DNA from: Algoriphagus aquaeductus
Lineage (GTDB): Bacteria > Bacteroidota > Bacteroidia > Cytophagales > Cyclobacteriaceae
Direction: 5' to 3'
Length of the DNA: 64,000 nucleotides
Assembly: GCF_003253485.1 (NCBI RefSeq)
Contig: NZ_QKTX01000010.1
Location: forward strand, 1 to 64,000
Positions 1 through 64,000 of the stretch are shown one piece after another. Each line of letters begins with the position of its first letter. Within the stretch, counting starts at the first letter, position 1. Below the pieces are notes generated by a model. That model was not told the origin of the DNA. It did not search any database and worked only from the letters and a program-made list of their open reading frames with translations. The position numbers and the translations under genes are program-made.

Positions 1-4
1 ATGA

Positions 5-74
5 CAACACTAATTTAGTTATTCAGCCTAAGGAAAGGAAGCCTAGGCTTCCTTTCCTTAAACCTTTAGTGTTG
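5..74. repeat. Nested inverted repeat with a 32-nt perfect palindrome
   Basis: Positions 29-60 read identically on both strands, with CCTAGG at the centre. Outside it, CAACACTAA (5-13) is matched by TTAGTGTTG (66-74). The palindrome is not followed by a T-run, so it is not a classical intrinsic terminator in the + direction. It lies directly upstream of a glycosyltransferase-like gene that lacks its N-terminal half. It could be a recombination or insertion scar, a terminator-like hairpin of the gene to the left, or a sequence-end artefact. Confidence 0.75.
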
Positions 75-88
75 CATTTATAACTTGA

Positions 89-913
89 ATCTGGGATTTG
101 CAGAAAATAGAAATTGGAAAAGGGTTTTATGAGAAAAAAGTAAGAGGCTTAGCAGTAGGTGATAAATCTTTTACAAGAGGTCAAACGCCTGATTTAGATA
201 ACTTAAAATTAGATGTAAGCAAAAAGAAAATTGTGATTTTCAATTCAAGCCCTGATGAGATATATTCATTAGGGGATGAATGGGGATGGAATTTTGAAGG
301 GTTAACATCACAAGCTGATGTTATTTCTTTTCTATGTTCGGAGTTATTAGGGACAGACAATGAATTTCAAATTATCTTAAGATCTCATCCTAATTTGAAA
401 AATTACAAAGGTAAAGAAAAAGAAATATATAAATCGTTAGAAGCGAAATTTACAAATTTTATTTATATCTCTCCTAATTCCAGTGAAAGTAGTTATGCTT
501 TAATGGAGATTGCTGACTATGTAATTTCTTTTGGTTCTACAATTGGAATTGAATCATCTTTTCATAAGAAGAATTCTATTCTAATTGGAAAATCATTCTA
601 CTATAATTTGAATGTTGTAAACACTGTAAACTCTTTATCAGAATTAAAGCATTTTTTGTATTCAAAAGAAGTTAATGATTCACAAGTTAACTACTTGAAT
701 ATTTTGAAATATGGGTTCTATAATTCTAATAAAATATATAATGTTTTTAATTATTTTAAGATACAGCCTGCTCATATGCAATTAGATGGGTTTAATCATT
801 ATGGAATTGTGAGAAATGTATCATCGCTTCTGAAATTAAAATTCATTATTTTAAGTATTTTTTTTAAATTGAGGAATCGTATCAGTTTTTTAGTTTCAAG
901 TAAATATTTTTAA
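89..913 (+). pseudogene. C-terminal part of a glycosyltransferase / capsule-synthesis-like protein, 5'-truncated
   Basis: The reading frame is open from 89; a TTG at 98 is the first usable start and gives 271 residues. The protein looks like the C-terminal Rossmann half of a GT-B or capsule-polysaccharide-synthesis protein. Residues about 45-50 form a beta strand (VIFNSS), followed by LRSHP near residue 93 and SFGSTIGIESS near 145, the sort of loop that binds the phosphate of a nucleotide sugar or CDP-alcohol. The N-terminal acceptor domain expected in this family is absent. Upstream, this frame has stops at 86-88, 59-61, 44-46 and 29-31, and a 32-nt palindrome. Frame 3 is open from the window edge to 81-83 and may carry the tail of the missing half. 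It is very A+T-rich, like the four genes after it. I favour a truncated or frameshifted gene; a short functional protein is possible. Confidence 0.5.
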
Positions 914-926
914 ATTTATTTAACCA

Positions 927-2081
927 GTGATATCAAAAAATCAAATTATTTTTGTTTTCACATATTTTGCGGGATTTTTATTTAATTTAATTATTAATAG
1001 GTATGTGTTCGGTAACTTTGAAAAAGAAGAGTTTTCAATGTATAGTTATTATTTGAATTTATTAAATTTTTTTATACCTATAATTACCTTTAATTTAAAA
1101 GATAGTGTATTGAGATTTCGTTCTCATTATAGTAGCAATTATTGGGTTTCGGTTTTTGTTTTATCTGTGTTTTCAATGTTTATCTATTTTTTTATTTTCA
1201 TAATCTTTAATCCATGGTTTCTTACATTTTTTTTCTTGGGTATTTATAATTTAATTTCATCTTATTTGAGAGCTTCTGACAAGTATTTAGCTTTTAATCT
1301 CCAAAGAGTACTTCCTTTCTTTTTTCTTTTTGTTCTGACTATAGTTTTTTCACCTAAAAATCATGAATTTTTATTATTTCTTACAGGCACTAGTTATTTA
1401 TTATCTGTAATTTTTTCGATAAAGGGTTTTCTGCCTTTTGCTAAGTTTTTTGATTCAATTAGTTTAAATAGAGTGTATATTTTTTCAAAATCTAATTTAA
1501 GTTATTCTTTACCAACTGTATTGAGTGTTTCTGCTTTATGGGGTATAAATTCTATGGATCAAATGTTTCTTAAATATTTTTATGATTTTGAATATTTGAG
1601 TAATTATATGGCTTCTTTTAGAATTGTGAATATTTATAAAGTTTTGCTTTCTGTTTTTTTAATTATATATCCTACATTTTATTTTAATAATTTCAAGAAT
1701 ATTGATTTGATTAAAAAGAGAAGGTTTCAAATTTCTTTCATATCTTTTTTAATCTTTCTTTTTTGTGTTATTTTTAGTAAGTTTTGCTTTTACTTGTTTG
1801 ATGCCTTGAATTATTATGACGAATCTTACTATATATTTATTTTTCTTTTGGGTTCTGAATTTTTTAAGTTTTTAATTTCTTTGCGATTAACTGTATTAAG
1901 TCAGTTAAAAAGGACTGATTTAGTTTCGTATTATTATCTTATTTTTCTATTAGGTATATGTTTCTTTCATTTTTTTTTAATACCTATTTATGGTGATTTG
2001 GGAGCATCAATTATTTCGTTAGGTGTATCATTTATTTTTTTTATAATATCATGTTTTATTTCCAAGAAGTATGAAGTATAA
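927..2081 (+). CDS. Wzx-like polysaccharide flippase
   Basis: This 384-residue protein consists almost entirely of hydrophobic segments (about 10-12 predicted helices) rich in Phe, Ile and Tyr. It fits the MATE/MOP exporter superfamily proteins that flip undecaprenyl-linked repeat units across the inner membrane. The start is GTG at 927, 13 bases after the previous stop; no convincing ribosome-binding site is visible, which is usual in Bacteroidota. The 3' end overlaps the polymerase gene by 11 bases, so the two are co-translated. Assignment rests on topology, size and position beside a polymerase and glycosyltransferases; this family diverges too fast for motif proof. Confidence 0.75.
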   Translation: MISKNQIIFVFTYFAGFLFNLIINRYVFGNFEKEEFSMYSYYLNLLNFFIPIITFNLKDSVLRFRSHYSSNYWVSVFVLSVFSMFIYFFIFIIFNPWFLTFFFLGIYNLISSYLRASDKYLAFNLQRVLPFFFLFVLTIVFSPKNHEFLLFLTGTSYLLSVIFSIKGFLPFAKFFDSISLNRVYIFSKSNLSYSLPTVLSVSALWGINSMDQMFLKYFYDFEYLSNYMASFRIVNIYKVLLSVFLIIYPTFYFNNFKNIDLIKKRRFQISFISFLIFLFCVIFSKFCFYLFDALNYYDESYYIFIFLLGSEFFKFLISLRLTVLSQLKRTDLVSYYYLIFLLGICFFHFFLIPIYGDLGASIISLGVSFIFFIISCFISKKYEV

Positions 2082-3213
2082 GTTTATAATTCTGTATATT
2101 TTACTCGCTTTGATTTTAACTTCTTTTTTTGATTATAATAATCTAGTTAGATTGTCAGTTTATTTTTTTATTTTTTCTTTTTCTTTTGTTAGATTGTCAA
2201 AATTGAATTTTAATTCTCTTTCTAAAATAGAATTGTCTATAGTATTACTGCTTATATTGTCGTTTATTGATTTAGTTGTTCATTTGTCTTTTGGATACCA
2301 GTTTTTGTTTTTGTTTACTGGATTATTAATGATATGGAGTTATTTTGTTTTTTGGATTTTGTTTCCTGTTGAGAAGTTTGAATTTAATTTATATTTAAAT
2401 ATTATCAATGTTTTTTATTTATTTGTAGCTATTTTAGGGGTTTTACAATTTTTTCTTTCTAAAGATTTGTTTGGATTTATTGTTTCTGAAGAAATTGATA
2501 AAATAAAGGATTTGGATTTTATTCTTTTTAGAGCTACGAGTGTTACTGGTAGTCCTCAAGTATATGGATTATGTCTTGTTGTTATATCAATAATTAACTT
2601 TCATGTTTTTTTGAATTTTAGAAAATTTATTCACCTAATATTGTTTCTTATTTTTATTTTATCTGCTGTTTTAAGTTTTAATAAGTCTGTGGGTTTTATT
2701 TTTTTGTTTTATCTTCTTTATTTTTTACTATTTCGTAGATTAAGATTTTATTCCTTATTTATTTTTTTTATGATATTTACTTTAATATTTATTTATTTTG
2801 ATGTTTTTTTAGATTTTTTCTTTAGATTTTCTAGTGTTGATAGGCTTGTTGAATCTGAGTCTGGCGGAAGACTTTTTATATATTCAAGAATTTTAAACGA
2901 AGTTAATTTAGTGTTTGGAGAAGGTTGGGGTAAGTTTAATAATTCTGTAAGTTTTATGTTTAATGAAACCTATCTTAATCCCGAAAGTTTTATTTTTCAA
3001 ATATATGGGGAATCTGGAATTTTTGGTTTAATTCCATTTTGTATTTTAATTTATTTACTGTTTCTGTTAACCAATAAATTTTCAAGACCATTGTTTTTGA
3101 TCTTTATTGTTCAATTGGTTTTCGTTCATGCTGTTTTAAGTCCTTTTATCTTTCCATTAGTATTCCTTGTGAATCCTAAACTTTATAGTAAATATAATGA
3201 AGATTCTTATTAA
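2071..3213 (+). CDS. Wzy-like O-antigen/capsule polymerase or ligase
   Basis: A 380-residue integral membrane protein with about 10 hydrophobic helices and a larger loop around residues 255-300 containing SGGR and GEGWG, typical of the Wzy/WaaL/RfaL superfamily. Such enzymes join lipid-linked repeat units in the periplasm. It begins inside the end of the flippase gene (11-base overlap) and runs 17 bases into the next glycosyltransferase gene, so it belongs to one transcription unit. Base composition is strongly A+T-biased compared with genes after about 4840. Polymerase is favoured over ligase by its place between a flippase and glycosyltransferases, but sequence alone cannot separate them. 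Confidence 0.7.
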   Translation: MKYKFIILYILLALILTSFFDYNNLVRLSVYFFIFSFSFVRLSKLNFNSLSKIELSIVLLLILSFIDLVVHLSFGYQFLFLFTGLLMIWSYFVFWILFPVEKFEFNLYLNIINVFYLFVAILGVLQFFLSKDLFGFIVSEEIDKIKDLDFILFRATSVTGSPQVYGLCLVVISIINFHVFLNFRKFIHLILFLIFILSAVLSFNKSVGFIFLFYLLYFLLFRRLRFYSLFIFFMIFTLIFIYFDVFLDFFFRFSSVDRLVESESGGRLFIYSRILNEVNLVFGEGWGKFNNSVSFMFNETYLNPESFIFQIYGESGIFGLIPFCILIYLLFLLTNKFSRPLFLIFIVQLVFVHAVLSPFIFPLVFLVNPKLYSKYNEDSY

Positions 3214-4324
3214 TCTTGCCACTTTAAAGAATGGTGGAGGTCAAAATGTAGGATTGAATTTCGTAAAATGTTTAATAATAGAACATTATGATCTGTCCGA
3301 GTTTTTATTTGTTGTTTCTTCCGGCTCTCTCATTGAGGAGGAGTTAAGTAAATGTAGATATATTGATATCATATCTGTTTCTAAAAATCCTTTAAAGCGA
3401 ATGGCTTTTGAGTTATTTCGAGGAAAGAAAATTATAAAAAAGTATAATATTGATATTATTTATACTTTGTTTGGTCTTGGTTTGTATCCTAAATGTTGTC
3501 TTCAAGTCTCTGGGTCGGCAGACTCTAACATATTTTTCCCTGACATTAATTTTTGGGAAGGATACACTGGGTTTTCTAGGATTAAAAAAATTATTGTTGA
3601 TAAGTATAGGATATATGCCTTGAGAAGAGCGCATTCTATAATTTTTGAAAATGAATTGATACTTGAAAAAGCAATAGAACTTTTTCAACTTGAAAATGTA
3701 TTTTTTAGTAAACCGTCAATAAATCCAGATTTTCCCTGCGATCCTTTGGAATTTCCTTTTATTAGTTCAGAATTTAAAATTGGCTTATTTTTTTGTAGTT
3801 GGCAAAAGAATAAAAATTATATGTTAATTCCAGAAATACTACATGAGTTTAAAAATAGAGGTATTAAATTTCATATTGTAATAACTGCTCCAAAATCAGA
3901 TCTAAAATCATATAATGAGTTTATACTTAAAATCAATAGTTTTAACGTAAGTGATTTGGTAACTGTATTAGGTCCTGTAAAAAAAACTCAAATTAAGGCT
4001 CTCTACGAAAAAGCTGATTATGTTTTTTTATTAAGTAAGTTAGAAAGTTTTAGTAATAATATCATTGAGTCTTGGTTCTTCAAAAAAGTATTAGTTATAT
4101 CTGATGAAAAATGGGCTAATGCCATTTGTAAAGAGGGAGCCCTTTATGTTGATAGGGACAATCCACTCGATATTGTCGAAAAGATTCAATCTTTAGAAAG
4201 ATCAAGTAAGCAAAAATCTTCTATTATTGCTAAAGGAAATCAAATCTTGAAGACCTATCCTTCGATTAAGGAGAAAGTAGAATTAGAATTGAAATACATA
4301 AGGTCTTTACATGAATTCAATTAA
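3197..4324 (+). CDS. GT4-family (GT-B) glycosyltransferase
   Basis: A 375-residue cytoplasmic glycosyltransferase. The N-terminal domain opens with a beta strand and a glycine-rich turn (NGGGQN near residue 14). The C-terminal donor domain carries the EX7E signature within [13 protein letters not shown] near residues 277-289, typical of retaining GT4 enzymes. It overlaps the polymerase gene by 17 bases and the acetyltransferase gene by 14. It presumably adds one sugar of the repeat unit on undecaprenyl diphosphate. Donor and acceptor cannot be read from the sequence. Codon use is A+T-rich, like its upstream neighbours. Confidence 0.8.
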
Positions 4325-4832
4325 ATCTTTTTTTGTAATTTCTTACGAATTGGTTATGAATATGCTTTTTGCATTGCCTAGGTATAGATTTTTTATCTTT
4401 TTCAAAAAACTCTTACTTCTTATTATGGGGGCCAAAGTAGGTAAAGGTGTAGTAATCTATCCTGGAGTTTGGATTACTCCTGGACGTAATTTAATTATAG
4501 AAGATCATGTAGATTTAGCCAAAGATGTTCTAATTACCACTTCAGGAGGTGTTGAAATTGGAAAGAGAACTTTGATTGGTTATCGAACTCAAATTTTATC
4601 TTCAGATCATACAATTCCACCTAGAGGAATGCCATTCCCAATTTCTGGAGATAATCATAAAAAAATCAAAATAGGAAAAGACGTTTGGATAGGTGGTAAT
4701 TGTCTAATTACAGCTGGAGTGACTATTGGTGATGGAGCTGTTGTGGCTGGAGGCAGTGTTGTGACTAAGGATGTTCCAGAGTATGCAATTGTGGGTGGAG
4801 TACCCGCAAAATTAATCAGAATGAGAGAATAA
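4311..4832 (+). CDS. Left-handed beta-helix (hexapeptide repeat) O-acetyltransferase
   Basis: 173 residues in the size range of WcaF/maltose-acetyltransferase-like enzymes. After a short hydrophobic N-terminus (residues 1-35) come imperfect hexapeptide repeats (for example [12 protein letters not shown], then [24 protein letters not shown]) that build the beta helix. The SSDHTIP segment near residue 100 supplies the likely catalytic histidine. It uses acetyl-CoA to acetylate a sugar, probably in the repeat unit. It overlaps the glycosyltransferase gene by 14 bases and is followed 6 bases later by the amidotransferase gene. It is the last of the strongly A+T-rich genes. Confidence 0.85.
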
Positions 4833-4838
4833 GTAAAT

Positions 4839-5975
4839 ATGATCAGAGAATTTATACTATGTACAAATTGTGTCATGGACACAACTGATTCAAATATTGT
4901 GTTTGATTCAGCCGGTGTTTGTGATCATTGCAATACTTTCTACACAAAGATTGAACCTTTTTGGCATACCGATGAAAGAGGAAAGGCTAAACTGGAAGAA
5001 TTGGTAAAAAAGATTAAGGATGAAGGAAAAGGGAAAGACTTTGATTGTTTGATGGGAATGAGTGGCGGGATAGATAGCTCCTATCTTCTTCATGTGATGA
5101 CAAAAGAGTTTGGACTTAGACCTTTGGTCTTCCATGTAGATGCCGGTTGGAATTCTCAGGTAGCAGTCAATAACATCGAGCGCTTGGTAGATGGCTTAGG
5201 GCTTGACCTTTATACTGAAGTCATCAATTGGGAAGAGATGAAGGAACTTCAGCTGGCATTCTTCAAATCAGGCGTTCCACATATCGATGTCCCCCAAGAC
5301 CATGCTTTTTTTGCTACTATGTACAAATTTGCTTCCAAGCATAAGATTAAATATATCTTGACAGGGGGTAATTATTCCACGGAATGTGTACGTAATCCCT
5401 TAGAATGGATGTATTACCAATCGGACTCGATCCAATTGAGAGACATTTTTAAGAAGCATGGAAAAGGAAAGCTTGAAAGTTATCCTGTAACCAATATTCT
5501 TTGGCATAAGGTGTATCTCCCATATTTCAAGGAAATAAAACTGTTTAGACCCTTAGATTTTGTCCCTTATCAAAAAGAGCTGGCCATGCAATTTTTGGTT
5601 GATACCTATGGCTATCAGAAATACCCTCAAAAACATTTTGAGTCTCGTTTTACCCGATTTTATGAAGGTTTTTGGTTGCCACAGCGTTTTGGATATGACA
5701 CTCGAAAAGTACAATATTCTAGTTTAATCTTAACTGGTCAAATGACCCGTGAAGAGGCTTTGGAAAAGTTAAAAATCCCAGCCTATACAGATGATCAAGT
5801 GAAGGAGGATTTTGAATTTATCTCCAATAAACTGGGGATTACAACCGACGAGCTTTGGTCTTACTTCCATGCTCCCAAGAAAACGTATAAAGACTATAAA
5901 TCGCAAGAGAGTATTTACAATTTAGGCGCATCTGTGATGAGATTTTTAGGTCTGGAAAAGGGAGGGAAACGATGA
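4839..5975 (+). CDS. wbpG: N-acetyl sugar amidotransferase, WbpG/PseA family
   Basis: A 378-residue PP-loop ATPase. The loop SGGIDSS lies at residues 75-81, and two CxxC pairs (C8/C11 and C28/C31) probably bind zinc. In Pseudomonas WbpG and Campylobacter PseA, this enzyme activates an acetamido group with ATP and replaces oxygen with ammonia to give an acetamidino sugar. Ammonia comes from a glutaminase partner, and the next two genes encode HisH- and HisF-like proteins, the usual three-gene set. The 3' end overlaps hisH2 by 4 bases (ATGA). The exact sugar cannot be told here because precursor genes such as wbpA, wbpD and wbpI are not in the window. Confidence 0.9.
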   Translation: MIREFILCTNCVMDTTDSNIVFDSAGVCDHCNTFYTKIEPFWHTDERGKAKLEELVKKIKDEGKGKDFDCLMGMSGGIDSSYLLHVMTKEFGLRPLVFHVDAGWNSQVAVNNIERLVDGLGLDLYTEVINWEEMKELQLAFFKSGVPHIDVPQDHAFFATMYKFASKHKIKYILTGGNYSTECVRNPLEWMYYQSDSIQLRDIFKKHGKGKLESYPVTNILWHKVYLPYFKEIKLFRPLDFVPYQKELAMQFLVDTYGYQKYPQKHFESRFTRFYEGFWLPQRFGYDTRKVQYSSLILTGQMTREEALEKLKIPAYTDDQVKEDFEFISNKLGITTDELWSYFHAPKKTYKDYKSQESIYNLGASVMRFLGLEKGGKR

Positions 5976-6586
5976 TAGGAATTGTCAACTATGGTTCGGG
6001 TAATATTCAGGCCATTGCCAACATTTACAATCGGCAAAACATTCCTTTTGAAGTAATTGAGAATCCCAATGATCTTAATAAAGCGGATAAATTGATTTTG
6101 CCGGGAGTAGGTGCATTTGATGCAACTATGAGTCAATTGGAAACTTCAGGTTTGAAAGCGGCTTTAGATGATGAGGTTTTGGTTAAAAGAAAGCCCGTTA
6201 TGGGAGTTTGTGTGGGAATGCAAATCCTTGCAGAATCGAGTGAAGAAGGAAACTTGCCAGGATTGGGTTGGATAAAAGGGAAAGTCAAGAAGTTTGATAT
6301 TTCCAAATTAAATGAGAAACCTTACCTGCCTCATATGGGCTGGAATACAGTTGAGTCAACTGTTGATCACCCGCTTTTTCATCAGTTGGATCATGAATTA
6401 GGATTCTATTTTGTTCACTCTTACTATTTCGAACCTTCCCAAGACTCGGATATTTTAGGCACATCACATTACGGGGAAATTTTTGCATCTGCGGTTTTTC
6501 ATGATCATATTTTCGGGATGCAATTCCACCCTGAAAAAAGCCATTCCAATGGTGTTCAGTTGCTATCCAACTTTGCCAAACTCTAA
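5972..6586 (+). CDS. hisH2: HisH-like glutaminase of the sugar-amidination module (HisH2)
   Basis: A 204-residue class-I glutamine amidotransferase. The nucleophile is Cys80 in GVCVGMQ and the partners are His186 and Glu188 in FHPEKS; the triad is complete. It releases ammonia from glutamine. In histidine synthesis HisH feeds HisF, but here it sits between a WbpG-like amidotransferase (4-base overlap) and a HisF paralogue. That context points to ammonia supply for sugar amidination. A separate hisB-hisC pair at the right end of the window suggests that the true histidine operon lies elsewhere. Confidence 0.88.
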   Translation: MIGIVNYGSGNIQAIANIYNRQNIPFEVIENPNDLNKADKLILPGVGAFDATMSQLETSGLKAALDDEVLVKRKPVMGVCVGMQILAESSEEGNLPGLGWIKGKVKKFDISKLNEKPYLPHMGWNTVESTVDHPLFHQLDHELGFYFVHSYYFEPSQDSDILGTSHYGEIFASAVFHDHIFGMQFHPEKSHSNGVQLLSNFAKL

Positions 6587-6589
6587 CTA

Positions 6590-7360
6590 ATGCTTCGAGC
6601 TAGAATAATCCCCTGCCTTTTAGTGCATAAAAAAGGTTTGGTCAAAACAGTCAATTTTAAAGATCCGAAGTACGTGGGTGATCCCATAAACGCGGTTAAA
6701 ATCTTTAATGAAAAAGAGGTTGATGAATTGATGGTTTTGGACATCGACGCTACCGTTGAAAACCGAGGACCAAATTTTGAAATGATTAAAAATCTAGCGC
6801 AGGAATGCCGGATGCCATTTTGTTATGGAGGTGGTGTGACCACGGTTGAACAGGCAAAAAGAATTATTGAACTCGGAGCGGAAAAGGTTGCACTTAGTTC
6901 GTCAGCAATAAAGAATCCTCAGCTCCTCAGAGAAATTGGCAAAGCAGTCGGAATCCAAAGCGTGGTGGTGGTACTGGATGTGAAAAAGAAAGGACTTCTT
7001 TCCGGTGGCGGATACGATGTGTATATCAAAAATGGGAAAGAAAAGGCTGGTATCAAGTTGAAAGAATTTATTCAGCAATTGAACGAGATTGGAGTTGGTG
7101 AATTGGTAATCAATTCCATAGATAAAGATGGGACAATGAGTGGTTATGACCTTTCATTGATTTCCACTGTCAGAGATCTTACAGATTTCCCAATGACTGT
7201 ATTGGGAGGGGCTGGAAGCTTAGAAGATGTGAAATCCATCATTTCGAATTATAAAATTATTGGTGTAGCAGCTGGAAGTCTTTTTGTTTTCAAAGGAAAG
7301 TACCGCGCTGTGCTGATCAATTATCCCAATAGAGAAGAAAAGTTTAGACTTTTTAAATAA
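6590..7360 (+). CDS. hisF2: HisF-like barrel protein of the amidination module (HisF2), catalytic Asp11 lost
   Basis: A 256-residue (beta/alpha)8 barrel that aligns with HisF without gaps over its first 130 residues. Position 11, the essential Asp of the cyclase (normally CLDV), is Leu here (CLLV), while Asp130 (VLDVK) is kept. HisF needs both acids for imidazole glycerol phosphate synthesis, so this protein is unlikely to make it. HisF paralogues beside WbpG are thought to form a channel that carries ammonia from HisH2 to the amidotransferase. It starts 3 bases after hisH2 and is followed 5 bases later by the oxidoreductase gene. Confidence 0.88.
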   Translation: MLRARIIPCLLVHKKGLVKTVNFKDPKYVGDPINAVKIFNEKEVDELMVLDIDATVENRGPNFEMIKNLAQECRMPFCYGGGVTTVEQAKRIIELGAEKVALSSSAIKNPQLLREIGKAVGIQSVVVVLDVKKKGLLSGGGYDVYIKNGKEKAGIKLKEFIQQLNEIGVGELVINSIDKDGTMSGYDLSLISTVRDLTDFPMTVLGGAGSLEDVKSIISNYKIIGVAAGSLFVFKGKYRAVLINYPNREEKFRLFK

Positions 7361-7365
7361 CAAAC

Positions 7366-9489
7366 ATGAAGCAGATCATTCAAGACCTTAAAAACGGAGA
7401 TACCATTTTAGAAGAAGTACCAGCACCTTTGGTTAAGCCCGGTCAGGTATTGATTCAAACCACCCGTTCTTTAGTATCTCTGGGTACCGAACGAATGTTG
7501 GTGGAATTTGGTAAAGCTAATTTTTTGCAAAAAGCCCGTCAGCAGCCCGATAAGGTCAAAGAAGTCATTAATAAGGTGAAGACGGACGGCCTACAACCGA
7601 CCATTAATGCTGTTTTCAATAAATTGGGTCAACCACTACCGCTAGGCTATTGCAATGTTGGAAAAGTCATAGCCGTAGGAAAGGGAGTAGAAGACTTTTC
7701 AGCAGGTGATCGTGTTGCTTCTAATGGGTATCATGCTGAATACGTTTCTGTCCCCAAAAATCTAGTTGCGAAAATTCCGGATGGCGTTACTGATGAAGAG
7801 GCTGCCTTTACGGTTATAGGGGCTATAGGTCTTCAAGGTATACGTTTAGCAAACCCTACCTTTGGTGAGACAGTAGTTGTAGTTGGCTTGGGCTTGATTG
7901 GTTTGATTACTGCCCAGTTGCTGAAGGCCAATGGATGTCAGGTGATCGGTTTTGACTATGATTCCGCTAAGGTTGCTTTAGCTTCTTCCTTTGGAATTAC
8001 TGCGGTGAATCCGGGAGAGGGAATTGATCAAGTGGCTTTTGTGAAAAGTTTTACCCAAGGGGTGGGGGCGGATGCTGTTATTATCACGGCCTCCAATAAG
8101 AGCAATGAGATTATTTCCCAATCAGCCAAGATGTCCAGAAAGAAAGGACGGATTATCTTGGTTGGGGTAATAGGATTGGACATTTCCCGTGCAGACTTTT
8201 TTGAAAAGGAGTTGACTTTCCAGGTTTCTTGTTCCTACGGTCCTGGTCGCTACGATGAATCTTACGAGCAAAAAGGGCAGGATTATCCGCTACCTTATGT
8301 CCGTTGGACAGAAAAACGAAACTTCGAAGCCATTCTTCAAGCGCTTGCTTCCAAATCTATTCAGGTGGAACCATTGATTACCGAACGGGTTCCATTAGAT
8401 CAATATCAGCAGATCTACGGGGATATGAGCGGAAGCAAGTCTATCGCGAGTATTCTGGTTTATCCAGAGAAATCAGGAGAACCTCAGCGTTCAGTTTCTA
8501 TAGCTTCCAATGGCTTTCAAGCCGGAAAAGGGACAGTGGGAATCATCGGTGCTGGAAATTTCACTTCGGCCATGATTCTTCCCTGTCTGAAAAAGACTCC
8601 TGCCAAACTCAAATTTATCTCAAGTTCTGCTGGTCTATCCGGAACCACCTTGGCCAAGAAATTTGGAGTTGCTCAATCCACCACAGATAACGATCTTATT
8701 TTAAAGGATTCGGAAGTGGATCTCGTCATGGTGACGACTCGTCATAATGCACACGCTCGAATGGTGATTGATGCCCTCAAGGCTGGAAAGCATGTGTTTG
8801 TAGAGAAGCCTTTGGCATTGAATCAAGAAGAACTCGATGCAGTGGTGGAAGCCTATGTTGAATCTGGAAAAACGGTTTCAGTAGGTTTCAATAGGCGTTT
8901 CGCACCTTTGGCCATTCAAATGAAAAAGGCCTTGGGCTCCGGGAATACGCCCATGAATATTATAGCCACCATGAATGCGGGTATGATTCCTGCCAATGTA
9001 TGGGTGCACGACATGGAAGTAGGAGGGGGCAGGATCATCGGTGAGGCTTGCCACTTTATCGATTTGATCAGCTATTTAGCTGGTTCCAAAGTCAAGTCAG
9101 TATGTATGTCTTCGATGGGAATCAATCCTGAGGAAAATACCGACAATGCCACTATCCTTCTGAAATACGAGAATGGAACCAACGGAGTGATCAATTACTT
9201 TGCAAACGGATCAAAGGCTTATTCCAAGGAGAGAGTAGAAGTGTATCATCAAGAGCGTACCTTGATCATGGATAACTGGAGAAAATTGAAAGGTTTTGGA
9301 TTTAAGAATTTTAGTTCAGCTTCTTTTAATCAGGATAAAGGACATCAAAACCAGTTTAATCTATTGATTGATTCCATTCAGAAAGGTGGGAATGCGATTA
9401 TTCCGATGGATGATTTGGTGAATACGACCAAGGCTAGCTTTGCGGCAATTGAGAGTCTCAAAACCGGTGCTTGGGTGAGTGTAGATTAA
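7366..9489 (+). CDS. Bi-domain oxidoreductase (zinc-type alcohol dehydrogenase + Gfo/Idh/MocA)
   Basis: 707 residues made of two NAD(P)-binding enzymes in one chain. Residues about 1-365 are a medium-chain dehydrogenase with the dinucleotide-binding turn VVGLGLIGL near 172-180. Residues about 385-707 are a Gfo/Idh/MocA-type oxidoreductase with GIIGAGNF near 391 and the family EKP motif. Such fusions recur in polysaccharide loci next to heparinase-like and GT4 genes, as here, though the heparinase gene is separated by a 2.6-kb island. It is expected to oxidise or reduce a nucleotide- or lipid-linked sugar; substrate unknown. It is the last gene of the run that starts at 927. The intergenic repeat arrays start just after its stop codon. 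Confidence 0.85.
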   Translation: MKQIIQDLKNGDTILEEVPAPLVKPGQVLIQTTRSLVSLGTERMLVEFGKANFLQKARQQPDKVKEVINKVKTDGLQPTINAVFNKLGQPLPLGYCNVGKVIAVGKGVEDFSAGDRVASNGYHAEYVSVPKNLVAKIPDGVTDEEAAFTVIGAIGLQGIRLANPTFGETVVVVGLGLIGLITAQLLKANGCQVIGFDYDSAKVALASSFGITAVNPGEGIDQVAFVKSFTQGVGADAVIITASNKSNEIISQSAKMSRKKGRIILVGVIGLDISRADFFEKELTFQVSCSYGPGRYDESYEQKGQDYPLPYVRWTEKRNFEAILQALASKSIQVEPLITERVPLDQYQQIYGDMSGSKSIASILVYPEKSGEPQRSVSIASNGFQAGKGTVGIIGAGNFTSAMILPCLKKTPAKLKFISSSAGLSGTTLAKKFGVAQSTTDNDLILKDSEVDLVMVTTRHNAHARMVIDALKAGKHVFVEKPLALNQEELDAVVEAYVESGKTVSVGFNRRFAPLAIQMKKALGSGNTPMNIIATMNAGMIPANVWVHDMEVGGGRIIGEACHFIDLISYLAGSKVKSVCMSSMGINPEENTDNATILLKYENGTNGVINYFANGSKAYSKERVEVYHQERTLIMDNWRKLKGFGFKNFSSASFNQDKGHQNQFNLLIDSIQKGGNAIIPMDDLVNTTKASFAAIESLKTGAWVSVD

Positions 9490-9812
9490 TTGTTTCACGC
9501 AGAGATTGCAGAGAAAAAAGTTTCACGCGGCGAGCGCGGCGATTTGCGCTGCGCCCGCTGCGTGAAAAGTAAAAAGTAGCGCTCGCAGCGATAAAAAAAG
9601 AGTTCACGCGGCGCTCCCCGAGATTAACGCTGCGTGCGCTGCGAGAAACACAAAAAAATCACGCCGCGAGCGCTGCGATTTGCGCTGCGACCGCTGCGTG
9701 AATTAAAAACTCTCCGCGTTTCCTGCGATTTCCTTTGCGCTCGCCGCGTGAAAAGAAAAACCTTGCGCCGGCTGCGTGAAAAAAAAATCTTTGCGATCGC
9801 TGCGTGAAACAC
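9490..9812. repeat. Repeat array A: CGCNGCG-based inverted units
   Basis: The 323-base stretch has about eight units. The skeleton is TTCACGC-N-GCG-NN-CGC-N-GCG in one orientation and the reverse complement, ending GCTGCGTGAAA, in the other. Units are separated by A-rich runs of 5-10 bases. The palindromic heptamer CGCNGCG recurs every 9 bases inside a unit. Opposed units form long stems, the clearest at 9521-9541 with 9547-9567 (21 pairs, two of them G-T wobble, one mismatch, 5-base loop). Spacers are not uniform, so this is not CRISPR. The array runs up to the start of the GxxExxY gene. It is far more G+C-rich within its units than the neighbouring genes. Confidence 0.9.
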
Positions 9813-9826
9813 ATATTTTTATTTTT

Positions 9827-10204
9827 ATGACTGAGAATGAGATCGCTACCATCATTTTAGACAAATCTTTTGAGATTCATCGTACGCTTGGACCTGGACT
9901 TTTGGAATCAGTATATGAACAAGCACTCGAATACGAATTACGACAAGCAGGTTTGATGGTGGATGCTCAGCTGCCAGTACCCTTGGTTTACAAAGAAATC
10001 AAGTTTGAAGCTGGATTTAGGCTTGATCTCTTAGTGGAAAACAAAGTCATCGTCGAAGTCAAAGCAATCGAAACACTCGCTCCAGTCCACTTTGCCCAGA
10101 CCCTTACCTACCTGAAGCTCTCCGGCCACAAACTCGGACTGCTCCTAAATTTCAACACCAAATTGCTCAAAGACGGGATTCATCGTCTTGCAAACAATCT
10201 TTAA
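9827..10204 (+). CDS. GxxExxY protein, PD-(D/E)XK nuclease-like
   Basis: 125 residues from ATG 9827. The name-giving motif GLLESVY is at residues 24-30. The nuclease-like core has Asp67 (FRLDLLV) and then Glu77-Val-Lys79 (VIVEVKA), the D...ExK arrangement of the PD-(D/E)XK superfamily. The frame stays open upstream to a GTG at 9776, but those 17 residues (LRSLRE and so on) are translated from the repeat array, so ATG 9827 is preferred. Arrays of the same repeat lie on both sides, and the stop codon lies inside the left terminal inverted repeat of array B. Function is unknown in the family; DNA or RNA cleavage is only inferred from the fold. Confidence 0.85.
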   Translation: MTENEIATIILDKSFEIHRTLGPGLLESVYEQALEYELRQAGLMVDAQLPVPLVYKEIKFEAGFRLDLLVENKVIVEVKAIETLAPVHFAQTLTYLKLSGHKLGLLLNFNTKLLKDGIHRLANNL

Positions 10205-10539
10205 CTAGTTCACGCAGGAATAGGGTTCACGCAGAGAACGCGGTGATTAACGCGGTGCTCGCAACGAAAAATAAAATGGTTAACGTTGCGCCCGTTGCGA
10301 ATTACCGCTGTGCCCGCTGCGAGAAAGAAAAAACATTTTGGTCGTTGTAAGAAATTAGTTCACGCCGAGAACGCGGCGATTAACGCGGAGCTCGCAACGA
10401 AAAATTAAAAAGTTTTACGTGGCGCACGCTGCGATTATCGCTGCGACCGCTGCGTGAAAAAAAATCAAACTGAGCCCGCTGCGATAAAACTCTGCGTTAG
10501 CTGCGTGAAACCGTTGCGTTCGTTGCGTGAGCTAGTTAA
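10201..10539. repeat. Repeat array B with 15-bp terminal inverted repeats
   Basis: It carries the same CGCNGCG-type units as array A, in both orientations, with A-rich spacers. The outer ends match as inverted repeats: TTAACTAGTTCACGC (10201-10215) against GCGTGAGCTAGTTAA (10525-10539), 14 of 15 positions. Two internal units (10225-10275 and 10359-10408) are near-identical direct copies beginning GTTCACGC and ending in CTCGCAACGAAAAAT. Together with the following 68 bases it makes up the gap between the GxxExxY gene and the next gene. Confidence 0.85.
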
Positions 10540-10553
10540 AATACTAACATTTG
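10523..10553 (+). promoter_or_regulatory. Possible promoter of the accessory cassette
   Basis: TTG at 10523-10525, inside the last unit of array B, is followed after 19 bases by TAACATTTG (10545-10553). This resembles the Bacteroidota pair TTTG / TAnnTTTG with one extra base in the -7 element. The next start codon is 54 bases downstream. Confidence 0.25.
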
Positions 10554-10607
10554 TCATTGATTTTCCGTCAGATAGTTTCTAGTTTCCATTTTTAAATATC
10601 CTTACTT

Positions 10608-10913
10608 ATGCAAGATCCTGACCTAACAAAAGCTCAAAACCAAGCAGCAGCCTTAAACCAGCTCATTAATCTTGCTTTGGAATCTGAATCTATTCCCAAA
10701 ATTTATTGTAATGGCTTTACCAATGCAGTCGGAAATTCGGATGTGATGCTAGTGCTTCAGCAGAATGGAAAGCCTGCAGGTGTGGTCAATATGTCATTTA
10801 CGATTGCTAAGACACTAAGCCAATCTCTGAAAGAAATCATCGACTCGATTGAACAAAAATCTAATCAGTCCATTATGACCACTTATGAAGTAGAAAAATT
10901 CCTTAAACCATGA
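10608..10913 (+). CDS. Small DUF3467-like protein
   Basis: 101 residues, no signal peptide. After an Ala/Gln/Leu-rich helix (residues 5-25) comes a beta-rich part (IYCNGFTNAVGNSDVMLVLQ), then VVNMSFTIAKTLSQSL near residues 65-80. This resembles DUF3467 proteins, in which a strand is followed by an MSP-x-x-AK helix. That similarity is from memory and weak. It is the first gene of a cassette enclosed by arrays B and C and overlaps the next gene by 4 bases (ATGA). No function can be assigned. Confidence 0.6.
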   Translation: MQDPDLTKAQNQAAALNQLINLALESESIPKIYCNGFTNAVGNSDVMLVLQQNGKPAGVVNMSFTIAKTLSQSLKEIIDSIEQKSNQSIMTTYEVEKFLKP

Positions 10914-11563
10914 TCTCAAAAGGAACAGTCTTGTATTCAGGTTACCAAGCGGAAAAGGAAAAGCTAGCTGGAAACCTCATGGATATCCTACAGAAAATCA
11001 AGTCCTTTAGCACATTAGGAAAGGGATGGCATTATGGAGAGGGACAGGGGCCAAGTCTTGCAACCCTTGGGTTAGCTGAGAGGATTGCCAAGCGACTTCA
11101 TCTGGAGCTATTTTGTAAAATAGATGCATTCCCGGGTATCTGGGGAGAAATTCAAGTCACAGCCTATCTTCAAGAGTATTTTATTGAAATTAATATCTTG
11201 TCAGATGGCTCCATTGAATTTTTAGTAGAAGATCAAAACCAAAATATAGTTTTAGAATTAGAAGGATTAAATTTTGATGGACTAGTAACTAAAATCAAGT
11301 TTTTTAAGGGTCAATATCTATGGAAATCATTCGTGTACTTTCCCCAAACCATTTCGATAAAAACCTATCCAGATTCTCCAGTCTTGCCTTCAGGAATTCT
11401 TCTGGTCCAAGAGGAGGAATCTCCGTATTTGACCGAGATTGCGCACAGCGAAACTCAGGCAGCCCATGTAGCCATATTGACTCCCATTACCAAAAGATCA
11501 GCTATCAACCCCCGATATTTTGGAAATTCAGTTCAGACCAACTACCAAATCATCCCAAGCTAG
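10910..11563 (+). CDS. Unknown protein with a GWHYGEG-type domain
   Basis: 217 residues, no signal peptide or membrane segment. An N-terminal helix is followed by LGKGWHYGEGQGPS near residues 38-51, a helix, then WGEIQVTAYLQEYFIEINILSDGSIEF near 80-107 (the quoted part covers strands ending in DG-x-IEF). The pattern resembles small bacterial proteins with a GWDG-x-PSP helix followed by a strand pair, a group often found in variable gene cassettes. The C-terminal 80 residues look different. It overlaps the DUF3467-like gene by 4 bases, so the two are translationally coupled. The frame after its stop remains open in another register for 59 codons, so either a small third gene follows or the protein was once longer. 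Confidence 0.65.
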   Translation: MISKGTVLYSGYQAEKEKLAGNLMDILQKIKSFSTLGKGWHYGEGQGPSLATLGLAERIAKRLHLELFCKIDAFPGIWGEIQVTAYLQEYFIEINILSDGSIEFLVEDQNQNIVLELEGLNFDGLVTKIKFFKGQYLWKSFVYFPQTISIKTYPDSPVLPSGILLVQEEESPYLTEIAHSETQAAHVAILTPITKRSAINPRYFGNSVQTNYQIIPS

Positions 11564-11565
11564 AA

Positions 11566-11745
11566 TTGGATGATTCCAATGGGGATCCTTGCCATTATAA
11601 TATTTTTGATTTGACCGATAAAGAGGCGAAACGATTTTTTCAAGGTGAAGGTAATGGGGAGTATTTCATTTGTAAGGAAACTACGGAAGTAACAGTCAGC
11701 AAAGAATCCTTAAAGGAATTAATCTTGAAAGGCTTTTTCGATTAA
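11566..11745 (+). CDS. Small 59-residue protein or frameshifted tail of the previous gene
   Basis: A TTG two bases after the previous stop opens a 59-codon frame beginning DDSNGDPCHYN, with an acidic, ordinary amino-acid make-up (FDLTDKEAKRFF, ESLKELILKGFF). The same frame is open further upstream to 11320, but that part is the shadow of the preceding gene. Coding character suggests real protein. It is either a third, tightly coupled gene of the cassette or the C-terminus of a protein split by a frameshift near 11520-11560. Array C starts within a few bases of its stop. Confidence 0.4.
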   Translation: MDDSNGDPCHYNIFDLTDKEAKRFFQGEGNGEYFICKETTEVTVSKESLKELILKGFFD

Positions 11746-11747
11746 AG

Positions 11748-12114
11748 GGTTCACGCAGTGCTCGCAAAGATTTACGCGGCGTTCGCGGCGAGAAATTGGT
11801 TCACGCTGCGTTTGCTGCGACTTCCGTTGCGCCCGCTGCGAGAAATCCAAAGCCGTTGCGTCCGCTGCGTGAAATTATAAACCACTGCTCCCGCTGCGTG
11901 AAAACTCTGCGCTCGCTGCGAATAACAGCTGCTTCCGTCGCGTGAAAATGGTTAACGAAAAGATCGCTTCAAATAACGCGGCGTCCGCTGCGAGAAATAA
12001 AAAGCCACTGCATCCGCTGCGAGAAAACTCTGCGTTCGCCGCGTGAAATAAAAATTACACCTCGTCCGCTGCGTGAAATAAAAAACACTGCGCTCGCTGC
12101 GAGAAATCCAATCC
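11748..12114. repeat. Repeat array C: CGCNGCG-type units
   Basis: About 367 bases of the same repeat family as arrays A and B. The first third has TTCACGC-leading units (11750, 11800). The rest is a run of units in one orientation ending CGCTGCGTGAAA or CGCTGCGAGAAA, spaced about 25-35 bases with A-rich joints. It fills the whole gap between the accessory cassette and the heparinase-like gene and ends only 9 bases before that start codon. Confidence 0.88.
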
Positions 12115-13698
12115 ATGCTCTCCAAGCTTAATACACTTTTTCACACCCTGATTCACCTCAAGCCCATTCAAGCCGTTTATCAGGTGAAAAACAGGCTAAT
12201 CAAAGTTAGCCCACTTTCAGCCTTTCAGTTACCAATCCCCCAAACTCAAAAACTTGATTTTTTTAAGGCTCCAGCAATCACCAGGTTTTTAAAGGTAAAA
12301 CCCGATCAATTCCATTTTGAGTTTTTAAACCTTTCTCAAACCTATTCGAAGTCCTCCATAGACTGGAACGACCAAACTCACGGCAAACTCTGGAATTACA
12401 ACCTTCAATATCTCGACTTTTTGAAACAGGAAGATGTTCCCATAGAAATCAAAATTGATATTCTAAGAGATATTTATTCTTGGCTTTTGGCTGGGAAACT
12501 CCCACTCGAGCCCTATCCAGCCTCCCTTCGAATCATGAATCTGATTCGTTTTTTTTCCACTCATTCCATGGATCAAGCCACAAAAGATGAATTGACCAGA
12601 TTCCTTTTTGCGGAGGTAAATTACCTATCTAAAAACCTGGAATTTCACTTGCTTGCTAATCACTTGCTCGAAAATGCCTTCGCTTTTTGGATGGGAGCCT
12701 TGTTTTTCAATCAGCCGGATTGGACCGCAAAGGCATCCAAGCTTTTAAAATCTCAATTGGAAGAACAGATTTTAGCCGATGGAGCCCATTACGAGCTTAC
12801 GCCCATGTATCATCAGATTATTCTGTTTAGAGTCATGGAGGCTTACTATCTAACCCCCAATCAATATGTTCTGAAATTTATCTTGAAAGAAAAGGCTGAA
12901 TTAATGATGGGTTGGCTTAATCTAATGACTTTTCCCAATGGTCAACTTCCACATTTTAACGATACCACAGAAGGGATTGCCTATGGTTCTGCATTTCTCC
13001 AAGAAACCGGGAGATCTTTAGATCTTCTTCCAAATTTCAAATCGCTTTCTGAATCCGGATACAGAAAATTGGAATTCGAAGATCTTTGTTTAATCTCAGA
13101 TGTAGAAGGGATCAAACCCAGTTATCAGCCTGGTCATGCTCATGCAGACACCTTTTCATTTGTCCTTCACAAGGGAGAAGTTCCAGTAATTGTTGATCCG
13201 GGAATTTCCACTTATACCATAGGCTCTCGAAGAGCTTGGGAGAGAGGGACCGCATCTCACAATACTATTACGATTGATCAGAAAAACTCTTCACATGTTT
13301 GGGCCGGTTTCAGAGTGGCCAAGCGGACAAAAGTTAACCTTAAGTCGGACAATTCTATCCATGTCCTTGCGTCTCAGGATGGCTTTGGGGGCCAACTTCA
13401 TCAACGCGAATTCAAAGTCCTCGGCCGAGGGCTTGAAATAAAAGATGAAATTTTAAACTACAATAATAATTCCATACTGGAAGCGAGGTTGTTTTTTCAT
13501 CCAGCTATCACACCCAAATTTATTTCGTCTGCGCGAATTCAACTCTTGGATAGCTTGATTTTGGAATTGTTTGGGGCAGAGCAAATCCAATTGATTCCTT
13601 ATGAATTTGCTTTGGGCTTCAACAAGCTAAAGTCAGCTCAGTGCCTGCTTATTTCTTTAGAAAGTAATTCACTCACAACCCGGTTTATACCAAGATAA
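12115..13698 (+). CDS. Heparinase II/III-like (alginate-lyase fold) protein
   Basis: 527 residues: an alpha-helical toroid N-terminal half (about 1-320) and a beta-sandwich C-terminal half. The C-terminal motif GHAHADTFSF has His341 and His343, and RGTASHNT carries His382. These are typical of the Hepar_II_III family. No signal peptide is visible, so it is probably cytoplasmic. Members in O-antigen loci are often found beside bi-domain oxidoreductases and WbuB-like glycosyltransferases, as here. Its role in assembly or trimming of the glycan is not established. It ends with a 1-base TAATG overlap into the GT4 gene, so these two are coupled. Confidence 0.85.
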   Translation: MLSKLNTLFHTLIHLKPIQAVYQVKNRLIKVSPLSAFQLPIPQTQKLDFFKAPAITRFLKVKPDQFHFEFLNLSQTYSKSSIDWNDQTHGKLWNYNLQYLDFLKQEDVPIEIKIDILRDIYSWLLAGKLPLEPYPASLRIMNLIRFFSTHSMDQATKDELTRFLFAEVNYLSKNLEFHLLANHLLENAFAFWMGALFFNQPDWTAKASKLLKSQLEEQILADGAHYELTPMYHQIILFRVMEAYYLTPNQYVLKFILKEKAELMMGWLNLMTFPNGQLPHFNDTTEGIAYGSAFLQETGRSLDLLPNFKSLSESGYRKLEFEDLCLISDVEGIKPSYQPGHAHADTFSFVLHKGEVPVIVDPGISTYTIGSRRAWERGTASHNTITIDQKNSSHVWAGFRVAKRTKVNLKSDNSIHVLASQDGFGGQLHQREFKVLGRGLEIKDEILNYNNNSILEARLFFHPAITPKFISSARIQLLDSLILELFGAEQIQLIPYEFALGFNKLKSAQCLLISLESNSLTTRFIPR

Positions 13699-14909
13699 TG
13701 AGAATTCTTTTTATTACTGATAATTTCCCTCCTGAGATTAATGCACCGGCAAACCGCACTTTTGAACATTGTAAAGAGTGGGTAAAACTGGGTGCTGAAG
13801 TGACTGTTATTACCTGTTTTCCCAATTTTCCAAAAGGTGAAATTTTTCCGGGCTACCAAAACAAGTGGCGTAAAGTAGAAGTAATTGATGGGATTCGGGT
13901 GATTCGAGTTTGGTCATACATTACCGCAAATGAAGGAACGGTCAAAAGAATATTGGATTACATAAGTTTTGGTGTGACCTCATTTCTAAATGGTCTTTTT
14001 GTAAAAACTGATTTGATTATTGGTACATCCCCTCAGTTTTTCAGCGCAATGTCGGCCTGGCAGATTGGTATTTTCCGAAGTAAACCTTGGGTAATGGAAG
14101 TGAGAGATCTTTGGCCGGAGTCCATAGTTGCAGTAGGAGCAATGAAGAATAAAAAACTGATTAAATTTTTGGAATGGATAGAAATGATGATGTACCGATC
14201 TGCAGATCAAATAATTGTTGTTACGGAAACTTTCTTGAAGAAAATTGAGAATAAAGGAATAAATCCCTATAAAATTTTTGTATTCAAAAACGGTGTTGAT
14301 CTGACAAAATACTTTCCTGGACCAAAACCTAAATTGATCGAGGAAAAATTAGGTCTTAAAAATAAAATGATTTTTGGGTACATAGGAACCCATGGGATGG
14401 CACATGGTTTGGATTTTATTTTGGATCAAGCTCGAAAATTTAATATGACCCATAAGGACATTCATTTTTTGTTTATAGGGGATGGTGCAAAAAAGGATAG
14501 CCTTATTGAGCAGGCTAACCGAGATAAACTCAAGAACGTGACCTTTTTGGATTCTGTGGGAAAAGAAGAGGTCTTGGATTATTTGCAATTAATGGACGTA
14601 GCCTTGGTCAATCTCATTAAATCTCCGACTTTTTTAGATGTAATTCCATCGAAAATTTTTGAGGCAGCCGCTGTTCAAAAACCAATTTTGCTTGGTTTAG
14701 AAGGCGAGACGAAGGAGATCATTGAAAAATATGGCGCCGGACTTTGCTTCGAGCCTGAAAATTCAACAGACTTTATAAGGAAAGTTTTGCAGTTTTATGA
14801 TTCAAAGAATAATCTGGAAAATTATAAGTTAGGTTGTAAAAAATTAGCCTATGATTTCGAGAGGAAGAGAATTGCAAAAAACATGTTGGAGATTTTGACT
14901 GATTTTTGA
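13698..14909 (+). CDS. WcaI/WbuB-like GT4 glycosyltransferase
   Basis: A 403-residue GT-B enzyme. The N-terminus ITDNFPPEINAPANR is characteristic of WcaI/WbuB-type transferases, where a conserved N-terminal FPP loop begins the acceptor domain. The donor domain has VIPSKIFEAAAVQKP near residues 315-330, the usual nucleotide-sugar-binding glutamate region. WbuB relatives add N-acetyl-fucosamine or similar sugars to a lipid-linked acceptor. Whether this one does is unknown. The start overlaps the heparinase-like gene by one base, and the end overlaps the next gene by one base (TGATG). Confidence 0.85.
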   Translation: MRILFITDNFPPEINAPANRTFEHCKEWVKLGAEVTVITCFPNFPKGEIFPGYQNKWRKVEVIDGIRVIRVWSYITANEGTVKRILDYISFGVTSFLNGLFVKTDLIIGTSPQFFSAMSAWQIGIFRSKPWVMEVRDLWPESIVAVGAMKNKKLIKFLEWIEMMMYRSADQIIVVTETFLKKIENKGINPYKIFVFKNGVDLTKYFPGPKPKLIEEKLGLKNKMIFGYIGTHGMAHGLDFILDQARKFNMTHKDIHFLFIGDGAKKDSLIEQANRDKLKNVTFLDSVGKEEVLDYLQLMDVALVNLIKSPTFLDVIPSKIFEAAAVQKPILLGLEGETKEIIEKYGAGLCFEPENSTDFIRKVLQFYDSKNNLENYKLGCKKLAYDFERKRIAKNMLEILTDF

Positions 14910-16570
14910 TGAGAGGAATATTTTTATTGGTTTTTGTAGGAATTAATTTGAACCTTTCAGCGCAGGTAATACCGACTGGTTTTCCTATTTGGGAAGAGGT
15001 AATTCGCAGAAATCAGATATTAAACGAGGATTCCGCTTCAATTTCCTCCTTTTTACTCAGGCCCGGATTAATAATCACTAAGGATTACGGTTTTGGTCAA
15101 GAAATTTCTACGCCTGTGGAATCACTTGAGCTTGGCTTACTTCCCCTAGTGACAACGGCCCGAGTCACTTCCAAGCGTCCGTATGGTTGGGGTGATTATG
15201 GGATGATTCCCAATCCCGGACTGCAAACCTATTTTTCAGGAGGAATACAGGCGAAATATAAATTCATCAATTTCACCTTTCGACCCGAATTAGTCATCGC
15301 CCAGAATAAAGGGTTTGAAACTGATCTGGAAAACATGCGACTCAATGATATCCGTAGCCGCTTTTTTCTATGGAATTTTGGGGATTTCCCCGAAAGGTAT
15401 GGTGAGTCTTGGGTTATGTATCCTTGGTGGGGGCAATCCAAACTTACCTTTCAATATGGTTCCTTTGAAATAGGAGGAAGTACTCAAAATATTTGGTGGG
15501 GTCCTGGTCAGTGGAATGCGCTTACCTTTTCCAATAATGCCCAAGGATTCCCTCATCTAACCTTGAATACGACCAAGCCAGCCAAAACTTTTTTGGGAAA
15601 TTTTGAAACCCAATTGATTGTAGGAAGACTTGAAAATTCAGGTGTTCCTCCTTCTCAGGTTTCTGATTTGAATGATCGCTTTTTCAGGCCGTTTACCGGG
15701 GATTGGCGATATCTAAATGCCATCACCTTGAGTTGGAATCCCAAATGGATAAAGGGGTTTTATTTTGGCTTTTCCAGAACTTTCCAGCAATATAATACCA
15801 ATAGGGGTAGGGAGTTTTCAGACTGGTTTCCCATTTTTGATCCCTTTCAGAAAGAGCGGTTCTTTTCAGATGGCAATTCTGTCGAATTTGATGCAAATGG
15901 AAGAGATCAAACTGTTACCATTTTTGGAAGATTAGTGTTGCCTCAAACCAAATCCGAAGTTTATTTTGAATATGGCAGGAGAGATCATGCTTTTAACTGG
16001 AAGGATTTTGTTTTAAATCCCGAACATGCAAGAGCCTTCCTATTTGGGTACAAACAGCTGTTTGAACTGCCAAATGGGAATCAATTGATCCAAATCAGAT
16101 CAGAAATCACCCATCAACAAGAATCAGTTAATCGGTATATCCGAAATAACGGTATCGAAGGTGGATTGTCATGGCACACCCACACGAGGGCCCGTGGATT
16201 CGTGAATTATGGACAGCCTTTAGGCGTGGGCATAGGCACTGGCTCAAATGTACAAACCGTGGAGGTTTCCTTGGTGGAAGGAGTAAATAAAATGGGACTT
16301 CTTTTTGAGCGATTGGCCAATAACCAGGATTTTTACTATAAGGCACTATTTCAGTTTACCGAACGTCGGCCTTGGATTGACTATTCTCTTGGCTTCCTCT
16401 ACGACAAGCAGTTCAATAACCTGCTCCTTAGCTCCAAGCTTCAGTTGATTCATGCCCGCAATTACCAGTGGCAGCTGCATCCATCGAGCACCCCGGAGTT
16501 TCCCAGAGGGCAGAACCTGACCAGTGTGATGGCCCAGGTGAGTGCGATTTACTTTTGGAAGAAGAAGTGA
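14909..16570 (+). CDS. Wzi-like capsule assembly outer-membrane protein
   Basis: 553 residues from ATG 14909 (TGATG coupling with the GT4 stop; a TTG at 14906 is in frame but less likely). The N-terminal signal peptide ends near NLSAQ (residues 1-19). The rest alternates aromatic and polar residues in beta strands typical of an outer-membrane barrel. Repeated W/G-rich turns (YPWWGQ, NIWWGPGQWNAL) match the Capsule_assemb_Wzi family. Wzi holds capsule at the cell surface by acting as an outer-membrane lectin. It closes this transcription unit and is followed by repeats. Confidence 0.8.
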   Translation: MRGIFLLVFVGINLNLSAQVIPTGFPIWEEVIRRNQILNEDSASISSFLLRPGLIITKDYGFGQEISTPVESLELGLLPLVTTARVTSKRPYGWGDYGMIPNPGLQTYFSGGIQAKYKFINFTFRPELVIAQNKGFETDLENMRLNDIRSRFFLWNFGDFPERYGESWVMYPWWGQSKLTFQYGSFEIGGSTQNIWWGPGQWNALTFSNNAQGFPHLTLNTTKPAKTFLGNFETQLIVGRLENSGVPPSQVSDLNDRFFRPFTGDWRYLNAITLSWNPKWIKGFYFGFSRTFQQYNTNRGREFSDWFPIFDPFQKERFFSDGNSVEFDANGRDQTVTIFGRLVLPQTKSEVYFEYGRRDHAFNWKDFVLNPEHARAFLFGYKQLFELPNGNQLIQIRSEITHQQESVNRYIRNNGIEGGLSWHTHTRARGFVNYGQPLGVGIGTGSNVQTVEVSLVEGVNKMGLLFERLANNQDFYYKALFQFTERRPWIDYSLGFLYDKQFNNLLLSSKLQLIHARNYQWQLHPSSTPEFPRGQNLTSVMAQVSAIYFWKKK

Positions 16571-16975
16571 CCGTCATTGCGAGGTGACGTCATTGCGAGG
16601 GTAGGGTAGTGACAATCGGTTAGGTACTTCTATGGCCTACCCGAAGCAATTTTGACTGATAAAAGCCTAAGATCGCTTCGTCGCAGTTAGCTTCTTTAAT
16701 AAATTTTAAGCGTCATTTTGCTTCTCGCGATGACGTGATTTCTCCTCGCGACGACGCTTTTCGTCATTGCGAAGGAAGAGCAGATTCAAAATAATTTCTA
16801 TGAGAAGCCTACCTTCCCGAAGCAATCTCATCCAGTTGCCAGGATCGCTTCGTCGCAGTTAGCTTCTTTAATAAATTTTAAGCGTCATTTTGCTTCTCGC
16901 GATGACGTGATTTCTCCTCGCGACGACGCTTTTCGTCATTGCGAGGGAAGAGCAGGATCAAAATAATTTCTAGGA
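16571..16975. repeat. CGTCATTGCGAG-type interspersed repeats in a 172-bp tandem
   Basis: GTCATTGCGAGG occurs near 16573 and 16588. A 130-base block (16671-16800) recurs at 16843-16972 with about three mismatches, a 172-base period. Each block has GATCGCTTCGTCGC, a spacer, then CTTCTCGCGATGACG, later CGTCATTGCGA and GAAGCAATCT. These are the arms of the widespread CGTCATTGCGAGG / AAGCAATCT inverted element. No open frame of coding quality is present. Confidence 0.85.
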
Positions 16976-17426
16976 GTGCCTACCTTCCTGAAGCTCGTGC
17001 ATAGTCATCTTCCCTGAAAATTGATCCTTGCGTTTGGGATTTGATACCTGACTTCCCTTATTTACCTCATACTCCCCACCTCCAAAATTCCCATACGCCC
17101 AAGTCGCAGACTTAGAGATTCTCTTCGGAATTTGTAGGCATTACTACTAAAAAAAATCCAGACTTTGGGATTTTTTTCGACGCTTTGGGTAGCGTTTCCC
17201 CGGATTCCCACGTTAACTTTGTAGGAATAGAAAAAAAACAAAAAAATCTTCAAATACTCTAAATTGTAATTCGGCAATACAAATTTTAAATTGATGGGGA
17301 ATTAGGATTATTTTAAAACTTTTCAATTGCCATCCCTTGAAATTAATTTCTTGCTAAAAATTAGGCATAATAATTGTAAAAACTTAAATTCGAAAACCAT
17401 TCTTATTCTTTGATAACTACCACATT
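16976..17426. other. Non-coding stretch before the WecA-like gene
   Basis: No gene is seen. At 17150-17177 there is a symmetrical hairpin (A7-TCC, 8-base loop, GGA-T7) that could end transcription from both sides. A short stem ACGCT/AGCGT follows at 17180-17195. The last 150 bases are A+T-rich and probably hold the promoter of the next gene, but no clear TAnnTTTG is present. Confidence 0.6.
17150..17177. terminator. Symmetrical terminator-like hairpin
   Basis: AAAAAAATCC (17150-17159) pairs with GGATTTTTTT (17168-17177) around an 8-base loop. The stem has only three G-C-type pairs, so strength is doubtful, but the T-run is present on both strands. Confidence 0.45.
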
Positions 17427-18584
17427 ATGAATTTTCTTTTAGCTACGCTTACCTCTTTTTCGGTAGGATTTTTACTGACTCCGATTGTCATTTCTGTGTT
17501 GCGGAAGGCCAAAATCGGAGACACGCCCGGAGGGCGAAAAATCCACAAAAAATTTACCCCCTCCATGGGTGGAATTGCATTTATGCTCGCTACCTATGTG
17601 GCTTTGGCCATTTGGGGCTGGCAGTATCCCTTACCGGATATCCGATACCTCTTGGGCGCCATTGCTCTGATGTTTTTCGTCGGTTTCCGCGATGATATGG
17701 TCGAACTTAATCCCAAACACAAAATCTTAGGCCAATTGATTTCCGTGGTTTTGGTAGTAGTGGTGAGTGATATCAGGATTAAAGAATTTCACGGATTTTT
17801 GGGAATTGAAGAACTGCCCTTGGTGGTGAGTTATGTCTTCAGCTCATTTGTACTTTTGGCACTGACCAATGCCTTTAATCTGGTGGATGGTTTGGATGGC
17901 TTGGCAGGGACGATCGCCATCATTTCCCTTTCCTTGTTGAGCGCATGGTTTTACGTACAGGGGCTGGAAAGCTATGCCTTGTTGAGTTTTACACTTTTGG
18001 GAGGGATATTATCCTTTATGGTATTCAATTGGCATCCTGCCAAAATTTTCATGGGTGATACCGGTTCTTTGGCTTTGGGCTTTTCCATTGGCAGTTTGAT
18101 CTTGGCCTTTATGGAATACAATTCGGCACTTCCCGCAGGAGCGCTTTTAAAAATTGAACCCTCTTTCACCATGGGTATTGTCTTGCTGATCTATCCTTTA
18201 TATGATATGGCAAGGGTATTTACCCGCAGGATATCCAAAGGGAAGCACCCGATGAGTGCAGACAAAAGCCATGTGCATCATTTCTTGTTGAGATCCGGAT
18301 TGAAGCACAATCAAGTCGCTTTGCTTTTAGGGCTGATTCAGGTGGTTCTCATAGGCTTGGTTCTTGGAATGGGAAATTATTCAGACAATATTGTATTGCC
18401 GCTATTATCAGCGATCGTCCTCTTGATGGGTTCCCGCTTGGATAAAATCACCGTAAAATCCCTCAAAAAGAGAATACACCGGGAACCAAGAGTGTTGGAT
18501 TTGAGACCTCTTAAAACAACCCAGCGTGTAAAAATAAAGGTTGAGGATCAGATGGTTAATTCGGCAAAAATGAACCTTAATTAA
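17427..18584 (+). CDS. wecA: WecA/TagO-like undecaprenyl-phosphate N-acetylhexosamine-1-phosphate transferase
   Basis: A 385-residue polytopic membrane enzyme of the MraY/WecA family. Visible landmarks: DTPGGRKIH near residue 32, Asp89-Asp90 in FRDDM (Mg/lipid-phosphate site), NAFNLVDGLDG at 148-158 (catalytic loop), FMGDTGS and a HVHHFLL histidine motif. It transfers HexNAc-1-phosphate from UDP to undecaprenyl phosphate, starting a glycan at the inner membrane. About 11 hydrophobic helices agree with the family. It stands apart from the genes on both sides (856-base repeat-rich gap before, 130-base gap after), so it likely has its own promoter. It may serve a general glycan rather than only this locus. 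Confidence 0.88.
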   Translation: MNFLLATLTSFSVGFLLTPIVISVLRKAKIGDTPGGRKIHKKFTPSMGGIAFMLATYVALAIWGWQYPLPDIRYLLGAIALMFFVGFRDDMVELNPKHKILGQLISVVLVVVVSDIRIKEFHGFLGIEELPLVVSYVFSSFVLLALTNAFNLVDGLDGLAGTIAIISLSLLSAWFYVQGLESYALLSFTLLGGILSFMVFNWHPAKIFMGDTGSLALGFSIGSLILAFMEYNSALPAGALLKIEPSFTMGIVLLIYPLYDMARVFTRRISKGKHPMSADKSHVHHFLLRSGLKHNQVALLLGLIQVVLIGLVLGMGNYSDNIVLPLLSAIVLLMGSRLDKITVKSLKKRIHREPRVLDLRPLKTTQRVKIKVEDQMVNSAKMNLN

Positions 18585-18657
18585 AACTTTTAGGGGTAAA
18601 TTCATAAAAACACTTAATGCAGATTCAATAGGCAGCTAAAGATTGAAAGATATTTGG

Positions 18658-18688
18658 TTGGGTTTTTGTAGAGGATATGCTATGTTTA
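18658..18688 (+). promoter_or_regulatory. Candidate promoter of the aminotransferase gene
   Basis: TTG (18658-18660), 20 bases, then TATGTTTA (18681-18688): close to the Bacteroidota -33/-7 pattern with one mismatch in TAnnTTTG. Predicted transcription start would lie about 20 bases before the ATG. Confidence 0.4.
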
Positions 18689-18714
18689 GCAGATTGATAT
18701 CACTACAAGCTTAA

Positions 18715-19851
18715 ATGTCTTACCTAGTACCGCTGTCTTTTCCGGTTTTTGAAGGTAATGAAAACCTTTACCTCCAGAAAGTAATGAGTTCCGGGCAACT
18801 GGCAACCAGTGGTGAGTTTATAAGAAAATTTGAATCCAAGCTTGCAAAAAAAGTCGTATCCCATCAGGCAGTTGCACTCAATTCCGGAACTTCGGCACTA
18901 CATCTTGCCCTGGTTTTACTCGGAGTTGGGCAAGGGGATGAAGTGATTTGTCAGTCCTTTACTTTTTGTGCTTCAGCCAATCCAATCGTTTACCTGGGTG
19001 CCAAACCTATTTTTGTGGACAGTGAGGAGGAAACCTGGAATATCGACCCGGAATTACTGGAGGACGCGATATTGAGCAGGTTAGCGCTGGGCAGAAAGCC
19101 CAAAGCCATCATTTTGGTCCATCTTTTTGGAATGCCTGCTAAAATGAATGAGATTTTGGAGATAGCCAATAAATATGGAATCCCTGTTTTGGAAGATGCG
19201 GCTGAGGCGGTAGGAAGTACCTACCAAGGCAGTTATTGTGGTACTTTTGGGACCATCGGTATTTTTTCTTTCAACGGAAACAAAATAGTAACCACGGGAG
19301 GTGGAGGTGCTTTGCTCACCAAAGACGCAGGTCTTATTGAGCGTGCTAAATATCTCTCCACGCAGGCCAGAGAAGATTTGCCCTTTTACCAGCATCTGGA
19401 AATCGGATATAATTACCGGATGAACAATATGGCAGCAGCCATTGGTTTGGCCCAATTGGAAAAACTGGATACCTGGATTGCAAAAAGAAGATTGATCAAT
19501 GAGCGGTATAGAATGCTTTTGGCGGATATCCCGGGGCTCAGTTTCCAAACCGACAATGAAGATTCTAAATCCAACTATTGGCTGACCACCATTTTGATAG
19601 ACGAACAACTGACAGGAGTATCTAATGATCGCCTGAGAGTAGTCTTGTTTAAAAATGGCATAGAAACGCGCTTTTTGTGGAAACCGCTGCATCTGCAGCC
19701 GGTATATAAGTTTGCCCCTTTCTATGGCGGAAGTACTTCTGAAAAGTTGTTTTTAAAAGGCCTTTGTTTGCCTAGTTCCGTGAGCCTGACTTTTGAAGAT
19801 CAAAAATTGATCTGTGGCTTGATCGAGAATGAATTGAGTAAAGTGTCCTGA
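18715..19851 (+). CDS. DegT/DnrJ/EryC1-family PLP aminotransferase (PglE-like)
   Basis: A 378-residue PLP-dependent nucleotide-sugar aminotransferase. Features: LNSGTSALHLAL near residue 57 (phosphate binding), EDAAEAVGS near 160 (Asp binding the pyridine ring) and the Schiff-base Lys190 in NGNKIVTTGGGG. Relatives such as PglE convert UDP-4-keto-6-deoxy-GlcNAc to the 4-amino sugar. The dehydratase at 20774 would make that keto sugar, and the sugar transferase at 19853 would load the product on the lipid carrier. The acetyltransferase (PglD-like) expected in that route is not next to it. Confidence 0.88.
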   Translation: MSYLVPLSFPVFEGNENLYLQKVMSSGQLATSGEFIRKFESKLAKKVVSHQAVALNSGTSALHLALVLLGVGQGDEVICQSFTFCASANPIVYLGAKPIFVDSEEETWNIDPELLEDAILSRLALGRKPKAIILVHLFGMPAKMNEILEIANKYGIPVLEDAAEAVGSTYQGSYCGTFGTIGIFSFNGNKIVTTGGGGALLTKDAGLIERAKYLSTQAREDLPFYQHLEIGYNYRMNNMAAAIGLAQLEKLDTWIAKRRLINERYRMLLADIPGLSFQTDNEDSKSNYWLTTILIDEQLTGVSNDRLRVVLFKNGIETRFLWKPLHLQPVYKFAPFYGGSTSEKLFLKGLCLPSSVSLTFEDQKLICGLIENELSKVS

Positions 19852-19852
19852 G

Positions 19853-20461
19853 GTGAATTATCCGGAAGTTGGGAAGAGGGTCTTGGATCTTTTTTTGGGT
19901 AGCCTGATGCTTTTCGTTTTTTCACCGGTTTTCGTCTCACTCTTTTTGATTCTTACTGTTTACTACAAAGGATCTCCTTTTTTTTTCCAATTTAGGCCCG
20001 GAAAGGATGGACGTGTTTTTAGAATAATCAAGTTCAAGACCATGTCCGACCAGACGGATGCGAATGGGAATCCACTTCCGGATGAACAGAGGCTAACAGG
20101 TTTTGGAAAGTTGATCCGAAATACATCTTTAGACGAACTTCCTCAATTGCTGAATGTCATTAAAGGTGATATGAGTTTGGTGGGGCCGAGACCTTTGTTG
20201 GTGGAATACCTATCCCTCTATAATGCAGAGCAGGCCCAAAGACACCAGGTGAAGCCCGGAGTAACCGGATGGGCTCAGATCAATGGACGAAATGCGATTT
20301 CCTGGCCTGAAAAATTCAAGTTAGATCTTTGGTACGTCAAACATGTTTCCTTTTTTCTTGATGTGAAAATCCTGTTCCAAACCTTATGGAATGTGCTCAG
20401 GGGCAAAGGGATAAGTCAACAAGGACATGTCACCATGGGTAAGTTCAAGGGAAATACTTGA
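19853..20461 (+). CDS. PglC/WcaJ-type initiating sugar transferase
   Basis: 202 residues, the short PglC-like form of the bacterial sugar transferase family. One N-terminal re-entrant/transmembrane helix (residues about 12-35) is followed by FRIIKFKTM, TSLDELPQLLNVIKGDMSLVGPRP (broken here: the DE pair and GPRP are the key parts) and KPGVTGWAQINGRN. It moves a phospho-sugar from UDP to undecaprenyl phosphate. The start is GTG at 19853, one base after the aminotransferase stop, so the two are coupled. With the aminotransferase it suggests a diamino-sugar at the reducing end. Confidence 0.9.
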   Translation: MNYPEVGKRVLDLFLGSLMLFVFSPVFVSLFLILTVYYKGSPFFFQFRPGKDGRVFRIIKFKTMSDQTDANGNPLPDEQRLTGFGKLIRNTSLDELPQLLNVIKGDMSLVGPRPLLVEYLSLYNAEQAQRHQVKPGVTGWAQINGRNAISWPEKFKLDLWYVKHVSFFLDVKILFQTLWNVLRGKGISQQGHVTMGKFKGNT

Positions 20462-20773
20462 CTTATTCCATCTTTTTTTTATCCAATTTTTCCGATTGCA
20501 TTCTAGTTGATTTTTTTCGGACTCAAGGCAAAATATCTTCTCATCATCCTTGCAAGGCGTAAAAAATGCAGTGTGGATAAACTTTTCTGCACGTCTTGTC
20601 CTACAGGTAAAAAATCTTGATTTTTTAAAGGTTTCAGCCACCTTCGAGATTTAAAATAATCCCTATAATTTCTTGGAAAATTGAAGTAAATTAAAATTTC
20701 TGCTTACTTTGTGACTAAATTCTGAAAAAATAGTAGCCTCTAGCAATTTTGACTATTTGAAAAAACTTTACCT
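20462..20773. other. Non-coding gap with a nested hairpin
   Basis: No gene is seen in these 312 bases. CAAGGCGT (20553-20560) opposes ACGTCTTG (20591-20598), and TGCAG (20567-20571) opposes CTGCA (20587-20591), giving a two-level hairpin. The right part carries a promoter candidate for the following gene. Confidence 0.5.
20681..20711 (+). promoter_or_regulatory. Candidate promoter of the dehydratase gene
   Basis: TTG (20681-20683), 21 bases, then TACTTTG (20705-20711), one base shorter than TAnnTTTG. The leader would be about 55 bases. Confidence 0.35.
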
Positions 20774-22684
20774 ATGAATTTTTTGTCACGGTTAAAAATT
20801 CTGCCACGTTGGATCATAGCGACCCTGGATTCCCTTATTCTTTTTCAATGTGCACTCTTTGGATATTTGGTTCGATTCAATTTCGAGCTTGAACTGATCG
20901 AGCAGTATGATGCCTTTGCCGGAAGTTTCACCTTTATGGTGGGTGGGTTGTTGGTGATGCAGAATACCCGAAGTTATGAGGGGATTGTAAGGCATACCGG
21001 ATTTAGGGACGGATCCAATATTTTCAAGACAGTGATGATCAATTTCATCCTGTTTCTCTTTTTGAATTTCTTCCACGGGAATTTCCTCAATGACCGTTTT
21101 CTGCTTCCTACCTCAGTATTGATTATTGCCAGCTTGTCGGCTTTGTTCATGCTTGTCTTTTATCGCTTGTTGGTAAAGGAACTTTTCGTGTACATCAAAA
21201 ATGGGGTTACGGAAAGAGAAATGAGACATGCGGCCATTTTTGGGGCGGGTGAAGCAGGTATTATAGCGCAGGAGGCGATCAAGAGAGATAGCAAAAGTCT
21301 GGTCAATGTCGTGGCCTTTTTGGATGATGATTCCAAGAAGGAAGGGAAAAACATCGACGGAAAGCGCATTTACAAAGGCTTGGAAGATCTTGAAAAACTG
21401 GTCAAGCAATTTGCGATTACCGAGCTGATCATCGCAGTAAGAGATCTGTCTGTGCAGCGAAAAAATGAAATCATAGACGAATGTCTGAGATTGAATCTGA
21501 CGGTATCGATCGTTCCTCCTGTAGATCAGTGGATCAATGGGGGCTTGACTGCCGGTGCAATCCGGGAGATAAAGATCGAGGACTTGCTCAGCCGGGAACC
21601 CATCCTTTTGGATAATCCCCAAATTGAGATGGATCTGAAAGGGAAAGTGGTATTAGTGTCAGGGGCAGCAGGATCGATTGGTTCAGAACTTTGCCGGCAA
21701 ATCAGCCATTACCATCCCAGTCTTTTGGTCATGCTGGATATAGCCGAGTCTCCGCTGTATGATATAGAGCAAGAATTTAAAGAACATTATCCGGGATGCA
21801 GGATTAAAATTATTCTGGGCGATGTCCGAAATAAGAAGAAAATGAAAGAAGTCTTCAAAGACTTCAAACCTCAGGTGGTGTTTCACGCCGCAGCCTATAA
21901 GCATGTGCCGATGATGGAAAATTATCCCGAGGAGGCGGTACATGCCAATGTGATTGGAACCAAAATATTGGCTGACCTTTCGGTCTTATCCCAAGTCGAA
22001 AAATTTGTTTTCGTTTCCACCGATAAGGCGGTCAATCCGACCAATGTCATGGGAGCCAGTAAGCGGGCAGCAGAAATGTACGTTCAGGCACTCAATGAAT
22101 ATCTGGAAACCAATCACAAGAAGTTTCATACTCGATTTATCACAACCCGATTTGGAAATGTTTTAGGCTCAAATGGTTCGGTGATTCCCTTGTTCAAAAA
22201 GCAAATCATGCATGGGGGACCGCTTACGGTAACGCACCCGGAGATCACCAGATACTTTATGACCATACCCGAAGCCTGCCAGTTGGTTTTGGAAGCCGGG
22301 GTCATGGGCCGAGGTGGAGAGATTTATGTATTTGACATGGGCGAACCGGTCAAGATTCTGGATTTGGCCAAAAAGATGATTCAGCTTTCCGGCAAAAAAG
22401 TAGATCAGGATATTAAAATCCAGTTTACAGGCCTTAGAGAGGGTGAAAAACTTTACGAAGAACTTCTGAATGACTTCGAAACGGTAAAAATTACCCATCA
22501 CCCGAAAATTAAGATTGCCCAAGTGCAGCCATCCTCCTATCACAAGATAGATGGTCAAATCGACCTCTTCCAAGATCTGATCGGGAAAAATAATGAAACC
22601 GATTTGGTAAGGCATTTGAAAGCACTTGTTCCTGAGTATATCTCCAATTCTTCTCGTTTTGAAGTGTTGGATCGAATGAATTGA
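20774..22684 (+). CDS. Membrane-bound UDP-GlcNAc 4,6-dehydratase, WbpM/PglF/CapD family
   Basis: 636 residues. Four N-terminal membrane helices lie at about 12-135. A first Rossmann domain starts at FGAGEAG near residue 155, and a second SDR domain has SGAAGSIGSE near 295. In the SDR catalytic site the usual Tyr-x-x-x-Lys is Met426-x-x-x-Lys430 (NVMGASKR), the hallmark substitution of the long WbpM/PglF subfamily. STDKAVNP precedes it. The enzyme removes water from UDP-GlcNAc to give the 4-keto-6-deoxy sugar used by the DegT aminotransferase upstream. It is separated from that gene pair by about 310 bases but in the same direction. Confidence 0.9.
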   Translation: MNFLSRLKILPRWIIATLDSLILFQCALFGYLVRFNFELELIEQYDAFAGSFTFMVGGLLVMQNTRSYEGIVRHTGFRDGSNIFKTVMINFILFLFLNFFHGNFLNDRFLLPTSVLIIASLSALFMLVFYRLLVKELFVYIKNGVTEREMRHAAIFGAGEAGIIAQEAIKRDSKSLVNVVAFLDDDSKKEGKNIDGKRIYKGLEDLEKLVKQFAITELIIAVRDLSVQRKNEIIDECLRLNLTVSIVPPVDQWINGGLTAGAIREIKIEDLLSREPILLDNPQIEMDLKGKVVLVSGAAGSIGSELCRQISHYHPSLLVMLDIAESPLYDIEQEFKEHYPGCRIKIILGDVRNKKKMKEVFKDFKPQVVFHAAAYKHVPMMENYPEEAVHANVIGTKILADLSVLSQVEKFVFVSTDKAVNPTNVMGASKRAAEMYVQALNEYLETNHKKFHTRFITTRFGNVLGSNGSVIPLFKKQIMHGGPLTVTHPEITRYFMTIPEACQLVLEAGVMGRGGEIYVFDMGEPVKILDLAKKMIQLSGKKVDQDIKIQFTGLREGEKLYEELLNDFETVKITHHPKIKIAQVQPSSYHKIDGQIDLFQDLIGKNNETDLVRHLKALVPEYISNSSRFEVLDRMN

Positions 22685-22744
22685 GCAAGTCAAAAGATCA
22701 ATTGTCCAACACAATAGTCAATGATCAAAGACCAAATTCAGTGA

Positions 22745-22767
22745 TCGATTGGTAATCGACTTTTTTT
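22745..22767 (+). terminator. Weak intrinsic terminator after the dehydratase gene
   Basis: TCGATT, GGT loop, AATCGA, then C and seven Ts. The stem is only 6 base pairs with few G-C pairs. Confidence 0.4.
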
Positions 22768-23376
22768 AAAATAATTATCCAATTCTTTTCCAGTAAGTGA
22801 AAGCACTTCGAAAAGCTCAATGATCGAGCTCAGCCACCACGTTTAGGGATGGATGGTTTAAGGGTGGGCAGTCGACAACTGATGGAGTGGACATCGAGCG
22901 ACAGGGGTTGACCGAATTCAAATCAAGTTTAGGTGGACTTAAAGTAAATTTGGCTTTTGGCAGCATTCCGTATATCCTATTAACTGATGATACGCTATTC
23001 TGGCAGTTGACGAATATTCCACGGATTTTGGGCTGGAAGACCGATGACCGAAGATTCCCAAAAATATGGCGTTAACTTGATCTTCTGATCTTTAGAAATG
23101 CACGCAGCCAAAGGATTTAAAGGTTTGATGTTGGATTTTGGCAAATTCCCCTAAGGGGGCTAGGGGGATTTAAATCATCGAAATATTTCAAATTGCTTAA
23201 CACGTGCAGCTTTCCGTGTATCATTTTAACTTTTAACTGAAAAGTCCCCGACCCCAGAATTTCGATGGAGGTTCTAACTCCGAACCCTGAACTTCGAACC
23301 CCAATCCACCTCAACGATTAACATTTAACCTTTAACAAATTACTCCAGTTCTCCTGCTCGAATCCCTTCCTGTTTG

Positions 23377-23384
23377 TACCTTTG
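23377..23384 (+). promoter_or_regulatory. -7 promoter element TACCTTTG
   Basis: An exact match to TAnnTTTG, 28 bases before the ATG of the FAD-protein gene. No TTTG is seen at the expected -33 distance. Confidence 0.45.
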
Positions 23385-23411
23385 TCCTGATTTAAGGATA
23401 AATACCTTACC

Positions 23412-24992
23412 ATGAAAAAAAGCTTTACGCTTCAACTTAGCCCGGAAGAGGCTTACGATGAGGCCAATTTCAAACTGGCAGTTCTCAAAAAAGCCGGGCT
23501 AAAACCAGATTCTTCCAACACTTTCGCCAGACAAACCCGTCGATCTATTGATGCTCGGGGAAGAAAAGTCCTCGTCAATGTGGAGGCAGAACTTTTTATC
23601 AATGAAAGCCCGGGATCGCTCTTGGATCATTTACCGGAGTATCACCAAGTCAATCAATCAGATCCTTTGATTATTGTCGGTGCAGGACCTGCCGGATTGT
23701 TCGCTGCACTTCGGGCAATTGAGCTGGGAGTGAAGCCTATAGTCATTGAGCGGGGAAAAGATGTCCGGGCAAGAAGACGAGACCTTGCCGCGATCAACAA
23801 GGAAGGTATCGTGAATCCGGACTCCAATTATTGCTTTGGGGAGGGAGGAGCAGGAACCTATTCGGATGGTAAGCTTTATACCCGCTCCAAGAAGCGTGGA
23901 GATATTCGACGCATCATGGAAATATTCGTGTATCATGGTGCGACGGAGGAAATTTTGGTCGATGCTCACCCGCATATCGGTACCAACAAACTCCCCGTTT
24001 TGGTGGCCAAACTCCGTGAAAGTATTCTTCAGGCGGGAGGGGAGATCCTCTTTGAAACCCGTGTGGAAGACTTTATTCTCGAAGGGAACGAAATCAAAGG
24101 GGTAGTCACACAATCCGGTGAAAAGATCAAAGGATTAGGAGTAATCCTGGCTACCGGTCATTCGGCAAGGGATATTTTTCACCTCCTTCAGGATCGGGGA
24201 ATCCTGATCGAAGCCAAGCCCTTTGCACTGGGGGTGAGGATCGAACATAGCCAAAATCTGATTGACCGCATTCAGTACCACTGTGCAGTGGACAGAGGTC
24301 CGTACCTTCCTGCCTCGGCTTATTCTTTGGTCCAGCAGACCGACTATCAGGGCAAACAGCGGGGTGTGTTTAGTTTTTGTATGTGTCCGGGTGGATTTAT
24401 TGTTCCTGCAGCCACTGCACCGGGAGAGTTGGTGGTCAATGGGATGAGTCCAAGCCGTCGCGACAGTAAATTTGCCAATTCGGGAATGGTGGTTTCCGTG
24501 GAGTTGGAAGATTTACCCCAATACAGGAAATACGGTCCCTTGGCAGCCTTGCATTTTCAGGCTGAAGTGGAAAAGAAAGCCTGGGAAATGGGAGGGAAGA
24601 GTCAAGTGGCCCCGGCGCAGCGGATGGTGGACTTCGTCAATCGGAAGGTGAGCTCCTCACTTTTGGATACTTCGTATCAACCGGGATTGGAATCAGTGGA
24701 GATGCGGGAAGTGCTCCCGGATTTCATTGCTGCCCGTATGGCGATCGCCTTCAAAGGTTTCGGTCAAAAAATGAAAGGCTACTTGACCAATGAGGCACAA
24801 ATCATCGGAGTAGAAAGTAGAACCTCTTCTCCTGTGCGGATTCCGAGGGATAAAGAATCCTTTGAACATCCACAGATTAAGCGCTTGTTTCCCTGTGCCG
24901 AAGGAGCAGGCTATGCCGGTGGGATTGTATCGGCTGCTATGGATGGTGAGCGCTGTGCAGAGAAACTGATTGCGATGTATGTGAAAAAATAG
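23412..24992 (+). CDS. FAD-dependent dehydrogenase of the COG2509 type
   Basis: 526 residues. A small N-terminal alpha/beta domain (1-80, with RRSIDARGRK) precedes an FAD-binding Rossmann fold opening with IIVGAGPAGLFAA near residue 93. FGEGGAGTYSDGK near 143 is highly typical of this group, and ATGHSARD near 242 closes the second nucleotide-binding half. The C-terminus has CAEGAGYAGGIVSAAMDG, contacting FAD. Members occur in most phyla, have no established substrate and are predicted oxidoreductases in the cytoplasm. It is a single gene with its own promoter element, and no functional partner is evident beside it. Confidence 0.85.
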   Translation: MKKSFTLQLSPEEAYDEANFKLAVLKKAGLKPDSSNTFARQTRRSIDARGRKVLVNVEAELFINESPGSLLDHLPEYHQVNQSDPLIIVGAGPAGLFAALRAIELGVKPIVIERGKDVRARRRDLAAINKEGIVNPDSNYCFGEGGAGTYSDGKLYTRSKKRGDIRRIMEIFVYHGATEEILVDAHPHIGTNKLPVLVAKLRESILQAGGEILFETRVEDFILEGNEIKGVVTQSGEKIKGLGVILATGHSARDIFHLLQDRGILIEAKPFALGVRIEHSQNLIDRIQYHCAVDRGPYLPASAYSLVQQTDYQGKQRGVFSFCMCPGGFIVPAATAPGELVVNGMSPSRRDSKFANSGMVVSVELEDLPQYRKYGPLAALHFQAEVEKKAWEMGGKSQVAPAQRMVDFVNRKVSSSLLDTSYQPGLESVEMREVLPDFIAARMAIAFKGFGQKMKGYLTNEAQIIGVESRTSSPVRIPRDKESFEHPQIKRLFPCAEGAGYAGGIVSAAMDGERCAEKLIAMYVKK

Positions 24993-25110
24993 TTTTTGGT
25001 TTGGAGTTCAACGCTGAACTCCAAACCAAGAACCATAAAACATTTTTCATCCCTCCGTCAACCTTTGTCACTTTCCATTCACTTATTCCCAAAGCGCTTA
25101 CCTTTATCGG

Positions 25111-26499
25111 ATGGAATTTGCGATAGTCGATATTGAAACCACAGGAGGAAATCCCTCGGGAGGGGGGATCACGGAAATCGCCGTAGTGGTTCATAATGGA
25201 CAAGAGATTATTCATGAGTTTCAGACTCTCATTAATCCTCAGGTGCCTGTTCCCGCATTTATTACCGGGTTGACTGGAATTGACAATTCCATGGTCGGAA
25301 ATGCGCCAACCTTTGAAGAAATCGCCGATGAACTTTGGGATTTGTTGGATGGAAGGGTATTTGTCGCCCATCAGGTCAATTTTGATTTCAGCTTTATCCG
25401 CGAGGCCTTTTTGAAGACCGGGAGGGAACTCAAGTCTTCCCGTCTCTGCACCGTTAGGCTTGCCCGTAAAGTATTCCCAGGCTTGGGATCTTACAGTTTG
25501 GGTAGAATCTGCGAGCAACAAAAAATTCCTATTCTAGCCCGCCACCGGGCAATGGGAGATGCCAAAGCCACCGCACTGCTTTTCGACCGAATGCTCGTTC
25601 TAAATCAGGAGGTTATCTATTCTTCCTTGAAAAAGAACTCAGGAGAAGCCTTTTTACCTCCACATTTCTCTCTTTCCAAGTTCCACCAAATTCCCGAGGC
25701 TTGTGGGGTCTATTTCATGCTCAATGACAAGGGCAAGGTGATTTATGTAGGGAAGGCGATAAATATCAAGGAGCGATTTAAGGGACATTTTTCAGGTAAA
25801 ATCCTTCCCCATCTCAAACAACAGCTTAAGGCAGAAGTGGTCGACTTGCAGTGGCAGCTGACCGGTTCGGAGTTTATGGCATTGCTGATCGAAACGCTTG
25901 AAATCAAACGTCTATGGCCCAAGTATAACTCAGCCATGAAAATGCCGAAAACTCTTTGGGGACTTTTTCACTACCAAGACAGTAGCGGGTTTTATAGATT
26001 TCAGATTGCTAAGGTGACCAAGAGTCTGAAGCCACTGGAGACTTTTTTCTCCGCTGAGGAAGCCCGTCAATTCTTGATGGAGGCAGTGGAGGGGTATCAA
26101 TTGTGCCAAAAACTTTGCGGAATCAGAAAGGTCACCTGTAAAGAGGTCCAAGATGTTCATTGCCAAGGTGCCTGCAGGTCAGGAGAGCACCCAGATTCCT
26201 ATAACTCCCGAGTGGAGGAGTTTATCAAATTGATCAGGGAATCCAAAAAAGAGCTGTTGATCACTTTGCCCGGAAGAAAGGAAGGGGAAGTGGCCGCCTG
26301 CCTCTTCGAAGGAGGAATATTGAGTCGATACGGGTTTTTGGAAAGAGAAGCCATCCAACCTTCAGATTTGGAGTCTGTACCTCCTATTCCTGAGACATTT
26401 TATTTTTTGCGCCAGTTTATTCATCGAATTCCCGCAGCCCAAATTCAGGTCTTGGAACCCAATCAGGACCCCAATCCCTTCCAGCTCGGCTTCTTTTAA
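25111..26499 (+). CDS. DnaQ-type exonuclease fused to a GIY-YIG (UvrC/Cho-like) nuclease
   Basis: 462 residues. Residues 1-170 are a DEDD exonuclease: Asp7 and Glu9 in VDIETTG, HQVNFDFSFI, and HRAMGDAKAT as Exo III (DEDDh). Residues about 195-280 are a GIY-YIG nuclease (CGVYFMLNDKGKVIYVGKA), the domain that makes the 3' incision in UvrC. The C-terminal part carries four Cys near 333-360 and no helix-hairpin-helix. The protein probably processes DNA damage like Cho, with added 3'-5' exonuclease trimming. It ends 9 bases from a convergent gene. Confidence 0.88.
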   Translation: MEFAIVDIETTGGNPSGGGITEIAVVVHNGQEIIHEFQTLINPQVPVPAFITGLTGIDNSMVGNAPTFEEIADELWDLLDGRVFVAHQVNFDFSFIREAFLKTGRELKSSRLCTVRLARKVFPGLGSYSLGRICEQQKIPILARHRAMGDAKATALLFDRMLVLNQEVIYSSLKKNSGEAFLPPHFSLSKFHQIPEACGVYFMLNDKGKVIYVGKAINIKERFKGHFSGKILPHLKQQLKAEVVDLQWQLTGSEFMALLIETLEIKRLWPKYNSAMKMPKTLWGLFHYQDSSGFYRFQIAKVTKSLKPLETFFSAEEARQFLMEAVEGYQLCQKLCGIRKVTCKEVQDVHCQGACRSGEHPDSYNSRVEEFIKLIRESKKELLITLPGRKEGEVAACLFEGGILSRYGFLEREAIQPSDLESVPPIPETFYFLRQFIHRIPAAQIQVLEPNQDPNPFQLGFF

Positions 26500-26508
26500 T
26501 CTCAAATT

Positions 26509-27066
26509 TCAAATCTGTAAATTTCCATCGCCTCTCCACTCCCCCTCCAAAAAACTATAATAAATCGTATCTCTACGCCTTCCGTGTGTCATGAGCGTGT
26601 GGCTTCTTAGGACACCTTCTTCCACGGCACCGATTTTTTGAAGAGCCTTTCTCGCCGGAAGATTCAATACATCTGTTTTGAATTCAACCCGCTTCAGTTT
26701 TAAGGTTTGAAAGCAGTAGTCCAGCATCGCTTTTTTCATGGCGGGATTGATGCCTTTTCCCTGAAAATCCTTACCCAGCCAAGTCCAGCCTATCTCCAAT
26801 CGTTGATCTCGGGGAGAGAAGTTTCCAAAAGCTGTGGATCCGGCTATTTTTCCGGAGGCTTTTTCAATCACGGCAAATTGTAGTCGATCTCCTGAAAAAT
26901 GACCTGCCGCCCAATTTTCAAAATCTTCTTCCTTGCTCAGGTCATGGGTGAAAAATATCCACATCGAGGGATCAACACTCAATTGCTTTAAAAAAGGAAA
27001 ATCCTGCCGGGTCAAAGGCCTCAGCAGGACTAATTCGTTTTCCAAAATCAGATTCCGATCTACCAT
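26509..27066 (-). CDS. RimJ/RimL-like GNAT N-acetyltransferase
   Basis: 185 residues from ATG at 27066 (upstream codons up to 27141 overlap the neighbouring gene and do not look like this family). The GNAT fold is recognised by LRPLTRQDFPFL near the start, IAGSTAFGNFSP, EIGWTWLGKDFQGKGINPAMKKAM (motif A, acetyl-CoA binding around QGKGIN) and VLNLPARKALQKIGAVEEG. It acetylates an N-terminal amino group or small-molecule amine; substrate unknown. The start overlaps the aminotransferase stop by one base (TGATG), so the two are made together. Confidence 0.85.
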   Translation of the reverse strand: MVDRNLILENELVLLRPLTRQDFPFLKQLSVDPSMWIFFTHDLSKEEDFENWAAGHFSGDRLQFAVIEKASGKIAGSTAFGNFSPRDQRLEIGWTWLGKDFQGKGINPAMKKAMLDYCFQTLKLKRVEFKTDVLNLPARKALQKIGAVEEGVLRSHTLMTHGRRRDTIYYSFLEGEWRGDGNLQI

Positions 27067-28190
27067 CAGCCCAATACTTCTTTGATCGCTTGGTTGTAAA
27101 GCTGAACCTCTTCGATGGTCCCGGTGGAGATCCGGCACCAATCATTCAATGGAGGGAATGGCCTTCCAATGATGAACCCTTTTTGGGCCATGGTTTTCCC
27201 CAATTCTGACACATCTTTTCCTGATTGGAAAAACACAAAGTTGGCGTGTGATTCCAGATATGGCAATTTGAGTTCGTCCAAAGTTTTGCACAAGAGGGAT
27301 TTGGCTTCGGCGTTCTTTTGTAAAGAAAACTTGTAAAATTCTTTGTCCTGAAGTGCAGCTTTTCCGGCTTCAATAGCCATGATATTGGTATTGGCTACCA
27401 CCCGGTCCTTGAGTTTCGTCGCCAGTTCGGGTTTGGCGATCAGGTAACCCATCCGGATTCCCGCCAATCCATATACTTTGGAGAGGGTGCGGGAGACCAC
27501 CACGTCATGCCCTTTTTTTACCAACTCGACCATGGAAGGATAATTTGGTTCGGTGATGTAATCATAGTAGGCTTCATCGCTGAAGACTACGGCTCGCTTG
27601 CTGACTGTTTCGCAAAAGTCCATCACCTTTTGGGCAGGTAGAAGCTTGCCCGTGGGATTATTGGGATTGCACAGGAAAACCAGTCTTGTCTCGTGAGACA
27701 CTCTCTTTTCGATTTCTTCCAAATCAAAATCCAGGTCCTTATTCAATGGAACCCAGTTGATTTCAGTACCCCAGAGTTCGGCGTATTCCATCATGGACAA
27801 AAAAGTGGGCGAGCAAGAGATGATTTCTCCCCCCTTTCCAAAAGTGATTCCAGCTACTTTGAGCCCCTCGGTCGAACCGGCTACCAGCACGATATAATCC
27901 TCCGGGACGCCTTCTTTCTCAGCGATCATTTTGACCAGGGAGGCATTGTAACCCCAAGGGTATCGGCATCCGTTGTCAAAGGCGGCGGTCATGGCCTTTC
28001 TCATGGATTCCGAAGGGCCATAGGGATTTTCATTGGAGCCCAATCGGACCGGGCCTGCAAGAGGTCGTGGATTGAATTTTCGAATTTCTTCGGCACTGAG
28101 ATCGGAAATCAACCCGTTTGCACCCAACAGGGTCAGGCCACTGCTTAAAGAAGCGGTTTTGATCCAATCTCTTCTTGATATTCCCTTCAT
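27066..28190 (-). CDS. Tat-exported HisC-like PLP aminotransferase
   Basis: A 374-residue fold-type I aminotransferase. The N-terminus MKGISRRDWIKTASL is a twin-arginine signal (Arg6-Arg7) followed by a hydrophobic stretch, so the folded holoenzyme is probably exported. The family motifs are intact: SNENPYGPS, CNPNNPTGK, SDEAYYDY and the Schiff-base Lys in TLSKVYGLAG. HisC and related enzymes act on histidinol phosphate or aromatic amino acids in the cytoplasm; export makes a histidine-synthesis role unlikely. The window's own hisC starts to the right of position 64000. The coupled GNAT gene follows with a 1-base overlap. Confidence 0.85.
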   Translation of the reverse strand: MKGISRRDWIKTASLSSGLTLLGANGLISDLSAEEIRKFNPRPLAGPVRLGSNENPYGPSESMRKAMTAAFDNGCRYPWGYNASLVKMIAEKEGVPEDYIVLVAGSTEGLKVAGITFGKGGEIISCSPTFLSMMEYAELWGTEINWVPLNKDLDFDLEEIEKRVSHETRLVFLCNPNNPTGKLLPAQKVMDFCETVSKRAVVFSDEAYYDYITEPNYPSMVELVKKGHDVVVSRTLSKVYGLAGIRMGYLIAKPELATKLKDRVVANTNIMAIEAGKAALQDKEFYKFSLQKNAEAKSLLCKTLDELKLPYLESHANFVFFQSGKDVSELGKTMAQKGFIIGRPFPPLNDWCRISTGTIEEVQLYNQAIKEVLG

Positions 28191-28389
28191 GTTTTTTCGA
28201 TTTTGATTGGTAAAATACTAAGCTTTTTCAAAGAATGTTAACAATATTTCATTTTTTAGGCTTCTTTGTTAAATGGAAGTTTTTATGGCGAATAGGGTTA
28301 AAAAATTATTTTTATTCTGATTTTTCAAATTATACAAAATAAGTTTTTAAATTATTGGTAGCGCAATTAACCCTAAACCCAATCTTACT

Positions 28390-29181
28390 ATGAAAAAGAT
28401 TCTAGCTCTGTTGGTTTGTGGGGTGCTTTGGGCAGGAATACTCAAGGCTCAGCAAACTCAGTACATGGTATTCGAGTTCATCAAGGTGGAAAAAGACCAG
28501 CTTTTTGATTACATCGAATTTAAAGACTTGATGGAGAAAGTTTACCGTCAGGCCCTGAATGACAAGCTCATCAATGGTTGGGATATCTGGAGATTGCAGA
28601 ATGGAGCCGACCGTGGGAATTTTCAATACATCATGGTCACTCACTTCAATGATCCGGTGAAAATGATGAATGGATTAGAAGATGAGACCATGATTCAATA
28701 CACCAAAATTGCCTATCCCCATTTGTCGGATGCGCAGGTAAGGACCTTGTTTCAGCAGGCTCTCTCGGTCAAAGATGCCCCGGTGAGACTATACATGAGG
28801 CAATTGGCTGAAACGAATGACAGTTTCCAGTTTAAGCCAGGTGTATTGGCCTCTTTTGATTTGATGAAGGCGGTCGAAGGGAAGTTTAATGATTATGAAA
28901 AAGCAGAAATTGAGGTGTTCAAGCCTATCCATCAAAATCGGATCAATCAGGGAATGATGGGGCATTGGAGCTTTCTTCGGGCAGCCTTACCCCAGGGTTC
29001 AGAGGCGAATTCTACCCACTTGACGGTCAATTTGTATCGGGATTACATGCAGTTTTTCAATGCTCAGGCCTATGAGGATTTGAATCAAACCGCAGAGCAA
29101 AGAGCAGCGGTCAATGCAGGGTTGAATTCAAGAGATCAGAAGTGGATCTATTTGGCCACTTTAGAAAATGTAGTGAGATAA
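28390..29181 (+). CDS. Secreted protein of unknown function
   Basis: 263 residues with a signal peptide (residues 1-20, ending KAQQ). The mature part is mostly alpha-helical with two similar-looking halves. Each has a strand such as YMVFEFIKVEK or HLTVNLYRDYM and an aromatic-rich WDIWRL or GHWSFLR. This suggests a duplicated ferredoxin-like/dimeric barrel fold, but I cannot name a family. It is a single gene with a strong terminator 26 bases downstream, opposite in direction to the aminotransferase gene on its left. Confidence 0.7.
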   Translation: MKKILALLVCGVLWAGILKAQQTQYMVFEFIKVEKDQLFDYIEFKDLMEKVYRQALNDKLINGWDIWRLQNGADRGNFQYIMVTHFNDPVKMMNGLEDETMIQYTKIAYPHLSDAQVRTLFQQALSVKDAPVRLYMRQLAETNDSFQFKPGVLASFDLMKAVEGKFNDYEKAEIEVFKPIHQNRINQGMMGHWSFLRAALPQGSEANSTHLTVNLYRDYMQFFNAQAYEDLNQTAEQRAAVNAGLNSRDQKWIYLATLENVVR

Positions 29182-29207
29182 TAGTCCGGTTTGACTGTTT
29201 CGCTAGG

Positions 29208-29232
29208 AGGCTCCGAAAGGAGCCTTTTTTTT
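29208..29232 (+). terminator. Intrinsic terminator after the secreted-protein gene
   Basis: AGGCTCC, loop GAAA, GGAGCCT, then seven or more Ts: a 7-bp G-C-rich stem with a GNRA loop. Confidence 0.85.
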
Positions 29233-29254
29233 GCTCCATGACTTAGTGGGAGGT

Positions 29255-29433
29255 ATTAGGATGCTGGATTTTAGATACAAGAGTCAAGATTTTAGACATA
29301 GACGAATAAAACGACGGACCCCAAACACTTCTGCTGAGCATTTCAAATGACGAACCCTGAACCTCGAACCCTGAACTTCGAACTTGCTTATCAATTAAAC
29401 ATTTAATCAGTTAATCAAGTAAACATCGATCTT
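29255..29433. repeat. Word-like intergenic repeat
   Basis: The stretch contains TTTTAGACATAGACG, a double copy of CGAACCCTGAACYTCGAAC (29351-29383), then AATTAAACATTTAATCAGTTAATCAAG. The 19-mer CGAACCCTGAACTTCGAAC at 29365-29383 is identical to 23281-23299. Not coding. Confidence 0.7.
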
Positions 29434-30609
29434 TCAAACTTTCTTTTTTTTAAAATACCTATAGATCAACAGCCCCATAAACGGACCGATCGCCAAAAGA
29501 CCTAAATAAACCTTAACCTGAAGAAAATCCGACAGAAATCCGGCTGTCTGAATGCTGACAATGGTTAACCCAAAACCCAGGCAATTCACCAAAGTCAAAG
29601 CCGTCCCTCGATGCTCAGGTTGGACACTCTGGGCTACCAGGGTCGAAAATTGTGGAGAATCTGCGGTCACCCAAATCCCCCAAACCAGCAAGAAAGGAAA
29701 AACCACCGGGGAAGGGATTTCCGGAGCAATCAACAAAATCAAAGCGCAAAAACCGGAGCCCAACAAGCTGACCAAGGCCACTTTTTCACTCCCTTTTTTT
29801 ACTGAAAAAAGACCTCCCACTGCACAGGAAACCCCTCCTGCGGCAATTATGGAAAATGTCCAAAATGCTTGAGTGGAGCCTTCGATTTTTCCCTGAGTCA
29901 AAAACAGAATCAGGACCGGCAAAAAAGCCCAGAAGGTATACAATTCCCACATGTGGCCGAAATACCCTCCGGCGGCACCTTTCAATCGGGGGTTCTTCGC
30001 AAAAGAGGGCAGAAGGCCGAAATCAAGCTTAGGATTGATTTTGCGATATGGACCGTTGGGAATGCCAAATCCAACCAATACGCCGCTGCCTATCGCTAAA
30101 CCTGAGGTAGAAAACAAAAGCACTTTCCAGGAAATAGCTACCTCAAATGCTTTGAGGAAGAATGGAAAGCCGGTACCCAAAACCAGGGCTCCCACCAAAA
30201 AACCCAAAGCCGAACCCAATCCCTTTTCAAAATAATCGGATGCGATTTTCATCCCCACCGGATAAATTCCTGCCAAAAAGAACCCGGTCAAAAATCGGCT
30301 TCCAATCACCCACGTCAATTGCAAAGGCATGATCAGCAAGACAAGATTGGAAACTGCCGCTAAGATAGCACTGAAGAAAAATACATCTGAGGGAGCAAAT
30401 CGGTCGGGAATGGAGAAAAAGGCATACAGGAAGGTTCCTGCTACAAATCCCAACTGAACCATGGAAGTAATCAAAGGGACTAGGTCCTTTTGTCCCAAAA
30501 TGAATTCCAATTCCGGGGCAGCAGCATTGCCGGCAAACCAAAGCGAAGTGCCCAGAAATTGAGCGATCACGATCAATATCAGGGCACTTCGGGAGCTAAT
30601 CGGGGCCAT
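29434..30609 (-). CDS. MFS transporter
   Basis: 391 residues with 12 hydrophobic helices in two bundles (linker near residues 185-205). The N-terminal helix contains AQFLGTSLWFAGNA, found in small MFS exporters. The start ATG at 30609 overlaps the aldo/keto reductase stop by one base, so it is the last member of a five-gene run. The substrate cannot be inferred; since it is coupled to metabolic enzymes, it may move a substrate or product of that pathway. Confidence 0.85.
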   Translation of the reverse strand: MAPISSRSALILIVIAQFLGTSLWFAGNAAAPELEFILGQKDLVPLITSMVQLGFVAGTFLYAFFSIPDRFAPSDVFFFSAILAAVSNLVLLIMPLQLTWVIGSRFLTGFFLAGIYPVGMKIASDYFEKGLGSALGFLVGALVLGTGFPFFLKAFEVAISWKVLLFSTSGLAIGSGVLVGFGIPNGPYRKINPKLDFGLLPSFAKNPRLKGAAGGYFGHMWELYTFWAFLPVLILFLTQGKIEGSTQAFWTFSIIAAGGVSCAVGGLFSVKKGSEKVALVSLLGSGFCALILLIAPEIPSPVVFPFLLVWGIWVTADSPQFSTLVAQSVQPEHRGTALTLVNCLGFGLTIVSIQTAGFLSDFLQVKVYLGLLAIGPFMGLLIYRYFKKKKV

Positions 30610-31628
30610 CAGGCTTTTAGAATCGATTCGATTTCTGCCAGTTCATTTGTGCTGAAGCGGCTGTTTTGTACAGCCGCCACATTATCATCCAATTGCTCCG
30701 GCTTGGAGACACCGATCAGAACAGAAGTGATTCTTGGATCTTTGAGTAGCCAGGCGATGGCCATTTGGGCCAAAGTTTGCCCTCTACGCAAGGCGATTTG
30801 ATTCAAGGCTTGAATTTTGGCAAGTTTTTCGGAAGCGATTTGCTCTGGTTTCAGATATCTTCCGTCTTTGGCAGCTCTGGAGTCAGCAGGGATTCCCTTG
30901 AGGTATTTGTCGGTCAATAGACCCTGTTCCAATGGTGAGAATGCGATGCTTCCGATTCCTTTTTCACCCAGGACATTCATGAGGCCGTTTTCTACCCAAC
31001 GGTCCATCATGCTATACCGAGGTTGATGGATCAGTAGTGGTACGCCCATTTCCCGTAGGAGTTGGTGTGCTATGGCAGTGTCTTCTGCAGAATATTGGGA
31101 AATGCCCACATACAGCGCTTTTCCCTGTCGATGAAGTTGGGCCAAGGCTCCCATGGTTTCTTCCAGAGGAGTGTTGGGATCAGGACGGTGATGGTAAAAG
31201 ATGTCCACGTAGTCCAATCCCATTCTTTTCAGACTTTGGTCACAGCTGGCGATGAGGTATTTTTTAGAACCGAAATTTCCATAAGGACCCGGCCACATAT
31301 CCCAGCCAGCCTTGGAAGAAATCAATAATTCATCTCTGAAGGGCAGAAAATCCTTTTTCAGGATTCTGCCGAAGTTTTCTTCGGCTGATCCGAAAGGAGG
31401 TCCATAGTTGTTGGCGAGATCAAAGTGACAAATTCCCAGATCAAAAGCTCTTCTGAGGATTTTTCTTCCGAGGGTAAAGTCCGCATTGTGACCGAAATTG
31501 TGCCAAAGGCCCAGACTGATTTCCGGAAGTTGGATACCGCTCCTTCCGCAAAAACGGTACTTCATCTGATCGTAACGGTCAGCAGCTGGAAAATAGGGTA
31601 AAAGGGGATTGTGCTCGTTGATATGCAT
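30609..31628 (-). CDS. Aldo/keto reductase (YghZ-like)
   Basis: 339 residues from ATG 31628. A longer frame to 31727 would run into the upstream YfcC gene and adds unrelated residues. The TIM-barrel AKR features are present: GLWHNFG, FDLANNYGPPFGSAEE (catalytic Asp/Tyr region near residue 60), YHHRPDPNTP (catalytic His) and a C-terminal cofactor loop SVLIGVSKPEQL. YghZ-type enzymes reduce glyceraldehyde-3-phosphate and related aldehydes with NADPH. It starts 26 bases after the transporter gene and couples to the MFS gene. Confidence 0.88.
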   Translation of the reverse strand: MHINEHNPLLPYFPAADRYDQMKYRFCGRSGIQLPEISLGLWHNFGHNADFTLGRKILRRAFDLGICHFDLANNYGPPFGSAEENFGRILKKDFLPFRDELLISSKAGWDMWPGPYGNFGSKKYLIASCDQSLKRMGLDYVDIFYHHRPDPNTPLEETMGALAQLHRQGKALYVGISQYSAEDTAIAHQLLREMGVPLLIHQPRYSMMDRWVENGLMNVLGEKGIGSIAFSPLEQGLLTDKYLKGIPADSRAAKDGRYLKPEQIASEKLAKIQALNQIALRRGQTLAQMAIAWLLKDPRITSVLIGVSKPEQLDDNVAAVQNSRFSTNELAEIESILKA

Positions 31629-31654
31629 AGGTAAAACGGGTTGGTGTTTTCGGA

Positions 31655-32989
31655 CTATCCAAACCAAAATATGCCAAGCAGGGTGACAAGCAGGGCAATC
31701 ATGATCAGGAATAGCCAACTCTTCCAAATGTAGGAAATCCAGTCTTTAAAGCTAATACCGGATGCAGCAATGATTGCCATCATTCCACCATTGGTAGGAG
31801 TGACCATGTCCATCAAAGCCGCCGGATATTGATACGCCAGCACGGCTACTTGCCGGGGAATCTGCATCAAGTCCATCAATGGAGCCGTAAGCGGCATAGT
31901 CAAAACCGCCTGACCGGAAGTGCTCGGAACAGGAATATGGATCAGGGCTTGAGAAATAAACATACCTGCCACTCCAACAGCCTCAGGCAGGGACTCAAGA
32001 GGGGAGAAGAGACCTTGAATGATCGGGTCAATCACCGCCCCTTTTTCCAAAATGAGATAAATACTTCTAGCCAGTCCGACGATGATTCCTGCAAAAATCA
32101 TTTCCCCAAATCCCTGTACATAGGTGCGTGCCGTGCCATTGACTCCCATACCAGCAATCAATCCGCAAGTGATTCCGATTACAAAAAAAAGGGCAGACAT
32201 TTCATTGTATCCCCAGTCCAAAGCGGTGATTCCATAGGCCATCAATCCGATTCCTCCGAATGCAATCAGCAGAATTAATCCAAAACGGCCTGAAATCGGT
32301 CTCGGCTTAAACTCTTCCTCCGTCTCCTGTATGGATTTTTTGGCCCCAGTCAAGCGGTGATAGGTGATCCACCCGAGCAAAATGATTACCCAAAACACGC
32401 CACGAAAAGCGGCCCCGCTAAAGGGCTCGACCTCTGCTACTTTTTGGGCAAGTAATGACACAAAAGGATTGATCGGGGAAAAAGCCGCTCCAATCAATGA
32501 ACTTCCCAAGGTAAGGGCCAGGATACTTCTGAGGTCGTAGCGGAGCTTGGCTGCCAGGATGATTATCACCGGTACCATCGGGATGATTTCCTCCTGCATG
32601 GAAATCGCAGTCCCACCCAAGGCAAAAGCAAATCCCAGGAGATAAAACAGCAATGCTTTAGAATTTCTAAATCTGTAAATCAACGCTTCGATCCCGGCCT
32701 GAAGAGCTCCGGTTTTTTCGACTATGAAAAATGCCCCGCCGATAAACAGGATCAGCACCATAATCTCCGCGCCCGCGATCACTCCTTCCGGAATCGCCAA
32801 TACCAAATCACCAATACCCGGCTTTTCTTGTTCAATAGCTTGAAAACTTCCCGGTACCACCAACTCTCTTCCGGTAAGTTCATCCTGTATCCTTTCAAAT
32901 TTTCCGGAAGGGATCAGGTAAGCTGCGATTCCGGCCAAGAAAATGAAAATCAATAAAATAATCAGGGGATGGGGGAAGCTGCGATTCAT
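31655..32989 (-). CDS. YfcC/DcuC-family carboxylate transporter
   Basis: 444 residues with about 12 helices; opens HPLIILLIFIFLAGIAAYLIPSG, typical of YfcC (broken here to the core IPSGKFERI). Two internal repeats carry the conserved turn segments SFAPxxPF-like (GAAFSPINPF) and PTNGGMMAI near the end. DcuC/YfcC members carry dicarboxylates, arginine/ornithine or other small carboxylates. The start overlaps the serine hydrolase stop by 4 bases. Together with the hydrolase and reductase it suggests uptake and processing of a small carboxylate or ester. Confidence 0.82.
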   Translation of the reverse strand: MNRSFPHPLIILLIFIFLAGIAAYLIPSGKFERIQDELTGRELVVPGSFQAIEQEKPGIGDLVLAIPEGVIAGAEIMVLILFIGGAFFIVEKTGALQAGIEALIYRFRNSKALLFYLLGFAFALGGTAISMQEEIIPMVPVIIILAAKLRYDLRSILALTLGSSLIGAAFSPINPFVSLLAQKVAEVEPFSGAAFRGVFWVIILLGWITYHRLTGAKKSIQETEEEFKPRPISGRFGLILLIAFGGIGLMAYGITALDWGYNEMSALFFVIGITCGLIAGMGVNGTARTYVQGFGEMIFAGIIVGLARSIYLILEKGAVIDPIIQGLFSPLESLPEAVGVAGMFISQALIHIPVPSTSGQAVLTMPLTAPLMDLMQIPRQVAVLAYQYPAALMDMVTPTNGGMMAIIAASGISFKDWISYIWKSWLFLIMIALLVTLLGIFWFG

Positions 32990-34104
32990 GGATTTGATAG
33001 TAAAATTGAAATTACGCCTTCTGCAATTTTGAAGCGATGGTCTTTTACATCCCGGGAGTTGGTCAACAGGAAAATCCCGCGGTCAAGCTCTTTGGAGAAG
33101 AAAAATAGCCCATTGTATCCACCTTGTTCGCCGAAGTGCCCCCAAAATGTATAGCCGGAAAGCTGAATTTCCTGGAAACCTGAGGGAACTCCTTGGTTTC
33201 CAGAAAGAAATTCCAGTTCCTTGTGAATGAACCCCATATCCCATCGGCTAAAATGGATCATGGCATTTCCCAGGTCAATTCCTGTACTAATCAACCCGGA
33301 GGAGGGAGAAGGAAAGCGCTCAAAACGGGTTTTTTTCTCCTCCAATCTTTTCCAGATAAAGGTAGGCTGGTAGGCTTTGAGCGGGGTATGGTCTGAGGGA
33401 TGGATGGTCCTGTTGAATTCGGTTCCATTCATTCCCGAGGGTTTCAGGATTTTTTCTTTGGCCAACTGATCGAATTCAATACCAGCATGCGATTCGATCA
33501 CAAAACCCAGCAGATCATAATTGATGTCTGCGTAGTTTTTGGGTTTTTTGTCCAATTCCGGGATCGGAAGATGGTCGGGTAGATTCCGGAGAATTCTGTT
33601 CTCGGATTGAATAAATAGTTGTTCAAGCCTTTTGGGATCTTTCAGGCCGGAGGTGTGATTGAGAAGGTCAGCCAGGGTGATCGACTCAAATTCTGCGCTG
33701 AGTTTTTTGCCTTCCGGAAGAATGGAGTTGACCGTGGATTCCAAGGGAATTTCCTGAGACCGAAAATAGGAGGAAGCTGTGAGGGCTGTAGCCAACTTGG
33801 AAATTGAAGCCAGTGGAAAAGGAGTACTTGTCTTCAGGGAATCCTTCGTTTTGAGGTCCGCAAAGCCCAGGCTTTTCAGAAAAATCAGTTTTTCATTTTC
33901 TACAATTCCCAAGACCAATCCGGGCAACCGAAAAGTCTGAAGACTTTGAAGCATTAAAGAATCAATTTTTTCTTCTTTTGTTTGGGGGAAAGTAGCCCCG
34001 TTCCACTTCACCAAGGGATAGCTTTTCCACCATTCCCAACCCAAAAAAAGGAGAAACCAGATCACCAGCCCAAGTAGGATATAGTTGATTTTCCGGTTCA
34101 TCAT
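32986..34104 (-). CDS. Serine hydrolase, class-C beta-lactamase/PBP4-like family
   Basis: 372 residues. One N-terminal hydrophobic segment (about 7-24) anchors or exports it. The nucleophile motif SxxK is Ser100-Ile-Ser-Lys103. The second motif, usually YxN, reads Tyr191-Ala-Asp193, so the Asn is replaced by Asp; the third motif is probably HFG in GHFGEQGG near residue 335. Such proteins act as esterases, D-aminopeptidases or cell-wall enzymes rather than antibiotic resistance factors. It lies 3 bases after the flavin monooxygenase gene and overlaps the YfcC gene by 4 bases. Confidence 0.82.
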   Translation of the reverse strand: MMNRKINYILLGLVIWFLLFLGWEWWKSYPLVKWNGATFPQTKEEKIDSLMLQSLQTFRLPGLVLGIVENEKLIFLKSLGFADLKTKDSLKTSTPFPLASISKLATALTASSYFRSQEIPLESTVNSILPEGKKLSAEFESITLADLLNHTSGLKDPKRLEQLFIQSENRILRNLPDHLPIPELDKKPKNYADINYDLLGFVIESHAGIEFDQLAKEKILKPSGMNGTEFNRTIHPSDHTPLKAYQPTFIWKRLEEKKTRFERFPSPSSGLISTGIDLGNAMIHFSRWDMGFIHKELEFLSGNQGVPSGFQEIQLSGYTFWGHFGEQGGYNGLFFFSKELDRGIFLLTNSRDVKDHRFKIAEGVISILLSNP

Positions 34105-34107
34105 CTT

Positions 34108-35451
34108 TTAGGCAGTAGGCTCCGTGACTGAGGCCACCTTGTTTTGGGGTGATTTTGAAATGTGATTTTTGGGCAATTCTTTTTTCAGACTTTTTACAAA
34201 AAGATGATAATCCACCGTGATGGTATGTCTCGGGGTATTTACCTGTTTGTAATGCGGATGGGAGACCTCACGCTCGCACAATTCTTCGATGTTTTTGGGA
34301 CGATTCCAGTTTCCGATGAGTTCTTGAGCCATGAGTTTACTTTGCAATTCGGCTCCGGGCCAGATGCATCCCAGAGGTTGAAACATGCCGATAAAGTACA
34401 GATTGGAGATTTTTGGATGAAACATCCTCAGATACAGGGGAACTGGTCCGGAAGAATAGTCAATGAATTCCTTGTCGAAAAAAGGATGGCTCAACCAATA
34501 TCCGGTACAGGCAATGACGGTGTCATATTCTTCTGCCTTTCCGTCCTCAAAAATGACCTTATTGCCGTCAAAGCGCCGGATATCCAATCTCGGTTTGACT
34601 TTTCCATGTCGGATTTTGTGCAGTAGTTCGTCATTGATGGTTGGATGGGTCGCTCCAAAAGGCTCCGTGACTGGCCTCAGCCCATAGGCTTTGTTGTCAC
34701 CCAGCATTACCTTCAGCAAAAGCTGATTGAAGAATCCCCTGATTTTGATCGGAAGCCATTTGGACTGTTCGGCAACTTTGTCGGAGGGTTTTCCGAAGAA
34801 AAATTTAGGAACAATCCTATACCCTCTTCTCCAAGAGATCGCAGTCGTGGCCGATACTCTGCTGGTCTCCACTGCTACATCGCAGGCGGAATTTCCACCT
34901 CCAATTACCAACACCCGCTTTCCTGCAAAAGGAGCAGCTTTTTTGAAATGATGAGCATGAATAAACTCACCGGTAAATTCACCCGGATAGTCTGGGTATC
35001 GGGGTTTCCAATGGTGTCCATTGGCGACTACCAAGTGGGTGAACGTCTCGGTTTTTTCGATTCCGTCTTTTTCTAAAGTGATTTCCCAAGTGAATTCATT
35101 CACCCATTTGCAGTGCTTGACCATCGTTCCAAAACGGATAAAGGGATAAAGGTTGAATTTCCGGGCATAGGCTTGGAAATAATTCCTCAACACTTCGTGA
35201 GAAGGATAGTCAGGCGTGTCAGGATCAAACTCGTCAAAAGTAAAATCCTCGTACTGGGAAAGGGTTTTGGAAGAAATAATATGGGTGGTCTCGAAGACAC
35301 TGGAATGGCTCTCATTTTCGGAATAAATCCAGTTTCCGCCCACCTCTTGGTTTCGGTCAAATGCCACTGCATCCAATCCTTGGTCTAACAGGTTTTTGAG
35401 GGCAGTGATTCCGGAAGGCCCTGCGCCAATCACAGCTATTCTATACTTCAT
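34108..35451 (-). CDS. Flavin-containing monooxygenase
   Basis: 447 residues. The FAD site is GAGPSG at residues 9-14, the NADPH site GGGNSACD near 190. The FMO signature FxGxxxHxxx(Y/F) is seen as FTGEFIHAHHF near 163-173, and ACTGYW near 325 is the second ATG-like motif. The enzyme oxygenates a soft nucleophile (N- or S-containing) or performs Baeyer-Villiger oxidation with NADPH and O2. It heads the five-gene minus-strand run (FMO, serine hydrolase, YfcC, AKR, MFS). An esterase downstream of a possible Baeyer-Villiger enzyme is a sensible combination, but this is inference. Confidence 0.88.
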   Translation of the reverse strand: MKYRIAVIGAGPSGITALKNLLDQGLDAVAFDRNQEVGGNWIYSENESHSSVFETTHIISSKTLSQYEDFTFDEFDPDTPDYPSHEVLRNYFQAYARKFNLYPFIRFGTMVKHCKWVNEFTWEITLEKDGIEKTETFTHLVVANGHHWKPRYPDYPGEFTGEFIHAHHFKKAAPFAGKRVLVIGGGNSACDVAVETSRVSATTAISWRRGYRIVPKFFFGKPSDKVAEQSKWLPIKIRGFFNQLLLKVMLGDNKAYGLRPVTEPFGATHPTINDELLHKIRHGKVKPRLDIRRFDGNKVIFEDGKAEEYDTVIACTGYWLSHPFFDKEFIDYSSGPVPLYLRMFHPKISNLYFIGMFQPLGCIWPGAELQSKLMAQELIGNWNRPKNIEELCEREVSHPHYKQVNTPRHTITVDYHLFVKSLKKELPKNHISKSPQNKVASVTEPTA

Positions 35452-35558
35452 GGAGTTACCTGGGTTGTATTACTTGGAAACTACGAAGATTTCTCTTCGA
35501 CCATTTCCATTCTTAATCTAGAACAATTTTTTTGATTATGGTTCAGCGGCTTTTCGAA

Positions 35559-35577
35559 AGTCAACTCAAAGTTGACT
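35559..35577 (-). terminator. Hairpin over the stop codon of the sirtuin gene
   Basis: AGTCAACT (35559-35566) pairs with AGTTGACT (35570-35577) around a 3-base loop; it spans the sirtuin stop codon. The T-run on the minus strand is short, so its terminator function is uncertain. Confidence 0.4.
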
Positions 35578-36261
35578 AAGTATCAGTTCAGTGAATTTTT
35601 CCATCCCCACGGTGGCCTTTTCCTGGATTACCATAAGTCTTGAATCCAGTCGGATATCGGGTCTTACTGGGTCAATCAGGTATTTGGGTGTGAGGGACGG
35701 GACAAAATCGATCAGGCTCGCTGCTGGATATACCTGCAGAGAAGTTCCCAGCACCAAAAATAAGTCCGCCGTTTTAGTCAGTTCCATTGCAGGCAACATC
35801 ATGGGGACAGCTTCTCCAAACCAAACAATAAAGGGCCTGAGTTGACTTCCTTTTTCACATTTGTCTCCTTCTTTAATTTCCCAATGATCCATCTCGTAAA
35901 TCAACTTGGGATCTACCGTGCTTTGGGATTTGTTGAGCTCCCCGTGGAGGTGAAGGACATTGGATGAACCGGCACGCTCGTGCAGGTCATCCACATTTTG
36001 AGTGATGATGTGTACCTCCAAATGCTTTTCCAGGGCTGCTAAGGCGAGGTGGGCAGCGTTGGGCTGGCATTCCCGGGCTTGTTTCCTTCGTTGGTTGTAG
36101 AATTCCAAAACCAAGGTGCGGTTTTTTCTCCAGCCATCAGGGGAGGCGACTTCCATTACATCATGGTTTTCCCAGAGGCCATTGGAATCACGAAAGGTGC
36201 GAATGCCGCTTTCGGCAGAAACTCCTGCGCCGGTAAGGACGACAAGTTTTTTTCTAGACAT
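35566..36261 (-). CDS. cobB: Sir2/CobB-like NAD-dependent protein deacylase
   Basis: 231 residues from ATG 36261 (MSRKKLVVLTGAG); the upstream open frame to 36351 lacks family features. NAD-binding motif GAGVSAESGI at 11-20, TQNVDDLH near 88, catalytic His106 in HLHGEL. Tyr55-x-x-Arg58 (YNQRR) matches the class III pair that binds succinyl or malonyl groups, so desuccinylation is likely. Of the four zinc-binding cysteines of classical sirtuins only one Cys remains in the expected stretch (residues 110-140), so the zinc site is probably lost. Single gene. Confidence 0.88.
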   Translation of the reverse strand: MSRKKLVVLTGAGVSAESGIRTFRDSNGLWENHDVMEVASPDGWRKNRTLVLEFYNQRRKQARECQPNAAHLALAALEKHLEVHIITQNVDDLHERAGSSNVLHLHGELNKSQSTVDPKLIYEMDHWEIKEGDKCEKGSQLRPFIVWFGEAVPMMLPAMELTKTADLFLVLGTSLQVYPAASLIDFVPSLTPKYLIDPVRPDIRLDSRLMVIQEKATVGMEKFTELILSQL

Positions 36262-36337
36262 GGTTGAAATGAATCGGAATTGGAATTTAGAATAAATTGA
36301 ATGGAACAGATAAATTATTTGGTTAAAACCCAAAGAC

Positions 36338-36467
36338 TTAATTACCTCCATCAGTTTCCCCCAGCTAAAGCTGGAGGCAATTCAAAAATTAGCAAATAAA
36401 TCTATGAACAGGAATATGGCTTTAGCCCATTCAATTGATGAATAAAAAATCCCTTAGGCTATAGCCC
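36338..36467. repeat. REP-like palindromic intergenic element
   Basis: CCAGCT/AGCTGG hairpin (36361-36374) is set within outer arms AATTACCTCC (36340-36349) and GGAGGCAATT (36373-36382). Further on are GGCTTTAGCC (36418-36427) and the perfect palindrome GGCTATAGCC (36457-36466). Nothing codes here. Confidence 0.65.
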
Positions 36468-36500
36468 AAAAAAACAAAACCGACCCTTTTCAGGATCGGT
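36468..36500 (-). terminator. Intrinsic terminator of topA
   Basis: On the minus strand ACCGATCC, 6-base loop, GGGTCGGT, then TTTGTTTTTTT: an 8-bp stem directly after the topA stop. Confidence 0.85.
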
Positions 36501-36506
36501 TTAGGA

Positions 36507-38834
36507 TTACTTTTTCTTAGCGGGGAATTTCCCTTTTTTCTTCCCGGCCTCTGGCTGGGCTTCAATAATCTCGACTGTTTCCGCATAGGTCAATTCTTCC
36601 GCGACTTTTCCTTTCGGAATTTTGAAGTTGTTTTTGCCAAACTTGATGTAGGGTCCCCATCGGCCATTTAGAATCTGGATTTCAGGATTTTCGTCAAAGG
36701 CCTTGATGTGTTTATTGGCGTCGGCTTCCCGTTTGGCTTGAATCAATTCGATGGCCTCTGATTCGGTAATTGCAAGAGGGTCTTGCCCTTTCTGGAGGGA
36801 GTAAAACGCATTGTCATGGCGGATGTATGGGCCGAATCGACCAATGGCTGCAGTCATTTTTTTGTCCTCGAAAAAGCCGACTTCTCGCGGTAATTTGAAC
36901 AGCTCCAAGGCATCTTCCATGGTCACATTTTCGATAAACTGACCTTTTTTCAAGCTGGCAAACTGTTTGTCTTCGTCCTCATTTTCACCGATTTGCACCA
37001 AAGGCCCAAACCTTCCCAAACGGGCATAGACATTCTTTCCGGAATCCGGATGCTGACCGATCAGCCGACTGGAGTTAACTTCCTGTCTGGATACCTGCTC
37101 GGTCTCTTCTACGCTGTGGTGGAACTTACCGTAGAATCCATCGATCATGTCTTGCCAGTCTTGTCCTCCAGCTGCAATTTCATCGAATTCCTTTTCCACT
37201 TTCGCAGTAAAATTGAAGTCGATCACGTTTGGAAAATGCTCAACCAGGAAGTCATTGACTACCATGGCGATGTTGGTAGGGAAGAGTTTGTTTTTCTCCG
37301 CGCCGGTATTTTCAGTCTTGGCCGATTCTTTGAATTTGCCACCCGAAATAGTCATCTCCACATAATTCCGAGGAGTACCTTCTCGGGATTCCTTGACCAC
37401 ATAATCTCTCTTTTGAATTGTGGAAATGGTAGGTGCGTAGGTGGAAGGGCGCCCAATGCCAAGTTCTTCCAATTTCTTTACCAATGAAGCTTCCGTGTAT
37501 CTCGGTGCAGGACGGCTGAAGGTTTCTTTGCCCTTCATTTCCCTGAGGGACAGGTTCTGACCGATAGCTAGTGGAGGCAATAGCGATTTGTTGCCTTCTT
37601 CGTCGTCTTCCGGTTCTTCATCTGTATCCTCTAGGTATACCTTAAGAAAACCGTCAAACTTGATGATTTCACCGGTAGCTACCAGGTTTTGTGGGGAATT
37701 GGAGATATCGATGGTAATGGTAGTTCGCTCGAGTTCGGCATCCGACATCTGGGAGGCAATGGCCCGCTTCCAGATCAGTTCATAAAGGCGCTGCTCGTTT
37801 CGGTCTCCACTTACCTGATTTTTGGAAAAATCTGTAGGCCTGATCGCTTCGTGAGCTTCCTGGGCGCTTTCATTTTTGGTGGAATACTGTCGTGATTTGT
37901 GGTACTGAGGGCCAAAGGAATCTTCGATGGCATTTTTAGCAGCAGCCAAGGCATCTTGTGATAAGTTGGTGCTGTCGGTACGCATATAGGTGATCTTTCC
38001 TGCTTCGTAAAGCTTCTGAGCGACCGACATGGTTTGGGCTACAGAGAAGTAGAGCTTTCTGGAAGCTTCCTGCTGTAAAGTAGAAGTGGTAAAGGGAGCA
38101 GCAGGAGACTTTTTCGCAGGTTTCTTTTCGAGATTTCCTACGGAGAAAGTCGCCTCCAGGCAATTTTTCAGGAATTCTTCGGCTTCTGCTTTGGTCTCGA
38201 ATTTCTTTGGGAGTTCGGCTTGGAAACTTTTTCCCTCAACTTCGAAAATGGCAGTGATGCGAAAAGAGGATTTGGCTTTGTGACCTTCAATTTCCCGCTC
38301 GCGCTCCACAATCAGACGGACAGCCACGGATTGTACCCGACCTGCCGAGAGTCCCGTTTTGATTTTTTTCCAAAGGATAGGAGATAGTTCAAAACCCACC
38401 AAGCGATCCAAAATCCGTCTTGCTTGCTGTGCATTTACCAAATCGTAGTCAATCCCACGGGGATTTTCGATAGCCTTGGTAATGGCATTTTTGGTGATTT
38501 CGCGGAATACAATCCGTTTGGTATGCTGATCATCCAATTTTAGCACTTCTTTCAAATGCCAGGAGATCGCTTCTCCCTCACGGTCATCGTCACTTGCGAG
38601 ATAGACCGTTTCGGCATCTTTGACTAAAGATTTTAGATTTTTGATCACCTCCCGTTTATCGGGGGTGACTTCATAGGTAGGTTTGAAGCGGTTTTTGATA
38701 TCTATCGCTTTATCGCCTTTGGGTAAGTCCCGTACGTGACCGTAGCTGGAGACTACTTTGAAATCCTTGCCCAGATAACCTTCGATGGTTTTTGCCTTGG
38801 CAGGGGATTCGACGATGACAACATTTTTAGACAT
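36507..38834 (-). CDS. topA: DNA topoisomerase I
   Basis: A 775-residue type IA topoisomerase that relaxes negative supercoils. The Toprim domain begins VIVESPAKAKTI and has the DDREGE acidic triad near residue 110. The active-site tyrosine is in YMRTDSTNLS near residue 295. Instead of zinc-finger repeats the C-terminus has several RFGPYI/RWGPYIKFG repeats (about 610-760), the usual form in Bacteroidota, ending in a Lys-rich tail. It is transcribed alone, with a promoter candidate at 38877-38908 and a terminator after it. Confidence 0.97.
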   Translation of the reverse strand: MSKNVVIVESPAKAKTIEGYLGKDFKVVSSYGHVRDLPKGDKAIDIKNRFKPTYEVTPDKREVIKNLKSLVKDAETVYLASDDDREGEAISWHLKEVLKLDDQHTKRIVFREITKNAITKAIENPRGIDYDLVNAQQARRILDRLVGFELSPILWKKIKTGLSAGRVQSVAVRLIVEREREIEGHKAKSSFRITAIFEVEGKSFQAELPKKFETKAEAEEFLKNCLEATFSVGNLEKKPAKKSPAAPFTTSTLQQEASRKLYFSVAQTMSVAQKLYEAGKITYMRTDSTNLSQDALAAAKNAIEDSFGPQYHKSRQYSTKNESAQEAHEAIRPTDFSKNQVSGDRNEQRLYELIWKRAIASQMSDAELERTTITIDISNSPQNLVATGEIIKFDGFLKVYLEDTDEEPEDDEEGNKSLLPPLAIGQNLSLREMKGKETFSRPAPRYTEASLVKKLEELGIGRPSTYAPTISTIQKRDYVVKESREGTPRNYVEMTISGGKFKESAKTENTGAEKNKLFPTNIAMVVNDFLVEHFPNVIDFNFTAKVEKEFDEIAAGGQDWQDMIDGFYGKFHHSVEETEQVSRQEVNSSRLIGQHPDSGKNVYARLGRFGPLVQIGENEDEDKQFASLKKGQFIENVTMEDALELFKLPREVGFFEDKKMTAAIGRFGPYIRHDNAFYSLQKGQDPLAITESEAIELIQAKREADANKHIKAFDENPEIQILNGRWGPYIKFGKNNFKIPKGKVAEELTYAETVEIIEAQPEAGKKKGKFPAKKK

Positions 38835-38876
38835 AAAAGAGGAAGTTGTAGACCCTGTCGGTCTTTCTTGAAAGGC

Positions 38877-38908
38877 TAAAAATAGACGGCATTGTTTTCT
38901 CCTCCAAA
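38877..38908 (-). promoter_or_regulatory. Candidate topA promoter
   Basis: On the minus strand TTTG (38908-38905), 20 bases, then TATTTTTA (38884-38877): good -33, one mismatch in TAnnTTTG. The leader would be about 35 bases. Confidence 0.45.
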
Positions 38909-38937
38909 TAATATAAAATTACAGGGTGTGCAGTTGG

Positions 38938-38971
38938 TTTGATTTTTGGGGAAATCGATCAGGTATTTTTA
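38938..38971 (+). promoter_or_regulatory. Candidate sixA promoter
   Basis: TTTG (38938-38941), 22 bases, TATTTTTA (38964-38971), 16 bases before the ATG. Confidence 0.35.
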
Positions 38972-38987
38972 GTAAATCCATGATTCA

Positions 38988-39455
38988 ATGAAACAATTAA
39001 TTCTTTTAAGGCACGGAGAGGCAGGCTTTTCTGATGGAGTGGACTTCCAAAGGCAGTTGACCTCAAAAGGAAAAGACCAACTTCATAAATTGGGAACAAT
39101 TCTGAAAGAACGGGAAATGGAAATAGATTTGATGTATTGTTCCTCGGCAACTAGAACCAGGGAGACCGCGGAGATCATCAAATCCTATTTACCGATTCGT
39201 GAGGAAGTGTATGAGAAAGAAATCTATGCCGCCAATTTGGAAATCCTCCTCCAAATTTTAGAAAATACTCCTAAAAGTATCCATACCTGCCTTTTAATCG
39301 GTCACAATCCGACTATCAGTTTGCTATTGTCTCATCTGACTACAGGCAATTATGTCGGATTGCAGCCCGGAATGATGGCTATACTGGAAATCGAAGTTCA
39401 GGAGTGGTACATGGTAGGAATGAATACCGCGCTATTGAGAGAGCTGTTGAAGTGA
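38988..39455 (+). CDS. sixA: SixA-like histidine phosphatase
   Basis: 155 residues of the histidine phosphatase superfamily. The catalytic motif is LLRHGEA (His9, Arg8), with SSATRTRETAE (second arginine) and LLIGHNPT (second histidine near residue 105). This is the short SixA form that removes phosphate from phosphohistidine in signalling proteins such as ArcB or the nitrogen PTS. The true target here is unknown. It is a lone + strand gene that ends 4 bases from the convergent sugar-kinase gene. Confidence 0.88.
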   Translation: MKQLILLRHGEAGFSDGVDFQRQLTSKGKDQLHKLGTILKEREMEIDLMYCSSATRTRETAEIIKSYLPIREEVYEKEIYAANLEILLQILENTPKSIHTCLLIGHNPTISLLLSHLTTGNYVGLQPGMMAILEIEVQEWYMVGMNTALLRELLK

Positions 39456-39459
39456 GTGG

Positions 39460-40338
39460 TTATCGGATTTCCCGATGAACTTCCTCTTCAGAATATTTTG
39501 GGGTTGCCCCCTTTTTGGTTGCAACAAATCCCCCTAGTTTACAGGCAAAATCAAGGATTTCTTCAGGATTTTTTTCTTCCAGATACATTTTGATAAATCC
39601 ACTCAAAAAAGCATCTCCTGCACCAATCGAATCCTGAAAGGCCACTTTATACCCCGGATGCTCGATAATTTTCCCTTTCTGATAGATCATGGCTCCTTTG
39701 GATCCTCGTGTCACACAGATGATTTCCATGGGGAAATGCTGATCTAAGTGAAAACAAAGCCCTTCGATGCTGGGATCAGTGCCAAAGTAGTCAGCAAAAA
39801 TCTCCAACTCATCCTCATTGATTTTGAGGATATCTGCATACCCGAGAAGTGTCTCGATAACTTCAAAATCATAAAAGGGAGGTCGGAGATTGGCATCAAA
39901 AATCCGTAAGGTTGGGTGGTGTAACAGTTTGATGAGGGTTTTCAGACTTTCCGGATTTCGTACTCCCAAGGTTCCAAATACAAAGGCATCCGCATCTTCT
40001 ACTGCCCGATCCAATTCTTCCGACCATTCGATGAAGTCCCAGGCTACCGGGGAGACAATGGTGTATTTGATGTTTTCGGGATCGGAAGTGTCCACGAGCA
40101 CCTTAGAGGTTTCATGGTCTGTTTTGGTCTGTATCAGATCAAGAGGAAGATTGAATTCTTGGAGAAATCCGAGAAGTTTTTCCCCTTCTTCATCCGCACC
40201 AACTGCAGAAATAAGACGGGAGTTTAATCCCAATTGATGGAGATTCAAGGCCACATTCATGGGGGCACCACCAGCGACAGGGCCGGTAGGCAGACAATCC
40301 CAAAGCATTTCCCCGAAGATGACGACGTGATCACGCAT
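39460..40338 (-). CDS. PfkB-family sugar kinase, fructokinase-like
   Basis: 292 residues. N-terminal GGAPMNVALNLHQLG near residue 22 is the sugar-binding PfkB signature, and GAGDAFLSGF near 245 carries the catalytic Asp and anion hole. The cytoplasmic enzyme phosphorylates a sugar with ATP. The gene begins 8 bases inside the end of the sugar-transporter gene, so uptake and phosphorylation are co-expressed. Fructose is the most likely substrate by similarity; other hexoses or ribose are possible. Confidence 0.88.
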   Translation of the reverse strand: MRDHVVIFGEMLWDCLPTGPVAGGAPMNVALNLHQLGLNSRLISAVGADEEGEKLLGFLQEFNLPLDLIQTKTDHETSKVLVDTSDPENIKYTIVSPVAWDFIEWSEELDRAVEDADAFVFGTLGVRNPESLKTLIKLLHHPTLRIFDANLRPPFYDFEVIETLLGYADILKINEDELEIFADYFGTDPSIEGLCFHLDQHFPMEIICVTRGSKGAMIYQKGKIIEHPGYKVAFQDSIGAGDAFLSGFIKMYLEEKNPEEILDFACKLGGFVATKKGATPKYSEEEVHREIR

Positions 40339-41674
40339 GTTTTTTCTGTAAGTCTTGTTGAATTTCTTCCAAAGATCGGCCTTTGGTTTCTGGCATTTTC
40401 AGCATCACCCAAAGCAATTGAATCACCATCATCACACAGAAAAAGGTAAAAATATAACCCGGTCCAAAGCTATTGGCAAAGAATGGGAAGACATTGGCGA
40501 TGACGGCTGCCAAAATCCAATGGGTAAACGAACCCAAGGATTGACCCGAAGCCCTCAGCTCATTGGGAAACATCTCAGAGATAAACACCCAGATCACTGA
40601 ACCTTGCCCAACTGCATGGGAAGCGATAAATCCGAAGACAAAGATCGGCAGCCAAAAGGCAGGAATCCCGGGGCCAAGGAAATTGTAAGCCATCAGACTG
40701 AGTGAAATGATGTAACCAAAGGAACCGATATACATGAGTTTTTTCCGTCCCAATCGGTCAATCAAATAAAGACCGAAAAACGTGGCAAAAAGGTTGACCA
40801 AACCGATTCCGATGGTGGAAATCAGGGCGTTTTCTGTGGAGATCCCGGCCATTTCGAAGATTCTTGGAGCAAAATAGATGATCGCATTGATACCAGAGAC
40901 TTGGTTGAAAAAGGCAATCATCACCGCTAGCATGGTGCTGGAGAAAAACCGTTTGTTGAAAAGCGCTCCAAATCCTGCATTTTGCTTCATGCTTTTTTCT
41001 TCCTCAATGGCCAGTCGGATGGCCTCATCTACTCCGTCAGGGTCGGTTCGGGTAAGAATTTCTCTGGCTTTCTTCAGTTCGTTAAACTTAGCGATCAACC
41101 AACGCGGACTTTCAGGAATGCTAAAAATCATCACGCTATAGATCAAGGCTGGAATTGCCTCTACGCCCAGCATCCATCGCCAATCTTCGGGAAGTCCGGC
41201 TGTGCCGATCAGGTAGTTGGACACATAGGCCATCACGATGCCGAACACGATGTTGAACTGATAAAGGGCCACCAAAAGCCCACGGTTTTTGGCAGGAGCG
41301 ATTTCGGAAATGTACATCGGTGCCACTACTGAAGAAGCACCAACTCCCAAACCGCCTAAAAACCTAAACAAGGTAAATGAGGTGATATCCCATGCTACAG
41401 CAGAGCCTAATGCAGAGACAAAGTAGAATAAACCAATCCAAAGCAAGCTTTTCTTTCTCCCAAACCGATCCGCGGGAATTCCTCCAAAGAGCGCTCCGAT
41501 CACCGTTCCATAGAGAGCCGATGCAATCGCCAATCCATGAATCCAGTCGCTGAGTTGCCAGATTTCTTGAATATCCCGCTCTGCTCCGGAGATGACAGCG
41601 GTGTCGAATCCAAACAAAAAGCCGCCCAATGCGGCTGTGATCGAAACAAAAAAGGCGTAGTTTTTAGAGGACAT
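40331..41674 (-). CDS. Sugar-porter family MFS transporter
   Basis: 447 residues with 12 membrane helices. The sugar-porter signatures are intact: GFDTAVISGAE in helix 1, DRFGRKK after helix 2, PESPRWL after helix 6, and DRLGRKK in the second half; PETKGRSLEE ends the last loop. It moves a monosaccharide, usually with H+. It is coupled (8-base overlap) with the downstream kinase gene. A promoter candidate lies 28-57 bases upstream. Confidence 0.92.
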   Translation of the reverse strand: MSSKNYAFFVSITAALGGFLFGFDTAVISGAERDIQEIWQLSDWIHGLAIASALYGTVIGALFGGIPADRFGRKKSLLWIGLFYFVSALGSAVAWDITSFTLFRFLGGLGVGASSVVAPMYISEIAPAKNRGLLVALYQFNIVFGIVMAYVSNYLIGTAGLPEDWRWMLGVEAIPALIYSVMIFSIPESPRWLIAKFNELKKAREILTRTDPDGVDEAIRLAIEEEKSMKQNAGFGALFNKRFFSSTMLAVMIAFFNQVSGINAIIYFAPRIFEMAGISTENALISTIGIGLVNLFATFFGLYLIDRLGRKKLMYIGSFGYIISLSLMAYNFLGPGIPAFWLPIFVFGFIASHAVGQGSVIWVFISEMFPNELRASGQSLGSFTHWILAAVIANVFPFFANSFGPGYIFTFFCVMMVIQLLWVMLKMPETKGRSLEEIQQDLQKKHA

Positions 41675-41701
41675 AGAGGCGATTGAGGGTCTAATGCCTT
41701 A

Positions 41702-41731
41702 CTAAACTAAGGAGAAGGTTTAGATTTCAAA
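41702..41731 (-). promoter_or_regulatory. Candidate promoter of the sugar transporter-kinase pair
   Basis: On the minus strand TTTG (41731-41728), 18 bases, TAGTTTAG (41709-41702); one mismatch from TAnnTTTG. Confidence 0.4.
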
Positions 41732-41858
41732 ACAGGGTGATTCGTTTCAGACCCAACAAAAAGCGAATCAATCGATTTCCAACCCGAAAAAAAATACCGG
41801 CCGCCAAATAAAATTCTGTTTTTTCCCATTCGGAAAATCCCGAGCAGGTGAAATTCCT

Positions 41859-41866
41859 TATATTCG
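41859..41866 (+). promoter_or_regulatory. Possible -7 element before icmF
   Basis: TATATTCG differs from TAnnTTTG at one base and lies 66 bases before the start codon; no clear -33 element. Confidence 0.25.
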
Positions 41867-41931
41867 CAGGCACAGAAACATAACCCATTTCTGATCCATT
41901 TGTACCCAAAATCGAATACAAACCCAAAGTC

Positions 41932-44900
41932 ATGACTTTACCAACTGAGATTTACAAACCCAAAAACCACATCCGAATCGTGACCGCCGCCTCGCTTTTT
42001 GACGGACACGATGCAGCGATCAACATCATGCGCCGGATCATCCAATCCACGGGCTGTGAAGTGATTCACCTTGGTCACAACCGATCCGTGCAGGAAATCG
42101 TCGAGTGCGCCATTCAGGAAGATGTACAGGCCATAGCGATTACTTCCTATCAAGGCGGTCATGTGGAGTTTTTCAAGTACATGTATGATCTGCTCAAGGA
42201 GAAAGGTGCGGGACATATCAAAATTTTCGGAGGAGGAGGAGGAACCATTCTGCCGGAAGAAATCAAAGAATTGCATGGCTATGGGATCACCCGAATCTAT
42301 TCTCCTGACGACGGACGAGCCATGGGCTTACAGGGAATGATCAATGACTTGGTTTCTGCCTGTGATTTTCCTGTAGGAGATCAAGTGTCCGCTGATTTTG
42401 TTTTGGATAAAAGTGAAAAAGGAAGTGTGGCGCGAGCCATTTCTGCTTTTGAAAACTTCCCAGAGCAATCTGCTACGCTTTTGGAAAAAATCCGAAAAGC
42501 CAGCCAAAGCAGCAAAACCCCGGTTTTGGGAATCACGGGAACTGGTGGAGCGGGTAAATCTTCCCTGGTAGATGAATTGGTCAGAAGATTTATCATCGAC
42601 TTTGAGGATAAAAATCTGGCGATCATCTCCGTAGATCCTTCTAAAAGAAAAACCGGTGGAGCGCTCTTGGGTGACCGAATCCGTATGAATTCCATCAATC
42701 ATCCCCGTGTATTCATGCGTTCCTTGGCTACTCGTCAGTCTAATTTGGCATTGTCCAAGTACGTTCAGGATGCCGTGGATACAGTAAAGGCGGCTGGATT
42801 TGACTTAGTGATTTTGGAGACTTCGGGTATCGGTCAGTCAGACACAGAGATCATCGAGCACTCAGACATTTCGCTTTACGTGATGACTCCCGAGTACGGG
42901 GCGGCTTCCCAGTTGGAAAAGATCGATATGCTGGACTTTGCCGATGTGATCGCGCTCAACAAGTTTGACAAGCGTGGAGCACTCGATGCCATCCGCGATG
43001 TCAAAAAACAATACAAACGTAATCACAACCTTTGGGACATTGCCGATGAGGATATTCCTGTTTTCGGGACCATCGCTTCCCAGTTCAATGACCCCGGGAT
43101 GAATCAGCTGTATCGGGCAGTCATTGCCAAGGTCAATGAAAAATTCTCCGGACTGGAAAGTTCCTTCGAACTTACCGCAGGTACTTCGGAGAAAATCTAT
43201 ATCATCCCACCTGCCCGTACCCGCTACCTCAGCGAGATTACCGAGGTCAACCGTCACTATGACAAGTGGGTGGAGGAGCAGAAGGAAATCGCTCAGCAAC
43301 TCTACTCCATCAAAAAGTCCATGGAAGCGATCCAATCCACCAAAGTGGAGGATAAGGATCGACTGATCAAGGAACTTCAAGAGGTATATGGGCAAGTTGA
43401 GCTCAACCTCGATCCGAAAAATAAAAAATGGCTGGAAGAATGGCCGGCTGAGGCCGCTCGCTATTCCGATGATTACTATGTATTCAAAGTCCGTGACAAG
43501 GAACTTAAAGTTCAGACCTACAGCACTTCCTTGGCTAATTCCCGAATTCCAAAAGTGGCTTTGCCGAAGTATGAAGCTTGGGGAGAATTGCTGAAATGGG
43601 GTTTGAGAGAAAATGTTCCCGGACAGTTTCCCTACACTTCAGGCGTATTTCCATTTAAGCGGGAAGGGGAAGATCCAACCCGAATGTTTGCAGGAGAGGG
43701 TGGGCCGGAGCGAACCAACAAACGCTTCCACTACGTGTCCAAAGCAATGCCTGCCAAGCGACTTTCCACGGCTTTTGACTCGGTGACTTTGTATGGAGAA
43801 GATCCCGATTACCGTCCGGATATCTATGGCAAAATCGGCAACTCAGGCGTGAACGTCTGCTGCCTGGACGATGCCAAGAAGTTGTATTCCGGCTTCAATC
43901 TCGTCGATCCGATGACTTCTGTTTCCATGACCATCAATGGTCCTGCGGCCACCATGACGGCCTTCTTCATGAATGCGGCCATCGATCAGCAGTGTGAGGT
44001 GTACATCAAAGCCAATGGATTGGAAGGGGAAGTCGAAGCCAAAATCGAAGCCATTTATAAAGAAAAAGGTCTTCCAAGACCGAGATACAATGCCCCGATT
44101 CCGGAAGGTAATGATGGGTTGGGCTTGATGCTTCTCGGGGTGACCGGCGATCAGGTACTTCCAAAAGACGTGTATGAAAAGATCAAAGCCGACACCATTT
44201 CCAAAGTAAGGGGAACAGTGCAGGCGGACATCTTGAAAGAAGATCAGGCGCAGAACACCTGTATTTTCTCCACGGAGTTTTCCCTTCGCTTGATGGGGGA
44301 TGTGCAGCAGTATTTCATCGAAAACAAAGTCAGAAACTTCTACTCCGTTTCCATTTCCGGCTACCATATCGCAGAGGCAGGTGCCAATCCGATCACCCAA
44401 TTGGCTTTGACGCTTTCCAATGGATTTACTTACGTGGAATACTACGTGTCCCGAGGAATGAACATCAATGACTTTGCGCCAAACCTTTCCTTCTTCTTCT
44501 CCAATGGCATCGATCCGGAGTACTCGGTCATCGGTCGGGTGGCAAGGAGAGTTTGGGCTAAGGCGATGAAGCTGAAATATGGTGGAAATGAGCGTTCGCA
44601 AATGCTCAAATACCATATTCAAACTTCCGGCCGCTCGCTTCATGCGCAGGAAATCGACTTCAACGATATCCGAACCACGCTTCAGGCCTTGTATGCGATC
44701 TACGACAACTGTAACTCGCTACACACCAATGCTTACGATGAAGCAATCACCACGCCTACGGAAGCATCGGTTCGTCGAGCGATGGCCATCCAGTTGATCA
44801 TCAATAAGGAGTTGGGATTGGCGAAAAATGAGAATCCGCTTCAAGGTTCGTTTATCATAGAGGAGTTGACTGACTTGGTAGAAGAGGCGGTTTATGTCGA

Positions 44901-45309
44901 GTTTGACCGAATCACCGAAAGAGGGGGCGTGCTGGGCGCAATGGAGACCATGTATCAGCGTGGCAAAATCCAGGAGGAAAGCTTGCACTATGAAATGCTC
45001 AAGCACACCGGAGAGTATCCGATTATCGGGGTGAATACTTTCTTATCGAGCGAAGGTTCGCCGACAGTCACTCCGGGTGAAGTCATCCGTGCTACCATTG
45101 AGGAAAAAGAAGCGCAAATCATGACATTAAGGAACCTTCATGAAGCTTATGCAGGTTTGGAAAAAGATCAACTGATGTCACTGCAGAAGGCTGCGATTCA
45201 CAATGAAAATGTCTTTGAAAAGCTGATGGAAGCGGCGAAGTATTGTTCACTGGGTCAGATTACTCATGCCTTGTATGAGGTAGGTGGGCAGTATCGAAGG
45301 AATATGTGA
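41932..45309 (+). CDS. icmF: Fused isobutyryl-CoA mutase IcmF (B12-dependent, with G-protein chaperone domain)
   Basis: 1125 residues, the full length of IcmF. Residues 12-145 bind cobalamin; His26 in FDGHDAA is the lower axial ligand. Residues about 195-420 are the MeaB-like GTPase, with Walker [10 protein letters not shown] at 203-211. The remainder is the acyl-CoA mutase TIM barrel with [16 protein letters not shown] catalytic sequence ([14 protein letters not shown]). The enzyme interconverts isobutyryl-CoA and n-butyryl-CoA (and sometimes pivalyl/isovaleryl-CoA) using adenosylcobalamin, with GTP-driven cofactor loading and repair. It serves valine or branched-chain and fatty acid metabolism. 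Single gene. Confidence 0.95.
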
Positions 45310-45706
45310 GGCAGTTGGAAGAGGGAAGACGGGAGACCGAAGAAGAGCCCTTCGAACCAAGAAGCTAGACTTTAGAGGCAAGACGTTAGACAAAAGAAAC
45401 TAGGCACTTGGTGCTCGAAATAATAATGAGTCAGGTTTGAGTGCTGCTTCTGGAGAAGCAGCACAACCAAGAGCTTGAAGAAGGGAAACTTAAGGTGTGA
45501 GATTTCGGAATTGGGATATTTGATTTCGGATGTATTGAATTTCAAGTCTCACGTAATTTGAAATAGTTTATTCCTAAATAAAAAAAGTAATGTCGGAGTT
45601 TAATCTTGGAGTAAAAGTTTCGAGTTTCAAAAAAAATCCGAAATCCGAAATCAAAATTCCGACATCAAAAATGTCGTAAACCGTAATTCAAAAATCGTAA
45701 ATCCAC
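45310..45706. repeat. Word-like intergenic repeats with an 11-bp perfect hairpin
   Basis: No gene is seen. 45441-45464 is a perfect hairpin: GTGCTGCTTCT, GG, AGAAGCAGCAC. The surroundings are built of recurring words: AGACTTTAGAGGCAAGACG and GACAAAAG near 45367-45395, then AATCCGAAATCCGAAATC and TCGTAAATC-type words at 45630-45705. GACAT/ATGTC makes a small hairpin near 45660. Confidence 0.75.
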
Positions 45707-46126
45707 ATGGCAAATAAACGCAACGTCACCGTCCGCATGAAGGCGGATTTGGAATATGAATCCCGCAATCCGCAGGGCAATCTGGTCAATATCGACATGT
45801 ATGATCCTGAGCATAAGCATGCACAGTCTCCGATGGATTTGCTGCTTTCGGCTTTGGGTGGATGTGCCTCCGTGGACGCTGTGCTCATGATGAAGAAAAA
45901 GCGCCGAGAGATCGTGGATTTCTTTGTGGAGGTAGAGGGAATTCGAAACGACGGCGTACCGGCGTTTTACACCGATATCGAGTTGAAATTTGTATTGGTT
46001 TCTCCCAATGCGACCGAGGAGGAATTTGCCAAGGTGGTGGCGCTTTCGGTAGAGAAATACTGTTCGGTGGCCTCATCGCTGAAGTCCAACATCACCTTTA
46101 AATCTGAAGTCCGCAGACCGGAATGA
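45707..46126 (+). CDS. OsmC/Ohr-family peroxide reductase
   Basis: 139 residues. The two reactive cysteines are in LGGCASVD (near residue 50) and EKYCSVASSL (near 116), the spacing of OsmC/Ohr proteins that reduce organic hydroperoxides with thiols. N-terminal beta sheet and central helix pattern agree. It lies after a 400-base repeat-rich gap and overlaps the next small gene by 4 bases (ATGA). Confidence 0.9.
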   Translation: MANKRNVTVRMKADLEYESRNPQGNLVNIDMYDPEHKHAQSPMDLLLSALGGCASVDAVLMMKKKRREIVDFFVEVEGIRNDGVPAFYTDIELKFVLVSPNATEEEFAKVVALSVEKYCSVASSLKSNITFKSEVRRPE

Positions 46127-46362
46127 GGGTAGTCAAGGAACTGGTCCGGGAGGAAATACGGGTGAGTATTTTCTCCTGGAACAATAAATACATCATCAAA
46201 TACGAGCTCGGGCCCATGGAGCAGACCTTCAAACTGAGCGAGATGGATGTTTTGGAGGAATCAGAGTTGGATGCTTTTTTGGAAGGCAGTTTTTTTGAAG
46301 AGATCAAAAATCGTTTTGAAGAAATGGGAAATTCTTTTCGACGACAAGTGGAAAATTTATAA
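46123..46362 (+). CDS. Small protein of unknown function
   Basis: 79 residues, no signal. Two or three short strands (EIRVSIFSWNNKYIIKYELG) are followed by a long acidic helix (residues 38-79: EESELDAFLEGSFFEEI). The start overlaps the OsmC stop by 4 bases, which supports it as a real coupled gene. No family is recognised. Confidence 0.7.
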   Translation: MRVVKELVREEIRVSIFSWNNKYIIKYELGPMEQTFKLSEMDVLEESELDAFLEGSFFEEIKNRFEEMGNSFRRQVENL

Positions 46363-46385
46363 TTTCCAGCAATCCTTACTTCCTT

Positions 46386-47396
46386 ATGAAGCTTGTTAAG
46401 TTTGTTGCAATTGCGCTTTTTCTGGTTTCCCTTTCGGCTTGTCAACAAGAGGCTGATGAAAATTTGGAACAAAAACTGGCAAGGTTAAAAGGGTTAATTG
46501 AAAACCTTGAATCGGAAGGGCAGCAAATGGCGGAGGAATTGGATGGTATTGCTCATTTTTATGAAAAGTTGGTCGATAAGAAAGATTCAATTCTGAAGAA
46601 TCCCGGCCCGTTCAAATACACCATGAATGAAGCTTTTTCGACAAATTTACCCGGGCAGGATTCGACCTTGAGTTCCATTATTATCCTCAATACCACAAAG
46701 GATCGAAAAAAAGCAGAGCAAGAAGTGCTGTTGACCAATTCATTGGATAGCGCTTTTGCAGTATTTTTTAAAAGAAATCCCATGGCCGTACAGATTTACT
46801 CCAATTCGGCATTGCAGGTGAGTAGGGTATATCCGGCTTATGACACCAAAAATATCGTCGATCCCGATATTGACGTCACGCAGTTCAATTTTTATTATGA
46901 AGCTGATCAAAAAAGAAATCCTTCCCGAGGTCTGGTTTGGATTCCGGATGCCTATGTCGATCCTGCCGGTAAAGGTTGGATATTGTCGCTGATTCATCCG
47001 GTGTATGACCGGGATAGTTTGTTTGCTGTTTTGGGGGTGGATTTTACGGTTTTGGATGTGATCAACCAGTACTTGGATGCAGTCAAAGGAAGTTTTCTTT
47101 TAGTCAATAGCAAAGGAGATATTGTGGCAGGAAAGGGAGATGCGATAGAGGCCTTAAGTATGCCTCCGCTCAAAAATCACGTCTATCGGGAAACGATTCA
47201 GGAAGACAATTTCCGTATTTCTGATTTCAATTTGTTTCACAGCAAAAGTGCAGAAGTGAGAAATATGGCTCAATCCTTTTTGCTGGAGAAAAAAAATCTG
47301 TTTGATTTTAAGGATGAGCCTGGTTTAAAGTCTGCCACATGTCTTTCATTTCAGAAAATCGACTGGTATCTTATTGAATTATTTCCAAATTATTGA
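46386..47396 (+). CDS. Lipoprotein with a PDC/Cache-like sensor domain
   Basis: 336 residues. A lipoprotein signal ends in LSAC, Cys19 being the lipidated residue. A coiled-coil helix (about 25-75) is followed by a PDC/Cache fold (about 85-290). The tell-tale parts are WIPDAYVDPAGKGWILSL and a second half DSLFAVLGVDFTVLDVI, where the D in GVDF is the usual ligand-contact position. It has no signalling output domain, but its stop overlaps the start of a hybrid histidine kinase gene (TGATG). It likely binds a small ligand in the periplasm and passes the signal to that kinase. Confidence 0.75.
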   Translation: MKLVKFVAIALFLVSLSACQQEADENLEQKLARLKGLIENLESEGQQMAEELDGIAHFYEKLVDKKDSILKNPGPFKYTMNEAFSTNLPGQDSTLSSIIILNTTKDRKKAEQEVLLTNSLDSAFAVFFKRNPMAVQIYSNSALQVSRVYPAYDTKNIVDPDIDVTQFNFYYEADQKRNPSRGLVWIPDAYVDPAGKGWILSLIHPVYDRDSLFAVLGVDFTVLDVINQYLDAVKGSFLLVNSKGDIVAGKGDAIEALSMPPLKNHVYRETIQEDNFRISDFNLFHSKSAEVRNMAQSFLLEKKNLFDFKDEPGLKSATCLSFQKIDWYLIELFPNY

Positions 47397-50251
47397 TGAT
47401 CCGTAAATTTTTCGACAGCTCCAACTTTGGCTTAACCACGATAGTAGGGGCAGTAATGATCATCTTGGTGATTTCGATTGGTGTTAGTTTTTTCAATGCG
47501 ATATACAATTCCCAGTTAGAGTCCAGAAAGGAGTTTTTGAATAAACAGACGGAATTGGCTTCCCGGGGGATCGAGTTTGAGCTTAACCGGTTTAAAGAAG
47601 AATCCAGGACCTTTCTTGCTTACTTAGAAACCGCCGAGCTTGACGAAAAAAAGGTTGAAAATGATTTGACCATCGCCACAAGACGCACATTCACTGCTTT
47701 CCCCAGACTTGTAGATTCTCTTTGGGTTGATTTGAAGGACTCTGTTTTGGTTTATACCCTTACCTCAAGAAATGATTTCATCCGAAGGTCGGTAAAGGAG
47801 TTTCCTCAGAAAAGCAGTGGAGAACAGCTTTTGGTAGAAGGGAAATCCGGCTATCGGGTGCTGTATTCATTTGATTTTTTGCAGTTTGCCAAAGAGTACT
47901 CGGCCAATTTTTACCAAACTCCAGGAGGGAGCAAATACCTTTTTTGGAACTCTACCTTATGGGATATCGGTGCCTCATCCTCAGAAAAAATCAAAACGAT
48001 TTCAGGTCCTCAGACTGATCCTATTTGGCGAGATATCCAAGTGGGTCTGAAGGGGTTTTATCCTGTTTCTTGGACGGATGATTCCCGTAAGGTGGAGGGA
48101 ATTTTGGCTCAATATCCATTTACCTATATTGATAATGGGACCTTTGCCTCCTTGGTTTTTACCGCTCCGGTGGAAAGTCTCACCTCAGGGATTTACAGTA
48201 CCTACTTTTACTTATTCATAGCCATGGTTTTTTTATTGATAGGGACCATCGGCTTTTTTATTATTTCGATCAAAAGCAGCCTCGAGGTTTCCCGAACCAA
48301 GGAAGAAAACTTGCGCGAGGTTTCTGAGCTTTTTGATCAACAAAATCTTTTACTCAAGGAACTCAGAGGCTTTGTTTTTTTTCATGATTACCGAGGAATG
48401 ATCCAGCGGGTCAGCGATGAAGTGGAGGAAGTGTTGGGACATCCAAAAGAAAGTTATTTGGAGGCATTCAAAGAGGGTGGAAAGCATCCTGTAGCCAATG
48501 CTGTCAAAGAGGAAATCAAGTTGGCCATTCAGGAAAACCGTGAATTTGTAGACATGGAATATGATGTCATCAAAAGCAATGGGGAAAAAATAAGAGTGAG
48601 GATTTTTGAAAAACTCATTTATGATGAATCCGGGAGGTTCAATGGAGGAATGGGGATCTGTACGGATATTTCTGAGCAGTATAAATCCAGAATAGCCATA
48701 ATTGAAAGTGAAAACAGACTGCGTACACTAATCAATAACCTGCCGGATGTGATTTTCATCTATGATAATGAAGGCAAGGTGTTGGACTTTCAGATCCAGG
48801 GAAGAGAAAATCTTCTGGAGCCTGCAAAATTTACCTTAGGTAAGAAACTTGAAGATTTTGTTCCTCATGATCAAGGAACCGAAGTCAAAGCGGCTTTCTT
48901 AAGAGCAAGAAATACCGGAAAAATTCAGGCTGTGGATGCTGTTTGGAAGGATGGGCCGGAAGGGTTGCGGCATTATGAAATCCGATTTTTCCCTCTGGAT
49001 CAGCATCAGATGATATCCATATCAAAGGATATTACCAGTCAGAAAATTTGGGAGAAGGGTCTTGTAGAGGCCATGAATTCTGCAGATCAGGCCAGTCGGG
49101 CCAAATCGGAATTTTTGGCAAATATGAGTCATGAAATCCGCACCCCGATGAATGGGTTGTTGGGAATTATTGATTTGCTCGAAAGTACCAACCTCAATAA
49201 AATCCAAAAGCAGTATGTAGATATCATCAAAAACTCGGGTAATTCACTTTTATCTATTATCAAGGATATTTTGGATTATTCCAAAATAGAATCAGGAAGG
49301 ATTGAGATTCAATATGAGGTGTTTAATCCGGTCGAGGAGGTTCGCGATCAAGTCAAAATCCTGTTGGGGATAGCCAAAAAGAAAGGAATCAAGCTCGACT
49401 TGAGTTTTGGGATGGAATCCGAAATTCTGGTAGAAGGAGATAAAGGCAAAATCAATCAGGTATTACTCAATTTGATCGGAAATGCGCTGAAATTTACTTC
49501 TGAAAAAGGCCGGGTTCATGTCAGCCTCAAAACAGAATCAGTTGATCAAAACCTGTTTTCCCTTCTATATCGAATAGAAGACAACGGAATTGGAATCTCA
49601 GAAGAGCATATTAAGCAGTTGTCTGATCCCTTTTTTCAGGTGGAGAGTTCAAGTACCCGATCCTACCAAGGTACAGGTTTGGGGCTCGCTATCGCAAAGA
49701 AATTGATCGAATTACTTGGCGGGGAAATGACCGTCCAAAGTCAACCCGGAAAAGGATCTGTATTCAGTTTTTCGGTATTGGTAAAAAAGGCCGATGGAAA
49801 TTCCCCAAAAAACAAGATACAGGAACTCACCTGGAAGGATATCAAGGAGATGGGGACGGAGTTTCCGTTGAGAATCTTATTGGCGGAGGACAATGAACTT
49901 AACCTGCAATTGATGACCCTGATGTTTCAGCAATTGGGATTTGAATTTGAAATTGCACGAAATGGAAAGGAGGCTTATGATAAAGTACAGGCTAAAAAAT
50001 TTGACGTCGTCCTGATGGATGTGCAGATGCCGATTATGAACGGACTTGAGGCAACCATAGAAATCCGGAAATTGCCTAATCAGGAAGATTTGGTCATAAT
50101 CGGCCTTTCTGCCAATGTGTTTGAGGAGGATCAAAAGAAAGCATTGGAAATCGGAATGGACGATTACCTGACCAAGCCGATTCGATTGACTGTGTTAGCG
50201 GATAAACTTGAATCTTATTTTCGAAAAGTCAGAGGAAAGGAATCGGACTGA
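47396..50251 (+). CDS. Hybrid sensor histidine kinase (PAS-PAS-HisKA-HATPase-REC)
   Basis: 951 residues from ATG 47396 (TGATG with the previous stop; TTG at 47393 is less likely). Membrane helices at about 14-34 and 270-292 enclose a periplasmic sensor. Two PAS domains follow (about 315-430 and 440-560). HisKA has phosphoacceptor His579 (NMSHEIRTPMNG). The ATPase domain has NLIGNALKFT and GTGLGLAIAKKL. The C-terminal receiver has Asp875 (VLMDVQMPIMNG) and a Lys in LTKPI. With no DNA-binding output, phosphate must pass to another protein. The co-translated PDC lipoprotein is a likely accessory sensor. Confidence 0.93.
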   Translation: MIRKFFDSSNFGLTTIVGAVMIILVISIGVSFFNAIYNSQLESRKEFLNKQTELASRGIEFELNRFKEESRTFLAYLETAELDEKKVENDLTIATRRTFTAFPRLVDSLWVDLKDSVLVYTLTSRNDFIRRSVKEFPQKSSGEQLLVEGKSGYRVLYSFDFLQFAKEYSANFYQTPGGSKYLFWNSTLWDIGASSSEKIKTISGPQTDPIWRDIQVGLKGFYPVSWTDDSRKVEGILAQYPFTYIDNGTFASLVFTAPVESLTSGIYSTYFYLFIAMVFLLIGTIGFFIISIKSSLEVSRTKEENLREVSELFDQQNLLLKELRGFVFFHDYRGMIQRVSDEVEEVLGHPKESYLEAFKEGGKHPVANAVKEEIKLAIQENREFVDMEYDVIKSNGEKIRVRIFEKLIYDESGRFNGGMGICTDISEQYKSRIAIIESENRLRTLINNLPDVIFIYDNEGKVLDFQIQGRENLLEPAKFTLGKKLEDFVPHDQGTEVKAAFLRARNTGKIQAVDAVWKDGPEGLRHYEIRFFPLDQHQMISISKDITSQKIWEKGLVEAMNSADQASRAKSEFLANMSHEIRTPMNGLLGIIDLLESTNLNKIQKQYVDIIKNSGNSLLSIIKDILDYSKIESGRIEIQYEVFNPVEEVRDQVKILLGIAKKKGIKLDLSFGMESEILVEGDKGKINQVLLNLIGNALKFTSEKGRVHVSLKTESVDQNLFSLLYRIEDNGIGISEEHIKQLSDPFFQVESSSTRSYQGTGLGLAIAKKLIELLGGEMTVQSQPGKGSVFSFSVLVKKADGNSPKNKIQELTWKDIKEMGTEFPLRILLAEDNELNLQLMTLMFQQLGFEFEIARNGKEAYDKVQAKKFDVVLMDVQMPIMNGLEATIEIRKLPNQEDLVIIGLSANVFEEDQKKALEIGMDDYLTKPIRLTVLADKLESYFRKVRGKESD

Positions 50252-50267
50252 GCACAAAAATAAATGT

Positions 50268-50351
50268 GGCTGCCTTATTTCTCTAAACACTTTCAGTTGC
50301 ACCGGAATAGTTCGGTCATCCGGTTCCTGATTGCGGAGTAATAAGGCAGCC
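50268..50351. other. Structured convergent intergenic element
   Basis: GGCTGCCTTATT (50268-50279) pairs perfectly with AATAAGGCAGCC (50340-50351). Inside, ACCGGA (50301-50306) pairs with TCCGGT (50319-50324). The element lies between two convergent genes and probably ends transcription from both, though the T-run is short; the long loop is unusual for a terminator. Confidence 0.65.
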
Positions 50352-50361
50352 TCTTTTGAAA

Positions 50362-51669
50362 TTATAGACTGGTAGTAAGGTCAAACGCCTCCAGGTAATC
50401 GGCTACTCTTCTGACAAACATTCCTCCCAAGGATCCATCAACCACCCGGTGGTCATAAGAATGGGAAAGGAACATTTTGTGGCGTATCGCGATCACATCT
50501 CCTGTGGGAGTCTCCACCACCGCAGGTTTTTTCACTATGGCACCGACTGCCATGATCGCTACCTGAGGCTGAGGAATGATAGGAGTACCCATTACATTTC
50601 CGAAAGAACCTACGTTAGACACGGTATAAGTACCTCCAGCCAGGTCATCCGCAGTGAGCTTATTATTTCTCGCCCGGTTGGCCAGATCGTTCACTTTTTT
50701 GGAAATGCCCACGAGGTTGAGCTGATCAGCATTTTTGATTATTGGAACAATCAGGTTTCCCGAAGGAAGCGCGACAGCCATGCCTACATTAATGTCTTTT
50801 TTCTTGATGATCCGATCTCCGTCCACAGATATATTGATCATCGGAAAATCCCGGATTGCCTTAGCCACAGCATCGATGAAGAATGGCGTATAGGTGATCC
50901 CTTCTCCATATTTTGCCTTATAAGCGTCTTTGTTTTTCTCTCTCCAAAGTACAATATTGGTCATGTCCGCCTCTACGAAGGATGTCACATGAGGAGAAAT
51001 CCGCTTGGAATCGACCATGCGTTGGGCGATCATCTTGCGCATACGATCCATCTCGATGATTTCATCAGTGGCCGAGATGCTGAGGTTTACACGCGGTTCA
51101 GCAATAGATGGAGCTGGGGAAACGGAAGTAGCTTTGGCTGGGGCAGGTACGGATTTATTTTTCAAATAATCCATCATGTCCTGCTTGGTCACTCTGCCTT
51201 CTTTTCCGGTTCCCGGAATTTTTGAAAGTTCTGTTGCAGAAATCCCTTCCTCTTTAGCAATACTCCTTACCAATGGGGAATAGAATCTCCCGTCTTCTCC
51301 CGGCGTTTCATCCAAAGGCTGGGCATCAGCCAAAAGGGTAGAAGTATTAGAGGGTGCTACTGCGATAAGTTCTTCTTTGCCCGGATCTACTTCAGCCTTT
51401 GGCTGAGAAGATGTAGGAGAATTTTCGCCTGAAGTTTCGATGATCGCAATAGGAGCACCAACAGCAACGACGTCTCCTTCCTTAGCCAGAATTTTTTTAA
51501 GAATTCCTCCATGCGTGGCCGGCACTTCGGTATCCACTTTATCTGTCGCTACCTCCAGGACAGATTCGTCCTGATCGATAGTGTCTCCTTCTTTCTTCAG
51601 CCAGGTAAGGATGGTGCCTTCTATGATACTTTCGCCCATTTTGGGCATCAGCATTTCTACACTTGCCAT
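50362..51669 (-). CDS. 2-oxo acid dehydrogenase E2 (dihydrolipoamide acyltransferase)
   Basis: 435 residues. Residues 1-78 are a lipoyl domain with Lys44 (ATDKVDTE) as the lipoylation site. A Pro/Ala linker, an E3/E1-binding domain (about 132-173, FYSPLVRSIAKEEG), another linker and the catalytic domain (about 200-435) follow. His407 and Asp411 (DHRVVDGS) are the active-site pair. It transfers an acyl group from lipoamide to CoA in a branched-chain, pyruvate or 2-oxoglutarate complex. No E1 or E3 gene is adjacent, so the complex type is unresolved; the single lipoyl domain fits a branched-chain or 2-oxoglutarate E2. Confidence 0.92.
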   Translation of the reverse strand: MASVEMLMPKMGESIIEGTILTWLKKEGDTIDQDESVLEVATDKVDTEVPATHGGILKKILAKEGDVVAVGAPIAIIETSGENSPTSSQPKAEVDPGKEELIAVAPSNTSTLLADAQPLDETPGEDGRFYSPLVRSIAKEEGISATELSKIPGTGKEGRVTKQDMMDYLKNKSVPAPAKATSVSPAPSIAEPRVNLSISATDEIIEMDRMRKMIAQRMVDSKRISPHVTSFVEADMTNIVLWREKNKDAYKAKYGEGITYTPFFIDAVAKAIRDFPMINISVDGDRIIKKKDINVGMAVALPSGNLIVPIIKNADQLNLVGISKKVNDLANRARNNKLTADDLAGGTYTVSNVGSFGNVMGTPIIPQPQVAIMAVGAIVKKPAVVETPTGDVIAIRHKMFLSHSYDHRVVDGSLGGMFVRRVADYLEAFDLTTSL

Positions 51670-51756
51670 ATCGGTTGAGGTAATTTAATTGGGTTTATAT
51701 TCAACTTTTAAAATTAAATTTTATTGAACAGCTACCCAAACCATCTGGATAAAATT

Positions 51757-53013
51757 TTATTTGTTATTCTGATTGAAACAAATCCTTAGCAAATTCAAAA
51801 CAGAAACGCCTGTTAGTTGAATATTCAGCATCCGATCTTGGGTCAATTGTAGTTTTCTGGTCTCCAAAAAACCCTCTCCGGCGCAGGCGATCCATACCGT
51901 TCCTACAGGTTTTTCTTCGGATCCTCCATCCGGACCGGCGATTCCGGTACTGGCCAACCCAAAGTCAGAACCAAATATTCTTCTTACACCTTCGGCCATT
52001 TCCATTGCGGTCTGCTCGCTCACCGCTCCAAACGATGCCAATGTTTCAGACTTTACTCCGAGGATATTCTCTTTGAATTGATTGTGGTAAGGTACTACCG
52101 AGCCCTGGAAATAATCAGAACTTCCGGGCACAGTCGTTACCAAATGTGACACGTAACCTCCCGAGCAACTCTCGGCTAAAGCTAAAGTTTTCCCCGCGTT
52201 CTTCAAAAGTTTGCCAATGGCACTTTCCAAAGACTCATCATCATATCCGTATATGTATTTGTCTATCAGTGGTATAACCTTCGATATTTGTGACTCTACT
52301 TGTTGGTATAGTTCATTCTTATCTGTGCCAAAAGCCGTTAATCTGAGTTTGACATGCCCTAGAGAGGGTAAGTAAGCCAATCGGATATGATCAGGGAGTG
52401 AGTTTTCCCAATCTTTGATGAGGTCTGCAAGCCAGCTTTCTCCGATCCCCACAGTTTTGACCACTTTATGGTAGATCACGGGAAGGTTGAAAATCCCGGA
52501 GAGTTTGGGTAATACAAAATCTTTCATCAGTTTTTTCATCTCATGAGGCACACCGGGCATTGACATCCAATAGGTTCCCTCGCGCTCAAACCACATCCCG
52601 GGAGCTGTACCGACTTCATTCGGTACATAGGTACAACAGGAAGGGAGGTGACCCTGAAGAATGTTAAGCTGGGTCATTTCCCTTCCCCTTTTTCGGAAAA
52701 ATTCCGTCACTGCCGCTACAGCTTCCGGGAATTCTATGATTTCACAGCCAAAATATTCTGCCAAGAGTGGTTTGGTTAGGTCGTCTTGAGTGGGTCCAAG
52801 GCCACCGGTGATCAAGATCAGATGCGCTCGCTTTTCCGCTGCCTCGAAAGCAGCCAAAATATCGGTTCGATTATCTCCAACTGTTGTCTTCCTGACGACT
52901 TTTACTCCCATCAAATCCAATTCTTGACTGATCCAATGGGAGTTGGTATCCATGATTTGGCCATAGAGGAGTTCGTCTCCTATGACGATGATTTCAGCGT
53001 TTACTAATTGCAT
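51757..53013 (-). CDS. cinA: CinA-family nicotinamide-nucleotide amidohydrolase
   Basis: 418 residues, the usual two-domain length. Residues 1-170 form the MoCF/COG1058 domain (GDELLYGQIMDTNSHW; TGGLGPTQDD; SMPGVPHEM). Residues about 255-415 form the CinA C-terminal deamidase (LALAESCSGGYVSHLVTTVPGSS, with the catalytic Ser in ESCSGG; GIAGPDGG). The enzyme degrades pyrophosphate and recycles NMN. It starts 8 bases after the SDR gene stop and may share its transcript. Confidence 0.95.
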   Translation of the reverse strand: MQLVNAEIIVIGDELLYGQIMDTNSHWISQELDLMGVKVVRKTTVGDNRTDILAAFEAAEKRAHLILITGGLGPTQDDLTKPLLAEYFGCEIIEFPEAVAAVTEFFRKRGREMTQLNILQGHLPSCCTYVPNEVGTAPGMWFEREGTYWMSMPGVPHEMKKLMKDFVLPKLSGIFNLPVIYHKVVKTVGIGESWLADLIKDWENSLPDHIRLAYLPSLGHVKLRLTAFGTDKNELYQQVESQISKVIPLIDKYIYGYDDESLESAIGKLLKNAGKTLALAESCSGGYVSHLVTTVPGSSDYFQGSVVPYHNQFKENILGVKSETLASFGAVSEQTAMEMAEGVRRIFGSDFGLASTGIAGPDGGSEEKPVGTVWIACAGEGFLETRKLQLTQDRMLNIQLTGVSVLNLLRICFNQNNK

Positions 53014-53021
53014 ATTCGGGA

Positions 53022-53807
53022 TTATCTGACTTTTGCTTTTCGGAGGATTATGGAGAAAATTCCAGGGAAAAATCGCTTTAGGTAGACGGCTAAGGTTTCC
53101 TTTCCTCCGATGTAGACCTCTTCTTTTTGGTATCGAATGGCTTCAAATATTTTTTTGGCGCATTTTTCAGGACTCATTCCCTTGGCTTGTGCTTCGTCCA
53201 TTTCGCCCAATGGACTTCCATCGGCGGTAAGGGCATTTACCGAAACCTGAGTTTGGATGAAACCTGGACAGATCAGGGTGACAGAAATTCCATCCTGATG
53301 GTGTTCTGCCCTCAAGGTTTCGAAAAATCCGTGAAGTGCATGTTTGGAAGCTGCATAGGCAGATCGGAAAGGCGATCCAAACTTACCGACCAAAGAGGTT
53401 ACCACCGCAAACTGCCCGGCTTTTCGTTGGATAAAATGCGGTAAGAGAGCTTTGGTGAGGGCTACTGTTCCAAAATAATTGACTTCCATGAGCTTTCGGT
53501 CAACCTCTAATTTTGTCTCTTGGATCATTGATCGCTGGCTGATTCCTCCATTGTGGAGAAGAATGTCGACCTGTCCAAAAAAGGAAATGGCCTCTTTTGT
53601 TTTTTTCTCAAAATCTGAATTGTCTGCAAGGTCCAATGGAAGAATCCGAATTGAGTCGGGGTTTTTGCATTCCTTTTTTACCCGTTCGAGTTCGTTGATT
53701 TTTCGTGCGGATAGAATCAGGGAATAGCCTTTTTCAGAAAACCTTTTAGCTGTTGCTTCTCCTATTCCGGAAGAAGCCCCGGTAATCCAAATGACAGGTT
53801 GGGTCAT
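53022..53807 (-). CDS. SDR-family short-chain dehydrogenase
   Basis: 261 residues. The cofactor motif is GASSGIGEATAKR near residue 10, NGG in LLHNGGISQRS, catalytic Ser in VTSLVGKFG and Tyr-x-x-x-Lys in YAASKHAL near 153. The LHGF after it and a C-terminal hydrophobic tail resemble DHRS7-like oxidoreductases. Substrate unknown. It sits 3 bases after folA and 8 bases before cinA, forming a short minus-strand operon. Confidence 0.9.
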   Translation of the reverse strand: MTQPVIWITGASSGIGEATAKRFSEKGYSLILSARKINELERVKKECKNPDSIRILPLDLADNSDFEKKTKEAISFFGQVDILLHNGGISQRSMIQETKLEVDRKLMEVNYFGTVALTKALLPHFIQRKAGQFAVVTSLVGKFGSPFRSAYAASKHALHGFFETLRAEHHQDGISVTLICPGFIQTQVSVNALTADGSPLGEMDEAQAKGMSPEKCAKKIFEAIRYQKEEVYIGGKETLAVYLKRFFPGIFSIILRKAKVR

Positions 53808-53810
53808 GGG

Positions 53811-54305
53811 TTAGTGTTTTTCGTAAGTCACAAAAGCGTATGGGAATTCGTTTTTTTCATCTGCCGGAAATTCTTCCCGTTCGGTTTCTTTCCATTTATC
53901 GGGATCAATTTGGGGGAAAAAGGTGTCTCCGTCCGGTTCTGCCTCGACTTCGGTGATTTCCAGTCGATCGCAGATGGGCATAGCTTCTTGGTAAATCTGT
54001 CCACCTCCAATGATGAAAAGTCGATCGACCTCTATTTTGTTGCAAAAAATAATCGCATCCTCAATTGATCTAAAGGAAAAATGGTTCTCGGGAGCTTGGT
54101 AATCGGGATCTCTGCTGATAATCAGATGGGTTCGATTGGGCAGTAAGCGACCCAGGGAATCGAATGTTTTACGTCCCATCAACACAAAATGTCCGCTTGT
54201 CAGATTTTTGAAGCGTTTGAGATCAGCTGAAAGCTTCCAAATCAGTTGATTGTCTTTGCCGATTACCTTGTTTTTTGCTACAGCCGCTATTAGAATGATT
54301 TGCAC
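53811..54305 (-). CDS. folA: Dihydrofolate reductase
   Basis: 164 residues, normal bacterial DHFR length. The N-terminus IILIAAVAKNKVIGKDNQLIW (the key parts are AVAKNKVIG and LIWKL) and FVLMGRKTFDSLG are characteristic. IIGGGQIYQEAMP binds NADPH. It reduces dihydrofolate to tetrahydrofolate. It opens a folA-SDR-cinA run. Confidence 0.95.
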   Translation of the reverse strand: MQIILIAAVAKNKVIGKDNQLIWKLSADLKRFKNLTSGHFVLMGRKTFDSLGRLLPNRTHLIISRDPDYQAPENHFSFRSIEDAIIFCNKIEVDRLFIIGGGQIYQEAMPICDRLEITEVEAEPDGDTFFPQIDPDKWKETEREEFPADEKNEFPYAFVTYEKH

Positions 54306-54307
54306 AG

Positions 54308-54347
54308 GTCTCTAAAGTTTGCCTTGAATTTACCAGACTTTAGAGAC
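54308..54347. repeat. Perfect 11-bp inverted repeat
   Basis: GTCTCTAAAGT (54308-54318) and ACTTTAGAGAC (54337-54347) face each other around an 18-base loop, just upstream of folA. No T-run follows; it may be a repeat element or an operator. Confidence 0.55.
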
Positions 54348-54355
54348 AAAAAGTT

Positions 54356-54385
54356 AAAAAGGGGACGATTTCGCCCCCTTTTTAA
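54356..54385 (-). terminator. Intrinsic terminator of the DUF4412 gene
   Basis: On the minus strand AAAAAGGGG-GCGA...TCG-TCCCCTTTTT: strong G-C stem with T-run, immediately after the stop at 54388. Confidence 0.8.
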
Positions 54386-54387
54386 TT

Positions 54388-55230
54388 TTATCTTCCTCCA
54401 GCCATAAGATTCGGGTATTCCGACATTTGGATGTTTCGAGGTTGATTAGTTTCAATTTCGATCACGTTCATTGTGGTGACTGTACCATCAGTGGCAGTGA
54501 AGATCATTTCCATGAACGTGCCCTTGGGTGCATTTGTAAACATGGTTTGGTACCGTTCCATCGTCTTATTAGACACCATGGGATTGGATTGAGGAGAGAA
54601 AAGGGATACGCCTTCGATGGGTTTTTCGGTGATCCAGTACTCTCCTTTTCCATCTTCATTAGTCACGATATATTCTTCACAGGGATACCCCAGAATCGTC
54701 TTTTTATTTCCCGTTTTGGTGAGTGTATAATCGTCATGAGTTTGATTTTCGATTTCTTCATCTACCATTCCCTGCATTTTGTCGAAATCCATTTTCATGG
54801 CCATACTTGATTTATTGCCTTTGTCTTCCATCAAAATGACCATCGCCTGGTTTTTTGAGTCCATTATTGTGGTTGTGGTGCTTCCTTTTGACTTAGGATC
54901 TTCAAAGGTCATTCCCATTAATTGAACATCTTTTGTCAGTAAGTATTTGATCTGTGCAGGATCTTCTGTCTTTCCTTTTTTGTCCGTAGAAGTGACTTCC
55001 ATAATCAGGTACCCGGTGAAACCATAGGAAGATTCGGTATTGGCAGGCTGCATCATCCCACCCATCATGCCAGACAGAGGATGGTTCCCTCCATTATCCG
55101 ATTTGGGGGTGGTAGCACTTTGAGCAGCGCTTTGGGCAGCATTCTGGATTTTTTTAAGCAATTGTGCTTGGGCAGGAAAGCTGACCGCGATAGCACCTAG
55201 GATGAGATAAGTTAAAAGGATCTTTTTCAT
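54388..55230 (-). CDS. Secreted DUF4412-family protein
   Basis: 280 residues from ATG 55230 (MKKILLTYL); an ATG seven codons upstream is unlikely because it would extend the signal peptide. The signal ends near PAQAQ. The low-complexity KKIQNAAQSAAQSATT segment precedes a beta-rich domain (YGFTGYLIMEV; VQLMGMTF; GYPCEEYIVTNEDGKGEYWIT) as in DUF4412 proteins, whose fold is LolA/LolB-like. Function unknown, possibly periplasmic binding of a hydrophobic molecule. A TACTTTTG promoter element lies about 60 bases upstream and a terminator follows. Confidence 0.8.
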   Translation of the reverse strand: MKKILLTYLILGAIAVSFPAQAQLLKKIQNAAQSAAQSATTPKSDNGGNHPLSGMMGGMMQPANTESSYGFTGYLIMEVTSTDKKGKTEDPAQIKYLLTKDVQLMGMTFEDPKSKGSTTTTIMDSKNQAMVILMEDKGNKSSMAMKMDFDKMQGMVDEEIENQTHDDYTLTKTGNKKTILGYPCEEYIVTNEDGKGEYWITEKPIEGVSLFSPQSNPMVSNKTMERYQTMFTNAPKGTFMEMIFTATDGTVTTMNVIEIETNQPRNIQMSEYPNLMAGGR

Positions 55231-55288
55231 AAGTAGAGGGTTAAAAGTCACTTCAATTTGTGAAAATTGAGTTAGATAGTAAACATTC

Positions 55289-55296
55289 CAAAAGTA
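55289..55296 (-). promoter_or_regulatory. -7 promoter element TACTTTTG
   Basis: An exact TAnnTTTG match on the minus strand, about 58 bases before the DUF4412 start. No clear -33 TTTG at the normal spacing. Confidence 0.4.
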
Positions 55297-55359
55297 AAAA
55301 ATTTAATTTTTTTGACCGTAAGTGTCTGATTTACTTGATTTTTATTTTTGGTTAACCCG

Positions 55360-55385
55360 AAAAAAAGGGCTTATAATTTAAGCCC
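55360..55385 (-). terminator. Terminator overlapping the end of fmt
   Basis: On the minus strand GGGCTTAAATTATAAGCCC followed by seven Ts. The stem contains the fmt stop codon. Confidence 0.75.
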
Positions 55386-56315
55386 CCGGAGTAATTCGTC
55401 GATTTTCATTCGTTTTTTTCCTTCAAGTTGAAGCTCAAGTATTTCCAGGCTTCCTGTTCCGCATTGGAACCTCAAGTAACTTTTCCCATCGCTTTCCCAA
55501 TCTCCAATCGGCTTTCCATTAAGAGTTGACCCCAGCACTTTGGTTTTGAAGATTTTGCAGGTTTTGTCCTGAAACTCCGTCCAAGCTGCCGGATAGGGAG
55601 AAAGTCCACGGACTAAGTTGTGAATGGATTGGGCTGACTGATTCCAGTCTATTTTGCCCGTTTCCTTGAAGATTTTTGGCGCGTGATGGAGGGCTTTGGA
55701 TTCGTCTTGAGAAAGTGGGTGAACTTCATTTTTGGAAATTGCTTCGACCGTTTTAAGTACAAGTTCAGAACCAATAGCCATCAGTTTTTCATACAAAGAA
55801 CCCAGATCATCTTGTGGCAAGATTTCCACTTTTTCCTGGAAAATGATGCTGCCGGTATCGATCTCATGTTTGAGAAAAAAGGTAGTCACTCCGGTTTCAG
55901 TTTCCCCGTTGATGATCGCCCAATTGATCGGGGCCGCACCACGGTAATTGGGAAGGAGGGAAGCGTGCAGATTAAAAGTACCCAAAGGAGGCATATTCCA
56001 TACTGATTCGGGAAGCATCCGGAAAGCCACTACGATTTGAAGGTCAGCTTTCAAGTCCCTTAATTCCTGTTGGAATTCCGGGTTTTTGAGATTGGTCGGT
56101 TGGAGGATGTGAAGCCCCAGTCGCTCGGCAGCTTCCTTTACCGGAGAACCCACCAATTTTTGTCCTCGGCCTTGAGGTTTGTCGGGGGCAGTGATAACTC
56201 CGACTACATTCCAGCCGGCTTCGACCAGTTTTTCCAGGGCAGGCACGGCGAATTCGGGAGTGCCCATGTACACTATTCTTAGGGATCTACCCGCTATTAC
56301 TTCGTTATTCGACAT
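55371..56315 (-). CDS. fmt: Methionyl-tRNA formyltransferase
   Basis: 314 residues, standard Fmt length. RIVYMGTPEFAVPALEKL, the folate-site loop SLLPNYRGAAPINWAI near residue 115 and DTGSI are all conserved, as is the C-terminal OB-like domain (LVRGLSPYPAAW). It formylates Met-tRNA(fMet) for initiation. The start has a short extension (MSNNEVIAGRS) before the usual N-terminus; a closer start codon is not available. Confidence 0.95.
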   Translation of the reverse strand: MSNNEVIAGRSLRIVYMGTPEFAVPALEKLVEAGWNVVGVITAPDKPQGRGQKLVGSPVKEAAERLGLHILQPTNLKNPEFQQELRDLKADLQIVVAFRMLPESVWNMPPLGTFNLHASLLPNYRGAAPINWAIINGETETGVTTFFLKHEIDTGSIIFQEKVEILPQDDLGSLYEKLMAIGSELVLKTVEAISKNEVHPLSQDESKALHHAPKIFKETGKIDWNQSAQSIHNLVRGLSPYPAAWTEFQDKTCKIFKTKVLGSTLNGKPIGDWESDGKSYLRFQCGTGSLEILELQLEGKKRMKIDELLRGLKL

Positions 56316-56429
56316 TCGGTGTTCTTTATTCGATATTTAAAATTTGAGATTTGAATCCACATCTTTCAAATCTAGGATATATAATTAATTGGATATCAAG
56401 TGTTTATTAGGTGTATTTTATTCTAATTT

Positions 56430-57403
56430 TTAATCAATTTCCTCATAATAATAGGAGTAATCAATTCCTTTCATAAACAGCTCTCGGCTGTCAATCTGAT
56501 CGGTCAGGGCGTTTTCAAGCAGATTTTTTAATGGGCTGGAATCGACAGGACTTAGTACCATGGCGCTTATGTAGTCTGTTTTTCCGATTTTACTCCAGTC
56601 TACACATTTTTTCAGACGATTTTTCAAAATCAAATCCAGCCAAATGCGTGCGCTTCTGCCGTTGCCTTCCATGAAAGGATGGGCTACATTCATTTCTACA
56701 TATTTGTCTGTGATTTCATCAAAGGTACGCTCCGGCATTTCATCTGTTTATAATTTGATTTTTAATGGTCAGATGGAATGCCCAGGATAGTCATTCCACT
56801 GTTTGAGAAGCATTTTCTCTTGGGCATTTCATCTATTCGCTTCAAAGTGGCCTCCAGAAACTGCACCAAGGCAAATTGAAATCCGCCTTTGGAGATATTC
56901 TTTTGCCTGATTTGTCCTGCAAAATCATATAATCCTCCAAACAGATAGGCATGGATTTGCTGCAGAACCTTCGTAGTACCTACTTCGATGCCATTGATGA
57001 ATGAACTTCCAAAAAGAGCATAGGCTTTTGTTTTGCTTTTGCCGTCGATGGTCTCCTCGCTGTAGGTGAACCATTCGATAAAACGATTGGCTTTTGTTCC
57101 CGGGAAAGTTTTTCCTAAAGCTATAATGCCTTCGTAGTCAAGCATATCGGAAAGTCGCTTTTTTCCATCAGGTGCTAGTACTTTCAACTGGGTAGTATCA
57201 CTAACCACTTGACTTCCTCCCTTCTTGAGCTTTGCTTTGAGGTATTTCCAGTAGTTACGGGTTTTGCTGTAATCGTCCTGATTGGTCAGTACCGCAATGA
57301 TATCCAACACTGAAAACCACCATTTGGCATTCGTTTCATCCCAAAGGGCACGCACTTCCCGGTCGTCAAAAAATCGGATGGATATTTTTTGAGGATGTTT
57401 CAT
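56430..57403 (-). pseudogene. Fic-family protein with RhuM/Bro-like N-terminus, broken by an 89-bp insertion
   Basis: The 5' part (57403-56762, 213 codons) has an N-terminal Bro/RhuM-like domain ([25 protein letters not shown]) and the first half of a Fic domain ([22 protein letters not shown]). It ends in a false tail. The 3' part (56738-56430) carries the catalytic Fic motif [16 protein letters not shown]. Removing 89 bases between the direct repeats AGATGAAATGCC joins the two parts into [13 protein letters not shown]...EMNVAHPF, the normal Fic sequence. Fic proteins AMPylate target proteins. As it stands the catalytic half can be made only from the internal ATG 56738, so activity is doubtful. 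Confidence 0.88.
56734..56834. mobile_element. 89-bp structured insertion in the fic gene
   Basis: Direct repeats GGCATTTCATCT lie at 56734-56745 and 56823-56834. The 77 bases between contain AGATGGAATGCCCA (56771-56784), an inverted copy of TGGGCATTTCATCT (56821-56834) with one mismatch, and an inner GAGAA/TTCTC stem. It could be a tiny miniature inverted-repeat element with a target duplication or a template-switch duplication. No transposase is encoded. Confidence 0.6.
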
Positions 57404-57439
57404 GGGGAATTTCGGTGGTTCAGAAATTCGGGTTTAAAA

Positions 57440-58618
57440 TCAATTATAAATCAAATATTTATCTCTCCTTTTTTTATACTCCTCATGGCCAGCCTTCCAG
57501 CTTTCCCGGATTTCGGCTTCGCTTTTTCCTGCCAGAATCTGCTTTTTCAGTTCATCTGTACCAGCCAGGGTGTTGAAGAAGTTGTTGAAAAACTTCTCCT
57601 TCATTCCTGATTTCTGATAGGCATCCAAGATATACTTGAGGGTGAAGTGATGATTCAAGGATTCACCACGAAGGTCCACTCCGTAGCAAAGTTTGTCCTG
57701 ATGTGGAGGGGTTTTGGACATGCCATCGATACTGACAGGAGTGAAGGTGAAGGTTCCGAATTTGGGATCCGGGTAGCCGTACATTTGAAATGGCTCGTAA
57801 GTTCCCCGTCCCAAAGACATCACCGTGCCCTCAAAAAAGCAGGTGCTTGGATAAAGCTTGATGGCCAGGTCGCTCGGCAAATTTGGTGAAGGCTTCACCG
57901 GAAGGCTGTAGGCTTGAGTATGGGTCCAATTGGCAACCGGAATCACTTCCAAGTCCATGGTCAATCCACCTTTGAGCCATTTTTCTCCATTGATCATTTG
58001 GGCCAATTCTCCCACGGTCAATCCGTGAACGATCGGAATATTGTGCATACCCACGAATGACTCAAAACCTGGCTTCAGCATCGGACCATCGATGTAGTCT
58101 CCATTGGGATTGGGTCGGTCAAAGATGATGACCTTTTTGCCTTGCTCGGCACAGGCTTCCATGACATAGTGCATGGTGCTGATGTAGGTGAAAAAGCGGG
58201 TTCCTACGTCTTGGAGATCGAAAATCACCACATCCAAGTCTTTAATCTGATCGGCTGAAGGCTTTTTGTTATTTCCGTAAAGGGAAATAATCGGCAGACC
58301 TGTTTTTTGATCTACGCTGTTGTCTACTTTTTCCCCGGCATCAGCCGTGCCTCGGAAGCCATGTTCAGGCACAAAAACCTTTTTCACCTGCACTCCACTT
58401 TCCAAGAGGAAATCCACCACGTGCTTGTTGTTGGATTGAGGAAGAATGGAGGTTTGATTTCCGACTAACCCCACCTTTTTACCCTCAAGAAGCGGAAGAT
58501 AAAGTTGGGATTGCTCAGCTCCTACGAGTACTTGCTGGGCAAAGGTAGTTTGGGTAAAAAGGGCTAGAGTAAAAAAGGCCAAAAAACCGATCAGAAGTGA
58601 ATTTTTCGCTTGCTTCAT
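57440..58618 (-). CDS. namZ: DUF1343 / NamZ-like exo-beta-N-acetylmuramidase
   Basis: 392 residues with a signal peptide (1-27, ending TTFAQ). Conserved segments: LEGKKVGLVGNQTS, VFVPEHGFRGTADAG, VIFDLQDVGTRFFTYISTM and IIFDRPNPNGDYIDGP. Members of this family (Bacillus NamZ, GH171) remove MurNAc from the non-reducing ends of peptidoglycan fragments. Location is periplasm or outer surface. It is a lone minus-strand gene after the broken fic gene; divergent from the permease gene at 58663. Confidence 0.88.
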   Translation of the reverse strand: MKQAKNSLLIGFLAFFTLALFTQTTFAQQVLVGAEQSQLYLPLLEGKKVGLVGNQTSILPQSNNKHVVDFLLESGVQVKKVFVPEHGFRGTADAGEKVDNSVDQKTGLPIISLYGNNKKPSADQIKDLDVVIFDLQDVGTRFFTYISTMHYVMEACAEQGKKVIIFDRPNPNGDYIDGPMLKPGFESFVGMHNIPIVHGLTVGELAQMINGEKWLKGGLTMDLEVIPVANWTHTQAYSLPVKPSPNLPSDLAIKLYPSTCFFEGTVMSLGRGTYEPFQMYGYPDPKFGTFTFTPVSIDGMSKTPPHQDKLCYGVDLRGESLNHHFTLKYILDAYQKSGMKEKFFNNFFNTLAGTDELKKQILAGKSEAEIRESWKAGHEEYKKRRDKYLIYN

Positions 58619-58662
58619 GCTATTTTGCGGGGAGTTGTGATAAACAAATTTAACCGAGTCCC

Positions 58663-59880
58663 TTGAACCTTTCCTATTTCATTGCCAAAAGAATCAGTTT
58701 TAAGCAAGCCGGAGGTTTTTCGGGTACGATTCATCGGATTGCCGTCGGGAGTCTGGCAGTGGGGCTGGGAGTGGCGATTTTGGCGATTATGGTCTTGGGA
58801 GGATTTCAAAAGACCGTTTCAAATCGGGTTTACGGGTTTACAGGACACTTTCAGGTCCAAAAGTTCCAGATGAGCAATGCCTTCGAGGAACTTCCTTTTT
58901 CCCTGAATTCTGATTTTTACAAAAACTACTCCAAACTTCCTTTCATCACCAAAGTGCAATCTTTTGCGCACAAGGCGGCCCTACTCAAAGGTGATGAAGA
59001 GGTGGAGGGCGTACTGATGAAGGGGATTGGTCAAGATTTTGATTCCCTTGAATTTGCCAAATACTTGGTGGAAGGACGGATGATTCATGTTCCGGATTCA
59101 GGAGTCAGCAATGAGGTAATGCTCAGCCGCCTGATTGCCAACAAACTTTTGCTCAATGTGGGGGATAAAGTGACCATGTACTTTGTACAGGAGCCTCCCC
59201 GATTTCGAAGAGTGGAAGTGGTCGGGATTTTTGAGACCTATTTGGAGAATTTTGATGAAAAGATTGTAATCGGAGAATTGCAAACGATCCGCAATCTTAA
59301 CGGCTGGAGCAGAGATCAGATAGGGGGGGTGGAGGTTTTTGTTGATCGACCGGAAAACTCGGACGACTATTTCGATCGAATTGACCAAACGCTTGATTTT
59401 GACCTCCGCCTGATTGACAGTCGCGAAAAGTTTCTGGAGATTTTTGACTGGTTAAGGCTTTTGGATACCAATGTAATTGTCTTTATTTCGCTCATTGGTT
59501 TTGTGGCTATATTCAATATGGGGGCCATTCTCTTTATCCTGATCATGGAGCGAACCCAAATGATCGGATTGTTGAAAGCCTTAGGGGCAAGGGATTCACA
59601 GATCCGGAGAATTTTCTTTTGGAATGGAGTGAAAATTCTTGGAAGGGGGCTACTGATCGGTAATGCCTTTGGACTCGGGATTGGATTTCTTCAGGATCAA
59701 TTTCGGATCGTTCCGCTTGATCCGATCAGTTATTACATGGCCTATGTGCCGATTGATTGGAACTGGCCGGTTTTTATTCTGCTCAATCTGGGGATTTCCA
59801 TCTTGACGGCTTTGGTTCTTTGGATTCCCGTATTGGTGATATCCAAAGTCGATCCGATCAAATCGATCCGCTTTGATTGA
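58663..59880 (+). CDS. LolC/LolE-like ABC transporter permease
   Basis: 405 residues from a TTG start. The N-terminus NLSYFIAKRIS is the typical LolC/E opening, and no nearer ATG exists. Helix 1 (about 25-47) is followed by a large periplasmic MacB-like domain (48-265). Three helices then follow (about 275-298, 325-350, 365-392) with FNMGAILFILIMERTQMIGLLKALGA, the FtsX-family signature around MIGLLKALG. It would extract lipoproteins from the inner membrane with a LolD ATPase, which is not next to it. Its last 23 bases overlap the convergent glycosyltransferase gene. Confidence 0.88.
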   Translation: MNLSYFIAKRISFKQAGGFSGTIHRIAVGSLAVGLGVAILAIMVLGGFQKTVSNRVYGFTGHFQVQKFQMSNAFEELPFSLNSDFYKNYSKLPFITKVQSFAHKAALLKGDEEVEGVLMKGIGQDFDSLEFAKYLVEGRMIHVPDSGVSNEVMLSRLIANKLLLNVGDKVTMYFVQEPPRFRRVEVVGIFETYLENFDEKIVIGELQTIRNLNGWSRDQIGGVEVFVDRPENSDDYFDRIDQTLDFDLRLIDSREKFLEIFDWLRLLDTNVIVFISLIGFVAIFNMGAILFILIMERTQMIGLLKALGARDSQIRRIFFWNGVKILGRGLLIGNAFGLGIGFLQDQFRIVPLDPISYYMAYVPIDWNWPVFILLNLGISILTALVLWIPVLVISKVDPIKSIRFD

Positions 59881-60610
59881 GTCGATAGGGTGAAAAAACA
59901 CTTTTTATTTTCATCCATATCACTCCCAAAACAGCCTCTTTGAAGATTTTTGGGCTCATCTTGGATTGACCGCGGGTTCGGTCAGTAAAAATAATCGGCA
60001 CCTCAATCAGTTTGAATCCCAACTTCCAAGCCGTGAACTTCATCTCAATTTGGAAAGCATAGCCGATAAATTTGATTTCATCCAATCGGATGCCTTCCAA
60101 TACACTCCGGTGATAGCATTTGAATCCTGCAGTGGCGTCCTTTACAGGCAATCCGGTAATAAATTTCACATAGACACTGGCAAAATAAGACATCAATACT
60201 CTTCCGATCGGCCAGTTGACCACATTCACACCGGTGATGTATCGGGATCCAATGGCGAGATCGTAAGTTCTGTCTTTGACCGAATTGTATAGACGGATTA
60301 GATCTTTAGGATCATGCGAAAAATCGCAATCCATCTCAAAAATAAAGTCATAGTCCCGGTCCAGAGCCCACTTAAATCCAGCAATATATGCGGTACCAAG
60401 GCCCAATTTTCCTTGCCTTTCCAGCAGGTGCAATCGATCAGAAAATTCGGTTTGGAGAGATTTGACTACGGCTGCGGTACCGTCGGGAGACCCGTCATCA
60501 ATAATTAATAGTTGGAAGTTGCCTTCCAGATTCATCACCATGTGGACCATGTCGCTGATATTTTCCAGCTCATTGTAGGTGGGGATGATGACGAGTTTGC
60601 GATGGGTCAT
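59858..60610 (-). CDS. Polyprenol-phosphate mannosyltransferase-like GT2
   Basis: 250 residues from ATG 60610 (MTHRKLVIIPTYNE); longer frames up to 60730 lie in the opposing promoter region. GT2 features: IPTYNELENI, DDGSPDGTA, EMDCDFSHDP (the DxD-like metal site near residue 95) and the acceptor loop TAGFKCYHRSVLE. Such enzymes load mannose or glucose on polyprenyl phosphate for periplasmic glycosylation. No C-terminal membrane domain, like DPM1. Its end overlaps the permease gene tail to tail by 23 bases. Confidence 0.9.
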   Translation of the reverse strand: MTHRKLVIIPTYNELENISDMVHMVMNLEGNFQLLIIDDGSPDGTAAVVKSLQTEFSDRLHLLERQGKLGLGTAYIAGFKWALDRDYDFIFEMDCDFSHDPKDLIRLYNSVKDRTYDLAIGSRYITGVNVVNWPIGRVLMSYFASVYVKFITGLPVKDATAGFKCYHRSVLEGIRLDEIKFIGYAFQIEMKFTAWKLGFKLIEVPIIFTDRTRGQSKMSPKIFKEAVLGVIWMKIKSVFSPYRLNQSGSI

Positions 60611-60685
60611 AGTGCTTTCAATGTTCAAAAGTAAGATTTCAGAGGGATTTTTGAAGAATGGTGGGAGTGAAAAAAGCTTAAGTCC

Positions 60686-60693
60686 TAGTTTTG
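60686..60693 (+). promoter_or_regulatory. -7 promoter element TAGTTTTG
   Basis: An exact TAnnTTTG match 17 bases before the ATG of the ATP-grasp gene; no TTTG at the proper -33 distance. Confidence 0.4.
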
Positions 60694-60710
60694 CGCAAAA
60701 TTTAATACCC

Positions 60711-61592
60711 ATGCCACAGCACATTGCCATAGTCAGTTACTTCTCCACGGGAGCTTATGATACCAATACAATCGATGAGGATAAACTTTTGTCGGAAATC
60801 CTGACCGAGTTGGGAATATCCCACGAAATACAGGCTTGGTCAGACCCCCAAGTGGATTGGAGCCAGTTTTCACATCTTCTAGTCAAATCGCCTTGGGATT
60901 ATTTTGATTACTATGCTGAGTTTTTGATTTGGATAGATAAAATTGAGGCTTTAGGAATTCCGGTATTGAATGATCTAAAAACCATCCGGTGGAACTCCAG
61001 TAAGGAATATCTTCTCGAAATAGAGGCCAAAGGATTCCCGACGATTGCCGGAATGATCCTGAAAAAAGGCAACAAACCAAGTTTGGCTGAAATCCAGGAA
61101 AAGGTAAAGTCGGATACCCTAGTGATAAAACCATTGGTCAGCGGTGGAGCAAAAAACACCTTGAAAATTCCTGTAAAGGAATGGGCCGATTATGAAGAAA
61201 AAGTAGCTCAACTCGTGAAGGAGGAAGATTTTCTCGCCCAGCCCTTCGTTCCCGAAGTCGCTGAAGTTGGGGAGTATTCCCTGATATTCTTCAACCAACA
61301 ATTTTCACATGCGGTGTTGAAGACTCCTGCAAAATCAGATTTCAGGGTTCAGCATTATTTTGGGGGTACTATCCAAGAAATTCATCCAGAGGCCCACCTG
61401 TTGGAATCTTGCCAAAAACTGATCGATGCGTTTGGAAAAGGAACGCTGTACGGAAGGGTAGACGGAGTCCAGATTGACGGGGTATTTCACCTGATGGAGT
61501 TAGAATTGATCGAACCGTACTTGTTTTTGGGGCTTTCGGATCAGGCCATTCCTAATTATCGGGAGGCGTTGAAGAGGAGGTTGATGCTCTGA
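60711..61592 (+). CDS. ATP-grasp protein (glutathione-synthetase/RimK-like)
   Basis: 293 residues from ATG 60711; a longer frame from 60579 crosses the promoter and the opposing gene. Parts recognised: N-terminal alpha/beta (YDTNTIDEDKLL), KSPWDYF, an ATP-binding glycine-rich loop (VIKPLVSGGAKNTLKI) and a metal-binding end (YGRVDGVQIDGVFHLMELELIEP; the E...N-like acidic pair is MELELIEP). It forms an amide or ester bond with ATP; substrate unknown. It is followed by a strong terminator. Confidence 0.85.
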   Translation: MPQHIAIVSYFSTGAYDTNTIDEDKLLSEILTELGISHEIQAWSDPQVDWSQFSHLLVKSPWDYFDYYAEFLIWIDKIEALGIPVLNDLKTIRWNSSKEYLLEIEAKGFPTIAGMILKKGNKPSLAEIQEKVKSDTLVIKPLVSGGAKNTLKIPVKEWADYEEKVAQLVKEEDFLAQPFVPEVAEVGEYSLIFFNQQFSHAVLKTPAKSDFRVQHYFGGTIQEIHPEAHLLESCQKLIDAFGKGTLYGRVDGVQIDGVFHLMELELIEPYLFLGLSDQAIPNYREALKRRLML

Positions 61593-61607
61593 TGTTTAGA
61601 TTTATCC

Positions 61608-61649
61608 ACTGTGAGTGCCCATTCAAGACATGCACTCACAGTTGTTTTT
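61608..61649 (+). terminator. Intrinsic terminator of the ATP-grasp gene
   Basis: ACTGTGAGTGC (61608-61618) pairs perfectly with GCACTCACAGT (61632-61642); TGTTTTT follows. The 11-bp stem may also serve the convergent TPR gene. Confidence 0.88.
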
Positions 61650-61664
61650 AAGGAATTTCTCAAA

Positions 61665-62465
61665 TCACGAACATACTTCTTCCATCTTATTCTTCGCATA
61701 ATCGCTTCCCTTTTTGGCAGCTTCCTGAATCAACTGACAGCCTTCCGGATTTCCCATTTTTGCCAGGCAGATGCCCTTTTTACCCAAGGCTTCGTAGTGA
61801 TCAGGATTGTTTTTCAAGACAAATTCAAAATCCTCCAATGCCCAAGGAAGGTAACCGATTTTCATCATGGCGAAACCACGATTGTAGCGAGCCACCAAAT
61901 TGTCAGGTTCTTTTTGGAGGTAGATATTAAAGGAAGCAGCTGCACCGTATATGTCTCCAAGGCTTGCTCTAGCCATGCCGGTATAATAATAAGTACCTGC
62001 AAAATCGGGATCCATTTTTTGGGCAACTTTTAAAAACTCCTCCGCTCTTTTCCAGTTTTTGATCATCAACTGAGATCTTCCAGCCAAATAGATGATTTCA
62101 AAATTCTCCGGATCTAGATTGGCAGCTCTAAGAATAGGAAGTTCTGCTTGTCTGTAGTATTCTTTTTCAAAAAGGATTTTACCTATTCCCGCATGAGCTT
62201 GAGCGTAGTTTTCATCTAGGATTAGAATTTTTTCATAGTCCTTGATCGCTGATTCGGTGTCTCCAAGTTCTTCAAAGCACCGTGCCCGGATATGAAGCAT
62301 TTTGATTTCGCCTATATGAAAAAATTGTCTTCGATTGATGGCTGAGATTGCTTCTTCATACTTTTCTGACTCATATAGCGCCTCAATTTCTGCTGGGTCT
62401 GCGGAGCAAGAAAATATCAGAAAAATAGATGAAATAACCGTAAGTGTATGATTGAATCGTTTCAT
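61665..62465 (-). CDS. TPR-repeat lipoprotein
   Basis: 266 residues from ATG 62465 (MKRFNHTL); upstream codons to 62546 do not fit a signal. A lipoprotein signal ends in IFSC (Cys20). Residues 25-260 are about six tetratricopeptide repeats (YEEAISAINRR; RARCFEELGDTESAIKDYEKI; AQAHAGIGKILFEKEYYRQAE; GTYYYTGMARASLGDIYGAAASF and so on, in short pieces). TPRs mediate protein binding at the envelope. Partner unknown. The gene is followed by the terminator shared with the ATP-grasp gene and starts about 90 bases after hisB. Confidence 0.85.
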   Translation of the reverse strand: MKRFNHTLTVISSIFLIFSCSADPAEIEALYESEKYEEAISAINRRQFFHIGEIKMLHIRARCFEELGDTESAIKDYEKILILDENYAQAHAGIGKILFEKEYYRQAELPILRAANLDPENFEIIYLAGRSQLMIKNWKRAEEFLKVAQKMDPDFAGTYYYTGMARASLGDIYGAAASFNIYLQKEPDNLVARYNRGFAMMKIGYLPWALEDFEFVLKNNPDHYEALGKKGICLAKMGNPEGCQLIQEAAKKGSDYAKNKMEEVCS

Positions 62466-62476
62466 AACGAAATAAA

Positions 62477-62484
62477 CAAAAATA
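62477..62484 (-). promoter_or_regulatory. -7 promoter element TATTTTTG
   Basis: Exact TAnnTTTG match on the minus strand, 11 bases before the TPR lipoprotein start, implying a very short leader. Confidence 0.35.
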
Positions 62485-62519
62485 AAATTTGATAAAGAAT
62501 AGCATTGAAAAATTATTTC

Positions 62520-62554
62520 AAAAAAAATGCTGCGATCAAGCAGCATTTTTTTTG
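62520..62554 (-). terminator. Terminator of hisB
   Basis: ATGCTGC, loop of 6, GCAGCAT, with A- and T-runs on both sides (62527-62546), directly after the hisB stop; works on the minus strand and possibly both. Confidence 0.88.
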
Positions 62555-62555
62555 T

Positions 62556-63650
62556 TTAAAGAACTCCTTTGGTACTAGGGAGTTGATTGATATTTCGCGG
62601 ATCCCGCATCACAGCCATCTTGATTGCTCGAGCTAGGCCTTTGAAGGTCGCCTCAATCTTGTGGTGCTCGTTATCTCCTTCTACTTTGATGTTGAGATTG
62701 CACTTGGCGGTGTCGGAGAAGGACTTGAAGAAATGGTAAAATAGCTCCGTAGGCATGTCTCCGACTTTTTCACGTATGTATTTAGCATCCCAAACGATCC
62801 ATGGTCTTCCTCCGAAATCAATCGCCACCTGTGCCAAGGCATCGTCCATGGGTAGCATAAAGCCGTAGCGGTAAATGCCCTTTTTGTCTCCCAAGGCCTT
62901 CAAATAAGCTTCGCCTAAAGCCAAAGCGGTATCTTCAATCGTGTGATGCTCATCGATGTGGAGGTCGCCTTTTACCTTGATTTCCAGATCGGTGCTGCCA
63001 TGCTTGCCCAATTGCTCCAGCATGTGGTCAAAGAAATGCAAGCCAGTGGAAATGTCGCATTTTCCGCTACCGTCCAGATTCAATTTGATGTAAATGTCCG
63101 TTTCGGAAGTGGTTCGCTTCACTTCGGCCTGTCGGTGAGGCATTTTGAGGAAATTGTAAATCTCGTCCCAATCTTTGGTAGACAAGGCTGCATCAGGATT
63201 GGGGTCTCCGATGAAAATGGCCTTAGATCCCAGATTTTTCGCCAATTGTACGTCGGTAAACCGATCTCCGATCACATAGGAATTGGCCAAATCGTAATCT
63301 TCGGAGAAATATTGGGTCAGCAGTCCGGTTCTTGGCTTTCGGGTAGGCGCATTTTCGTGCTCAAATGTCTTGTCCACGTGAATGGCCTTGAAAAAGACAT
63401 TTTCCTGCTCGAGGGTTTTCAGCATTTTGTATTGTGCCGGCCAAAAGTCCTTCTCAGGAAAGGAATCCGTACCCAAGCCGTCCTGATTGGTGACCATGAC
63501 CAATTCGTAGTCCGTTTCCTCAGCAATTTTGCGAAGGTTGGAGATGGCTTTGGGAAGAAATTCCAGTTTTTCCAGACTGTCTACCTGAAAGTCTGTCGGC
63601 GGTTCTTTGATGATCGTGCCGTCGCGATCTATGAAGAGAACTTTTTTCAT
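62556..63650 (-). CDS. hisB: Bifunctional HisB (histidinol-phosphatase / imidazoleglycerol-phosphate dehydratase)
   Basis: 364 residues. Residues 1-165 are a HAD phosphatase with DRDGTI (nucleophile Asp8 region) and a Cys/His-poor zinc loop. Residues about 175-364 are the dehydratase with [14 protein letters not shown] and [16 protein letters not shown] metal sites. It carries out steps 6 and 8 of histidine synthesis. hisC lies 124 bases upstream on the same strand, as in the usual hisGDCB order. Confidence 0.96.
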
Positions 63651-63774
63651 TTACGATTTAAGAATTACGATTTACGAGCTGAAGTATAGATTTTGGCCTT
63701 TTTTGCTCGATTTATGATTTTCAAAATAGGTAGGATTTCAATTTTCCAATCTTTCAATTTTTCAATCTTCCAAT
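63651..63774. repeat. Word-like repeats between hisC and hisB
   Basis: Short recurring words fill the gap: TTACGATTTAAGAATTACG and TTTACGAG at 63653-63680, then TTCAATTTTCCAATC, TTTCAATTTTTCAATC and TTCCAATTTACG at 63738-63780. No gene is seen. Confidence 0.75.
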
Positions 63775-64000
63775 TTACGAACACACCTTCCTCAACGCCT
63801 TCAACAGCGCTTCATTTTCCTCCCTCGTTCCCACCGTGATTCTCAGACAATCTGCACAAAGCAGCACCTTTGCGCGGTTTCTGACAATTACCTTTTCCTC
63901 AATCAAATCGTCATATACCTGATTGGCATTTGGTATTTGAACCAACAGGAAGTTGGCGTGGGAGGGATGAATCCTTTGGACAAATGGCAATTTTTCCAAT
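63775..64000 (-). CDS. hisC: Histidinol-phosphate aminotransferase, C-terminal part (runs off the window)
   Basis: The last 75 codons are visible. FVQRIHPSHANFLLVQI and IVRNRAKVLLCADCLRITVGTREEN match the C-terminal domain of HisC, where the conserved Arg of RITVG binds the substrate carboxylate. It converts imidazole acetol phosphate to histidinol phosphate. Its position upstream of hisB supports this assignment over other aminotransferases. Confidence 0.9.
   Translation of the reverse strand, partial: LEKLPFVQRIHPSHANFLLVQIPNANQVYDDLIEEKVIVRNRAKVLLCADCLRITVGTREENEALLKALRKVCS

Follow-up and report, generated by a model that had tools for sequence, protein, structure and literature searches.

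We lean toward reading the repeat-rich island at 9490-12114 of the window (the whole 64,000-nucleotide stretch analyzed here) as a member of a REP-like two-part system, comprising a GxxExxY gene and palindromic units recognized by the clade to which its protein belongs. Central to this reading is an observation that extends well beyond the window: the short word repeated in the units and the clade of the GxxExxY protein go together at unrelated sites. To what is known of the GxxExxY family, the present analysis adds this pairing of clade with word, the arrangement of words in hairpin units, and the dispersal of solo units.

The three repeat arrays described in the initial annotation were confirmed at 9490-9812, 10201-10539 and 11748-12114. 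They contain 14, 6 and 13 copies of CGCnGCG, respectively, compared to means of 1.3, 0.7 and 1.0 and maxima of 5, 4 and 6 in 300 dinucleotide shuffles, and the first array folds as single-stranded DNA with a z-score of -5.83. The word was found only once in the 61.4 kb of the window outside the island, and never inside the GxxExxY gene or the neighboring cassette. The longer skeleton TTCACGC-N-GCG-NN-CGC-N-GCG, searched with up to two mismatches, occurs 29 times in the 64-kb window, on both strands and always within 9490-12114; since only four of these copies are exact, its earlier description as nearly invariant was too strong, and strongly conserved is more apt. Genome-wide, all 12 strict skeleton matches lie inside the island, and a reversed control pattern gave none. 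Whole arrays are direct copies of one another, with units on both sides of the gene: the second array matches the first with scores of 92 in direct and 34 in inverted orientation, and the third matches the second with 116 and 29.

Within the arrays, CGCnGCG words are paired 2 bp apart, and two such pairs face each other as a hairpin. Using a tolerant word pattern, we found the corresponding spacing run 9-12-9 (word-2-word-5-word-2-word) six times, twice, three times and once in arrays 1, 2 and 3, among other spacings. The best unit, at 9521-9567, has four words facing each other and the exact skeleton on both strands; when folded as single-stranded DNA, as were all stretches, 9519-9567 reached -23.8 kcal/mol (z -5.27). 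A second clear unit lies at 9658-9702 (-17.2 kcal/mol and z -3.92 for 9659-9702). Four of the eight folded stretches had z-scores of -2 or below (-5.27, -3.92, -3.03 and -2.04), while the other four were weaker (-1.17, -0.64, -0.27 and +0.52). A CRISPR array, defined by identical repeats separated by unique spacers (about 25-40 nt) and accompanied by cas genes, was considered and rejected: word spacings inside the palindromic units are 9 and 12 bp with no repeat-spacer layout, and Pfam revealed no cas gene among the six ORFs at 7366-13698.

The gene at 9827-10204 on the forward strand encodes a 125-residue protein that is, as initially annotated, a GxxExxY protein of PD-(D/E)XK type. It is a full member by score of TIGR04256 (144 bits against a curated cut-off of 35) and of PDDEXK_3 (PF13366, 136.7 bits), a family named by motif only, and neither Pfam nor NCBIfam gave any other match at E 1. 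The curators' note to TIGR04256 reportedly mentions quasi-repeats near members. In the predicted structure (pLDDT 95.2), D67, E77 and K79, the D...ExK catalytic residues of the superfamily, sit on the expected fold. D67 and E77 are invariant in 75 proteins and K79 is present in at least 90% of them, suggesting that catalysis has been kept. A search of solved structures by sequence returned nothing significant for this protein. A PDB fold search pointed to a Cas4-like and a Holliday-junction-resolvase-like nuclease, 17% and 14% identical to the window protein, which differs from both groups in having no further domain in its 125 residues; SSO0001 is the chain that we take to be Cas4-like.

The island is bordered on the left by a zinc-dehydrogenase and GFO/IDH/MocA oxidoreductase fusion (7366-9489, forward strand), and on the right by a heparinase II/III family protein (12115-13698, forward strand), both identified with Pfam. 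The earlier statement that these genes normally stand together held, as their order is common to three relatives (G056, G060 and G004), with same-site orthologues 85-95% identical over the parts compared for the left gene and 56-70% identical for the right one. The DNA in between differs in each: G056 has arrays and the GxxExxY gene, G060 has a single array and no gene, and G004 has a methyltransferase gene with a degenerate array relic. The three overlapping cassette ORFs, all on the forward strand, also match their earlier description. ORF A (10608-10913) is weakly DUF3467-like (E 0.0051; 17.3 bits for a cut-off of 25; phrog_7919 at E 2.5e-4), ORF B (10910-11563) weakly resembles the PADLOC candidate PDC-M32A, with the match confined to model positions 261-366 of 384 (E 7.7e-4), and ORF C (11320-11745), which overlaps ORF B in another frame, has no family match at E 1. 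The reading of the cassette as a core component was rejected. Because G056 keeps gene and arrays at this very site without them, the three ORFs, A and B included, are probably cargo; ORF B was present in 1 of 291 genomes of the order, namely the window's own, and the cassette had no plasmid match.

The association between gene and repeat was supported by the doublet CGCnGCG-NN-CGCnGCG: seven of eight window-clade genes have one within 350 bp (5 of these 8 loci coming from genomes chosen for holding the pattern), compared to 0 of 242 other GxxExxY genes. The link of GxxExxY genes to quasi-repeats in other phyla, proposed in the initial annotation, was likewise borne out, with word calls from about a dozen bacterial phyla, mostly one locus each. 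On the protein tree of 80 loci sharing no flanking DNA, word class changed 11 times, and none of 200 shuffles gave fewer than 19 changes; a first test had kept loci at shared sites and was therefore repeated without them. This test is not blind, because the classes were drawn up after the flanks had been viewed, and the class of one locus looks wrong (L137, called TTAAG, with flanks that read as CGCAAAG type). The Mantel test and a 7-mer count, on the other hand, used no class list. The repeated-word Mantel version, chosen as sharper after an all-6-mer version had proved weak (Spearman 0.113, permutation sd 0.023), gave 0.238 against a permutation maximum of 0.071.

Words are found just upstream of GxxExxY genes and also downstream, inverted. 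Matching inverted flanks exceeded the 99% shuffle threshold at 79 of 122 loci, compared to 20 of 211 control ORFs; in distant flanks and beside other ORFs the signal was weak. At 10 orthologous argS loci, left and right flanks of the same locus matched better than mismatched ones (mean 16.0 versus 13.2, permutation p 0.012), a signal that is weak because the cognate flank ranked first in just 2 of the 10 rows. Nine family members occur in the window's own genome, seven of them with clear flanking words, in six vocabularies (by eye).

These genomes also carry dispersed palindromic units that have no GxxExxY gene beside them but contain words of the same kinds; such solo units lie in the spaces between other genes and flank a tRNA gene. 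Strict patterns, which leave degenerate copies out of the count, gave 1 to 28 units per genome having any. CACATAG words occur in 19 of 20 genomes with the matching gene clade and in 23 of 52 without it; the initial annotation had named repeats in genomes lacking the gene as evidence against its reading, and this was thus found in part. Gene and repeat are indeed associated, but related words also stand alone, and REP-like dispersal would account for those in genomes without the clade. In other genera, visual inspection placed many CGC units within a longer inverted element that is itself conserved.

Word differences, loss, duplication and a flip emerged when the window's own genome was compared site by site with genome G159. 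At one site both hairpin arms differ together (CACAGAT in the own genome, CGCAGAT type in G159), and a tRNA-Gly segment between inverted words is flipped. No target duplication was seen among 14 sites tried, of which 5 were not placeable on both sides and 1 more was too far apart; of 10 alignment-gap candidates, 2 contained at least 4 words, and neither of these was a clean unit insertion. Before argS, a whole or broken GxxExxY gene is present in 12 of the 30 genus genomes examined. Together, these comparisons show gain, loss and rearrangement with no clean insertion junction.

Several other explanations were weighed. The palindromic flanks could be the ends of a compact autonomous mobile element whose nuclease moves gene and ends together, as the matching flanks, family sizes of up to 15 within a genome and a tandem pair of near-identical gene copies with hairpins around (own C2:304.9-306.0 kb) might suggest. 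However, the five other own proteins that were aligned share just 36-54% identity with the window protein and no near-identical copies were seen in the own genome beyond that pair, which argues against a recent burst; loci L001 and L002 lie at sites also occupied in G159, the site before argS carries a whole or broken gene in 12 of the 30 genus genomes, target duplications were not seen at the sites compared, and the window arrays are direct copies. We therefore consider such an element unlikely. That the words are operators, bound by GxxExxY to control itself and a regulon with the nuclease fold serving for binding only, seems rather improbable: it agrees with words directly upstream of the gene that follow the protein clade, but not with the inverted downstream words, the solo units between other genes and around the tRNA gene, or the conserved D67, E77 and K79.

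Replication slippage and template switching in quasi-palindromes, with the gene as a passenger surviving there, would explain the arms that change together, the resemblance of array copies within a locus and the flipped tRNA-Gly segment. This process, to which we give little credence, predicts neither the match of word and clade at unrelated sites nor the weak flank signal found farther out and at other ORFs. Finally, the units could be moved by RAYT transposases of the same genome, GxxExxY genes merely sitting in REP clusters; the pairing of RAYTs with REPs is a known partnership (PMC2817692), and the own genome has eight Y1_Tnp matches. All eight lie away from the window gene, and their 200-bp flanks hold one GxxExxY-type word in total and other palindromes by eye, so RAYTs were rejected as the mover, an explanation we find highly improbable.

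The preferred two-part system resembles REP/RAYT in several respects (PMC2817692, PMC3116915): a genome contains several genes that are divergent from one another, each beside copies of its own palindrome, palindrome and protein co-evolve (here, the Mantel test and the 11 versus at least 19 changes), gene presence goes with presence of its palindrome, and palindromes are also scattered without the gene. Inverted palindrome copies flank the gene in a majority of GxxExxY loci, but not all. The enzyme differs, being a PD-(D/E)XK protein rather than a Y1 HUH transposase, as do the unit arms, each of which contains at least two 7-bp words at a spacing of about 9 bp. The copy numbers counted here with strict patterns are low, REP palindromes usually exceeding 100 per genome. 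MITEs are similarly short, palindromic and dispersed, but for the present units no autonomous counterpart bearing a target duplication was found. Among the literature searched, no paper on MITEs with Algoriphagus and Cyclobacterium was found, and no title or abstract start on REP-type and other short repeats linked GxxExxY to repeats, subscription journals being mostly outside this scope.

In the two-part system, the small PD-(D/E)XK protein would bind the word of its clade as double strand or hairpin and cut at or beside the units. Repair of the cut would copy units locally, making arrays grow, and to other places, and would keep the words alike. Recombination between direct array copies around the gene could remove it, giving the state of G060, or these copies may instead accommodate additional DNA, the cassette being an example. 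The gene would remain mostly at fixed sites and move rarely. Of the initial proposal of a self-maintaining element or repeat-targeting nuclease, the gene-repeat association stands, but the repeats are not confined to the neighborhood of the gene, and cleavage and movement of units are what we infer.

The partnership of REP repeats with RAYTs has been viewed as a single oddity that depends on one family of enzymes. More tentatively, GxxExxY proteins may be the enzymes of a second widespread REP-like class of RAYT-independent origin: PD-(D/E)XK nucleases with a clade-specific 7-bp word repeated about one helical turn apart, spreading and rewriting units by cut-and-repair, with several vocabularies side by side per genome. 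If so, the two-arm difference between CACAGAT and CGCAGAT would be the enzyme's editing footprint. If an unrelated nuclease family does keep its own coded palindromes, the partnership would represent a general strategy for the persistence of short repeats, and many small intergenic palindromes in Bacteroidota would gain a likely source. The clade-to-word pairs would then offer naturally occurring combinations of enzyme and target, and a code for DNA recognition could be deduced from them.

The island stands between an oxidoreductase gene on its left and a heparinase-family gene on its right. Its three arrays belong to one CGCnGCG repeat family, with 14 such words in array 1 (9490-9812; shuffle mean 1.3), 6 in array 2 (10201-10539; shuffle mean 0.7) and 13 in array 3 (11748-12114; shuffle mean 1.0), and the remaining 61.4 kb of the window contained a single word. 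The GxxExxY gene (9827-10204) is placed between arrays 1 and 2 and the three-ORF cassette (10608-11745) between arrays 2 and 3. The skeleton TTCACGC-N-GCG-NN-CGC-N-GCG was found in the window as 4 exact copies, and as 29 at up to two mismatches, on both strands and only in the island. A strict pattern gave 12 matches in the whole genome, all 12 in the island, with none for the reversed control; the 71 other genus genomes yielded 2 matches in total, and in both cases the 3-kb locus lacked a GxxExxY gene as well as a word pair. A tolerant version of the word pattern showed a 9-12-9 spacing six times in the arrays, along with other spacings, so the basic unit reads as a hairpin of roughly 46 bp in which two word-2-word arms enclose a 5-base loop. 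Folded as single-stranded DNA, array 1 reached -88.8 kcal/mol versus -65.1 when shuffled (z -5.83); of eight stretches folded separately, four gave z values of -2.0 to -5.3 and four of -1.2 to +0.5. All three arrays are direct copies of each other (scores of 92-116 direct versus 29-38 inverted), and the cassette thus lies between array copies, as the gene does. We read the cassette as cargo, possibly of a rare defence type. Its ORFs overlap, ORF C sharing 244 bases with ORF B in another frame, and had only weak matches (DUF3467 below the cut-off, phrog_7919, and PDC-M32A with partial coverage of the model); the window's own genome was the sole one of 291 order genomes searched in which ORF B was found.

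The GxxExxY family was found in 61 of 72 genus genomes and in 66 of 98 genomes of the taxonomic family. Of 122 GxxExxY loci compared over 300-bp flanks, 79 had a left flank whose match to the right flank in inverted orientation exceeded the 99% shuffle level. Control ORFs of at least 150 aa, listed mechanically at these loci, did so in 20 of 211 cases, and mismatched pairs in 7%. In direct orientation, 47 of the 122 loci exceeded the threshold. A 7-mer present at least four times occurred within 200 bp of the gene at 105 of 204 loci and at 500-700 bp at 8 of 204, and word classes were callable close to the gene at 171 of 208 loci versus 28 of 208 farther out. Among 80 named loci from many phyla, 67 had flanks long enough for calling, and word classes were called in Bacteroidota (30/38), Cyanobacteriota (4/4), Ignavibacteriota (3/3), Planctomycetota (2/4), Thermodesulfobacteriota (1/3), Acidobacteriota (1/5) and single-record groups (10/10, each single call being weak given the far-flank rate); the one contig recorded as Actinomycetota may have been misbinned. 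These results confirm the suggestion in the initial annotation that GxxExxY genes of other phyla also lie beside quasi-repeats. The curators of TIGR04256, the family model, reportedly noted quasi-repeats near its members, so the bare association may already be known; the available literature passages that mention GxxExxY did not link it to repeats.

The clade of this nuclease-fold protein matches the word that surrounds its gene. At unrelated sites (420 of 21,528 locus pairs were dropped for shared flanks), a repeated word was shared by 5% of pairs below 35% protein identity, 31% at 60-70% and 49% above 70%. Spearman coefficients between word sharing and identity were 0.238 for 6-mers and 0.216 for 5-mers (200 permutations, sd 0.023, maximum 0.071), and 0.004 and 0.019 at 300-500 bp. 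On the protein tree, 171 loci, shared-site loci included, needed 12 word-class changes versus at least 42 in 200 shuffles. The 80 loci without shared flanking DNA needed 11 (shuffle mean 23.1, minimum 19), and the 59 of these at less than 70% identity needed 10 (mean 18.3, minimum 15). Word classes were set after the flanks had been inspected, so that the tree test was not blind; the Mantel test was. The CGCnGCG-NN-CGCnGCG doublet lay within 350 bp of the gene at 7 of 8 window-clade loci (at least 75% identity) and at 0 of 242 others, in a biased sample: L375 and L396 came from a pattern search, and L403, L404 and L410 from genomes picked for the pattern, some at places where pattern and gene are side by side. 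The three window-clade loci found otherwise showed the doublet in the window and in Cecembia (L074), and not in Mongoliibacter (L073, 83%), which has CGCAACG and CGCTACG variants. Since the other GxxExxY loci retrieved from these pattern-holding genomes fall among the 242 without the doublet, mere bias is argued against.

Several vocabularies coexist in the A. aquaeductus genome, which had nine PF13366 matches, two of which contain a stop codon. Read by eye, seven of the nine loci had clear flanking words, in six vocabularies: CGCnGCG at the window gene, CRCnGAG at L001, CACATAG at L002, CACAGAT/CACGGAT at the tandem pair L003 and L006, a GGATT-type word at L007 and CACAAAG at the broken gene L008. 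Flank scores were low at L005, where words similar to the TTAAG words of its tree neighbours are readable, and at the ninth match (contig C2, 216.6 kb). At about 304.9-306.0 kb of C2 (L289), two near-identical tandem GxxExxY genes each lie between nearly identical hairpins; G159 carries one hairpin with other words there. Several of these vocabularies also occur in palindromic units that stand alone: a word-pattern scan over 859,520 bp of this genome located such units 6 kb or more away from the nearest GxxExxY gene, with CACATAG at C11:158.1-158.3 kb, CACAGAT at C2:134.7 kb, TTAAG at C2:160.4 kb, C2:166.2 kb and C10:73.7 kb, CACAAAG at C2:188.7 kb and a CGCAAAG hairpin at C16:70.1 kb. The loosest pattern gave some further distant matches, chance-like and without a palindrome. 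The window also carries a different quasi-repeat at 16567-16994, built of GTCATTGCGAGG / CGTCATTGCGA words (172-bp unit, 1.9 copies, 95%); no GxxExxY gene accompanies it, the window gene being the sole PF13366 match on the contig.

Solo units were also found in relatives. The strict CGC doublet occurred in 20 of 295 genomes of the taxonomic family (reversed control, 0), including 10 of 66 with a known GxxExxY gene versus 0 of 32 known to be without one (p 0.028). Its matches were mostly solo units: of 30 doublet loci fetched, 2 were the window, 2 had another GxxExxY gene (82% and 83% identical to the window protein) and 26 had none, and by hand count at least 6 of 89 listed places outside the window lay about 250 bp or less from a GxxExxY gene on a list covering 98 of these 295 genomes. 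Many of the CGC solo units are embedded, by eye, in a larger inverted element whose conserved outer arms include AAATGACAAA ... TTTGTCATT. This dispersed element is shared by several genera (L376, L378, L388, L389, L391, L393, L394, L395 and L401) and resembles a MITE family. The sequence ACCACATAGNCACATAG was present in 19 of 20 genus genomes with an L002-clade gene (at least 61% identity), 22 of 41 whose GxxExxY genes all fall outside that clade and 1 of 11 that lack the family, several gene-less genomes being incomplete (p 5e-5 for 19/20 versus 23/52 and 0.014 for 22/41 versus 1/11, genome kinship ignored).

Comparison of the same sites between relatives revealed that the gene is lost while an array remains or decays. 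In G056, a genome of another genus, the same two flanking genes enclose a GxxExxY gene 94% identical to that of the window, with arrays on both sides and no cassette; the array on the left is a direct copy of that on the right. In G060 both flanking genes are present with one array, which looks like a mosaic of the two G056 arrays, and no GxxExxY gene, as would be expected if the gene had been removed by recombination between array copies; the events may also have run in the reverse order. In G004 both flanking genes are retained (95% and 70% identical); Pfam identifies a methyltransferase gene between them, accompanied by what by eye is a decayed array relic. Upstream of argS (L153-L182, the 30 closest loci of 59 genus genomes searched), the GxxExxY gene was whole or broken in 12 and absent in 18, 5 of which retain one relic flank by eye. 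A GxxExxY gene also precedes an argS-like start, by eye, in a Cyclobacteriaceae bacterium (L078) and a Bacteroidetes bacterium (L082). Between A. aquaeductus and G159 (ArgS 95% identical), two genes and three CACAGAT/CACGGAT hairpins at the L003 site are opposite one hairpin whose two arms carry CGCAGAT-type words, a TTAAG unit is opposite a TTACGATTT-type unit, and unit number differs in a CACATAG cluster. Moreover, a tRNA-Gly between inverted CACAAAG-type words (L283 12120-12193, C2 about 192.1 kb; in G159, L320 5238-5313, C23 about 125.2 kb) lies in opposite orientations in the two genomes with respect to the adjacent tRNA-Val, as confirmed with ARAGORN. No target duplication was seen at the sites compared with G159 or at the argS site.

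We found no published description of the clade-to-word pairing, the hairpin unit or the dispersed solo units in the literature searched. The closest parallel is the REP/RAYT system, in which the gene is described as always lying between two inverted REPs and co-evolving with them, REP abundance being tied to its presence (PMC2817692), and RAYTs as single-copy, mutually distinct enzymes (PMC3116915). The GxxExxY system is not a member of it, because its enzyme does not belong to the Y1 transposases. The same genome has eight RAYT-like Y1_Tnp matches (L364-L371) with other palindromes, by eye ordinary short ones beside most, and therefore carries two unrelated palindrome systems. The GxxExxY system most likely works like REP/RAYT: the protein would recognize its word and cut the units, repair of the cuts would copy and homogenize them, and recombination between array copies would lead to gain or loss of the intervening DNA.
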